A stretch of DNA of 40,903 nt from a candidate division WOR-3 bacterium. Lineage in GTDB: Bacteria > SDB-A. Of the stretch, positions 1-40,903 are shown piece by piece. Every line of letters begins with the position of its first letter. The stretch's first letter is position 1. Location: assembly GCA_016926475.1 (NCBI GenBank), contig JAFGON010000093.1, positions 1-40,903 on the forward strand, read 5' to 3'. Position numbers and translations under genes: made by a program. The notes under the pieces were generated by a model, which saw nothing but the letters and a program-made list of their open reading frames with translations, was not told the DNA's origin and did not search any database.

Positions 1-1128
1 AACGCTGAGAAGGTAGAAAACGCGCTCTTATCCGCTGGTTTTGAAAAGACAGAAGGGCAATCCGATTTTTCCATAATCTTCGCCTGTTCCGTGACCGAAC
101 AAGCTCAAAATGAATCGGAAGCTTGGATCAGAAAAATGGGCAAGACTTCAAAAAAAGTATTTGTAAGCGGTTGTCATGGGAAAAAAGCCGGGGATGGCAA
201 TGAAATTTTAGCAGAACTCGCGGTTTCGTCGCCCTCGACGTTTTCAAAGCGGAAAAGAGCCAGACCCGTCGTTTCAATACAAGAGGGGTGCAATTCGTTT
301 TGCTCTTTCTGCGTGATAAACAGTTTGAGAGGAAGACCAATTTCGCGAGATGTCGATGATGTGGCTTGTGAAGTGCAAAGCCTCGAAAAATCAGGATATT
401 CTGAAGTCGTATTGTCGGGTATTAGTCTTGGAAAAATTAAAAATGGACTGGGCCGTTTTCTGAAAGAGCTTCTTTTAAAAACCGGCAATATCCGTTTTAG
501 ACTGGGTTCACTTAACCCCCAGGATATAAAAGAAGACGGGGATTTTATCGAGGTTTTCGCTCAAAACAGGATAATGCCTTATGTTCACCTATCACTGCAG
601 AGCGGTTCTGACCGAGTTCTTAAAGATATGATGAGGCGTTACAATACTTCCGAAGTATGGGAATTATTGAGTGTTTTCAGAAAAAACCGATCAAAGCCGG
701 GCATCGGAGTGGATGTAATTGCCGGCTTCCCGACTGAAACAATGGAGAATCACATGGAGACAGTCCGTTTTCTGGAGAAAACCCAGCCGTCTTTCGCTCA
801 TGTCTTTCCTTATTCAGCGAGAAAAGGCACCCTCTCTAATCTTTACCCGGATGAAGTAGGCAAAGATGACAGAAACCTGAGAGCGTTTCATTTGCGTGAT
901 TTTATGCGAAAATCAAATTTGGTTTTTCTAAAAAACCTTGTCGGGGAAGAAAGAACCGCGATTGTAGAGAGAAAAAACGGGGAAAGTTACGTTTTAAGAG
1001 TCGACAACTTCGCTGTCGCAGAAACTTTCACGAAAGAGAAAGTCAAAGTTTCTTCCGCAGTCAGAATCAAGATATTTTCTTTTGATGAAAAGACAAATAC
1101 TCTCAAAGCGGAGATACTCGGTTTTTAA
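1..1128 (+). CDS. mtaB: Threonylcarbamoyladenosine tRNA methylthiotransferase MtaB-like, 5' truncated
   Basis: Radical-SAM methylthiotransferase that would convert t6A to ms2t6A at position 37 of ANN-decoding tRNAs. The reading frame is open from base 1, so the true start and the first cluster-binding Cys (the GC motif near the N-terminus) lie outside the window. Counting from base 1, the window holds the ACSVT cysteine, the SGCHG cysteine and the radical-SAM triad C97-x3-C101-x2-C104. The SIQEGCN...RGRPISRD context and the later HVFPYSARKGT motif are of MtaB rather than MiaB or RimO type (family knowledge). The last 60 or so residues fit a short TRAM-like tail. It is followed by miaB after 116 bases, giving two paralogous methylthiotransferases in tandem. 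Assignment to MtaB over another MiaB-family member is fairly sure. Confidence 0.85.
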   Translation, partial: NAEKVENALLSAGFEKTEGQSDFSIIFACSVTEQAQNESEAWIRKMGKTSKKVFVSGCHGKKAGDGNEILAELAVSSPSTFSKRKRARPVVSIQEGCNSFCSFCVINSLRGRPISRDVDDVACEVQSLEKSGYSEVVLSGISLGKIKNGLGRFLKELLLKTGNIRFRLGSLNPQDIKEDGDFIEVFAQNRIMPYVHLSLQSGSDRVLKDMMRRYNTSEVWELLSVFRKNRSKPGIGVDVIAGFPTETMENHMETVRFLEKTQPSFAHVFPYSARKGTLSNLYPDEVGKDDRNLRAFHLRDFMRKSNLVFLKNLVGEERTAIVERKNGESYVLRVDNFAVAETFTKEKVKVSSAVRIKIFSFDEKTNTLKAEILGF

Positions 1129-1207
1129 AAAGTTCCTCCGAACTCGACATAAAATAATACTCATTTCAGAGTTTCGGAAAATTCGGCTTTTTATGGTAAT
1201 AATTTTA

Positions 1208-1236
1208 TTAGAACAGCAGGGATATTTTGCTATAAT
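1208..1236 (+). promoter_or_regulatory. Sigma70-type promoter of miaB, likely leaderless
   Basis: TTAGAA at 1208-1213, a 17-bp spacer, then TATAAT at 1231-1236 preceded by TGC, an extended -10. The miaB ATG follows at 1245, only eight bases after the -10, and no Shine-Dalgarno sequence is present. Transcription would start at or within a few bases of the start codon. The rest of the 116-bp gap shows nothing else. Confidence 0.6.
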
Positions 1237-1244
1237 CTTCTCTC

Positions 1245-2465
1245 ATGAAATTTTACATCAAGACATACGGTTGCCAGATGAATTTCGCAGAATCAAGGTA
1301 TGTTGAGGAAAAATTGCTCGGGATGGGTTATGAGGAGAGTAAAAGCGCCGAAGATGCAGACCTGGTTGTAGTCAACGGTTGTTCGGTTAGAGAACACGCT
1401 CAAGAGAGGACTCTTGGATGGCTGAAATCACTTTCGAAAGAGAGGAAGAAAGTTTTAGCGATGGGGTGCCTTGCTGCTCATGTCCCGCAAAAGTTGTATG
1501 AAACGGGAGCCGATACGGTTTCATACATCATAGACTTTTCCGAATTTGAAATTTCAGATGGTCAAAAAACAAGGGTAAATCCGAAAATACCCGAAGACCG
1601 ACTTGAATACGAAATCCCTATTGTCCGGGGCTGCGACAGATTCTGCACTTATTGCATTGTGCCTTACCTGAGGGGTAAAGTCGTCTCCAGAAGACCGGAA
1701 GAGATCTTGAGAGAGATAGAGTCCTGCGTCCTGAAGGGAGGGGCGGTTTTCAATTTGCTGGGCCAGAATGTCAACAGGTATGATTACGGGGGGTACAAAT
1801 TGTCAGACCTTCTTAGAGACGTGTCCGATATTTCGGGTGTCATGGGCTTGACTTTTACGACTTCGCATCCTGCGGATCTAACCGAGGGGACAGTTCGGGT
1901 CGTGGCCGAAAAAGACAATATTTTTAAGTATTTTCATCTGCCTTTTCAAAGCGCTTCCGACAGGCTTTTAAAGAGAATGGCTAGGGGTTACGACTCAAAA
2001 AAATACCTGGCTGACATAGAAATGATAAGGGATATATATCCAAAAATGAGGATTTCAACCGATGTAATGGTCGGTTTGCCTGGAGAAACTCAGGAAGATT
2101 TTATCCAGACGATAGGTTTCGTTGAAAGATTGAGGTTCGATGAAGCTTATATGTACGCGTACTCTCCGAGAAAAGGCACTCTTGACAACCTGGCCCCTGA
2201 TCTTGTGGAAAAGAATATTCGTAAAAAAAGATTGGTAAAGCTCATTGACGTTCAGAGGAATATTTCTCTGGAGAAAAAGAAGGAAAAAATCGGTACATTC
2301 GGCAGGGCTATTTTAACTTCGAAGTCGAGGTTCGGAGGGTATTCATTCGGCATGCTTTTTGACATGTCTCCTGTTTTAACAGACGCAGAATTCAGGATCG
2401 GCCGGATGTTGGATTTAGAGATAAAAGAGCTGAAAGGAGGGACTCTTTTTGGACAGCCTGTTTGA
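1245..2465 (+). CDS. miaB: tRNA-2-methylthio-N6-dimethylallyladenosine synthase MiaB
   Basis: Radical-SAM enzyme that adds the 2-methylthio group to i6A37 of tRNAs reading UNN codons. It carries the diagnostic YGCQMN motif (C10), C46 (NGCSVRE) and C75 (MGCLA) for the auxiliary 4Fe-4S cluster, and C130-x3-C134-x2-C137 (RGCDRFCTYC) for the SAM cluster. The 406 residues are slightly shorter than typical, with a compact TRAM region at the end. The ATG at 1245 is chosen because YGCQMN normally lies about ten residues in and because the -10 box sits just upstream. Its 3' end overlaps mutS by 17 bases. miaA, needed to make its substrate, is not in the window. Confidence 0.93.
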   Translation: MKFYIKTYGCQMNFAESRYVEEKLLGMGYEESKSAEDADLVVVNGCSVREHAQERTLGWLKSLSKERKKVLAMGCLAAHVPQKLYETGADTVSYIIDFSEFEISDGQKTRVNPKIPEDRLEYEIPIVRGCDRFCTYCIVPYLRGKVVSRRPEEILREIESCVLKGGAVFNLLGQNVNRYDYGGYKLSDLLRDVSDISGVMGLTFTTSHPADLTEGTVRVVAEKDNIFKYFHLPFQSASDRLLKRMARGYDSKKYLADIEMIRDIYPKMRISTDVMVGLPGETQEDFIQTIGFVERLRFDEAYMYAYSPRKGTLDNLAPDLVEKNIRKKRLVKLIDVQRNISLEKKKEKIGTFGRAILTSKSRFGGYSFGMLFDMSPVLTDAEFRIGRMLDLEIKELKGGTLFGQPV

Positions 2466-5007
2466 AGACGCTCCATCGGTTCCTCAAACTCCTTTTCTCA
2501 AGCAGTATTTCAGGGAAAAGAAAAAATTCCCGGACGCAATACTATTTTTCAGGATGGGCGATTTCTACGAGACATTTTTCGACGACGCGAAAACCGTCTC
2601 AGATTTGACAGGCATAGCGCTGACTTCAAAACCTGCGGGTAAAAACACGAGAGTGCCTCTGGCGGGAGTGCCGGTTAAAGCAGTTGAAACATACATCAAC
2701 AGCATCATAGGAAAAGGATACAAAGTAGCCGTCTGCGAACAGCTTGAGCCTCCAGGTAAAAAACTGATAAAAAGGGAAATCGTCAACCTAATAACTCCGG
2801 GCACGGCAGTTGAACCTTCTCTTTTAAACCCTGAAAAGGACTTGTATGTTTGCTGTGTGGTCACCGGGAAAAAAACATCCGGAATCGCGTACGCAGAAGC
2901 CCTCAGTGGTGAATTCAGGGCAGGGGAAATTTTAACTCAGAACTTAGAGGAAGAACTTTTGAGAATATCGCCCAAGGAAATTCTTCTTCCGGAAGCCGCC
3001 GAATTCAATTCCGGTGAATGGTTTATATCCCGTCTCGACTTGACGTATTTCAGCCCCTCGATTTTGGCGAAACTCAAAAAGAATCTGGGGACGAAAACTT
3101 TGCTCGGATTCGGGATAAAAGACGAATCTCAAGCCGCCATAGCCGCCGCAGCACTTTATGAATACTTATCGAGGACGACAAACAGTTCTTTGGACCACAT
3201 GAAAAAAATCCGAAAACACGATTTTTCAGAATACATGAACCTCGACATGACCACATTGAAAAACCTCGAGATCACGGAATCTTCATCTGGTGAAAAAAAA
3301 GACTCGCTCCTGGGCACGCTTGACATAACTCAACTGGCATGCGGAAGAAGGCTTTTGAAAAAATGGATATCGGAACCTCTTTTGGAAAAGGATAGGATTG
3401 AAGAAAGATACGACGCGGTCGAAGAGCTTATAAAAAATAAAGACGCCAGAGAAGACATCTCGAGTATTGTAAAAGACCTTCACGACCCTGTCAGGATGTC
3501 AGGAAGGCTCGGAACAGGAAGAGCCACAATTTACGAATTGATGAAGTTTAAAAATTTGCTGTCTTCCATTCCGAAAATCAAAAAAGCGATGATGCCCCTT
3601 CAGTCAAAAATATTCAGAAGGATACTGGAAGGACTCGACGAGCAAAAAGAGCTTCACGAAGAGCTGGAAAAATCCCTGACAGATTCCGTCGAAGACATAA
3701 TCAAAAGGGGTTACGACCCGGATTTGGATCGTATTAAAGAAGATGTCAGAGAAGCACTCTCATACATAAGCATCCTGGAAAAGCGGCGCAGGGAACAGAC
3801 CGGAATCTCTTCCATCAAAATAAAATACAACGCGGTAATAGGTTATTATTACGAAGTGACAAAACCGAACCTTGACCTGGTTCCGGCTGATTTCAGAAAA
3901 AAGCAGTGGCTTTCAAACGCCGAAAGGTTCAGCGACCAGGAATTGGACAAGCTCGAAGAGAGGATAATATCTGGACAGCAAAAGATAAAAAACATCGAAG
4001 ACAGAATAATCGGCAGAGCGAGAGACCTATGCCGTCAACACTCGACTTTGACGAGGGAAAACGGAGAATTGATTTCAGAGATTGACGTTCTTGTCTCGTT
4101 TGCCAAAATCGCCGAGAACAACGGATACACAAGACCAAGTTTATCTGAAAAACCGATACTTTTCATCAAAGAATCAAGACACCCGGTTGTCGAAAACAAC
4201 ATCAGCTCCGGTTATTTTGTCCCCAACGACATCTCGCTTGACGTCGAAAACGGGCCTTCTCTGGCGATTATAACCGGTCCAAACATGGCGGGTAAATCGA
4301 CCTACATGAGACAAGCTGCTCAGACAGTTGTGATGGCTCAAAGTGGATGCTTTGTCCCGGCTCAATCGGCGGTCGTAGGACTGACGGACAGGATATTTTC
4401 GCGAATAGGGGCAAGCGACGACATTTCCAAAGGGATAAGCACCTTCATGGCAGAGATGATAGAGACAGCGAACATCACCAACAACGTCACAGACAAAAGC
4501 CTTGTAATCTTAGACGAAATAGGCAGGGGGACAAGCACCTTTGACGGTATTTCAATAGCTTGGGCTGTAGCGGAGTACCTTTTGGAAAACGTCAAATGTA
4601 GGACTCTTTTTGCCACTCATTACCACGAATTGACTGCCCTGCCCGATAAATTCAAATCCGCAGAAAACCTGAACATCTCGGTTAAAAGGTCGGGGGAAAA
4701 GATACTTTTCACGAGAAAAGTCGAAAAAGGTTCAAGCAGCCACAGTTATGGAATAGAAGTCGCCCGTCTCGCGGGTTTGCCGCCTGAGGTTATCGAACAA
4801 GCCAGAGAAATTCTCCGCACCCTGGAAAAACATGAGGTAGTAATTCAGGACGATAAAGATAAAACTCCAAGAAATGAAATCAAACGGCCTGTGAGCGATA
4901 AAATAAGGGAGTATTTGTGGAGTATCAACCCGGAAGAATTGACTCCCAAAGAAGCTCTTGACAGGCTTTTTGAACTGAAAACATTTATCTCTGAAGAGGA
5001 CGGTTAA
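2449..5007 (+). CDS. mutS: DNA mismatch repair protein MutS
   Basis: Recognises mismatches and short loops in DNA and recruits MutL. Domains in order: N-terminal mismatch-binding domain with the F39-x-E41 motif (MGDFYE), connector, lever/clamp with coiled-coil arms, and C-terminal ABC-type ATPase with Walker A GPNMAGKST from residue 610, the STF-type signature (ISTFMAE), Walker B (LVILDEIGRGTS) and the ATHYHEL switch histidine. Length 852 is normal for MutS1. It starts at TTG, placed by a GGAGG eight bases upstream that lies inside the end of miaB, so the two are probably translationally coupled. mutL is not in the window. Confidence 0.96.
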   Translation: MDSLFEDAPSVPQTPFLKQYFREKKKFPDAILFFRMGDFYETFFDDAKTVSDLTGIALTSKPAGKNTRVPLAGVPVKAVETYINSIIGKGYKVAVCEQLEPPGKKLIKREIVNLITPGTAVEPSLLNPEKDLYVCCVVTGKKTSGIAYAEALSGEFRAGEILTQNLEEELLRISPKEILLPEAAEFNSGEWFISRLDLTYFSPSILAKLKKNLGTKTLLGFGIKDESQAAIAAAALYEYLSRTTNSSLDHMKKIRKHDFSEYMNLDMTTLKNLEITESSSGEKKDSLLGTLDITQLACGRRLLKKWISEPLLEKDRIEERYDAVEELIKNKDAREDISSIVKDLHDPVRMSGRLGTGRATIYELMKFKNLLSSIPKIKKAMMPLQSKIFRRILEGLDEQKELHEELEKSLTDSVEDIIKRGYDPDLDRIKEDVREALSYISILEKRRREQTGISSIKIKYNAVIGYYYEVTKPNLDLVPADFRKKQWLSNAERFSDQELDKLEERIISGQQKIKNIEDRIIGRARDLCRQHSTLTRENGELISEIDVLVSFAKIAENNGYTRPSLSEKPILFIKESRHPVVENNISSGYFVPNDISLDVENGPSLAIITGPNMAGKSTYMRQAAQTVVMAQSGCFVPAQSAVVGLTDRIFSRIGASDDISKGISTFMAEMIETANITNNVTDKSLVILDEIGRGTSTFDGISIAWAVAEYLLENVKCRTLFATHYHELTALPDKFKSAENLNISVKRSGEKILFTRKVEKGSSSHSYGIEVARLAGLPPEVIEQAREILRTLEKHEVVIQDDKDKTPRNEIKRPVSDKIREYLWSINPEELTPKEALDRLFELKTFISEEDG

Positions 5008-5008
5008 A

Positions 5009-5908
5009 TTGCTGGTTTTTTTGTTTTCTATCTGGGCTATTCTCAATTCTCAAAATGTTTCCTGCTTGGATTATTACGCGGGCAGGGTCTACGCCGGAAC
5101 TTTGGGTGACGGGCTTTACATTATCGAGACCAAAGATTTTCTCGTCAGAAAATTCTCGGACTCTGTCGTCACTTGCCCTTACATCACGGAATTGGAAGCC
5201 TCGGAAAGGGGTCTGCTCGTCGGAACTTACAACGGGTTGTATTGCATTGACGGAGAAGGGCATCTCCTCTACTCTTATGTTTCAGATGACTACTATGACA
5301 GGTTTGTCACTTCAATAGGTTATTTTAGAAGTTTCAGTGTAGTCGGAACTTCATCGGGAATATCAATAATCCGCGATGGGATTGTCGTAAAAAGACCTTT
5401 TTACTCACCTGTCTCGTGTGTCTCGGTCGCCGGGGATTCCGTTCTGATAGGATCCATTGAAGGTTTATTCGTGATGGAACAAGATTTGACTGTCAGAAAA
5501 ATTCCTGTTCCTGTTGAAAATTTCCCTGTTAGTTGTGTTTTTGCAGACAGCGGATGGATCTGGATAGGTCTTGAAGACGCCTATGAAGACTATTCTCCCG
5601 GAGGGCTTTATCTTTTCGGGGGAGGCTCGCTTTTTTGGAGAATCGATGTCATTTCAGCCATGAAATATTACGGAGTGAGCGATATTTGTAAAGTAGATGA
5701 TTCTCTTTTGATATCTGTCTACAAGATGCTGGACGGCTTGAAATTAGGTTACAACACCGTCCTTTTTCACGGTGTCGTATCCCGTCTATCTTTAGACGAA
5801 GACCAAACACCGCTAAATGTAGCAGTGAACGATATTCTTTTCATTCCCGAGAGAAATGAAATATGGCTGGCGACAGTCAAAGGAATAGAAATAATCGGTT
5901 TGGATTGA
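5009..5908 (+). CDS. Predicted exported beta-propeller protein, function unknown
   Basis: A hydrophobic N-terminus (about residues 1-14) ending in a Cys at 19 suggests export. The mature part has about six repeats of the form hydrophobic-G-T/S-x-x-G-h (YAGTLGDGLY, LVGTYNGLY, VVGTSSGIS, LIGSIEGLF, IWIG...GGLYLF, IWLATVKGIEI), the pattern of Reg_prop/WD-like propeller blades. No catalytic motif is visible. Start TTG at 5009 lies two bases after the mutS stop, with a GAAGAGG ribosome site in mutS. It probably belongs to the mutS transcript, but that neighbourhood says little about its job. It could be a sensor-type propeller that has lost its kinase partner; that is speculation. Confidence 0.6.
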   Translation: MLVFLFSIWAILNSQNVSCLDYYAGRVYAGTLGDGLYIIETKDFLVRKFSDSVVTCPYITELEASERGLLVGTYNGLYCIDGEGHLLYSYVSDDYYDRFVTSIGYFRSFSVVGTSSGISIIRDGIVVKRPFYSPVSCVSVAGDSVLIGSIEGLFVMEQDLTVRKIPVPVENFPVSCVFADSGWIWIGLEDAYEDYSPGGLYLFGGGSLFWRIDVISAMKYYGVSDICKVDDSLLISVYKMLDGLKLGYNTVLFHGVVSRLSLDEDQTPLNVAVNDILFIPERNEIWLATVKGIEIIGLD

Positions 5909-5912
5909 AAAG

Positions 5913-7157
5913 ATGAATTTCAGGCAATCTAAAACTTTTCTCAGAGAACTTCACGACAATGAAAATTCGGTTCAAAAATATTTCGAGCCCGATCTTTTCG
6001 GATTGAAAAAAGCGGTACCTCTTTTTGACACCCGAGGTATGATAAAAGTCAAAATCGTAGGGACAAACGGAAAAGGCTCCGTTGTTTCTATGCTCGTTTA
6101 CGCTCTGCGCGAATGCGGTTTGAAAACGGTTTCATTTTCGTCTCCACATCTTGTAGACGAACTCGAGCGAATCTGCATAGACGGTGAAAAGGTTTCCCAT
6201 GAAAAGTTTTCGAGCGCACTATCAGAGGTCATCCTCAGATTTGACAAGAAGTTTACATATTTTGAGACGATGCTTTTGACCTGTTTGGCTATTTCTGTCT
6301 CCGAGAAGCCCGATGTTTTAATTCTCGAAGCCGGGATGGGAGGCAGATACGACGCCACAAACGCTGTACAATGCGGTATCGTCGCCTGTACTTCGATTTC
6401 TCTCGATCACGTGGAATTTTTAGGGCATACGGAAAACCAGATCGCCCTTGACAAAGCCGGCGGGTTTTCCGGTCCCTGCGATGTGGTCGTTTCTTTTGAA
6501 GGCACTAAGTTCGATATTTTCCGGATAAGGGCACATATAAACGGCGCAAAAATCCACAGAGCCGATGAATTGATAGGCTTTAAATCAGGTTTTTCTTTGG
6601 AAGGCGGGACAGGTTGCCGGACCGATGAGTTCGGCACGGCGACAACGCTTTTAAAAGGCGATTATCAGATAGAAAATTTAAAATTGGCGCTCTCTATTTT
6701 GAAATTGCTAAAAAAAGATTTCGATATTGAGAATTGCCTGGTAGTTAGCGGTTTAATGAACGCAAGACATAAGGGAAGGCTTCAGTACATTTCACAAAAA
6801 CCACTGAAGATAATCGACGGCAGCCACAATGTTCAAGGCGTCCGTGAAACAGTCCGTTTCCTGGAAAAGACACACCGGGTCAAATTCAAAGTTTATTTCT
6901 CATCGATGAAAGACAAAGATTATTTTGGAATGATTCAGGAACTTGACAATATCGCGTTGTGTTTTGTGATAACAGGCACGGGTGGTGAAAGGAATCTCGG
7001 CGCGAACGAGATGGAAGAAGTATTTAAAGCAATTCCGAAAGAGCACATTTATACCGACAAGGTGGAGTTTATACGGAATTTTCTGAAAGACAGGTCTGAC
7101 TCTATCGCGATAGGAAGTCTTAAAACCGCCGGGGACATCCTTAAAGCGTTGACATAA
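5913..7157 (+). CDS. folC: Bifunctional folylpolyglutamate synthase / dihydrofolate synthase FolC
   Basis: Mur-ligase-family ATP-dependent enzyme that joins glutamate to dihydropteroate or folates. The ATP-binding P-loop GTNGKGS is at residues 50-56; the ILEAGMGGRYDATN motif and the CTSISLDHVEFLG motif with the conserved His follow, and the C-terminal domain has IIDGSHNVQG. The 414 residues match the family. ATG at 5913 is four bases after the previous stop, so it is co-transcribed. Whether it does one or both reactions cannot be told from sequence. Confidence 0.92.
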   Translation: MNFRQSKTFLRELHDNENSVQKYFEPDLFGLKKAVPLFDTRGMIKVKIVGTNGKGSVVSMLVYALRECGLKTVSFSSPHLVDELERICIDGEKVSHEKFSSALSEVILRFDKKFTYFETMLLTCLAISVSEKPDVLILEAGMGGRYDATNAVQCGIVACTSISLDHVEFLGHTENQIALDKAGGFSGPCDVVVSFEGTKFDIFRIRAHINGAKIHRADELIGFKSGFSLEGGTGCRTDEFGTATTLLKGDYQIENLKLALSILKLLKKDFDIENCLVVSGLMNARHKGRLQYISQKPLKIIDGSHNVQGVRETVRFLEKTHRVKFKVYFSSMKDKDYFGMIQELDNIALCFVITGTGGERNLGANEMEEVFKAIPKEHIYTDKVEFIRNFLKDRSDSIAIGSLKTAGDILKALT

Positions 7158-7183
7158 AATAACAATGGTGATAGCTATAGTCT

Positions 7184-7402
7184 ATGGAAAAACCCAAAAA
7201 AATGACGTTTGAAAAGATGATGTCTAGAATCGGAGAAATTGTCGAAGCTCTTGAAAATCCTGAATTGCCTCTCGAGAAATCAATCGAACTCTTCGAAGAA
7301 GGTATGAACCTCATAAAGAGCACACGTTCCTATCTTTCTGAAGCCGAAAAGAAAATTAGAATCATATCCGAAGATGACAAAATAGAGGAAAAAGATATTT
7401 GA
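7184..7402 (+). CDS. xseB: Exodeoxyribonuclease VII small subunit XseB
   Basis: Small helical subunit of exonuclease VII, which degrades single-stranded DNA. The 72 residues match the family: FEKMMSRIGEIVEALE, then the LPLEKSIELFEEG motif, then a second helix of about 20 residues. The large subunit gene xseA is not in the window, although the two are often adjacent. The stop codon overlaps the ispA-type start as TTGA. No ribosome site is visible before the ATG; a TATAGT lies just upstream, so a leaderless start is possible but unproven. Confidence 0.9.
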   Translation: MEKPKKMTFEKMMSRIGEIVEALENPELPLEKSIELFEEGMNLIKSTRSYLSEAEKKIRIISEDDKIEEKDI

Positions 7403-8280
7403 CGTCAATTGAAATTCGGCTAAAAGAGAACAAAGAAATCGTAGAGAGTTGGCTTGACGACAACCTTCCGAAAGAAACTGAATTTCCCGAAATAATACAC
7501 AGAGCAGTAAGATATTCTGCTCTTTCGGCGGGAAAGTATCTTAGGTCTTTTCTCGTCCTCGAAGCTTGCAGGATAACCGGGGGAGATTATAGAGAAGCGC
7601 TTCCGGTAGCGGGAGCAATCGAAATGTTGCATTCCTACAGCCTAATACACGATGATTTACCGGCGATGGACAACGACGATTTGCGAAGGGGAAAGCCGAC
7701 TTCACACCGGCAGTTCGGAGAAGACATGGCGATTTTGGCCGGAGACGCCCTTTGCACTTTTGCATGGCAGATTATAGCCGACAAGACAAAACCCGACATT
7801 TGTTCAAAAGTCGAAAAAATACTCGGAAGAGCTGTAGGAACTAAGGGAATGATAGGCGGTCAAGTCGCCGACATGCACTGGGACCAAATGTCATTTGGCA
7901 GATCGAAAATTTTAAGATACATCCACAGGCATAAGACCGCCGCTTTGATATCTGCCTCGCTTTCCACCGGAGCAGTATGCGGTGAAGCGGAAGAAAAGAT
8001 TGTTGAGCTTTTTTTCAAGGCGGGTGTCTGTCTCGGAATGGAGTTCCAGATCGTCGACGATATACTCGATGAGACGGGTGACGAGGAAAAAATGGGCAAA
8101 AAACTCAAAAAAGACTCTTCGAGCAACAAGCTTACATATCCTAACCATTACGGGTTGAAGACTTCTCGGCTGATGGCGAGAAAATACGCCGACATGGCGA
8201 TAAAAAATTTTTCAAGAGTCGGAGAAAAAACCGCTGATCTGGCAAAACTTACCGAATACATTCTTGAGAGGTCCAATTGA
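7399..8280 (+). CDS. ispA: Polyprenyl synthetase (farnesyl/geranylgeranyl diphosphate synthase)
   Basis: Condenses isopentenyl diphosphate with allylic diphosphates to make C15 or C20 chains. The first aspartate-rich motif is D85-D86-x4-D91 followed by LRRGKPTSH, and the second is D220-D221-I-L-D224. MIGGQVADM and the KT motif near residue 179 are also present. The 293 residues are typical. The TTG start overlaps the xseB stop by four bases (TTGA). The order xseB-ispA...dxs is a widespread bacterial isoprenoid cluster. Product chain length cannot be assigned confidently by eye. Confidence 0.92.
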   Translation: MTSIEIRLKENKEIVESWLDDNLPKETEFPEIIHRAVRYSALSAGKYLRSFLVLEACRITGGDYREALPVAGAIEMLHSYSLIHDDLPAMDNDDLRRGKPTSHRQFGEDMAILAGDALCTFAWQIIADKTKPDICSKVEKILGRAVGTKGMIGGQVADMHWDQMSFGRSKILRYIHRHKTAALISASLSTGAVCGEAEEKIVELFFKAGVCLGMEFQIVDDILDETGDEEKMGKKLKKDSSSNKLTYPNHYGLKTSRLMARKYADMAIKNFSRVGEKTADLAKLTEYILERSN

Positions 8281-8753
8281 TAAAAGTTCCTCAAAACGGC
8301 GTGAGCATAGTCCTGATAACGCTTTTGTCTGGTTCTCTGGTTCAAACCATCAAAATTATCATAGGGATAATACAGGATTACTCGAAATACAAAAAATTCA
8401 TTCTCGGAAAAAACATAAAAAGAATAAACGAACCCGGCGGAATGCCTTCTTCCCACTCGTCGTCAGTGATCACGTTGTCTTGCCTTGTAGGCTTTTGGGA
8501 AGGTTTTACCAGCGTTCTTTTTGGCATCACCCTGTTTTTTTCACTTATCGTGATATACGACGCGGCTGGAGTAAGACGTTCTGTCGGAAAACAGGCGCAG
8601 ATCTTGAATAGAATTATAGATGAAATGAACAGACTTGGTCATTTGAAATCAGGCAGGTTAAAAGAGCTTCTTGGACACACAATGTTTGAAGTTTTTATCG
8701 GTTCACTGATAGGTTTTATAGTCGCTTGGGTCGTCGGGAAGTATTTGTCATGA
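8277..8753 (+). CDS. Divergent PAP2 family (DUF212/YuiD) membrane protein
   Basis: A 158-residue integral membrane protein with the DUF212 hallmarks: an N-terminal hydrophobic segment, the GGMPSSHSS motif (residues about 53-61, resembling the acid-phosphatase/haloperoxidase signature), two central membrane segments, the DAAGVRRSVGKQA motif and a final HTMFEV...G segment. A prenyl-diphosphate phosphatase role is plausible given its place between prenyl synthase and dxs, but biochemistry for this family is sparse. The TTG start overlaps the previous stop as TTGA, and its own stop overlaps dxs as ATGA. Confidence 0.88.
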   Translation: MIKVPQNGVSIVLITLLSGSLVQTIKIIIGIIQDYSKYKKFILGKNIKRINEPGGMPSSHSSSVITLSCLVGFWEGFTSVLFGITLFFSLIVIYDAAGVRRSVGKQAQILNRIIDEMNRLGHLKSGRLKELLGHTMFEVFIGSLIGFIVAWVVGKYLS

Positions 8754-10648
8754 AAAGAGTAGAGGAAAGCATTTTGGACAAAATAAACAACCCTGACGAT
8801 GTAAAAAAACTCGACAACGACCAGCTGGTTCAATTAGCTGAGGAGTTGAGAAAACTCATAATAGAAGTAGTCGAAAAAAATGGAGGTCACCTCGCTTCGA
8901 ACTTGGGAGCCGTGGAACTGACTTTGGCTCTTATGAGCGTCTATGATTTGAACAACGACAAGTTGGTATGGGATGTGGGACACCAGTGTTACGCCTATAA
9001 AATTTTGACCCAGAGAAAGCAACTCTTTCACACTATTAGAAAGTTCGGCGGAATCAGCGGCTTCCCGAAAATCAGCGAGAGCCCTTTCGATTGTTACGGA
9101 ACAGGCCACGCCTCCACGTCCATTTCCGCGGCTGTGGGGATGGCTGTGGCGAGAGACGTTCTTTCTCAAAAACACGAAGTAATCGCTGTTATTGGAGACG
9201 GATCTCTCACTGGAGGGCTGGCGTGGGAAGGTTTGAATCATGCGAGCAGTTTCAAGGGCAACATAACCATCATAATCAATGACAACGGAATGTCTATAAG
9301 CGAAAACGTGGGTATGGTTTCGGAGTATTTGAATAAACTCGTCACAGCTCCGGTTTACAACAGAATGAGAGACGATGTCTGGGAACTTTTGGGGCTCCTT
9401 CCTCCTTTTTTAAGCAAAAAGGCACGGGACTCCGCCAGAAGAGTTGAAGAGGGCTTTAAAAACCTTTTGGTTCCTACGATACTTTTTGAAGAACTCGGTT
9501 TTAGGTATATAGGACCGGTCAACGGGCATGACATAAAATCATTGCGGGATGTCTTCAAAGGCGTCAAAAGATTGAAAGGACCGAAAGTTGTTCATGTTTT
9601 GACTCAAAAAGGAAGAGGTTATGAAAAAGCGGAACAAGACCCGGAGGTATTTCATGGAGTTGGCCCCCAGAAAACCGCGCAGGCAAAAGAAGAAACTTTT
9701 TGGAAAGACTATACATGGACCGACAGAGTTTCAGACCTCATTGTCGAACACGCTGAAATCGACACAAAAATCGTCGCGATTACAGCCGCTATGCCTCTTG
9801 GAACAGGACTCGACAAATTCAACGCAAAATTTCCAGACAGGTTTTTTGATGTCGGCATAGCTGAATCTCACGCGGCTGTTTTTGCCGCCGGTCTGGCAGC
9901 GAGCGGATTAAAACCAGCTCTGGTTCTATATTCGACTTTTTTGCAGAGAGCTTTCGATCCTGTTGTCCACGACATCGCCCTGCAAAAATTGCCGGTCTCG
10001 TTTTTCATAGACAGGGGCGGTCTGGTAGGTGAAGACGGACCGACTCATCATGGATTATACGATATAAATTACCTCTTGACAGTACCTGAAATCATCATGA
10101 TGTCTCCTGCCGATGAAAACGATTTAAAGCAGATGGTAGATATTTCTCTTAACTGCAAAAAGCCCTCTTTTTTGAGATATCCAAGGGAGAAGATGAGAGA
10201 TAACCTCAAAGGCTTCACTCCGGGAAAGGTAAAAATCGGTGAATCCTCGGTTCTAAAGGGTGATTTTCCAGTTGCCATAGTAGGAGTAGGAGTATGCGCG
10301 CACACGGCTGTCGAAGTGAGAGAGATGGTGTATGAAAAGTTTTCAGTAAAACCCTGGGTAATCAACGCGCGCTTTCTAAAACCTTTCCCTGAAAATATTT
10401 TGGGATTTTTAGAGGACAAAAAACTTGTCGTCACCATAGAAGAAGCCTCGAAAATAAACGGATTCGGTGCTTGTCTATCATCTTTTCTGGCTGAAAGGGG
10501 TTACGGGGGCAAATTTATGGCTATTGGGGTTGAAGACGAATTCCAGCCTCACGGTTCAAGAAAAACGCTTATAAAAGAGGCAGGTCTTGACGCATTGTCA
10601 ATATTCCATAAATTGTCAGGTGTAATATCAGTTATAAAGAACGGATGA
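8750..10648 (+). CDS. dxs: 1-deoxy-D-xylulose-5-phosphate synthase Dxs
   Basis: First enzyme of the MEP isoprenoid pathway; a thiamin-diphosphate enzyme that condenses pyruvate with glyceraldehyde 3-phosphate. The conserved HLASNLG histidine is at about residue 47, the ThDP motif runs from GDGSLTGG (149-156) to NDN (177-179), and the transketolase central domain (GIAESHA) and C-terminal domain follow. The start is placed at the ATG overlapping the preceding stop (ATGA), which gives 632 residues; an upstream in-frame start at 8726 would add an unconserved tail inside the neighbour. Together with the prenyl synthase it supplies precursors for quinones, undecaprenyl carriers and MiaA. Confidence 0.95.
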   Translation: MKRVEESILDKINNPDDVKKLDNDQLVQLAEELRKLIIEVVEKNGGHLASNLGAVELTLALMSVYDLNNDKLVWDVGHQCYAYKILTQRKQLFHTIRKFGGISGFPKISESPFDCYGTGHASTSISAAVGMAVARDVLSQKHEVIAVIGDGSLTGGLAWEGLNHASSFKGNITIIINDNGMSISENVGMVSEYLNKLVTAPVYNRMRDDVWELLGLLPPFLSKKARDSARRVEEGFKNLLVPTILFEELGFRYIGPVNGHDIKSLRDVFKGVKRLKGPKVVHVLTQKGRGYEKAEQDPEVFHGVGPQKTAQAKEETFWKDYTWTDRVSDLIVEHAEIDTKIVAITAAMPLGTGLDKFNAKFPDRFFDVGIAESHAAVFAAGLAASGLKPALVLYSTFLQRAFDPVVHDIALQKLPVSFFIDRGGLVGEDGPTHHGLYDINYLLTVPEIIMMSPADENDLKQMVDISLNCKKPSFLRYPREKMRDNLKGFTPGKVKIGESSVLKGDFPVAIVGVGVCAHTAVEVREMVYEKFSVKPWVINARFLKPFPENILGFLEDKKLVVTIEEASKINGFGACLSSFLAERGYGGKFMAIGVEDEFQPHGSRKTLIKEAGLDALSIFHKLSGVISVIKNG

Positions 10649-12717
10649 AGTTCTTAAAAACACCGGAAAAGGTACATTATTATTTAGCGCTTTACGCGCT
10701 CGTTTTTTTTTCTGTATTTTTCTCTTCAAACGGTTTTTTTTACGACTTTGGAAAGCGGAATTTCAACAGAGTTCTGATTCTTCTCTTGCTGATTCTGTGC
10801 CTGTTCTTTTTGATACTTCTTTTCCTGAAAACCCGGAAAAACTTCTACAGACCTGTTTCCTACCATGGTGTCGTCATACTGATTTCGGTGTTTATTCTTC
10901 TAGTTCAACTTTCGAGCGGTTCTCTATGGGGATTTTACTTTCCGATAATGATTTTGCTGTCTTTCAGGTGCGAGAAGAAAAAAATTCTTTTGGCTTTCTT
11001 GCTGGTTTCTTTTGTTGAAATCTCTTCATCAATATTTTCAGACCCGGAAAATATCTTCGGTCCAGATCACAATCCGATTTCCATGAGGGTGATACAGTTG
11101 ATTTCTTTGCTGGTGACAGTTGAACTTTTTCAAAGAATTTTCGTTTTTCGAAAGCCGTTGCCGAAAGAGAAGGATTATATGAGCACTTTCAAACCGCCCC
11201 TTGAAAGGATCGACCCTTCCAGGAAAATAATCGCCCGTAACGTGTCTCATATTCTCGGGTTGATATTCAACTATCCAAATGTAAGAACCGTCGCCCTGCT
11301 CTTTGTTGAAAATACAATAGAAGGTACTGCCTTTAAAATTTTCGATTTCCGGTCTTCGGCTTCTGAATTCATCGACAGCTCCAAGACCATTGCTTACGCT
11401 GGGAGCATTCTCGCCATCGCTGCGAGAGAGCCAAATCCATTCCTTTCGAGAAATTTCACCAGACCCGCTTTCAACCTCGGTTACTATACGGACGATGTTT
11501 CGGTTAAATCTTTTTGCGCTTCACCTGTGAGGGTAAGTGAAGAAACGGTAGGGGTTTTGTGTGTCGACAGCGATGTAGAAGGAGCTTTTACAGAAGACAC
11601 CGCATCCGACCTTCAAAGATACTCATCCCTGATTTCCGAAATTCTTCGGATTTCAACCCATTTGGAGAAAAAAGAAATAACTTCAACTTCACTGGAAATT
11701 GTAAACGATTTGGCGGACAAATTTGTCAGGTCGATATACTTCAAAGACGTGGTTGAAATATTCACAGAGAAAGTCAGAGAAACTTTCAATTTTGACGATT
11801 TCTTGATTATCCTTATCGACAAGTATGGTCTCATAAGCTACGCAAGATCCAGAAATAACTTGATTTTCTGCGACAATCTGGAAGCCGGGATGGCGCTGAG
11901 TCCCAAATCTATAGCAAAACTTGTCGTCAAAAACAACAGGAGCCTGAACCTTCCTGATTTTCAGAAAAATGTGTCCGTGGCGAGATACATACTGCACCCT
12001 GAAGATGGAAGCGTCAATGTAATGTCTTTTTTGGCTGTCCCGATACCTTCAAGAGATGAACCCTGTGGGGCGGTTTTTTTGATGAGCAACTATCTAAACA
12101 ATTACGATAAAAAAGACCATGAACTTCTCGAAGTCTTCACGCGCCTCTTCGGCGCGGCTCTTTCACGAGCGAATTTGTATGAAGAAAAGGAGAGGTTATC
12201 CTTGAAAGACGGTTTGACAGGATTGTTCAACCATAGATATTTTCAAGAACTTTTGAGCGATGAAATAGCGAGATCCGCAAGATCGGGTTCTGTTTTGAGC
12301 CTGTTGATTATTGATATCGATTTTTTCAAAAAAATAAACGACACCCACGGACATAGGACGGGCGACTCTGTTCTAGCGGGTATTTCATCATACCTTCAAA
12401 ATTCAGTGAGAAAATTCGATTCGGTATGCCGGTATGGAGGGGAAGAGATGGCGGTCATACTTCCGGATTGCCATTACAAGGAAGCTGTGATGATCGCTGA
12501 GAAGTTGAGACAGGGAATTGAGAGCCTCGAATGGCAATCTCCAGGCGGTGAATCCCTTAGAATTACCGTGTCTATAGGAGTGAGTTGTTATCCGCTAAGG
12601 GCTCAGGACAAAGAAGAACTCATAGAAGACGCGGATAAGTCTTTGTATTGGGCCAAGGACGGAGGTAGAAATTCAACTGCGTATGCCAGAAAAATTTACA
12701 ACATAAAAATCAATTGA
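10645..12717 (+). CDS. Membrane-anchored GAF-GAF-GGDEF diguanylate cyclase
   Basis: The first 175 or so residues hold about six hydrophobic segments. Two GAF-like domains follow (about 190-335 and 350-510), then a GGDEF domain (about 515-690) that makes cyclic di-GMP from two GTP. The active site reads RYGGEEM at 596-602, with Met where Phe is usual; both acidic residues are intact. The inhibitory I-site R589-K-F-D592 sits five residues before it, so product feedback is likely. DIDFFKKINDTHGH holds the metal Asp and substrate Asn. The start overlaps the dxs stop as ATGA. There is no EAL or HD-GYP partner here. It is well supported as a cyclase; the signal it senses is unknown. Confidence 0.88.
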   Translation: MKFLKTPEKVHYYLALYALVFFSVFFSSNGFFYDFGKRNFNRVLILLLLILCLFFLILLFLKTRKNFYRPVSYHGVVILISVFILLVQLSSGSLWGFYFPIMILLSFRCEKKKILLAFLLVSFVEISSSIFSDPENIFGPDHNPISMRVIQLISLLVTVELFQRIFVFRKPLPKEKDYMSTFKPPLERIDPSRKIIARNVSHILGLIFNYPNVRTVALLFVENTIEGTAFKIFDFRSSASEFIDSSKTIAYAGSILAIAAREPNPFLSRNFTRPAFNLGYYTDDVSVKSFCASPVRVSEETVGVLCVDSDVEGAFTEDTASDLQRYSSLISEILRISTHLEKKEITSTSLEIVNDLADKFVRSIYFKDVVEIFTEKVRETFNFDDFLIILIDKYGLISYARSRNNLIFCDNLEAGMALSPKSIAKLVVKNNRSLNLPDFQKNVSVARYILHPEDGSVNVMSFLAVPIPSRDEPCGAVFLMSNYLNNYDKKDHELLEVFTRLFGAALSRANLYEEKERLSLKDGLTGLFNHRYFQELLSDEIARSARSGSVLSLLIIDIDFFKKINDTHGHRTGDSVLAGISSYLQNSVRKFDSVCRYGGEEMAVILPDCHYKEAVMIAEKLRQGIESLEWQSPGGESLRITVSIGVSCYPLRAQDKEELIEDADKSLYWAKDGGRNSTAYARKIYNIKIN

Positions 12718-12730
12718 CGCGAGGTGAGAT

Positions 12731-13420
12731 ATGAAAAGGTTTATGATGATTTTGTTTGTTTTGTTGATTTTCGCTTTGGGAGCCGTTTCGGGGTTTATAT
12801 TTTCGCTTGTCAAATTCAATTCTGCCGAAAAAGTCATAATTATGGATGTAGGCAACGCTCTTCCTCTGAAAGCGGAACAGGCGATTTCAAGCTTGAAAAG
12901 CTATATTTCACTCTGGAGGGGAAGGCTGGAAATCATTGAAAGTTTTGGGCTTAGCGACAGTTCAATCTTATCGTCTTTGAAATACGTTGAACCGGTGGAT
13001 GTTGAAGGGGTGATGATTTCAGACTCCTTGTCAACCAGGTATTATCCGGATTCTTTGGTTTTCGATGTTGAAAATACCGATTATAATTTCCATTTCAGAC
13101 TTTCTCCTTTTTACGTCTCGTACTCGAGAGGCAATAAAATTTCAATTCTGATCGACGAAAATGTTCTAGAAAAGCGGATAGCCCTTCAAGCTCTTTCGAG
13201 TTCGGCGACACCCTTTACGACAGTTGTGTTTTACCAAAATGAAAAGGTTTTCGCGAGCGAAGAAGAATTTGAATGCGATTTTGATTCGATATACCTGTCT
13301 TCGGACACTGGAAGTGTTTGGGATGAAGATGAAGCAGCAGGTAAATTTTGGAAGAATTTCCAGATAGAAAACGTGCCCCTTACAATAGTCATTTACTACG
13401 ACAAAGAGAAGACAAAATGA
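12731..13420 (+). CDS. Single-pass membrane-anchored protein, unknown function
   Basis: Not recognised. The N-terminus is one hydrophobic anchor (about residues 4-27), followed by about 200 residues with mixed alpha/beta character and many acidic residues near the end. No enzymatic motif can be seen. GAGGTGAG upstream of the ATG gives a strong ribosome site, and its stop overlaps the uridine phosphorylase start by four bases. It may be a periplasmic protein with an uncleaved anchor. Confidence 0.65.
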   Translation: MKRFMMILFVLLIFALGAVSGFIFSLVKFNSAEKVIIMDVGNALPLKAEQAISSLKSYISLWRGRLEIIESFGLSDSSILSSLKYVEPVDVEGVMISDSLSTRYYPDSLVFDVENTDYNFHFRLSPFYVSYSRGNKISILIDENVLEKRIALQALSSSATPFTTVVFYQNEKVFASEEEFECDFDSIYLSSDTGSVWDEDEAAGKFWKNFQIENVPLTIVIYYDKEKTK

Positions 13421-14178
13421 AAACCGCTTACCACATAAAATTATCGGCTAAAGACATAAGCGGCGCTAAAACAGCTCTTTTGCCTGGAGATCCGGGAAGA
13501 GTAGAAAAAATTGCAAAAACATCGCAGGGAAAAAAAATATGGAACCTGTCTTTCAACAGAGAGTACAAAAGCGCTCTTTGTGAACACTTGGATAAACCGA
13601 TTCTCGTTGTTTCGACGGGAATTGGCTGTCCGTCGCTCGCTATTGCGGTTGAGGAGCTTGCCCAGTTGGGAGTTGAAAATTTCATCAGGGTCGGAACAAC
13701 GGGAGCTATTCAGACCCGTATAAAACCCGGAGACATGATAATAACCACGGCGGCCGTCAGGTTGGAAGGTACTTCCGAGCATTATGCGCCTTTGGCTTTT
13801 CCGGCTGTCGCTTCATACGAAATAGTAACTGCGCTTGTCGAAGCGGCTAAAAAAATGAAATTCAGTTATCATACTGGAATTACTGTGACAAGCGACACAT
13901 TTTATCCCGGACAGGAAAGATACGACTCTTTTACAGGACATGTAATCCGGGAATACAGAGGGTCTTTGTCTGAATGGCGCAAATTGGGTGCTTTGAACTA
14001 CGAGATGGAGTCTTCGGCACTCTTCGTGATAACGAGTGTTTTTGGCTTGAAAAGCGGAACTGTGTGCGGAGTAATAGTAAACAGGGCAAAAACCGAAAAA
14101 CCTGACGATAAAATAATTCAAAGAGTTGAAATGCGGTTGGCAAAAGTAGCCGTTGAGGCTGCTTCGAAATTAAAATAA
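13417..14178 (+). CDS. udp: Uridine phosphorylase
   Basis: Nucleoside phosphorylase-I family enzyme that splits uridine with phosphate into uracil and ribose 1-phosphate. It closely follows the E. coli Udp pattern: LLPGDPGRVEKIA, STGIGCPS, VEELAQLGVENFIRVGTTGAIQ, SDTFYPGQERYD (uracil-recognising Gln/Arg region) and NYEMESSALF, ending with GVIVNR. Length 253 equals the family length. The start is the ATG that overlaps the preceding stop (ATGA); the in-frame extension to 13348 lies inside the neighbour and is rejected. It is the last gene before the mreB promoter. Confidence 0.95.
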   Translation: MKTAYHIKLSAKDISGAKTALLPGDPGRVEKIAKTSQGKKIWNLSFNREYKSALCEHLDKPILVVSTGIGCPSLAIAVEELAQLGVENFIRVGTTGAIQTRIKPGDMIITTAAVRLEGTSEHYAPLAFPAVASYEIVTALVEAAKKMKFSYHTGITVTSDTFYPGQERYDSFTGHVIREYRGSLSEWRKLGALNYEMESSALFVITSVFGLKSGTVCGVIVNRAKTEKPDDKIIQRVEMRLAKVAVEAASKLK

Positions 14179-14179
14179 C

Positions 14180-14208
14180 TTGACATAACTGATAATAGAC
14201 TATATAAG
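14180..14208 (+). promoter_or_regulatory. Sigma70-type promoter of mreB
   Basis: A perfect TTGACA at 14180-14185, 17-bp spacer, TATAAG at 14203-14208. It lies just after the udp stop. Transcription from about 14215 gives a leader of about 47 bases with GGAGTGA at about eight bases before the mreB ATG. Confidence 0.7.
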
Positions 14209-14261
14209 CAATCGTCGTAGTCCAGCAATAAATATACTTGTAGGAACGGAGTGATATTTTA

Positions 14262-15317
14262 ATGGCTTTTCAGATAAACAGGTTGAGAAAATCTTTCTCA
14301 AATATGATGTCCAACGACATGGCGATTGATCTCGGAACCGCTTCCACTTTAATTTACATAGAAGGAGAAGGAATAGTTTTAAACCAGCCCTCGGTGATAG
14401 CCTACAGGGTAAGCGACAAAGGCATTGTCGCTGTCGGGGATGAAGCGAAAAAAATGTACGGAAGAACCCCGGGGGGGCTGGAGTCTGTAAGGCCTATGAA
14501 AGACGGCGTCATAGCTGATTTTTCGCTTGTGGAGGAAATGCTGAGGTATTTTATACACCAGCAGCAGAAAAAAGGTTTGATGGGGCATCCGAGAGTTCTC
14601 GTCTCGGTGCCGACAGGAATAACAGCTGTAGAGAGCAGAGCGGTAAGGGATTCAGTTGAACACGCTGGAGCACGAGAAGTATTTTTGGTTTACGAACCGA
14701 TAGCAGCGGCAATCGGGGTCGACATAGACGTCACATCTCCCAACGCGAGTATGATTATCGACATCGGCGGCGGAACGACTGAAATCGCGGTCATAGCGCT
14801 TTCCGGGCTTGTGGCGAAAGGTTCGGCGAGAGTCGGAGGGGATGAAGTCGACGAATACATACAGAGGTGGTTAAAAAACAATTTTCATTTGGATATCGGA
14901 CTCAACACAGCGGAGGAAATCAAGAAAAGAATCGGTTCCGCTTTTGTCCTCGACGAAGAAAGGGAAATGGAAGTCAGGGGGATGAATTACGATACAGGAA
15001 TACCCAAGAGTATAAAACTCCGCTCGAGTGATGTAAGAGAAGCGACAAGAGAACCCGTAAAACTTATTGTCGCGGCTGTACAGGAGACTTTAAAGAAGAC
15101 AAAACCGGAATTGAGTTCCGATATTGTGGACAAGGGAATACTCATGACCGGCGGCGGTTCTATGTTGCACGGGTTGTCTTCTCTTATTCAGGAGGAGATA
15201 AACATAAGAGTTAAAGTCGCGGAAAACCCCATTGAATGCGTCGTCCGAGGAGCCGGAAAGATTCTCGCGAATTTGGAAAAATACGAAAAAGTAATCAAGA
15301 AAGGCGATGAAGAATAG
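14262..15317 (+). CDS. mreB: Rod shape-determining protein MreB
   Basis: Bacterial actin homologue that guides the elongation-phase cell-wall machinery at the inner face of the cytoplasmic membrane. Actin-fold ATP motifs are present: phosphate-1 (AIDLGTASTLIY), phosphate-2 (IIDIGGGTTEIAVI) and the adenosine motif (LMTGGGSMLHGL). EPIAAAIG is also conserved. Length 351 is normal. A hydrophobic/basic N-terminal stretch (INRLRKSFSN) could be a membrane-binding helix. It has its own promoter and is followed by mreC after 44 bases. Confidence 0.97.
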   Translation: MAFQINRLRKSFSNMMSNDMAIDLGTASTLIYIEGEGIVLNQPSVIAYRVSDKGIVAVGDEAKKMYGRTPGGLESVRPMKDGVIADFSLVEEMLRYFIHQQQKKGLMGHPRVLVSVPTGITAVESRAVRDSVEHAGAREVFLVYEPIAAAIGVDIDVTSPNASMIIDIGGGTTEIAVIALSGLVAKGSARVGGDEVDEYIQRWLKNNFHLDIGLNTAEEIKKRIGSAFVLDEEREMEVRGMNYDTGIPKSIKLRSSDVREATREPVKLIVAAVQETLKKTKPELSSDIVDKGILMTGGGSMLHGLSSLIQEEINIRVKVAENPIECVVRGAGKILANLEKYEKVIKKGDEE

Positions 15318-15361
15318 AACAGGAGACACAGTCAACTTTAAGGGCTGACACCTTTAGCCTC

Positions 15362-16186
15362 GTGTTGATATTGGTTTTCTCTTTTTTCCTGATAATCCTC
15401 GATTTCCAAGCCAGACACCATGTTTTGTCAGCAGTTTCGCCGAACCCCGTCACAAAGATACTGAGCATTGTATCAACGGTAAAAGAGTATAAAACCGTGA
15501 AAGAAGAGAACGAAAGGCTCAGGAAACAGCTGGCTTATATGGTTTTAAACAGAATAACATACGAAGAGCTGATCAGGGAAAATGAAAACCTGAACAGGCT
15601 TCTTGGCTTCAAGCAGTACAGCTCCTTCAGGCTTATACCCGCGGAGATAATATCGAGATCGGAAGACTACGCGAATTTTTCTCTGACGATAGGTAAGGGG
15701 TACAGAAACGGTCTTTACCGGAACTCGGTTGTGATAGGTGTAAACGGGATAGTCGGAAAGCTGATAAAAGTGATGGCAAATTATTCTATTGTTCAGACCT
15801 ACTACGACCTAAATTTCAGAATAAGCGCGATGGATATTAAGACAAACCAGATTGGAATAGTCAGTTGGGACGGGAGAGGAAAAAATCTAACTTTTCAGGT
15901 TTCCGCGGATGTCGACATATCCGAAGGGAGCAGGATAATTTCAACTGGAATAGGCGGAATCTACCCAAGAGGATTGGACATTGGAGTTGTGGGGCCGGGA
16001 CCATACGACAGAAGCACGCTTTTTTTGAAAGTCCCAGTCATTCCATCGCAGAGTTTATCGGCGATGGACAATGTTTTCGTGATATCCGGAGATCTTGTGG
16101 AAAGCGACAGTCTTGAAATGTCCGATTTTCAAGGCGAATTAATTTTTGAAATCTCGGACTGGAGACTTGTCTTCACGGTAAATTAG
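15362..16186 (+). CDS. mreC: Rod shape-determining protein MreC (start uncertain)
   Basis: Periplasmic scaffold of the elongasome, anchored by one N-terminal membrane helix. Visible parts: membrane segment at residues 2-16, coiled coil with heptad-like EENERLRKQL and RENENLNRLLGF, then the beta-rich MreC core (VIGVNGIVGKLIKV; IGIVSWDG; GIYPRGLDIGVV). The GTG at 15362 starts directly inside the membrane segment and has no ribosome site. The frame is open back to 15311, so translation may begin further upstream at a non-standard codon (for example ATA 15314, overlapping the mreB stop). mreD, PBP2 and rodA, which usually follow, are absent. The stop abuts the convergent methyltransferase stop with no gap. 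Confidence 0.88.
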   Translation: MLILVFSFFLIILDFQARHHVLSAVSPNPVTKILSIVSTVKEYKTVKEENERLRKQLAYMVLNRITYEELIRENENLNRLLGFKQYSSFRLIPAEIISRSEDYANFSLTIGKGYRNGLYRNSVVIGVNGIVGKLIKVMANYSIVQTYYDLNFRISAMDIKTNQIGIVSWDGRGKNLTFQVSADVDISEGSRIISTGIGGIYPRGLDIGVVGPGPYDRSTLFLKVPVIPSQSLSAMDNVFVISGDLVESDSLEMSDFQGELIFEISDWRLVFTVN

Positions 16187-16774
16187 TCACCATTTTCTGC
16201 ATTTATAGACAATACTGTTCCATTTTTCCCCTTCTTTTACAACGTCGAACCTCGAAAAATGAAAATTGTTTGTCTCCAAAAGATTTTCTATTTTTGAAGG
16301 GGAATGAAACCAAGATTTTATTGTAAATTTTTTGTTTAACACCGTTAATGTAGGCGGCTTTTTTTGGGGTATTATGTTGAAAACGAAAATCCCGCCTTCC
16401 TTTAAAACAGATCTGACCTCGTCAAACAAATCCTTAGGGTACTGTATGTGGACAAGTAGGAAGGAAGCGATTACGAGGTCGAAGGTATTCTTTCTGAAAG
16501 GCAGCGCGAGGACATCAGACACTACGGGAATATTAGCCCTGTGGCGATTTTTTTCTAACATTGCCTTTACGAGGTCGACGCTTACAATGTTACGCGATTT
16601 CTTTGTCAGCTCGTTGAAAAGCCTTCCGTCTCCCGCGCCGGCGTCGAGGGTAAAAAATGAATTTTCAATACATTGAACAAATTCATATCTGTCAAAAGAA
16701 TCGAGATACTTGTGCTGAGAAGAGTATATGCCGCTATATAAATTATAACCAGTCCTGGAATTTGTCTTCTTCAC
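16187..16774 (-). CDS. Class I SAM-dependent methyltransferase, substrate unknown
   Basis: Rossmann-fold methyltransferase of 195 residues (Methyltransf_11-like). Motif I is LDAGAGDGRL, the motif II acid is in VSVDLV, motif post-II is VVSDVLALPF and motif IV is DLVIASFLLVHI, followed by VLKEGGIFVFNI. Small size and the class suggest a small-molecule, lipid or quinone substrate, but nothing here fixes it. It begins with GTG overlapping the stop of the unknown gene upstream (GTGA), so the two are translationally coupled and probably work together. Confidence 0.85.
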   Translation of the reverse strand: MKKTNSRTGYNLYSGIYSSQHKYLDSFDRYEFVQCIENSFFTLDAGAGDGRLFNELTKKSRNIVSVDLVKAMLEKNRHRANIPVVSDVLALPFRKNTFDLVIASFLLVHIQYPKDLFDEVRSVLKEGGIFVFNIIPQKKPPTLTVLNKKFTIKSWFHSPSKIENLLETNNFHFSRFDVVKEGEKWNSIVYKCRKW

Positions 16775-17532
16775 TTTGTCCAGGATACAATATACGCGCC
16801 GGTAAGAAACTCGCTTTTTATCTTCAACGAAGCCAGAGGGGGAAAACCCATATAATCTGTTATTTTTTCGAGAAGGGGATGGTACCGGGTTGGAAAACGC
16901 CTGAGGTTGTATGGCAGAGATATTCTTTCGACACAGCTTAAAACTTCTTCTAAAGCCGACAAAGACAGAGAAGGTTTCGATTTTAGTTTTGAAAGAAGAG
17001 CCTTTTTTATTTTGCCCCTTGACAGCAGTCTGTCCAGAGAATAAGGGTTTGTTTTAAGCATGACGGTCTGAAGCTTTCCCATCGATCTTTTACAGCATGG
17101 TTTATCGAAAAAAACGACGAGATCTGGGGAGTTTGAGAGGATTAGATCTGATCTGAAACTTTTCAAATCCCATTTGCTTTTTTCGGAGTAAAGTTTGTAC
17201 GTTTTGACGTATGGATTGACAATACTCTTTAAAATTCGAAAGGTTTCATTTTTGTCAAAAAGGTTGTCCGGAGCTTCAAACTCCGCTTTACTCTTTTCTA
17301 TCATCAGGCGGAGTGGATCTTTAGGCGAAAGCAAAGGGGCTATTGAATTTTGCAGAAAAACTGACGCGTCTGGTTCCCCGGTGAAGAAGTTATCCATAGA
17401 AAAGTTGAAGTTTTTTTCTCTGACTTTCAGGTTTCTTCCCAGGTGTGTTTTCCCGGTTTTATACCCGGGGTATATGTACCATAGAACAGGATCCAAAAAA
17501 TCATATTTTTCCGAAAACAATTTTTCTTTCAT
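16771..17532 (-). CDS. Unrecognised 253-residue protein coupled to a methyltransferase
   Basis: Not recognised. There is no signal peptide or membrane segment. The sequence is basic, with an aromatic N-terminal part (DPVLWYIYPGYKTGKTHLG), a central stretch DLVVFFDKPCCKRSMGK with paired Cys, and a C-terminal RRFPTRYHPLLEKITDYMGFPP. This resembles a cytosolic enzyme or binding protein rather than a structural one, but no family can be named. ATG at 17532 lies about nine bases after a good -10 box with no ribosome site. It shares its control region with recJ. Confidence 0.7.
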   Translation of the reverse strand: MKEKLFSEKYDFLDPVLWYIYPGYKTGKTHLGRNLKVREKNFNFSMDNFFTGEPDASVFLQNSIAPLLSPKDPLRLMIEKSKAEFEAPDNLFDKNETFRILKSIVNPYVKTYKLYSEKSKWDLKSFRSDLILSNSPDLVVFFDKPCCKRSMGKLQTVMLKTNPYSLDRLLSRGKIKKALLSKLKSKPSLSLSALEEVLSCVERISLPYNLRRFPTRYHPLLEKITDYMGFPPLASLKIKSEFLTGAYIVSWTK

Positions 17533-17541
17533 GCAGACATA

Positions 17542-17570
17542 AATATATCAAACCTAAAAAGATTTGTTAA
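17542..17570 (-). promoter_or_regulatory. Minus-strand promoter of the unknown gene ending at 17532
   Basis: Read on the minus strand: TTAACA (plus 17565-17570), 17-bp spacer, TATATT (plus 17542-17547). The start codon is at 17532-17530, so the transcript would be leaderless. The -35 lies inside repeat unit 1 of the 20-bp array. Confidence 0.55.
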
Positions 17571-17620
17571 TCTTTAAAAAGGTTTATTAACCCTAACAAA
17601 GATTTGTAAATTTTTAATAG
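17561..17620. repeat. Three tandem 20-bp dyad repeats in the divergent recJ control region
   Basis: Units start at 17561, 17581 and 17601, exactly 20 bp apart. Cores are GATTTGTTAATC, GGTTTATTAACC and GATTTGTAAATT. Units 1 and 3 agree at 16 of 20 positions, and units 1 and 2 at 14 of 20. Unit 1 is a dyad (GATT-N4-AATC) and unit 2 keeps a dyad with both arms changed (GGTT-N4-AACC). The spacing is about two helical turns, as expected for adjacent operator sites. Confidence 0.65.
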
Positions 17621-17623
17621 TGT

Positions 17624-17638
17624 TGACTTTGAAAGTCA
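17624..17638. promoter_or_regulatory. Perfect 15-bp palindrome abutting the recJ -10 box
   Basis: TGACTTT-G-AAAGTCA at 17624-17638, directly before TATAAT. Its location would let a bound dimer block or activate RNA polymerase. The regulator is not identifiable from the window. Confidence 0.55.
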
Positions 17639-17644
17639 TATAAT
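17639..17644 (+). promoter_or_regulatory. -10 box of recJ
   Basis: Perfect TATAAT, 13 bases before the preferred recJ ATG at 17658. No good -35 exists at 16-18 bp; TTGACT at 17623 is only 10 bp away. This fits an activator-dependent promoter using the upstream repeats, but that is inference. Confidence 0.5.
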
Positions 17645-17657
17645 GCACTCTTTTGTT

Positions 17658-19334
17658 ATGAGAGGGTTTATCTACACATGGACTTTTTCCCTTGATGTCT
17701 CCGCAACGCAAGCTACAGTATTGTCAAAAAAATACGGAGTTCATCCTGTTGTGGCAAAATTGTTGCTTCAGAAAGGATTTGAGGAAACGGATTTCGACAA
17801 ATTTCTGAAGCCCACTTACGATCAATTATCTTCGCCTTTCGTATTTAAAGAAATGGAGACAGCCGTAGGTAGAATCAAAAAAGCGATAGACGAAAGAGAG
17901 AGAATCGTTGTCTACGGAGATTATGACGCCGACGGAGTATGCGCCACAGCTATGTTGACAAAGGCGTTGAACAAATCCGGAGCCGATGTCATCCCTTACA
18001 TACCAAACCGCCTCGAAGAAGGCTACGGCCTTTGCGTTGAAAACATCAAAAAGTTAGGTGATTTTTCGCTGATTATAACAGTCGACAACGGAGTTCGTTC
18101 TCTGAACGAAACTGAATTCGTCAGGTCCATGGGAAGAGATATTATCATCACGGATCACCACCCGCCGGGACCTGATCTACCGAACGCTCTTGCTGTCATA
18201 AACCCTCATCTTGAAGACGGGGTGACGCCTTTTGCCGGCTGCGGAGTGGCGTTTCAGCTTTTAAGAGGTCTCGAAGAAAAATTTGGGGGTTTTGAACCAG
18301 AAAAGTATCTGGATATCACAGCTATAGGAACTTACGCGGACATAGTACCCCTTGTTGGTGACAACAGGATCATTGTTCACGAAGGTTTGAAGAAAATCGC
18401 TTCTCAAAATCACGCCGGTATAACAGCTCTTTTGCAAATCGCGGGAAGGAAACCGGAGAATGTCGCTGAATACGACCTCGGCTTCGTGCTTGGACCAAGG
18501 CTCAATTCAGCAGGAAGAAAAGGAGACGCGAGCGCAGCTCTTGAAATACTGTCTGTTTTCGAAGATTTCAAAGCCGCTTCAATTTTCGCCAGAGAACTTG
18601 AATCCTACAACGATTGGCGCAGGAATGAGATGGAGAGCATTGAAAAAAGCGCCAGATCAATGCTCGAGAATCTTGGGAATGTCCCGCCGGCGATAATTCT
18701 CAAAAACCAAAACTGGCACCTCGGCATATTGGGCCTGGGAGCTTCAAGACTCAGCGAAAATTTCAACAAGCCGGCGATATTGCTCAAGGAATCGGGAAAT
18801 TTACTTAAAGGCTCCGGCAGAAGCCCGAGCACCGATTTTGACATGATAAGGAGCCTCGAGAAATGTTCTGATCTGCTTAAAATATACGGAGGGCATTCCC
18901 AAGCAGTCGGTTTGACAATGGAGAAAGATCGTTTTGACGAATTCAAAGAGCTGTTTTACTCGATAGTATCTAAAAACGATTCTTTTGAAAAAAAGATTGT
19001 GATATCCGGGGAGTATGTGCCTGCGTATGACGATTTCAGTCTTTTTGAAGACATGTCAAAATTGGCTCCCTTTGGGCACAGCAACGAAAAACCCTTGTTC
19101 CTCGCCAGCGATGTGGTCTTTGAAGAAGTAAAAGAGGTGGGCACAGGCCATCTAAAAGCCACGTTATTGACAAAAAGAGGTAAAATTGATTCAATCGGTT
19201 TTGGTCTTGGGAATTTTCAAAATGATATTAGAGGAAAAAAAGGCGACCTGATTTACACTTTGAATTTGAATTATTTCAACGGAAAGAAAAAAATACAGGC
19301 GAATATAAAAGACTTCAGAACTGAAAATTTATGA
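17658..19334 (+). CDS. recJ: Single-stranded-DNA-specific exonuclease RecJ
   Basis: 5'-3' exonuclease on single-stranded DNA used in recombination and repair. DHH-family motifs: DYDADG (about residues 88-93), DNGVRS, ITDHHPPG and the LGPRLNSAGR motif, then the DHHA1-type GGHSQAVG and a C-terminal OB-like part. The 558 residues match the family. The ATG at 17658 is preferred; the ATG at 17643 overlaps the TATAAT box and would fall outside the transcript. Its stop overlaps pgeF as ATGA. Together with xseB and mutS it gives the window a repair content. Confidence 0.95.
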   Translation: MRGFIYTWTFSLDVSATQATVLSKKYGVHPVVAKLLLQKGFEETDFDKFLKPTYDQLSSPFVFKEMETAVGRIKKAIDERERIVVYGDYDADGVCATAMLTKALNKSGADVIPYIPNRLEEGYGLCVENIKKLGDFSLIITVDNGVRSLNETEFVRSMGRDIIITDHHPPGPDLPNALAVINPHLEDGVTPFAGCGVAFQLLRGLEEKFGGFEPEKYLDITAIGTYADIVPLVGDNRIIVHEGLKKIASQNHAGITALLQIAGRKPENVAEYDLGFVLGPRLNSAGRKGDASAALEILSVFEDFKAASIFARELESYNDWRRNEMESIEKSARSMLENLGNVPPAIILKNQNWHLGILGLGASRLSENFNKPAILLKESGNLLKGSGRSPSTDFDMIRSLEKCSDLLKIYGGHSQAVGLTMEKDRFDEFKELFYSIVSKNDSFEKKIVISGEYVPAYDDFSLFEDMSKLAPFGHSNEKPLFLASDVVFEEVKEVGTGHLKATLLTKRGKIDSIGFGLGNFQNDIRGKKGDLIYTLNLNYFNGKKKIQANIKDFRTENL

Positions 19335-19969
19335 AAGACGCAATAGAAGTAGCTACAGTCAATGGAGCTGCTTTTTATACCGGCACCATGGATTTTAGCG
19401 TAAAAAGCCTCTCTGAAATTTATGGAAGTAAAAATGTTTTTATCCCCGCGAAACAGATTCATTCCTCAAAAATAGCAATTGTACCAGATGACGATCCAAA
19501 TGAATGCGACGGCATCCTTACGAAAACGCCTCAAATAGCTATTTGCGTTCAAACCGCTGATTGCCTGCCTCTTTCTCTTTACGATAAAAAGAAAAGAATA
19601 ATCGCCGTTTTGCACTGTGGCTGGAGAGGTATTTTTTCAGGTATAATAGAAGCTGGACTTGAAAAAATGTCTGATTTGGGGTCTGAAGTTGAAACCACTA
19701 TAGGCGTTGTGCACCCTCATATCTGTTCCATGTGTTATGAAGTAAAACAAGACGTCGCTTCAATTTTTCCCAAAGAAGCCGTCTTGAAGTCTGAGGATAA
19801 ACTTCACCTCGATTTGGCGGGATTGGTCAGCACAAAACTGAAAGACCTGGGTATTGAAAGGGTAATATTTTCAAGTCTTTGCACTTGCCATAATCCGGGG
19901 TTGTTCCATTCCTATAGAAGAGATGGAGAAAAGGCGGGAAGAATCATTTCCTGGGGAATAATGACGTGA
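19331..19969 (+). CDS. pgeF: Purine nucleoside phosphorylase / laccase-domain protein (YfiH, PgeF)
   Basis: Cu-oxidase_4/DUF152 family protein. Metal-site residues are visible: H44 (AKQIHSS), C96 (VLHCGWRG) and H130 (VHPHICSMCYEV). TADCLPL and the C-terminal TCHNPGLFHSYRRDG are further family signatures. Members have been reported both as purine nucleoside phosphorylases/adenosine deaminases and as peptidoglycan-editing factors, so the exact role is open. The 212 residues are slightly short of the usual 240. It overlaps recJ by ATGA and the next gene by GTGA. Confidence 0.92.
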   Translation: MKDAIEVATVNGAAFYTGTMDFSVKSLSEIYGSKNVFIPAKQIHSSKIAIVPDDDPNECDGILTKTPQIAICVQTADCLPLSLYDKKKRIIAVLHCGWRGIFSGIIEAGLEKMSDLGSEVETTIGVVHPHICSMCYEVKQDVASIFPKEAVLKSEDKLHLDLAGLVSTKLKDLGIERVIFSSLCTCHNPGLFHSYRRDGEKAGRIISWGIMT

Positions 19970-21252
19970 TAGAGGAAAAGAAAAACGAAGAAGAAATTTC
20001 GGAACTTTTATCCTTGCTCGAACAGTCTGCCGATGCCCCCAAAAAGCAGGGAATGACCCCTAAAAAGAAAAGAAAAAAAACCGCTGAAAAAAAATCCGCA
20101 AAGAGCGAAGAAGAAATTCAGTATGTAGCTGAACACGACAAGGTCGCCGAAGAGGAGATTGAACACTCTGAAATAAGTTCGGAAGTTATTTGCATAGAAG
20201 ATCTTTTGGAGATGCCTTCTGTCGAAGAGTCCCCAGGACAGGAAGATATTTTTCTTGAGATCATGACCGAAAAACAGTCACCCCAAAAACCGCCCCAGGT
20301 TTTCACATTGACTGATTTTGCCCAAAGGCCACACGATAAAATGATGTCGAAATTGTTCATGGAGGCGAAAAGAGAAGAAGGTTTCAACTCCATCATTTTA
20401 GGTGTGACCTTTTCTGTCTGGATTTTGTCGTTGTTGATATTTTTTCTCATACCCGTCTCCTCGATGGAGATAAAACTCGAAACATATTACGAGTGGAAAA
20501 TAAGAATGACAGATGACGATGTTTTTGGAGAGATGCTCAGAGACCAGCTCAACACTAATGGAAGCCGGAGGGTTATCGACGGCCAAAATATTTCTCTGGC
20601 GGGTGTCGGTCTCGCCTCGTCGGCTCCCAACAATCAAAATAACTCAGGAGGAGTTTCCCAGCCGAGGGTTCAGAGAGCTTTAAGAATACTTTCCACCACA
20701 TCTGTTATGTCTTCTCAAGGTGCTTTATCATCAGGAGACGCGACACTGCAAGATTTTTTAAGAGATCCTTCTTCGATTTCACTCACTTCAGGCGCGTCCC
20801 TCCCGGTTTTTTCCGGAGGCAATGCTGTTATGGCTACTGTCGGAGCTGACACGGCGCAGTTGAATTTTCAATCTACCGGAGGGGAACTTGTCCATTCCAC
20901 CCGGATAGAGATGTCGCATCTTCCAACATTGACAGGAGATCCGGTCGCCATTTCACAGAGGTCGAGTGAATCTATAGCGAATGTGATAACGAGACATTTT
21001 TCCGAAATCAGGCATCTTTTCAATTCCGCAAGAGAGGTCAACCCTGTTCTTTCCGGAAAAGTCGTCATTTCAATTACAATCGCGTCTAACGGAGAGGTTT
21101 TAGGCGTTTCCGTTTTATCCTCCACTCTCAACGATCCTTCTTTCGAAAGAAAACTCATTGATCTGGTCTGCAACTGGAAGTTTCAGTCCCTTGAAGACAC
21201 GACACTCTCTCCTTTAACGGTGGATGTTCCTTTCAATTTCATAGATTTTTAA
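19966..21252 (+). CDS. Membrane protein with TonB-like AgmX/PglI C-terminal domain
   Basis: Layout: a charged Lys/Glu-rich cytosolic region (1-140), one membrane helix (about 142-164), a low-complexity Ser/Asn/Gly linker (about 200-330) and a C-terminal domain of about 90 residues. The domain begins VITRHFSEIRHLFN and contains SGKVVISITIASNGEVLGVSV and CNWKF, the AgmX/PglI variant of the TonB fold. Such proteins span the periplasm and are linked to gliding or envelope energy transduction. No ExbB/ExbD genes are nearby. GTG start overlaps the pgeF stop (GTGA). Confidence 0.75.
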   Translation: MIEEKKNEEEISELLSLLEQSADAPKKQGMTPKKKRKKTAEKKSAKSEEEIQYVAEHDKVAEEEIEHSEISSEVICIEDLLEMPSVEESPGQEDIFLEIMTEKQSPQKPPQVFTLTDFAQRPHDKMMSKLFMEAKREEGFNSIILGVTFSVWILSLLIFFLIPVSSMEIKLETYYEWKIRMTDDDVFGEMLRDQLNTNGSRRVIDGQNISLAGVGLASSAPNNQNNSGGVSQPRVQRALRILSTTSVMSSQGALSSGDATLQDFLRDPSSISLTSGASLPVFSGGNAVMATVGADTAQLNFQSTGGELVHSTRIEMSHLPTLTGDPVAISQRSSESIANVITRHFSEIRHLFNSAREVNPVLSGKVVISITIASNGEVLGVSVLSSTLNDPSFERKLIDLVCNWKFQSLEDTTLSPLTVDVPFNFIDF

Positions 21253-21279
21253 TCGGTTTTAAAGTCGAAAGGGGAGACG

Positions 21280-21465
21280 ATGCCATACGTAGAAATCAAA
21301 GTGGCAGGAAAACTGGATGACAATCAGAAAAAACTGATAGCGGGAGGTGTTTCCAAAATACTCGAAGATGTCGCGAAAAAACCCCAAAACGCCACTTATA
21401 TTGTTTTCCAGGAAATTGAGAGAGACAACTGGGCTGTCGGCTCAAAAATGCTCTCGGAAAGCTGA
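21280..21465 (+). CDS. 4-oxalocrotonate tautomerase family protein
   Basis: A 61-residue tautomerase-like protein with the catalytic Pro directly after the initiator Met (MPYVEIKVAG). The family forms hexamers and uses the N-terminal Pro as a general base. It continues with LDDNQKKLIAGGVSKILED and YIVFQEIERDNWAVGSK, fitting the family. GGGGAGA precedes the ATG. The substrate is unknown; no aromatic degradation genes are nearby. Its stop is eight bases from the convergent lipoprotein stop. Confidence 0.88.
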   Translation: MPYVEIKVAGKLDDNQKKLIAGGVSKILEDVAKKPQNATYIVFQEIERDNWAVGSKMLSES

Positions 21466-21473
21466 GTTTTATA

Positions 21474-22901
21474 TCAGTAATCTATCTCCTGAATTTCGAT
21501 AAAAAGTTTGCCCATGACTGTCATGATTTTTGCCTGTTCTGCGCTGTTCCCTCTTGAAATGGTTAAATGCGTGGCGTCTGCGGTGTTTTGACCAAAAGTG
21601 GGATCCACAGAAATCCAGGTTCCTATATAGGCTTCGCACCAAGCGTGGTAATAAAAACCGTCAGAGTTGGCGTAAACGACTCCAACGGCGATTCTCGCTG
21701 GAATACCGCTGGCTCTGAGAAGAGCGCAGAGCAACGTCGAATGTTCGTTGCAGTCGCCTTTCATTGATTTCAGGATGTCGACAGATGACGGAACGGTAAA
21801 AGTGGGCTCCTTCCTGAGGTTCTCAAAGACCCACTGGTTGATTGCGAATAACTTCTCCCTTTGGGTCCCGATTCCCCGGGTAATTTCATTTGATTTTTCG
21901 ACTATATCCGGATCTTCGGATTGAATCAGTGGAGAAGGCCTGAGATAAATGGAGACAGAGTCGGGAAACGAAGAATTGGATGGAATGTCCGAAATACGAA
22001 CAATCTCCACAGTGTCGTATTTTTGGGTTTGATTAACTGAAGAAATGTCTCTTTCCAAACCCTTTGCCACTATCAAAAGACGCGTTACGTCGGTCGGATT
22101 TTCTATTGTGCTGTCCGTTCTGACTCTGAATTGTCTGTAGATATCAGGAGAAAGCCCCGAAGAAGAGAGATCCTGTGCGACTTCCCGCGGTTCGGCTTTT
22201 AAAACCATCTGAAGCGCGGTTATTTCCTGTTTGACGAACATATCCCTTTCGTCGAGCCAGAGTTCGACAGGAATACCCAGTAGGTCCACTGTGAAATGGC
22301 GTAGTTCTCCGTAGTCGTAGGTCGTGTCTATGCCTTTATACATAATGCTGATTTCTACTACTTCCTGTGTGCTCGGTTCAAAAAGCTCAAGAGAAGTAAT
22401 GCTGCTCTCTTTTCCGAAAAATCTTATAGCTTCTACTATGTTCAAAGGCAGTGGATCAGAGGGGATTGTTCTGGTTTCTTTGGAGTTATCGGTGAAAGAT
22501 GAAATGGTCAAACTCTCATTTTGATAGAAGCCCCATATCAGAAGATTTTGGTCCTCAGAATTTATACTGTAGAAAAAGCTGTCTATGTATCCTTGATCTG
22601 AGCCGAAAGCTATTCCTTTGGTCGATATCTCCATATTTTTTGAGCCGGCGGTCAAGTTCATGAACATGAACTCTCTTTCGGAAAATCTCCCGTCGGACAA
22701 TGTGTCAAGAGAATAAACCGAATAACCGACTTTGTTTCCGGCTATATACAAACCAAGCCATTCGTCCTGATCCTTGAATTCAAAGTTCATAGCCCTCTCG
22801 ATGGAGAGTATTGCCGGGTCTGTATTTTCTGGAGCTTTCGAGCAATTGTTGAGGAGAAAAACATAAGACAAAAAAATCGCGGCAATTTTTAAAACTTTCA
22901 T
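21474..22901 (-). CDS. Lipoprotein with transglutaminase-like cysteine protease fold
   Basis: Signal peptide with lipobox LLNNC, lipidated at C20. Residues about 20-330 form a beta-rich region resembling secreted bacterial transglutaminase-like proteins. The catalytic core is at about 345-440: C384 (GDCNEHS), H419 (YYHAWCEAY) and D433 (SVDPTFGQ). This triad is intact, so it should act as a protease or amide-bond-processing enzyme outside the cytoplasmic membrane; the substrate is unknown. The ATG overlaps the glyA stop (ATGA), so it is translated with glyA. Confidence 0.85.
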
Positions 22902-24172
22902 TGTTCAAGTCTCTTTTCGTAAAGAGGAAAAGAAGACGTGAGTTCGAAGACTTCGGCTTTTATATTTCCGAGTTTCACCTCGTCTCCGGCCGCCGACAGC
23001 GCTTTGTCTATGAGTTTTGCTATAACATTCATCTCCTTTGTACCCATGCCCCTCGTAGTGACCGAAGGAGTGCCAAGCCTCAACCCGCTCGCTATGAATG
23101 GCTTTTCAGGGTCAAAAGGAATCGTGTTTTTGTTGGCAGTTATTCCCGCTATATCGAGTGTCTCTTCAGCCACTTTTCCCGTCACGTTTTTGGATCTCAG
23201 GTCGACGAGAATTAAATGAGTGTCAGTTCCTCCAGCCACAAGCCTGAATCCGAGATTTTTCAGTTCTGCCGACAGAGCTCCTGCGTTTTCCACTATCCTT
23301 TTCTGGTATTGTTTGAATTCGGGTTTTAGAGCTTCCCCGAAAGCGACGGCTTTTGCAGCTATGATATGTTCGAGCGGACCGCCCTGGACTCCGGGAAAAA
23401 CCCATCTGTTAATGTCGTTGTAATTTGTTTTGTTGCAAAGTATAAGGCCTCCTCTTGGACCTCTCAACGTTTTATGGGTTGTGGAAGTCACCGCGTCGGC
23501 GTAGGGGATTGGAGAGTTATGAATCCCGGCTGCAACTAACCCGGCTATATGTGCCATGTCGACGACTAATTTGGCTCCGACTGAGTCGGCGATTTCTTTG
23601 AATTTTGAAAAGTCCATTTCTCTCGGGTAAGCGCTCGCGCCGGCAATGATAAGTTTGGGTTTTGTCTCTTCGGCGAGCTTTTTTAAAGCCACGAAGTCAA
23701 TCTGCTCTGTTTTTGGGTCGACTGTGTAGTGGACCATCTTGAAAAAAACTCCGGAAAAACTGATTGGGTGGCCGTGAGTTAAATGGCCGCCGTGCGTGAG
23801 ATCTAAACCCATGACTACCGGTTTTGGGGACCCTTCGGGCCACTCTTCGGGTTTTAACAGTGCGAAGTAAGCCGCCATGTTCGCCTGGCTTCCCGAATGG
23901 GGCTGAACGTTTGCCCTTTCGGCGCCAAAAAGTTCTTTCACCCTATCCCTTGCGAGTTTTTCCGCCACGTCGACAAATTCACAACCCCCGTAATAACGTT
24001 TTCCGGGGTATCCTTCGGCGTATTTGTTCGTCATAACGGAACCCATGGCTTCGAGTACCGCTTCGCTGACAAAATTCTCGGAGGCTATAAGTTCGAGGTT
24101 ATTCGCTTGTCGCTTAGTTTCTCCTGCTATAGACTGGTAGATTTCCGGGTCGCTTGTTTTGAGAACTCCCAT
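22898..24172 (-). CDS. glyA: Serine hydroxymethyltransferase GlyA
   Basis: PLP enzyme interconverting serine and glycine and charging tetrahydrofolate with a one-carbon unit. Motifs: [26 protein letters not shown], the PLP lysine in [14 protein letters not shown], and [10 protein letters not shown]. Start chosen at the ATG 24172 (MGVLKT), preceded by AGGAGG at six bases; an in-frame extension of ten residues lies inside rpiB. This gives 424 residues. Its product methylene-THF is the methyl donor used by TrmFO, encoded upstream on the same strand, and by folate metabolism (folC). Confidence 0.97.
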
Positions 24173-24173
24173 A

Positions 24174-24620
24174 TCAACCTCCTTGAGTTTTATTATTTTC
24201 AAGCTGCTGAACTCTTCTCAGGTGCCTTCCTCCGTCGAATTCTTCTTTCAGCCATATATCTATCCATGTGTTCACGAGATTTTCGGCGGTTAAATCACCC
24301 GCGAAAACAATAACGTTGGCGTCGTTGTGATGTCTGCTTGATACGACTTGCTCTCGAGTCATGCAAAGAGCAGCCCTTATTCCCTTGTGTTTGTTCGCAG
24401 CTATGCTCATTCCAAGACCTGAACCGCATATCAGTATGCCGTAATCAGCTTCCCCATCGGTAATCCTTCTGCAAACCAAATCGGCGTAACGAGGATAATC
24501 CACGGGTTCGGGTGCGCCAGGTCCTTCGTCGGTAAATTTTATTCCGTTTTCAGAAAGGTGCGATTTCAGAGATTCTTTCATTTTAAATCCTCTATGGTCG
24601 CTTGCGATGGAAACTGTCAT
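24174..24620 (-). CDS. rpiB: Ribose-5-phosphate isomerase B
   Basis: Interconverts ribose 5-phosphate and ribulose 5-phosphate in the pentose phosphate pathway. Motifs [10 protein letters not shown], the catalytic C65 in [16 protein letters not shown], and [10 protein letters not shown] with H98 are all present. The 148 residues are normal. GGAGG precedes the ATG. Its end contains the glyA ribosome site, so the two are linked. LacAB/RpiB family members share this fold; the context favours RpiB. Confidence 0.95.
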
Positions 24621-24655
24621 GGCGGTTTTCCTCCAGCTTTTAAATTGAATTATAC

Positions 24656-24684
24656 AATTTATACACCAATATTTCGAAGGTCAA
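24656..24684 (-). promoter_or_regulatory. Probable promoter of rpiB-glyA-lipoprotein
   Basis: On the minus strand: TTGACC (plus 24679-24684), 17-bp spacer, TAAATT (plus 24656-24661). An overlapping TATAAA lies at 15 bp. The rpiB ATG is 36 bases downstream with GGAGG in the leader (plus 24630-24634). Confidence 0.5.
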
Positions 24685-24723
24685 GTTGTTTTACCTCTTG
24701 AGGGTTTAAACCTCTATAAAAGT

Positions 24724-26052
24724 TTACCGCGGATTTTTACCGGTCAAAAACGTCTCTACAAAATGCTCTTTCCAATTTTCCATAGACTCGAGAGCTATGT
24801 CTGAAAGGAATTTCTTCCTCTCTGTTTTTTTTATGAAAATTTTCGAAAGACCCTCCAAAAGAGAAAAGTTGGCGGCTGAAGGTTGAAAATTTCCCTTGAC
24901 AGTGTGGATATAATTTAAAAGCCCTCCTGACATTGTATCCTTGGGAGGGGGATGAAAAGGCACTTTTTTTAAAATTGACAAAACTTCGAAAGCGGATAAA
25001 AGACCGGTTGCGGCGGATTCGGAATATCCTTCAACACCGCAGAGCTGACCGGCTATGCTGTATGTCGTGTTTCCTATGAAGAAAGAATTTTCCCTTAAAA
25101 TTCTCGGGGAGTTTATATATGTGTTTCTGTGGGCTTGGCCGTATCGGACAAACCTTGCCCTGTCCAAACCCGGAATTTTCGAAAACACCCTTTTTTGTTC
25201 GGGCCACTTCAGCCTCGTCTGAAAACCGACCAAATTCCATCTATGCAAATCCTGGTTTTCTCTTCTCAATTGGCAGACAGCAAAAGGTTCTTTGCCGGTT
25301 TTGGGGTTTATCAAGCCTTTTGGTTTCATGAGGCCAAAACGGAGTGAGTCGGAACCCCCTGCGGCGATTTCCTCTACCGGCATACAGCCCTGGAAGAAAA
25401 CATTTTCGTCGAAATGAGATTCGATTTTTTCCGCTTTGACTATTTCATGCCAAAACCGATTGTAAGAATTTTCATCAAAAGGGCAGTTGAGGTAGTCGTC
25501 TCCGAATCCGTATCTCCCAGCCATGTAGCAGGTTTCCAAATCAATCTCATCTAATTCTACAATAGGCGACATGGCGTCGGTGAAGTAAAGGAAATCTCTG
25601 CCGGTCAATTCCCTGAGCCATAGGGAAATGGACTCTGAAGAGAGAGGACCTGTCGCGATAATCCAAAGATCTCGCGATGGTCTTTTGACTTCTTCCCGGA
25701 TAAAATTGATCTTTTTGTGTTTAATGATTTCACTTGTCACAAGATCAGAAAATTTCTCTCTGTCCACGACGAGAGCTTTGCCGCCAGGAATAGCAGTTTT
25801 TTCAGCGCAATTCAGAATCAGGGAATTCAGGATTTTCATCTCTTGTTTCAGCAACCCGTGGGCGTTGGTGTTTTGGGTGCTTTTAAAAGAGTTAGAACAA
25901 ACGAGTTCAGCCCCTGAATCGGTTTTATGAGCGCCCGTGTTCACTTTAGGCCTGCTTTCGAATAAATTGACCTCAAATCCGGCTTCTGCGATTTGCCATG
26001 CCGCTTCGCAACCAGCCAAACCCGCACCCGCTATGTTTACCGTTTCAGGCAT
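24724..26052 (-). CDS. trmFO: Folate-dependent tRNA (uracil-54-C5) methyltransferase TrmFO
   Basis: Makes ribothymidine (m5U54) in tRNA with methylene-THF and FAD. The FAD motif IAGAGLAGCEAA is at residues 7-18, followed by ESRP, the conserved ELVCSNSFKS with C52, and FFQGCMPVEEIA with the second conserved Cys. GYSESAATG, NYIHTV and FQPSAANFSL are typical of the family. Length 442 is normal. The start has a purine-rich GAAGAG site. It is the third tRNA-modification gene in the window. Confidence 0.95.
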   Translation of the reverse strand: MPETVNIAGAGLAGCEAAWQIAEAGFEVNLFESRPKVNTGAHKTDSGAELVCSNSFKSTQNTNAHGLLKQEMKILNSLILNCAEKTAIPGGKALVVDREKFSDLVTSEIIKHKKINFIREEVKRPSRDLWIIATGPLSSESISLWLRELTGRDFLYFTDAMSPIVELDEIDLETCYMAGRYGFGDDYLNCPFDENSYNRFWHEIVKAEKIESHFDENVFFQGCMPVEEIAAGGSDSLRFGLMKPKGLINPKTGKEPFAVCQLRRENQDLHRWNLVGFQTRLKWPEQKRVFSKIPGLDRARFVRYGQAHRNTYINSPRILRENSFFIGNTTYSIAGQLCGVEGYSESAATGLLSAFEVLSILKKVPFHPPPKDTMSGGLLNYIHTVKGNFQPSAANFSLLEGLSKIFIKKTERKKFLSDIALESMENWKEHFVETFLTGKNPR

Positions 26053-26150
26053 TTATCTCTTCCTCTGCAGATTTTGATAATTTTGTGGCTATATGAAAAA
26101 CCGTCACGTATAATTTTATGAATAACAGCGCTTAAAGAGAAGAGATAAAT
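26051..26150. repeat. Divergent trmFO/xer spacer bounded by a 12-bp inverted repeat
   Basis: ATTTATCTCTTC at 26051-26062 is the exact reverse complement of GAAGAGATAAAT at 26139-26150. Each arm sits at the start codon side of its gene and contains the ribosome-site purines. A TATAAT at 26109-26114 is a candidate -10 for the recombinase gene; no clear -35 is seen. Nothing else is apparent in the spacer. Confidence 0.5.
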
Positions 26151-26153
26151 ATT

Positions 26154-27050
26154 ATGAAAAAATACATAACTGAAATTGACGGCTACCTCAGGCAACTTTC
26201 CATCTCGAAAGGTTCTTCCGTTAAAACAATAAACGCTTACAGAACGGATTTGACCTTATTTTTCGAATATCTACAATCCATTATTGAAGATCCGGGCGTT
26301 GAAGACGTCAAAACAGAACATCTGAGAAACTACGTCAAAAAACTCATGAAAGAAAATTACAGGAAAACCACAGTGTCGAGAAAAATATCGGCTCTTAAAA
26401 ATTATTTTAGGGCAAAATTGAAAGACAAAAGCCCAGCGGATAGAGTTAACCCTTTGAAAAAAGACCAATACCTCCCATCCTTCGTCAGTGAAAAAGACAT
26501 GGAATCACTGATCTCAAAAAAAGCCCCTTCATCTCCGGATAATTTCAGGGACGAAGTCATTATTGACCTTTTATACAGCACAGGCATCAGGTCTGAGGAG
26601 CTTGTAAAAATCGACATAGAAGACGTCGACCTCACGGAAAGGGAAATAAGGGTTCTGGGAAAAAGGCAAAAGACGAGAATAGCTCCTTTTCCCGAAGCTC
26701 TTCTGCAGAAACTGACGCTTTATATTTCTCAGAGAAAAAAAATCGATTCAAAGGATTCATCTCAAGCGCTTTTTCTCGGAAAGCGCGGTAGAAGGATAAA
26801 CACGAGAGAAGTCAGGAGAATAGTCCACAGAGCGATATCTCCTTTTGTGAAAGCCGACAGAATGGGAGCCCACGTCTTGAGGCACTCCTTCGCGACGCAT
26901 CTACTCGACAACGGAGCCGATTTGAGGTTTGTCCAGGAGCTTCTCGGGCACGCGAGCCCAACCACGACACAGATTTACACCCACGTATCCCTTAAAAGAC
27001 TCAAACAGGTCTACAAGAGAGCCCATCCGAGGTCCGGCAAAAAGGATTAG
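26154..27050 (+). CDS. xerC: Tyrosine recombinase XerC/XerD
   Basis: Site-specific recombinase that resolves chromosome dimers at dif. The N-terminal SAM-like DNA-binding domain (about 1-95) is followed by the catalytic domain with R146 (STGIRSEEL), K170, H240-x2-R243 (HVLRHSF), H266 (LLGHASP) and nucleophile Y275 (QIYTH). The full catalytic set is present in 298 residues. No phage or attachment-site features surround it, so a housekeeping role is favoured over an integrase. XerC versus XerD cannot be decided by eye; the symbol is provisional. Confidence 0.9.
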   Translation: MKKYITEIDGYLRQLSISKGSSVKTINAYRTDLTLFFEYLQSIIEDPGVEDVKTEHLRNYVKKLMKENYRKTTVSRKISALKNYFRAKLKDKSPADRVNPLKKDQYLPSFVSEKDMESLISKKAPSSPDNFRDEVIIDLLYSTGIRSEELVKIDIEDVDLTEREIRVLGKRQKTRIAPFPEALLQKLTLYISQRKKIDSKDSSQALFLGKRGRRINTREVRRIVHRAISPFVKADRMGAHVLRHSFATHLLDNGADLRFVQELLGHASPTTTQIYTHVSLKRLKQVYKRAHPRSGKKD

Positions 27051-27051
27051 A

Positions 27052-27903
27052 ATGAATTTTGATTCCAATTTACAAAGAAACATCAGGATTATGAACAGCT
27101 TTGGCCCTGTCACCAAGGGATTCTTGTTTCTGTGCGTGATTGTTTTCATCGCGCAGATATTTCTTGGTCAGGAAGCCGGTTTGAATTTTTTGGCTCTCAA
27201 ATTCGGTCTTATTCCACTGAAAGTTTGGAAGAGTTTCGAGGTCTGGAGGCTGGCGACATACAACTTCATACACGGAGGTTTTTTCCACCTCTTTCTCAAC
27301 CTCTTTGTTTTTTGGATGTTTGGAACGGAGCTCGAAAACAGATGGGGCAGCTTTGAATTTTTAATATACATCGCCATTGGAGGGTTCGGCGCCGGTTTGC
27401 TTCATGTAGTAGTGAGTTACAAATCCCTGATACCCGTCATCGGATCTTCGGGGATTGTTTTCGCCCTCTTGTTGGCTTATGGACTGGAGTTTCCGAACAG
27501 AAAATTATACCTTTATTTCCTGTTTCCGATTAAGGCAAAATATTTAGCTCTTCTTCTCGGTGTTGTTGAGATTCTGATGATTTTCTCAGACAATTCCTCA
27601 AACATAGCCCATCTGGCTCATTTGGGGGGGATGGTCTTCGGGCTCGCTTATTTAAAGGTTTTCAAAAGACAAAAGCCTTCTTCCAGGCAGTCTTATTACA
27701 ACGTTCCTTACAGAGTATTCAACCAGGACGAAAAATCGATTAAGACGGGAGGACTCATAAAATTCTATGACGATGAGACAATCAAAAGAGAACTCGACAG
27801 GATACTCGAGAAGATAAATTACCAGGGAAAAGACTCTCTTACAGTAGAAGAAATAATGATTTTAAAGGAAGCGGGTAGGCGGTTCAACAGGAACTATTCC
27901 TGA
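27052..27903 (+). CDS. Rhomboid family intramembrane serine protease
   Basis: Six-helix intramembrane protease core. It has HGGFFHLFLNLFVFW (the conserved His and Asn), the catalytic Ser in VIGSSG (S133), and the catalytic His in IAHLAHLGG (H190). A soluble C-terminal tail of about 75 residues contains a short helical segment. The ATG at 27052 is chosen, two bases after the recombinase stop; the longer frame to 26929 runs inside that gene. This gives 283 residues. The substrate is unknown. Confidence 0.92.
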   Translation: MNFDSNLQRNIRIMNSFGPVTKGFLFLCVIVFIAQIFLGQEAGLNFLALKFGLIPLKVWKSFEVWRLATYNFIHGGFFHLFLNLFVFWMFGTELENRWGSFEFLIYIAIGGFGAGLLHVVVSYKSLIPVIGSSGIVFALLLAYGLEFPNRKLYLYFLFPIKAKYLALLLGVVEILMIFSDNSSNIAHLAHLGGMVFGLAYLKVFKRQKPSSRQSYYNVPYRVFNQDEKSIKTGGLIKFYDDETIKRELDRILEKINYQGKDSLTVEEIMILKEAGRRFNRNYS

Positions 27904-27907
27904 AAAA

Positions 27908-28903
27908 GTGAGGCAAGAAATAAGCGACGTAGAAACATTGAGAGGCTTGTCAGAAGCATATCTAAAACTCAAAAAGATGGTCGATGAAATTGTCATTGGC
28001 CAGTCCCGGATGACAGACGTCATAATATATTCGCTTTTCTGCGGAGGGAATACCCTGATAACGGGTGTTCCGGGCCTGGGCAAAACATTGACAGTTCATA
28101 CTATAGCGGCTCTTCTCGATCTCGATTTCAGGAGGATTCAATTCACCCCGGATTTGATGCCGTCCGATATAACAGGATCGGATGTTTTGGAAGAGGATGC
28201 CTTGACGGGGAAAAGGGAATTCAGGTTCATAAAAGGGCCGGTGTTCGCGAACATAATTTTAGCCGATGAAATCAACAGAACTCCTCCTAAAACTCAGGCG
28301 GCTCTTCTCGAGGCGATGCAGGAAAGACAGGTGACCGCTTCCGGAAAGACATTCAAACTGTCGGAGCCTTTTTTCGTAATGGCGACTCAAAACCCTATTG
28401 AGCAGGAAGGCACATACCCTCTTCCTGAGGCCGAACTCGACAGGTTTATGTTCAGCTATAACATGGATTATCCAACTTCAGCGGATGAAGCGAGGATAAC
28501 ACTTGAAACTACAGCCGAGAGAAAAATCAAAATTACCCCCATACTCGGAAAGCAAGATCTTGAGAAGTTCAAAAAGCTTATTGAAAGAATACCTGTTTCT
28601 TCGGATTTGATAAACAAGGCGGTTGAAGTCACCGGGTTGACTCGGCCAAAAAATTCGCGCCTGGATTGGGTTAAAAAATATATACTTTGGGGAGCCGGTA
28701 CAAGGGCATGTCAAAATCTCATTTTTGGCGCGAAAGCCAGGGCGGCTTGTGAAAACCGGCCGACGCCGGATGAGGAAGATCTCTTTTATTTTCTCGATTT
28801 CGTTTTACGCCACAGAATTGTCTTGAGCTTCGCGGCTGAAGCTGAACAAGTAACGCAGGAAGATATTTTGGGAATGTTGAAAAAAGAATTCAAACGGAGG
28901 TAG
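27908..28903 (+). CDS. MoxR-family AAA+ ATPase
   Basis: MoxR chaperone-like ATPase. Walker A GVPGLGKT is at 53-60, Walker B ILADEINR follows, then LLEAMQERQVT, sensor 1 ATQNPIEQEGTYPLPEAELDRF and a C-terminal lid. The 331 residues are normal. MoxR proteins usually pair with DUF58 and von Willebrand A proteins downstream; here the next gene is a DUF3108 protein, so the partner is missing or elsewhere. Start is GTG four bases after the rhomboid stop, with no obvious ribosome site. Confidence 0.93.
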   Translation: MRQEISDVETLRGLSEAYLKLKKMVDEIVIGQSRMTDVIIYSLFCGGNTLITGVPGLGKTLTVHTIAALLDLDFRRIQFTPDLMPSDITGSDVLEEDALTGKREFRFIKGPVFANIILADEINRTPPKTQAALLEAMQERQVTASGKTFKLSEPFFVMATQNPIEQEGTYPLPEAELDRFMFSYNMDYPTSADEARITLETTAERKIKITPILGKQDLEKFKKLIERIPVSSDLINKAVEVTGLTRPKNSRLDWVKKYILWGAGTRACQNLIFGAKARAACENRPTPDEEDLFYFLDFVLRHRIVLSFAAEAEQVTQEDILGMLKKEFKRR

Positions 28904-28905
28904 AA

Positions 28906-29622
28906 GTGAAAAATATAGTTTTTACTGCATTGATATTTTTTTCAGGAGTCATGAGAGCTGAAGTCCCATGGTCTGTCGGTGAAAACCTGAGATTTTCGGT
29001 TCAATACGGAGCTGTTACGGCAGGTGAAGCTGTCATGGAAGTTCAAGGCTATGAAACAATCTCGGGAAAACAAACTTATAAATTCGTCAGTTATCTCAGG
29101 ACCAACGATTATTTTTCGAAAATTTTCAGGATTGAAGATACTTATCACAGCTATATGGATATAGATCTTCTGTCTTCTAGAAAATTCGTCAAGCACATAG
29201 AAGAAGGCTCCTATACCGCAGACAGGGAAATTCTGTTCATCCCGGAAATGAACGTTGCCATATACGACGATGAAAAGTTTACAATCGAATCGAACACCCA
29301 AGACCTGTTGTCTTGCATCTATTTCGCCAGAACTCTACCTCTGACAGTCGGAGAGAGATACCCGATAAACATACACGACTCAAAGAAGAACTTCTCCGGT
29401 TACATAGACGTCTTGCGTTCGGAAACAGTAAGTACTCCTCTTGGCGAATTTGATTGTGTCGTATCCAGAGCCACAGTGGAAGGAGCGACAATCTTCGCGA
29501 GCAGGGACGGGCTTGAAGTCTGGTACACGAACGACAAATGGCACATTCCGGTTCTGATCAGCCTGAAAATCATGATCGGCTCTATCCAGATGGTTCTCGT
29601 CGATGCAGACATGGGGAACTGA
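28906..29622 (+). CDS. DUF3108 domain protein, exported
   Basis: Signal peptide at about 1-18 (ends MRA), then a DUF3108 beta-rich domain: VGENLRFSVQYGAVTAGEAVMEV, the FRIEDTYHSYMD segment, and GEFDCVVSRATVEG...LEVWYTND. Proteins of this family are periplasmic and uncharacterised; a lipid or hydrophobic-ligand binding role has been suggested on structural grounds. GTG start follows a GGAGG site. The stop overlaps the ManC start as TGATG. Confidence 0.85.
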   Translation: MKNIVFTALIFFSGVMRAEVPWSVGENLRFSVQYGAVTAGEAVMEVQGYETISGKQTYKFVSYLRTNDYFSKIFRIEDTYHSYMDIDLLSSRKFVKHIEEGSYTADREILFIPEMNVAIYDDEKFTIESNTQDLLSCIYFARTLPLTVGERYPINIHDSKKNFSGYIDVLRSETVSTPLGEFDCVVSRATVEGATIFASRDGLEVWYTNDKWHIPVLISLKIMIGSIQMVLVDADMGN

Positions 29623-30665
29623 TGACAGATTGTTTTACTTCGATAATCATCGCGGGGGGGAAAGGCGAACGTTTCTGGCCTCTGAGCACACCTGAAAGAC
29701 CGAAACAATTTATATCTATCTGGAATGACCGAAAAGAGAGCATGCTCGACTTCACATACAGAAGACTTGAACAGTTTTCTCCGGGAAACACGTGGATACT
29801 GACCACGCGTCTGCTGGAAACCACACTCGATTCGGCTGGTTATGAAAAGAGTAAATTGATGTTTGAACCCTTCGGAAGGAACACTGCTATGGCGGTCGCA
29901 TACGCTTCGGTGATGTTTGAAGATTCTATTTTGGGTGTTTTTCCGGCGGATCATGTCATTGAGGGAAACGACGGATTTTTTCGATCGTTGGAAAGAGCAG
30001 TTGATTTGGCTAAAAACGGAGAAATAGTCATATTCGGAATGGAGCCGAACAGACCGGACACTGGTTATGGATACATTGAGATTGGGGAGAAGACCGGTAT
30101 CATCTCTCACCGTGTTTCATCCTTCAAAGAAAAACCGGACGTTAAAACCGCTGAACAATACCTTGAAAAAAGGGGCTACCTCTGGAACGGGGGAATGTTT
30201 GTGTTCAATTCAAGTGTAATGCTCGAATCTTTTAGAAAAAATGCCCCTCAATTTGAAAAATCGCTTTCTTTGCTCAAAGAATTCAAGACGGCAAAAGATG
30301 ATTGTTTGCTCGAAGAGGCTTACGCTGAAGCCCCTTCTCTGCCTATAGACATTGCCATAATAGAAAAAGCTAAAAACGTTCAATGCGTTACCTGCGATTT
30401 TTTCTGGGACGACGTAGGATCTTGGCTTGCGTTGAAAAGGCTAAAAAAGTCTGACTCAAACGGAAATGTCATAATAGGGAAAGTGTCCGTCAGAGACGTC
30501 AGAAATTCCATACTGCTTGCAGAAGACTCTCTGATAGCCATGGGCTTGGCAAACACGGTAGTCATACAGGGAAAATCAGGAACTTTGGTTTCGAGTATTG
30601 AAAACATAAATGATTTGAAAATGTCGGTCGGAAATCTTAATGAAGATACTTCTGGCGACAAATAA
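29622..30665 (+). CDS. manC: Mannose-1-phosphate guanylyltransferase (GDP-mannose pyrophosphorylase)
   Basis: Makes GDP-mannose from mannose 1-phosphate and GTP for glycan and capsule synthesis. The nucleotide motif is IIIAGGKGERFWPLS, followed by PKQF, FEPFGRNTAMAV, VFPADH, FKEKP and LWNGGMFVF. The 347 residues match the short form without the C-terminal isomerase domain. The ATG at 29622 overlaps the previous stop; the extension back to 29538 lies inside that gene. ManB and GMD are not in the window. Confidence 0.92.
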   Translation: MTDCFTSIIIAGGKGERFWPLSTPERPKQFISIWNDRKESMLDFTYRRLEQFSPGNTWILTTRLLETTLDSAGYEKSKLMFEPFGRNTAMAVAYASVMFEDSILGVFPADHVIEGNDGFFRSLERAVDLAKNGEIVIFGMEPNRPDTGYGYIEIGEKTGIISHRVSSFKEKPDVKTAEQYLEKRGYLWNGGMFVFNSSVMLESFRKNAPQFEKSLSLLKEFKTAKDDCLLEEAYAEAPSLPIDIAIIEKAKNVQCVTCDFFWDDVGSWLALKRLKKSDSNGNVIIGKVSVRDVRNSILLAEDSLIAMGLANTVVIQGKSGTLVSSIENINDLKMSVGNLNEDTSGDK

Positions 30666-31248
30666 CCAAGACAAGAGAAAGGAAATCTCCGAAGTACTGT
30701 TTTCTTGCCCGGTTGAAATCGTCTTACCGGAGACTTGGAGAACAACCTCTTTACCAGATGTGATCGAAGACGGCAAGACATATGAGGAAAACTCATTGAA
30801 GAAAGCCAGATCATATTCTCTTTGGTCGGGTTTGAATTCTCTGGCAGACGACACGGGACTGGAGGTAGAAGCGCTAAAAGGAGAACCTGGAGTTTATTCG
30901 GCGAGATACGCAGGAGAGAACGCTTCTTACAAAGACAACATCGATCTCTTGCTCGAAAAATTAAAAGGCGAAGAAAACAGAATGGCAAAATTTGTCTGCG
31001 TTGTCTGCCTGTTTCTTGCAAACAGTGAAAATTATTTTTTCAGGGGGGAAATAAGAGGAAGAATTACTTATTCAACTCATGGTAATAAAGGTTTTGGATA
31101 CGACCCGATTTTTCTTCCCGAGGGACATGCAGAAACCTTTGCCCAAATGCCGCAAAAGCTAAAAAATTCCATCAGCCATAGAGCGCTGGCTTTGAAGGCA
31201 TTTTCAGATTGGCTAAAATCCTTTGACCTCAATTATATTGACAATTAA
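30640..31248 (+). CDS. rdgB: XTP/dITP pyrophosphatase RdgB (HAM1 family)
   Basis: House-cleaning enzyme that hydrolyses dITP, XTP and related non-canonical purine nucleotides to monophosphates. Motifs: ILLATNNQDKRKEI (phosphate-binding), LADDTGLEVEALKGEPGVYSARYAG (catalytic Asp pair), GFGYDPIFLP and SHRALALKAF. The 202 residues are normal. Its first 26 bases overlap the end of manC. Confidence 0.95.
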   Translation: MKILLATNNQDKRKEISEVLFSCPVEIVLPETWRTTSLPDVIEDGKTYEENSLKKARSYSLWSGLNSLADDTGLEVEALKGEPGVYSARYAGENASYKDNIDLLLEKLKGEENRMAKFVCVVCLFLANSENYFFRGEIRGRITYSTHGNKGFGYDPIFLPEGHAETFAQMPQKLKNSISHRALALKAFSDWLKSFDLNYIDN

Positions 31249-31251
31249 AAT
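31223..31251 (+). promoter_or_regulatory. Promoter of the tRNA-Pro gene
   Basis: TTGACC at 31223-31228, 17-bp spacer, TAAAAT at 31246-31251. The tRNA 5' end lies nine bases after the -10. The -35 is inside the end of rdgB. Confidence 0.6.
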
Positions 31252-31259
31252 AGTATTAT

Positions 31260-31332
31260 CGGGGTGTGGCGCAGCTGGAAGCGCACCTGCTTTGGGAGCA
31301 GGGGGTCGTTGGTTCAAATCCAATCACCCCGA
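31260..31332 (+). tRNA. tRNA-Pro (anticodon UGG)
   Basis: A full cloverleaf can be drawn: acceptor CGGGGTG/CACCCCG, D stem GCGC/GCGC, anticodon stem CCTGC/GCAGG with loop TTTGGGA (anticodon TGG at 31293-31295), variable loop GGGTC, and T stem GTTGG/CCAAT with loop TTCAAAT. The discriminator is A and CCA is not encoded. No integrase gene or duplicated tRNA end lies next to it. Confidence 0.95.
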
Positions 31333-31362
31333 TATATAACATTTTGAAGAATAGGAAAAAAG

Positions 31363-31767
31363 TTGAGAGCGAAACCCGTAATACCGATCGTTTTAGTTTT
31401 GATTTTTATTTCGGGTTTCATGATTGGTTTATCCCAAAAACCTTGGAATAATAGTTATAGCGAAATTTCCACTGGATCCCCGACATACGCGGAAGATTCA
31501 GTAGAGATGACGTTGGAAGAGGAAGATTCAGCACTGGTTTACGATTCTTACGCCCGTGAAACCTTGTTGGACACAACTCTTATTGAATCCCTGACTGTTG
31601 TAGAAGACACAACTTTTCAAGAACCTGAGGTTTCTGAGGTCATTATGGAAATTTCTGAAGAAGTTGAAGTATCCAATGTCGAGGTTTTACCTGAAACTAC
31701 TCCTGTTGTTTCAGCCACCGATACGCTATACGTCCCTATAGTCAATGATACTCTTGAAAGGTTTTAG
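31363..31767 (+). CDS. Small membrane-anchored acidic protein, unknown
   Basis: Not recognised. Residues about 5-22 form a hydrophobic anchor (IPIVLVLIFISGFMIGL); the remaining 110 residues are rich in Glu, Val, Ser and Thr, with few basic residues, and look extended and disordered. It starts at TTG 31 bases after the tRNA, with AGGAAAA upstream. Two bases separate it from the GH57 gene, so the two are co-transcribed, possibly with the tRNA. Confidence 0.6.
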   Translation: MRAKPVIPIVLVLIFISGFMIGLSQKPWNNSYSEISTGSPTYAEDSVEMTLEEEDSALVYDSYARETLLDTTLIESLTVVEDTTFQEPEVSEVIMEISEEVEVSNVEVLPETTPVVSATDTLYVPIVNDTLERF

Positions 31768-31769
31768 CT

Positions 31770-33833
31770 TTGTCTAAATCTTATTTTCTTTTGGGTGTCC
31801 ATTGCCATCAGCCTGTAGGGAATTTCGATTTCGTCTTTGAAGAAAATTACCGAAAAGCGTATCTTCCATTTATTGAAATGTTAAGGGATTTCGAAAAAAT
31901 AAAAATCGCTGTCCATTATTCCGGCCCTCTTCTGGAATGGATCGAAGACAAACACCCGGAATTTTTAGAAATTTTAAAATCACTCCTGGAAAAAGAGAGG
32001 ATAGAACTCATTTCAGGCGGCTTTTATGAGCCCATTTTACCTGCCATTCCTTACAAGGACGCCATTGGGCAGATAAGCTACATGAGCAGCTGGTTGCAAA
32101 AGAGGTTTGGTATAACTCCCAGAGGGCTGTGGCTTCCAGAGAGAGCGTGGGAACCGCATCTGCCTTCGTTGCTTAAAGACGCCGGTATTGATTTCACTTT
32201 TCTCGACGATTTTCATTTTTTAGGAGCCGGGGTGGCAAAAAGCAATTTGAGCTCTTACCATATTACTGAAGATCAAAATAAAAAAATTGCTGTGTTTCCG
32301 ATACTGAAAAGCTTGAGATACGCCGTACCTTTCAAATCTGCTGAGGAAACAATAGGTGTTGTCAAGTTCAAATCGGAAGGAAATGATGGCGATTCGTTGG
32401 CAGTGCTTTTCGACGACGGAGAGAAGTTCGGAACTTGGCCTGGAACCTTTCAACACGTGTATGAATTTGGATGGCTCGAAAATTTTTTCAGGGCTGTTTC
32501 TTCCGATGATGAAATTGAAATGATACTTCCGTCAGATGCTTTAAAAAAAATACCGCCCAACGGGCTGACATATTTTCCCGCTTCGTCCTACTTTGAACTT
32601 ACTCAATGGTGCTTGCCGACGAAAGCGAGAATCGCCGTTGAAAACCTTTATGAATCTTTGAGGGAAAGGGGGGAGTATGAATGTTACGAGGGTCTTGTCA
32701 GAGGAGGCTTCTGGAGGAATTATCTCTCAAAGTACCCTGAAGCGAACCACCTGAACAAAAGGGTGGCGGCTTTGTCCGAATTGGTTGACGCGAAAGACAT
32801 TAGCTTGGATGAAAAGAAAATACTGATCTGGAAATCTCAGTGTAATTGCGCATACTGGCATGGAATTTTCGGAGGCATATACCTTCCTCATTTGCGTGAG
32901 AGCCTATACAGGAATTTACTGGCGGCGGAAAATAAATATTTGTCTGAAGTTAAAGGCGATTCCGGTTGGTCCGAAATCTCATACTTGGATTTGGATTGCG
33001 ACCAGATAGACGAATTGGTTTATCAGGATTCGCTTCTGACAGTTGTCGTGAACCCTCAAAAAGGCGGAATGATCACTGAGCTCAGCGACAAAGAAAAACT
33101 TTTTAATTTCGCAAACTGCCTTGCAAGACGCGAAGAATCTTACCACAGTCTCCTGAAGAACGTTTCATCTGAATCTTCCGAAAACGTCGCCACCATTCAC
33201 GACAAATACTCGGTAAAAGACAAGAACGTTCTCGACTTTCTTTTTTACGACACTGATTCTCTGGGAGTCTTTTTTGAAATCATTTCGCATCAGGAACAGT
33301 CCGAAGATATATTCAGATCGGATTTGATTTTTGACAGCAGAAAAGTTAAAAGAGATTTCAACGTATTAAAAAAGGCCGAAGCATGGGAACTGGATTTCGT
33401 CACTGACAAGAATATACTTTTTAACTTAAAAAATAAAAAAATAATATTTTCAAATTCAAAAAAAATTGTTTCTGAATACCACCTTGAAAATTTCACGGAC
33501 CACTGCTTGTATTTCAGGTGCATAATGTGCCTGTTGTGCCCAGAACCTTTCAGCGACAGGAGGTATTTTTCTTTCCCTGGCGACGATGAAAAATATTACC
33601 CCGGCAAACAGAACCAAAAAGCCGGTTTTGGACTGAAATACACGGACGAAGTCGTAGGATCGGTTTTGTTTTTTTCATCCGCGCTTTCTATGGATTGGTC
33701 TTATTTTCCTGCTTATTCGGTGAATCTGAGCGAAGAAGGTTTTGAAAAAAATCTTCAGTCAGTTATTGTTTCCGCTGGAAAATGGTTTTGTCCAGACAGA
33801 AATGAAAACCTGGAAATTGAAATAAAATTATAA
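31770..33833 (+). CDS. GH57 4-alpha-glucanotransferase / alpha-amylase
   Basis: Family 57 glycoside hydrolase acting on alpha-1,4-glucans (glycogen or maltodextrin). The N-terminal barrel starts GVHCHQPVGNF; the nucleophile Glu is E124 in LWLPERAWEP, and the general acid Asp is in FDDGEKFG (215/216). The C-terminal half is beta-rich, as in the Thermococcus litoralis enzyme, and the length (687) is close to that enzyme. No signal peptide is seen, so it is intracellular. The TTG start has only AAAGG nearby. Transferase over hydrolase is favoured by overall likeness; a biochemical test would settle it. Confidence 0.88.
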   Translation: MSKSYFLLGVHCHQPVGNFDFVFEENYRKAYLPFIEMLRDFEKIKIAVHYSGPLLEWIEDKHPEFLEILKSLLEKERIELISGGFYEPILPAIPYKDAIGQISYMSSWLQKRFGITPRGLWLPERAWEPHLPSLLKDAGIDFTFLDDFHFLGAGVAKSNLSSYHITEDQNKKIAVFPILKSLRYAVPFKSAEETIGVVKFKSEGNDGDSLAVLFDDGEKFGTWPGTFQHVYEFGWLENFFRAVSSDDEIEMILPSDALKKIPPNGLTYFPASSYFELTQWCLPTKARIAVENLYESLRERGEYECYEGLVRGGFWRNYLSKYPEANHLNKRVAALSELVDAKDISLDEKKILIWKSQCNCAYWHGIFGGIYLPHLRESLYRNLLAAENKYLSEVKGDSGWSEISYLDLDCDQIDELVYQDSLLTVVVNPQKGGMITELSDKEKLFNFANCLARREESYHSLLKNVSSESSENVATIHDKYSVKDKNVLDFLFYDTDSLGVFFEIISHQEQSEDIFRSDLIFDSRKVKRDFNVLKKAEAWELDFVTDKNILFNLKNKKIIFSNSKKIVSEYHLENFTDHCLYFRCIMCLLCPEPFSDRRYFSFPGDDEKYYPGKQNQKAGFGLKYTDEVVGSVLFFSSALSMDWSYFPAYSVNLSEEGFEKNLQSVIVSAGKWFCPDRNENLEIEIKL

Positions 33834-33846
33834 ATCGGGAGGATAT

Positions 33847-34611
33847 ATGGAAAACGAAGACATAGGATCAATATACACCGTCCTCAAATACGGCTCAGAC
33901 AAAGAAAAAAAATCCGTGTACATTAAGTTTGGCACTGACGAAAAACTAATTGATGAGTTTCTCAAGAACGCCAGGAGTTCTGATTATCTCGACAGGATAG
34001 CTATTGCCAAAGCCGCGGCGTACGTCCAGTCGAAAAAATTCCTCGGACCTGTCATGGGCTTTTTAAGCGATGAAAACAAATATGTAAGACAAGCCGCCTG
34101 CGACGCCTTGGGTGAGATGGGATACAAAGAAGCCATACCTTATCTCACAAAAGAAATGTATTCCGACGATTCTTTTATCGTCTGGACAAGAGCCGCGGTC
34201 GCTCTCTACAAACTCGGTGAAGAAAAAGGCGTAAAAATGCTTTTGGAGAATTTCAATTTCGGCGAACCCATGAAAACAGAACCGGCAGTTCAAGAAGCGC
34301 TGAATGAGTTGAAAATAGACCCTTTTTCCAAGAAGAATAAAAAGAAAAAATGTTTTGTCGTCACAGCTTGCGAAGGAGAGAATTCACCTGTCGTTGAGAG
34401 CCTTTCAATTTGGAGGGATTACACGCTGAGTAAAACTCTATATGGGTCATTATTGATATCCTTATACAATATTATGGGTCCGATCTTTGCAAAGATAATA
34501 GCTAAATCAGATGTCCTCAGATACGCGATAAGACATCTTCTGATTATGCCTGTATTTCATGTAGTATCGAAGTATTTAAACGATTATGACGATCGTTTTA
34601 AAGCATTCTGA
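33847..34611 (+). CDS. HEAT-repeat protein with C-terminal CFI-box-like domain
   Basis: Residues about 1-160 are helical HEAT/PBS-lyase-like repeats (YVRQAACDALGEMGYKEAIPYL is one unit). A Lys-rich linker (161-168) leads to a C-terminal domain beginning with C169: CFVVTACEGENSPVVESL, then an LRDYTL-like segment, a hydrophobic part and KSDVLRYAIRH. This follows the CFI-box pattern (CFIATAAYG...), where the Ala-Tyr-Gly part is changed to CEG. There is no signal peptide. The strong GGGAGG site precedes ATG 33847. Function is unknown. Confidence 0.75.
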   Translation: MENEDIGSIYTVLKYGSDKEKKSVYIKFGTDEKLIDEFLKNARSSDYLDRIAIAKAAAYVQSKKFLGPVMGFLSDENKYVRQAACDALGEMGYKEAIPYLTKEMYSDDSFIVWTRAAVALYKLGEEKGVKMLLENFNFGEPMKTEPAVQEALNELKIDPFSKKNKKKKCFVVTACEGENSPVVESLSIWRDYTLSKTLYGSLLISLYNIMGPIFAKIIAKSDVLRYAIRHLLIMPVFHVVSKYLNDYDDRFKAF

Positions 34612-34619
34612 GAGATGTA

Positions 34620-34645
34620 TTTGTTATATATGTATTTCTAACAAA
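34620..34645 (+). other. AT-rich hairpin after the HEAT/CFI gene
   Basis: TTTGTTA and TAACAAA form a perfect 7-bp stem with a 12-base loop, nine bases after the stop. There is no T-run, so it is at best a weak terminator or mRNA 3' end. The rest of 34612-34735 contains only the downstream promoter. Confidence 0.3.
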
Positions 34646-34677
34646 CTTTATTTGTATGCCTTTATGAATAATTATTA

Positions 34678-34705
34678 TTGACTTTTTTTCGAAAAATGAT
34701 ATAAA
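34678..34705 (+). promoter_or_regulatory. Promoter of the histone-H1-like gene
   Basis: TTGACT at 34678-34683, 16-bp spacer, TATAAA at 34700-34705. A second TATAAA lies at 34714. The leader carries GGAGG at 34726-34730, five bases before the ATG. Confidence 0.6.
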
Positions 34706-34735
34706 GAAAATAGTATAAATAAAATGGAGGCAACA

Positions 34736-34894
34736 ATGGCAGTGAAGAAAGCGACGACAGCGAAGAAGATGACGAAAAAGGCGGCAAAACCCGCGGCCAA
34801 GAAAACAGTGAAAAAACCCGCGGCTAAGAAAGCTACTACAAAAGCCAAACCAGCGGCAAAAAAGACAGCAAAAAAGAAAACTGTTAAAAAGTAA
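34736..34894 (+). CDS. Histone-H1-like Lys/Ala-rich nucleoid mini-protein
   Basis: A 52-residue protein with 22 Lys, 14 Ala, 8 Thr and 3 Pro and no acidic or aromatic residue. It carries three KPAAKK units (residues 18-23, 27-32, 38-43), the pattern of eukaryotic H1 tails and bacterial H1-like proteins such as those of Chlamydia and Bordetella. It should bind DNA non-specifically and compact it or regulate access; RNA binding is also possible. The start at 34736 follows GGAGG at five bases; an in-frame ATG at 34724 overlaps that site. It has its own promoter and a strong terminator, so it forms a monocistronic unit, likely well expressed. Confidence 0.8.
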   Translation: MAVKKATTAKKMTKKAAKPAAKKTVKKPAAKKATTKAKPAAKKTAKKKTVKK

Positions 34895-34912
34895 GAATTT
34901 TACCGAATGAAA

Positions 34913-34957
34913 TCAAACGGTTTTAGAAGTATTTGCTGGCTTTACTTGAACCGTTGA
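34913..34957 (+). other. Extended hairpin in the 3' UTR of the histone-like gene
   Basis: The arms ACGGTT and AACCGT pair, extended outward by TCA/TGA past one bulged A, and inward by AAGTA/TACTT after an internal loop. It lies between the stop codon and the terminator. It may stabilise the mRNA or be part of a small 3'-derived RNA. Confidence 0.4.
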
Positions 34958-34984
34958 TTGTTTTCTGAATTTGCTGCTATCTCT

Positions 34985-35014
34985 AAGGGGTTCTCCATCG
35001 GAGAACCCCTTTTT
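34985..35014 (+). terminator. Strong intrinsic terminator of the histone-like gene
   Basis: AAGGGGTTCTCC and GGAGAACCCCTT form a perfect 12-bp stem with the 3-base loop ATC, followed by TTTTT. It is the clearest Rho-independent terminator in the window. Confidence 0.9.
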
Positions 35015-35154
35015 GACATTATAATTCCTGCAGAAAATCTGCAGTTCTCCGTGGTTGAATAAAAAACAATCGAACTTCCGGAATCAATTTCTTTGTAGAC
35101 CGAGATAGTATAAAATTGAATCTGGCCTATGAATTCAGATAAACAGGGGAGTGT
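35015..35154 (+). other. Leader region of the beta-barrel gene
   Basis: Contains a short hairpin CTGCAGA-AAA-TCTGCAG at 35028-35044 with no T-run, and a TATAAA at 35109-35114 that is a candidate -10 without a convincing -35. GGGGAG lies just before the 35155 ATG. No small ORF of note was seen. Confidence 0.4.
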
Positions 35155-35862
35155 ATGAGGAAATTCATGTTTGTGGTATTGTTCGTTTTATTGAAAACTG
35201 GTTTTCTTCAATCTCAATTTTCATTTATCGAATCTTTACAGCAGAAAAGCTACGTGTATTTTTTTGGAGGACTAAACCAGGCAAAACTGGAAGGGTTGAA
35301 CAGGGAACTTGAAAAGTTCGGCTATCCTAGTTTCGAAAACGTTTTTTATTCTTACGGCATAGGTTATTGCTACAACCTATCGGATAATTTTGAGATGAGA
35401 TTGGCCGGAAGGAAATATTTGTACCAAAATGAAAATTCAAACTCAAACAAGATGAAACTCGGTGCTGAATGGCTATACGCTGAGTGCCAACTGGGCTGGA
35501 CTTTTTTCAAGAGTGAAAATTCAGAAATGAACCTGCTTTTCGGTACGGGTGTAGAAGACGTGTGTTTGAAAATTTACGATTCTGAAAAAACCAGTTTCGA
35601 TTCACTTCTTTTAAACCCGCAGAGAGGAGTTGAATTTTCCGGGCACAACATTGAACTGTCTCTTTCCATCGGTGGAGATTTTTTTATTGGACCTTTGAAC
35701 ATTTCCACGGGTTCTGGCCTGATACTCGGTTTGAATTTCGGTTATCGCTACACTCCATACAATTTCCCATGGAATACTCCCGGGTATCAAATTGAAGATG
35801 GTCCGAAAATGGATTTAGGAGGAGCCTATTTGGAATTCACTTCTGGTTGGGGTAAGTTATAG
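35155..35862 (+). CDS. Predicted outer-membrane beta-barrel protein
   Basis: Signal peptide at about residues 1-20 (hydrophobic VVLFVLLKTGFL, then QSQ). The mature part shows alternating hydrophobic and polar strands rich in Tyr, Phe and Gly (YGIGYCYNLSDNFEMRLAGRK, LGAEWLYAECQLGWTFF, LSIGGDFFIGPLNISTGSG), typical of small barrels of 8 to 10 strands. It ends in GKL rather than a terminal Phe. Function is unknown. If correct, it shows that the cell has an outer membrane. Confidence 0.65.
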   Translation: MRKFMFVVLFVLLKTGFLQSQFSFIESLQQKSYVYFFGGLNQAKLEGLNRELEKFGYPSFENVFYSYGIGYCYNLSDNFEMRLAGRKYLYQNENSNSNKMKLGAEWLYAECQLGWTFFKSENSEMNLLFGTGVEDVCLKIYDSEKTSFDSLLLNPQRGVEFSGHNIELSLSIGGDFFIGPLNISTGSGLILGLNFGYRYTPYNFPWNTPGYQIEDGPKMDLGGAYLEFTSGWGKL

Positions 35863-35878
35863 GACATAGGAGGAAAAT

Positions 35879-37117
35879 ATGAAAAACGAGAAAAATATTG
35901 TCATCCACGCCGAGACTCTATTCGATGGAGAAGAAAAAATTAAAGGCGTGGCAATTGTAATCGAAGGGGGTTTGATTACAGACCTGTCGAAAAGTTCTGC
36001 GAAGGCTGATTTTTCTGGAGTCGTCACTCCGTCTTTAATAGATGCTCATTCTCATATAGGAATGGCGAGGGAAGGAGAACCGGCTGACGAAGAAGAGACA
36101 AACGACATACTGTCCCAGTTTCTTCCTCTCAACGACCCATTGAACAGCATCTATTTCGATGACAGAGCTTTCACAGACGCCGTGGATTTCGGGGTTCTCT
36201 ACAGTTGCGTGATACCAGGGAGCGGCAATTTGCTCGGTGGAAAGGCGGCTGTGATCAAAAATTATTCGTCAAACAGAAAAAACGCCCTGTTGAAGGATTA
36301 CGGCTTCAAGATGGCTTTAGGCTACAACCCCCGTTCCACAGGTCAATGGAAAGGCGAACGCCCCAACACGAGGATGGGGATATACGCATTGCTGGAAAGT
36401 TATTTTGATGAAGTTCTGAGAAAACAAGAAAAATCAAGACTCAACGTGGAAAAGGAAAAATCCGCTTTGGTCAGGTCATCGTCGGAGAAGAAAATTTCCG
36501 AAAAAGAAATGAGCGAAGAATTGTCGAGAATTGAAAAACTGTATGAATGCGAGTTCAGCTCTTCGGAAAAGGAGATCATTAAAATATTAAACGGAGAAAA
36601 AACAGTCAAGGTGCATGTTCACAAAGAAGACGATGCTCTTTATCTTGTCCATCTCGTTCAAAAATACAAGATCAGGGCTACAGCGGACCACCTGGGCGAC
36701 GTTTTTCATAAAGAGATATTCGATGAACTCGCTGAAAACGGCATACCCATCGTCTACGGTCCTTTGAATTCCTTTTCTTACAAAGTCGAACTAAAGCACT
36801 CATACTATCAGAACGTCAAACTTCTCATGCAGTCAAAAGCTTTTTATGGTCTTATGACCGACCACCCGGTCATTATGACCAATTCTCTGCGTGACAGCCT
36901 TAAATATTTTCTCATCTACGGTATGCCCGAGGAAAAAGCGATAGGGATAATAACAAAAAATAACGCGAAGATATTGGGTATAGACAATGATTTTGGAACA
37001 GTAAAACCTGGAAAAGTAGCCAGCTTGGTTGTCTGGGATGATAATCCTCTGAGTTTGTCTGCTTTCCCTGAGGCGGTATTTGCCGAAGGAAAAATCATCA
37101 GGCGCAGACACAAATAA
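35879..37117 (+). CDS. Metal-dependent amidohydrolase (imidazolonepropionase-like)
   Basis: Amidohydrolase-superfamily enzyme. The N-terminal beta-sandwich strand is followed by the metal motif DAHSH (H57 and H59), then VHVHKEDD, TADHLGD and the late Asp in LMTDHPV, and the C-terminal GTVKPGKVASLVVWDDNPL strand. Residues about 178-235 are a charged, helical insertion (many Lys/Glu/Ser) not typical of the fold. The substrate is unknown. GGAGG precedes ATG 35879. It overlaps the next gene by one base (TAATG). Confidence 0.85.
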   Translation: MKNEKNIVIHAETLFDGEEKIKGVAIVIEGGLITDLSKSSAKADFSGVVTPSLIDAHSHIGMAREGEPADEEETNDILSQFLPLNDPLNSIYFDDRAFTDAVDFGVLYSCVIPGSGNLLGGKAAVIKNYSSNRKNALLKDYGFKMALGYNPRSTGQWKGERPNTRMGIYALLESYFDEVLRKQEKSRLNVEKEKSALVRSSSEKKISEKEMSEELSRIEKLYECEFSSSEKEIIKILNGEKTVKVHVHKEDDALYLVHLVQKYKIRATADHLGDVFHKEIFDELAENGIPIVYGPLNSFSYKVELKHSYYQNVKLLMQSKAFYGLMTDHPVIMTNSLRDSLKYFLIYGMPEEKAIGIITKNNAKILGIDNDFGTVKPGKVASLVVWDDNPLSLSAFPEAVFAEGKIIRRRHK

Positions 37118-37866
37118 TGGCGCTGACCGTACTTTTTTTGCTTTTTAAAGTTGTCAACGCCGAGGTCGATGTTCCGCGCGGCGTCAGAGATAGGATGCGA
37201 ACCATTGTGAACTCCGTCATGACTCACTGCGAGAGGGGAGAGCTTTCTTGGGACGGTTACATTTTTTATATCGATCCTTCGGAATACATACCTGCTGATT
37301 CAACGTATCCAAGACTTGGAACGTCGAGAGGAGACGACGAAGGTATTTCGGTTCAAAGGTTGGTCTGGGGAATTGATTACGAGATAAAAGGCGAAGAAGT
37401 CCACTACGCGGTGGAGAGTTTTTTCCCTGTTCGGACAGGAAGGCTGGGATTTGGCTTCGAAAAACGGTCGGGGAGAACTCCTACTGGATTTTATGTTCTC
37501 GGCGATTATTATTTAGCTGAACAAAAATACACAAACCTCAGTATTAATTACCCCGGTGAAATAACAACCGGCAGAATATTGCTTTTGAATGTGATGAAAA
37601 ATGGACACTCGATATACACAGAGACAAGAGGCCAAAACAATCCGCTCCTCAGAGGAATATTGATTCACGGTTTCGGACTGTCCGAACAGCAAGAACGAAA
37701 TGAAGACGAAGGATCCAAAGGATGCGTCCACGTGACCGCGGAGGGAATAATCAGCATAATAAATATTTTGAAAACAAACAGAGGCAGAACCTACATCTTC
37801 ATATCGGGGGCTGACACGAATTTTTCGGATTTACCCCAATATGAAAAGAGTATTTTGGAGCAGTAA
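37117..37866 (+). CDS. L,D-transpeptidase (YkuD family) with altered catalytic motif
   Basis: Secreted peptidoglycan cross-linking or amidase-type enzyme. Signal peptide at about 1-15 (VVNA cut). The YkuD core has TPTGFYVLGDYY, then HGFG with H184 and SKGCVHV with the nucleophile C203. The usual motif is S/T-HGC-x-R; here Lys replaces the first His and His replaces Arg, while His and Cys remain. This may alter activity or acceptor. The neighbours (CapA, amidohydrolase, DedA) are also envelope-related. Confidence 0.8.
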   Translation: MALTVLFLLFKVVNAEVDVPRGVRDRMRTIVNSVMTHCERGELSWDGYIFYIDPSEYIPADSTYPRLGTSRGDDEGISVQRLVWGIDYEIKGEEVHYAVESFFPVRTGRLGFGFEKRSGRTPTGFYVLGDYYLAEQKYTNLSINYPGEITTGRILLLNVMKNGHSIYTETRGQNNPLLRGILIHGFGLSEQQERNEDEGSKGCVHVTAEGIISIINILKTNRGRTYIFISGADTNFSDLPQYEKSILEQ

Positions 37867-37867
37867 A

Positions 37868-39022
37868 ATGATTTATTGGATGTTATTTTTGACTAAAGTC
37901 TATCAAGTTTTTTTTGATCCGGTGCTAATAACTCAAAGTTTTATTTTCGACAATTTTCAGCTCAGGGAATATTTGGAAGAACCGCGGAAAGAAAACACTT
38001 CAATAATCATAACCTTATCAGGCGATGTCAACATGTCTGTGTCAAAAACCTGGGTTGATTCCTCGGGAGCAGTTTCAAACCGTGGAGTTTTGCCTTTTTC
38101 GATTTTCACCGATTCGATAAAGGAATACATCGAAGGAGATATCAACTTTTGCAACCTTGAGACCACTGTCCTGAACGACAATTCTCTTGCCAATGCTGAT
38201 AAAAGCTACTGTTTCCGAATGCATACTAACGCGTTGAAGCATTTAGCTCAAACCGGATTCAATCTTTTCGCCCTCGCGAACAATCATATGGAAGATTACG
38301 GAACAAGGGGTGTGCTTCAAACTCTTGAAAATATAAAAATCCTGAGCTCTGAATGCACATTGTTTTTTGCAGGAGCTGGAGCAGACTACGATGAAGCCGT
38401 CATGCCTTTCATATTTGAAATTAAAGGCCACAGATTCGCGTTTTCGAGCCTTGGTATTTCTGGACTTCCCGCGACTTCAAGCTCGCCGGGTGTGGCTTTA
38501 ACTTCTTTCAGCGAAAAGGTTTTGGGAGATCTTTCTTCAGTTGAGGCGGACTACAGAATATTGGCTCTTCACGCCGGAAACGAGAGAAACGAATATGTGA
38601 CCTACCTCCAGAATTCAATAATCAAGAAAGCTCTGGAGGAATACGAAATCGACCTTGTAGTAGGCACGCATCCGCACATTGTTCAAGGCGCGGAATACTA
38701 TGAAGGTAGAATGGCTTTTTACAGCCTTGGCAATTTTTTGATGCTCGGGGCACGCAACATGTCGACGGTTGAAAACTCACTCTACAAAAAGGATTTCGGG
38801 CTTTTCGTCAAAATATTTCTGTCGGATTCTCTTGAAATCGATTCGGTCACAGTTCACCCTGTCTTCAACATGCATTTTCAACCTTATTTTCTTTCCGACT
38901 CTGTAGATGTCGCAATGAGAGTAGAGTGGCTGAATAAAATTTCCAACCGACCCTACATGACACCCATTGAAGAGAATATCATTTTCCAATGCGATGGAGT
39001 CAGGGGAATCTTTGTTCCTTGA
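37868..39022 (+). CDS. CapA-family poly-gamma-glutamate-type metallophosphoesterase
   Basis: CapA/PgsA-like calcineurin-fold protein of 384 residues with an N-terminal hydrophobic segment (about 1-16). Metal-site motifs are complete: LSGDVNMS, INFCNLETTV, LANNHMEDYG, LHAGNE and GTHPHIVQG, followed by FYSLGNFL. CapA proteins are tied to poly-gamma-glutamate capsule or related polymer synthesis. Without capB and capC nearby the polymer is uncertain. ATG at 37868 is preferred because GGAG lies seven bases upstream; the ATG at 37841 is inside the transpeptidase gene. Confidence 0.88.
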   Translation: MIYWMLFLTKVYQVFFDPVLITQSFIFDNFQLREYLEEPRKENTSIIITLSGDVNMSVSKTWVDSSGAVSNRGVLPFSIFTDSIKEYIEGDINFCNLETTVLNDNSLANADKSYCFRMHTNALKHLAQTGFNLFALANNHMEDYGTRGVLQTLENIKILSSECTLFFAGAGADYDEAVMPFIFEIKGHRFAFSSLGISGLPATSSSPGVALTSFSEKVLGDLSSVEADYRILALHAGNERNEYVTYLQNSIIKKALEEYEIDLVVGTHPHIVQGAEYYEGRMAFYSLGNFLMLGARNMSTVENSLYKKDFGLFVKIFLSDSLEIDSVTVHPVFNMHFQPYFLSDSVDVAMRVEWLNKISNRPYMTPIEENIIFQCDGVRGIFVP

Positions 39023-39582
39023 AAAGAAGGATTAAGAAATATTTAGAGGGTGTTTCCACAAAGCAGAAAATATTCCAGATATGCTCGATAATACTCGTAA
39101 GTTTATTGAGCGTGTTGATTATTCTCCTCCGTTCAAAACTGGAGGGTTTGAAAGATTACGGTTACGCTGGTCTTTTTCTGGTGTCGACGATTTCGTCAGC
39201 GAGTATAATACTTCCAGTTCCCGGTCTTTTTCTCGTTTTTTCATTTGGAGCTGTTTTAAATCCTCTGATTGTGGGAATCGTGTCGGCTTTTGGTTCAGCT
39301 CTCGGTGAAGTGACAGGTTATATCCTTGGATACGGCGGAAGAATCGCAGTGGAAGACAGGGATAAATACGAAAAGGTCTCTGAAATGATGAGGAGGTGGG
39401 GCAGTTGGACGATTTTGTTTCTTGCGCTTATTCCCAACCCGCTTTTCGACATAGCCGGAATTATTTCCGGAATGCTCAAATATCCTCTTTGGAAGTTTCT
39501 TCTCTACACACTCATAGGAAGAATAATAAAGCACATCGTTTTCGCATACGCAGGATTCTACAGCTTGTATTATTTCTTTTGA
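39019..39582 (+). CDS. DedA-family (SNARE-associated) membrane protein
   Basis: Multi-pass membrane protein with about five to six hydrophobic segments. The DedA core SASIILPVPGLFLVFSFGA, the GEVTGYILGYGGR stretch, the MRRWGSWTILFLALIPNPLFDIAG segment and the closing IGRIIKH are present. DedA proteins are linked to undecaprenyl-phosphate or phospholipid flipping and to membrane homeostasis. The TTG start overlaps the CapA stop (TTGA) and gives 187 residues; the in-frame ATG at 38989 is inside CapA. It ends the envelope gene group. Confidence 0.85.
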   Translation: MKRRIKKYLEGVSTKQKIFQICSIILVSLLSVLIILLRSKLEGLKDYGYAGLFLVSTISSASIILPVPGLFLVFSFGAVLNPLIVGIVSAFGSALGEVTGYILGYGGRIAVEDRDKYEKVSEMMRRWGSWTILFLALIPNPLFDIAGIISGMLKYPLWKFLLYTLIGRIIKHIVFAYAGFYSLYYFF

Positions 39583-39660
39583 ATCAAACCCCATCTTTCC
39601 GACAGTGGGCTGATGTGATATTCTAATAAATAAGGAGTGACGATTTACAAAGGGAAAGGT

Positions 39661-40903
39661 TTGAGAAGACTCGTTCCGGAAATAATTTGCCGAAATTATG
39701 TTGAGAAAAAATTCGAAGGCGAATTCGAATCATTTGTCCTCACTTGCGATATTTCAGGCTTCACTTCGATAACAGAATCTCTTTCTGAAAAATCATTTGA
39801 AGGCTCTGAAATAATAACGGATACCATAAACAGAATATACAAACCTGTTATTGATTTCATAAAAGCTTCCGGCGGATTTATATCTTCTTTCGCCGGGGAT
39901 TCTTTCGCCTCCCTTTTTCCAGTGAGTAATATTGGGTCAAATAAGAGCATAACTGAAGTTTCCGAAAACATTTCAAGGCTTCTTTTCAAAATGGAAGAGG
40001 TCAAAACAAAATTTGGAGATTTCAAATTTAAAGTAAAAATAGGGCTTTCCAAAGGAATCGTTTCGTGGCGTATCGTAGAGAGTGATTTTGGAACGGCGTT
40101 TTACTTTTATAGCCAAGCGTTTAAGAAAAGTTATGACATGTTGAAATATTCTTCGCGAGGTTCTGTTGCAATAGACGATTCTGTCTATACAGAAACAAAC
40201 TTTGATAAAGATTTGACGGATTCAGGATTCATGACGCTTAATCCAGAAAATAAAAAAGCGGATTTAAAAGAAGTAGAAAGTCTTTTTTTTGATGAAGAAA
40301 CTTTGACAAAAAAATTTTTCCCTGAAAGCGTTTTGAAAATGAGCGTTTCAGGGGAATTCAGGGGAATCATTGCCAGTTTTGTGTTCCTTGATGAAAAATC
40401 TGTGGTAGACCGTAACATAATAAAAGCCATGGAAATCACTTCCAAGTATTCGGGCTATTTCAATAAAATCGACTTCGGAGACAAAGGATGGGTCATCCTC
40501 GTAGTTTTCGGAGCTCCGTATGGAGTTGAAAACATATATAAAAAAGCCTGCAATTTTGCTTTTGAAACAGTTCTGTCTTTGAGGGGAAACGTAAAAATTG
40601 GAATGACATCCGGTACAGCTTACGCCGGTTTTTTGGGAAGCGAAAAAAGAGCCGAATACACCGTTTTGGGCACTACTGTCAACCTCGCCTCAAGAATAGC
40701 ACAAAACTCTGAATGGGGAGAAGTAACCATTGACAAGAGCATGCTCAAAGACATGTCCAGGTATTGCTCGGTCAAAAAAGAGAAGAAACAAACTTTCAGA
40801 GGTTTTGAAAAAAATGAAATTATTGTCTGCTCCATAACTCAAGGTGACTTGAGCCAGCAGGCCGAAGTTTTCGAAGGGCCGTTCATCGCCAGAGAAGAAG
40901 AGA
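39661..40903 (+). CDS. Tandem class III nucleotide cyclase, soluble-adenylyl-cyclase-like, 3' truncated
   Basis: The frame is open to the end of the window (414 codons from TTG 39661). Two cyclase domains are seen: C1 (about 22-180) with metal Asp D30 (TCDISGFTS) and D80 (SSFAGDSF), and C2 (about 230-390) with K275 (GDKGW), T334, N341 and R345 (EYTVLG..VNLASR). C1 lacks the Asn/Arg pair and C2 lacks the metal Asp pair, so the two would form one composite site. The last residues GPFIAREEE look like the start of an AAA/STAND ATPase domain. Start is uncertain: TTG 39661 follows AAAGGGAAAGG, while GTG 39637 lies further up in frame. Confidence 0.85.
   Translation, partial: MRRLVPEIICRNYVEKKFEGEFESFVLTCDISGFTSITESLSEKSFEGSEIITDTINRIYKPVIDFIKASGGFISSFAGDSFASLFPVSNIGSNKSITEVSENISRLLFKMEEVKTKFGDFKFKVKIGLSKGIVSWRIVESDFGTAFYFYSQAFKKSYDMLKYSSRGSVAIDDSVYTETNFDKDLTDSGFMTLNPENKKADLKEVESLFFDEETLTKKFFPESVLKMSVSGEFRGIIASFVFLDEKSVVDRNIIKAMEITSKYSGYFNKIDFGDKGWVILVVFGAPYGVENIYKKACNFAFETVLSLRGNVKIGMTSGTAYAGFLGSEKRAEYTVLGTTVNLASRIAQNSEWGEVTIDKSMLKDMSRYCSVKKEKKQTFRGFEKNEIIVCSITQGDLSQQAEVFEGPFIAREEE

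Follow-up and report, generated by a model that had tools for sequence, protein, structure and literature searches.

The stretch of DNA analysed here (the window, 40,903 nucleotides) corresponds to contig C93 of genome G000, which is 2.15 Mb in size and assembled into 106 contigs. The window breaks off inside a gene whose product resembles human soluble adenylyl cyclase (sAC, or ADCY10). This raises the question of whether the bacterium possesses a genuine sAC-type cyclase, and of whether such a protein could be controlled by bicarbonate in the manner of the human enzyme.

A tandem class III cyclase pair of the sAC type

The frame (window 39661-40902, + strand) runs off the contig end, and the 414 residues that it encodes include a C1-C2 pair. 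The TTG at 39661 is aligned with the ATG of the ortholog L080; an in-frame GTG is present at 39637.

39661..40903, + strand: 5' part of the sAC-type cyclase gene, comprising the first 414 codons from a TTG start to the point where the contig stops
39661..40212, + strand: C1 cyclase domain, approximately residues 1-184 (family C1 HMM, 213 bits; AlphaFold)
40294..40845, + strand: C2 cyclase domain, approximately residues 212-395 (family C2 HMM, 228 bits; Pfam PF00211)

Pfam detects only part of C2 in the window protein, whereas the family HMMs detect both cyclase domains. A single-sequence phmmer search of the PDB aligned both domains with human sAC (E 4.5e-18). With a profile of 24 family sequences, human sAC was retrieved at E 7e-51 over its residues 37-203 and 265-471, and the next protein was CyaB (E 2e-23). 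The AlphaFold model of the window protein has a pLDDT of 84 and a pTM of 0.86 for the tandem. When this model was submitted to Foldseek, the top 24 PDB matches were all sAC structures, followed by AC9; the best sAC match has an E value of 7e-28 and a TM score of 0.81 over the tandem, with ~20% identity to human sAC in the structural alignment. Over its two domains, the window protein resembles sAC in sequence far more closely than it does single-domain cyclases. Thus, the proposal of the earlier note that two class III domains are fused as in ADCY10 is confirmed: the window codes for a tandem cyclase pair of the sAC type, and the resemblance is far beyond chance.

Cyanobacterial CyaC also harbours a class III domain with a Thr at the base-recognition position, but it has a single cyclase domain per chain, forms a homodimer with two sites and carries different N-terminal sensors. 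In contrast, the window protein carries two cyclase domains on the same chain, at its N-terminus, and thus does not belong to the CyaC type. It shares with CyaC (PDB 1wc0-1wc6) the class III domain and the Thr, and CyaC is a weaker profile match (E 7.5e-21) than sAC.

The catalytic residues were located by profile and family alignments, their roles in sAC being taken from PMC12867704 and PMC12250328.

39748..39750, + strand: D30, metal Asp (sAC D47)
39898..39900, + strand: D80, metal Asp (sAC D99)
40483..40485, + strand: K275, base-recognition Lys in the DKG loop (sAC K334)
40660..40662, + strand: T334, base-recognition Thr (sAC T405)
40681..40683, + strand: N341 (sAC N412)
40693..40695, + strand: R345 (sAC R416)

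These six positions had been picked out from the sequence beforehand, with the exact numbers, and all of them align with catalytic residues of sAC, including the Thr proposed for purine recognition. In addition, K126 aligns with sAC K144. The metal Asp residues are in C1 and the Lys, Thr, Asn and Arg residues in C2, which defines a single composite site. Base recognition is of class IIIb, by K275 and T334, with Thr where transmembrane cyclases have Asp. The complete catalytic set is kept in the window protein and in both its orthologs, L080 and L081 (family alignment). The features shared with human sAC thus comprise the tandem C1-C2 arrangement, the composite site, the DKG loop and residues identical to D47, D99, K334, T405, N412, R416 and K144.

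The complete gene and its neighbourhood

In human sAC, the cyclase pair is followed by ATPase and TPR regions. A similar C-terminus had been predicted for the window protein from its last residues.

40873..40903, + strand: EGPFIAREEE, lead-in to the AAA_16 ATPase (ortholog P0002; C11 continuation)
G000:C11:5829-8972, - strand: remainder of the gene (~six codons missing between contigs C93 and C11)
38989..39582, + strand: VTT-domain membrane protein, an upstream neighbour conserved at the two orthologous loci as well
37841..39022, + strand: PGA_cap-domain protein, conserved neighbour
37117..37866, + strand: YkuD L,D-transpeptidase-type protein, conserved neighbour

A continuation through overlapping DNA was looked for and not found. 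A protein search with the ortholog retrieved the C11 segment, whose product begins a few codons from the window end, shares 54% identity with the C-terminal region of the ortholog and carries the Walker A motif GSTGVGKT. The orthologs come from two congeneric genomes (L080, 59% identical, 1492-residue frame; L081, 47%, 1472-residue frame), and in both the cyclase pair is followed by AAA_16 and TPR_12 domains. The upstream gene order YkuD-PGA_cap-VTT is common to the window, L080 and L081, i.e. to three species. Downstream, L080, L081 and C11 share genes that we named from their sequences as dCMP-deaminase-like, TPR protein and sugar-epimerase-like. The join between C93 and C11 is well supported despite the missing codons, because of the match to the ortholog and of this shared neighbourhood. 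The full-length window protein thus has the sAC plan (C1-C2, ATPase, TPR), in agreement with the C-terminus that had been foreseen.

In a phylogenetic tree, the window protein groups with L080 and L081 and, with a support of 0.947, with L037. The latter, contained in L082, is from the record 'Desulfuromonas sp. SDB' (LKUE01; G003), which the genome search assigned to the family of the window genome and which provides the nearest sequence outside the genus. The name of this record is probably a misassignment in NCBI; we doubt it because no other related genome was closer than domain level. The other bacterial tandem cyclases collected (L036-L064, from metagenome-assembled genomes named Cloacimonadota, Fermentibacteria, Delongbacteria, WOR-3, Chloroflexota, Gemmatimonadetes and others) have the same architecture, mostly the catalytic set and no Lys/Arg bicarbonate pair. 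They are ~30-38% identical to the window protein but belong to other orthologous groups.

The bicarbonate pocket and possible modes of control

39886..39888, + strand: S76, at the position of the bicarbonate-binding Lys95 of sAC (phmmer, profile and family alignment)
40132..40134, + strand: Y158, at the position of the bicarbonate-switch Arg176 of sAC (profile and family alignment)

The Lys95/Arg176 pair of human sAC is absent from the window protein, which has Ser and Tyr instead, as had been claimed: S76 corresponds to K95 and Y158 to R176, and no alignment placed Lys and Arg at the site. The R176 assignment is less certain than that of K95, as position 158 sits in a variable helix. The absence of the pair thus held, but not its being particular to this protein. 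None of the 84 bacterial tandem homologs carries the pair, and we dropped the idea that the window protein is exceptional. In the family alignment, Arg is found at the R176 position in 0 of the 84 sequences and Lys at the K95 position in four, all four with degenerate catalytic sites. We also abandoned Tyr158 as a functional substitute for Arg176: the orthologs carry Asn and Gly there (S/N and S/G at the two positions), so that Tyr158 is not conserved. Among animals, the pair is conserved in mammals and occurs in only few other species (PMC12867704). Its absence is therefore the expected, common state, general in the bacterial family and frequent in non-mammalian animal sACs.

In human sAC, neutralising K95 or R176 strongly reduces both bicarbonate sensitivity and activity (PMC12867704). 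Since the pair is missing, bicarbonate should not activate the window protein by the mammalian route, and this residue test places it outside the bicarbonate-regulated sAC subgroup. The prediction that mammalian-type control would be lacking is sound but general. As the same substitutions also reduce the activity of human sAC, the details of the site in the bacterial protein must be different.

Other residues might nevertheless mediate a response to bicarbonate (or CO2). T334 is present in the window protein and in most homologs, and the class IIIb Thr was once proposed, in work cited in a passage of PMC3383692, as a marker predicting bicarbonate regulation of sAC-like cyclases; a different bicarbonate mode could thus exist. 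However, the window protein lacks the two bicarbonate-coordinating residues of human sAC, and the sea urchin and salmon sACs, in which one residue is replaced and the catalytic rest is kept, are bicarbonate-insensitive (PMC12867704). We consider this explanation quite improbable.

These two animal enzymes (ApsAC and SssAC) suggest another form of control. Each has the tandem pair, an intact catalytic set and a bicarbonate pair from which one residue is missing, and they were demonstrated to respond to alkaline pH (PMC12867704). An active catalytic pair regulated mainly by pH would fit this loss, which accompanies alkaline-pH activation in both. In contrast with ApsAC and SssAC, the window protein has kept neither residue, and the pH effect in sea urchin is partly tied to a retained Lys at position 95, where the window protein has Ser. 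No pH data were found for any bacterial tandem member. Regulation mainly by pH thus seems unlikely to us.

The explanation that we favour, and regard as probable, is that of a cytosolic sAC-type (class IIIb) cyclase with one active site, not activated by bicarbonate through the mammalian route and likely regulated by its ATPase-TPR half. It builds on the observed sequence, predicted fold, residues, architecture, orthology and neighbourhood. The protein of ~1475 residues would comprise the C1-C2 pair, an AAA_16/STAND-like ATPase and a long TPR array. C1 and C2 would pack head to tail to form a single active site, in which D30 and D80 would coordinate two metal ions, adenine would be read by K275 and T334, making ATP the presumed substrate, and N341 and R345, together with K126, would handle the phosphates and the transition state, with release of cAMP. 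The second, pseudo-symmetric pocket, which is the bicarbonate site in human sAC, would be empty without counterparts of Lys95 and Arg176. Likewise, the Arg176-Asp99 lock described for human sAC (PMC12250328) would have no counterpart, and D80 would not be held back that way. Regulation would most likely come from the ATPase-TPR half sensing a ligand or a partner protein, possibly with a contribution of pH. In STAND-type switches, a repeat domain senses and the ATPase gates the output, and it is by analogy with these that we propose the ATPase-TPR half as the replacement input.

Paralogs and cyclic nucleotide-binding proteins

Beyond its substituted bicarbonate residues, its ~20% identity and its bacterial origin, the window protein also differs from human sAC in being one of ~15 paralogs. 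A search of its genome yielded 26 matching stretches. They include 14 clear C1-C2 genes, a pair of ends on contigs C39 and C77 that are probably one split tandem gene, and a truncated copy on C79, i.e. 15-16 tandem sAC-type genes. Six contigs (C93, C11, C105, C77, C39 and C79) end inside or at sAC-type paralogs, indicating that some of these genes were split in the assembly. On C79 (L142:6844-8197), the paralog is truncated after C1 and followed by a CRISPR-like array of 11 repeats of ~28 nt (GAAACACCCCCACGCACGTGGGGAAGAC), occurring every 61 bases up to the contig end.

Sets of 14 and 15 tandem genes occur in two sister genomes, and the alignment contains 16 from G003; multiple copies are also present in other deep lineages. 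Single-domain cyclases included, the window genome has ~25 class III loci in 2.15 Mb, or ~1.3% of ~1,800 genes, a gene number estimated from the gene density in the window. For comparison, the genomes tabulated by a census of 2005 reach at most 0.5% (PMC1183210). Our literature searches found no paper on a bacterial sAC-type expansion in this lineage.

We then counted the tandem copies with an intact catalytic set (D, D, K, T/S, N, R). They amount to 8/14 in G000, 9/14 and 8/15 in the sister genomes G001 and G002, 9/16 in G003 and 20/25 in the named relatives, a few of the copies counted as non-intact having incomplete sequences. In the window genome, a catalytic residue has thus been lost from six of the 14 paralogs, and certain degenerate groups are retained in more than one species (L014 (C33:13504)/L090/L108 and L018/L107). 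This loss in nearly half of the set shows non-catalytic roles to be common in the family. The cyclase pair of the window protein might accordingly be a pseudo-enzyme that binds nucleotide and serves only to control the ATPase-TPR half. However, the window protein and both orthologs retain the entire catalytic set, which makes this very unlikely for the protein considered here, and an active cyclase remains our preferred reading.

The cAMP formed by such an enzyme could be read by the five cNMP-binding (PF00027) proteins of the genome. This number is the same in all four genomes. A canonical-looking phosphate-binding cassette is present in four of the five G000 proteins, and one of these four has a C-terminal helix-turn-helix-like region, as read from its sequence. 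Another of the four (L158:1894-3417, on G000:C64) fuses what reads as an MscS-like channel to a cNMP-binding domain with a canonical cassette, and it is possibly a cyclic-nucleotide-gated channel. A stand-alone cNMP-binding protein of 165-166 residues, nearly identical in three genomes (L155:2858-3352, L161:8357-8854, L162:8205-8699), is encoded within a few kilobases of one orthologous cyclase paralog and is far better conserved than its neighbours. This nearby protein and the PF00027 set would be consistent with a working cyclic-nucleotide system.

In G001 (C24) and G002 (C23), a protein with a cNMP-binding-like domain fused to GGDEF is encoded divergently from an sAC-type paralog (L156:1817-3040, L157:1855-2967). 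We discounted it as evidence for a link to cAMP, its cassette being devoid of the canonical Arg. The window itself codes for a GAF-GGDEF protein of the diguanylate cyclase family (10645-12717), indicating that c-di-GMP-type signalling proteins are present as well.

Bacterial sAC-type cyclases were previously known, and the window protein adds a member to them, in an unusually expanded set. The number of paralogs and the mix of intact and degenerate copies are the more interesting part of the finding. The complete sAC architecture, with its composite cyclase, ATPase and TPR regions, is widespread in bacteria without the bicarbonate pair, so that bicarbonate control looks like a derived trait; the bacterial absence of the pair agrees with the recent work on fish and sea urchin sACs. 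The high density of class III cyclases makes this lineage suited to asking what the ATPase-TPR half of sAC does. More tentatively, as a possibility that we would not yet call probable, the sAC-type proteins of this little-known lineage might form a large sensor array of about fifteen paralogs in a 2 Mb genome. About half of them would be catalytic and the others conserved pseudo-cyclases; every member would have an ATPase-TPR input of its own, and the array would feed a handful of cNMP receptors. Bicarbonate sensing might then have been added late, in animals, to a more ancient cyclase controlled by its ATPase and TPR regions.
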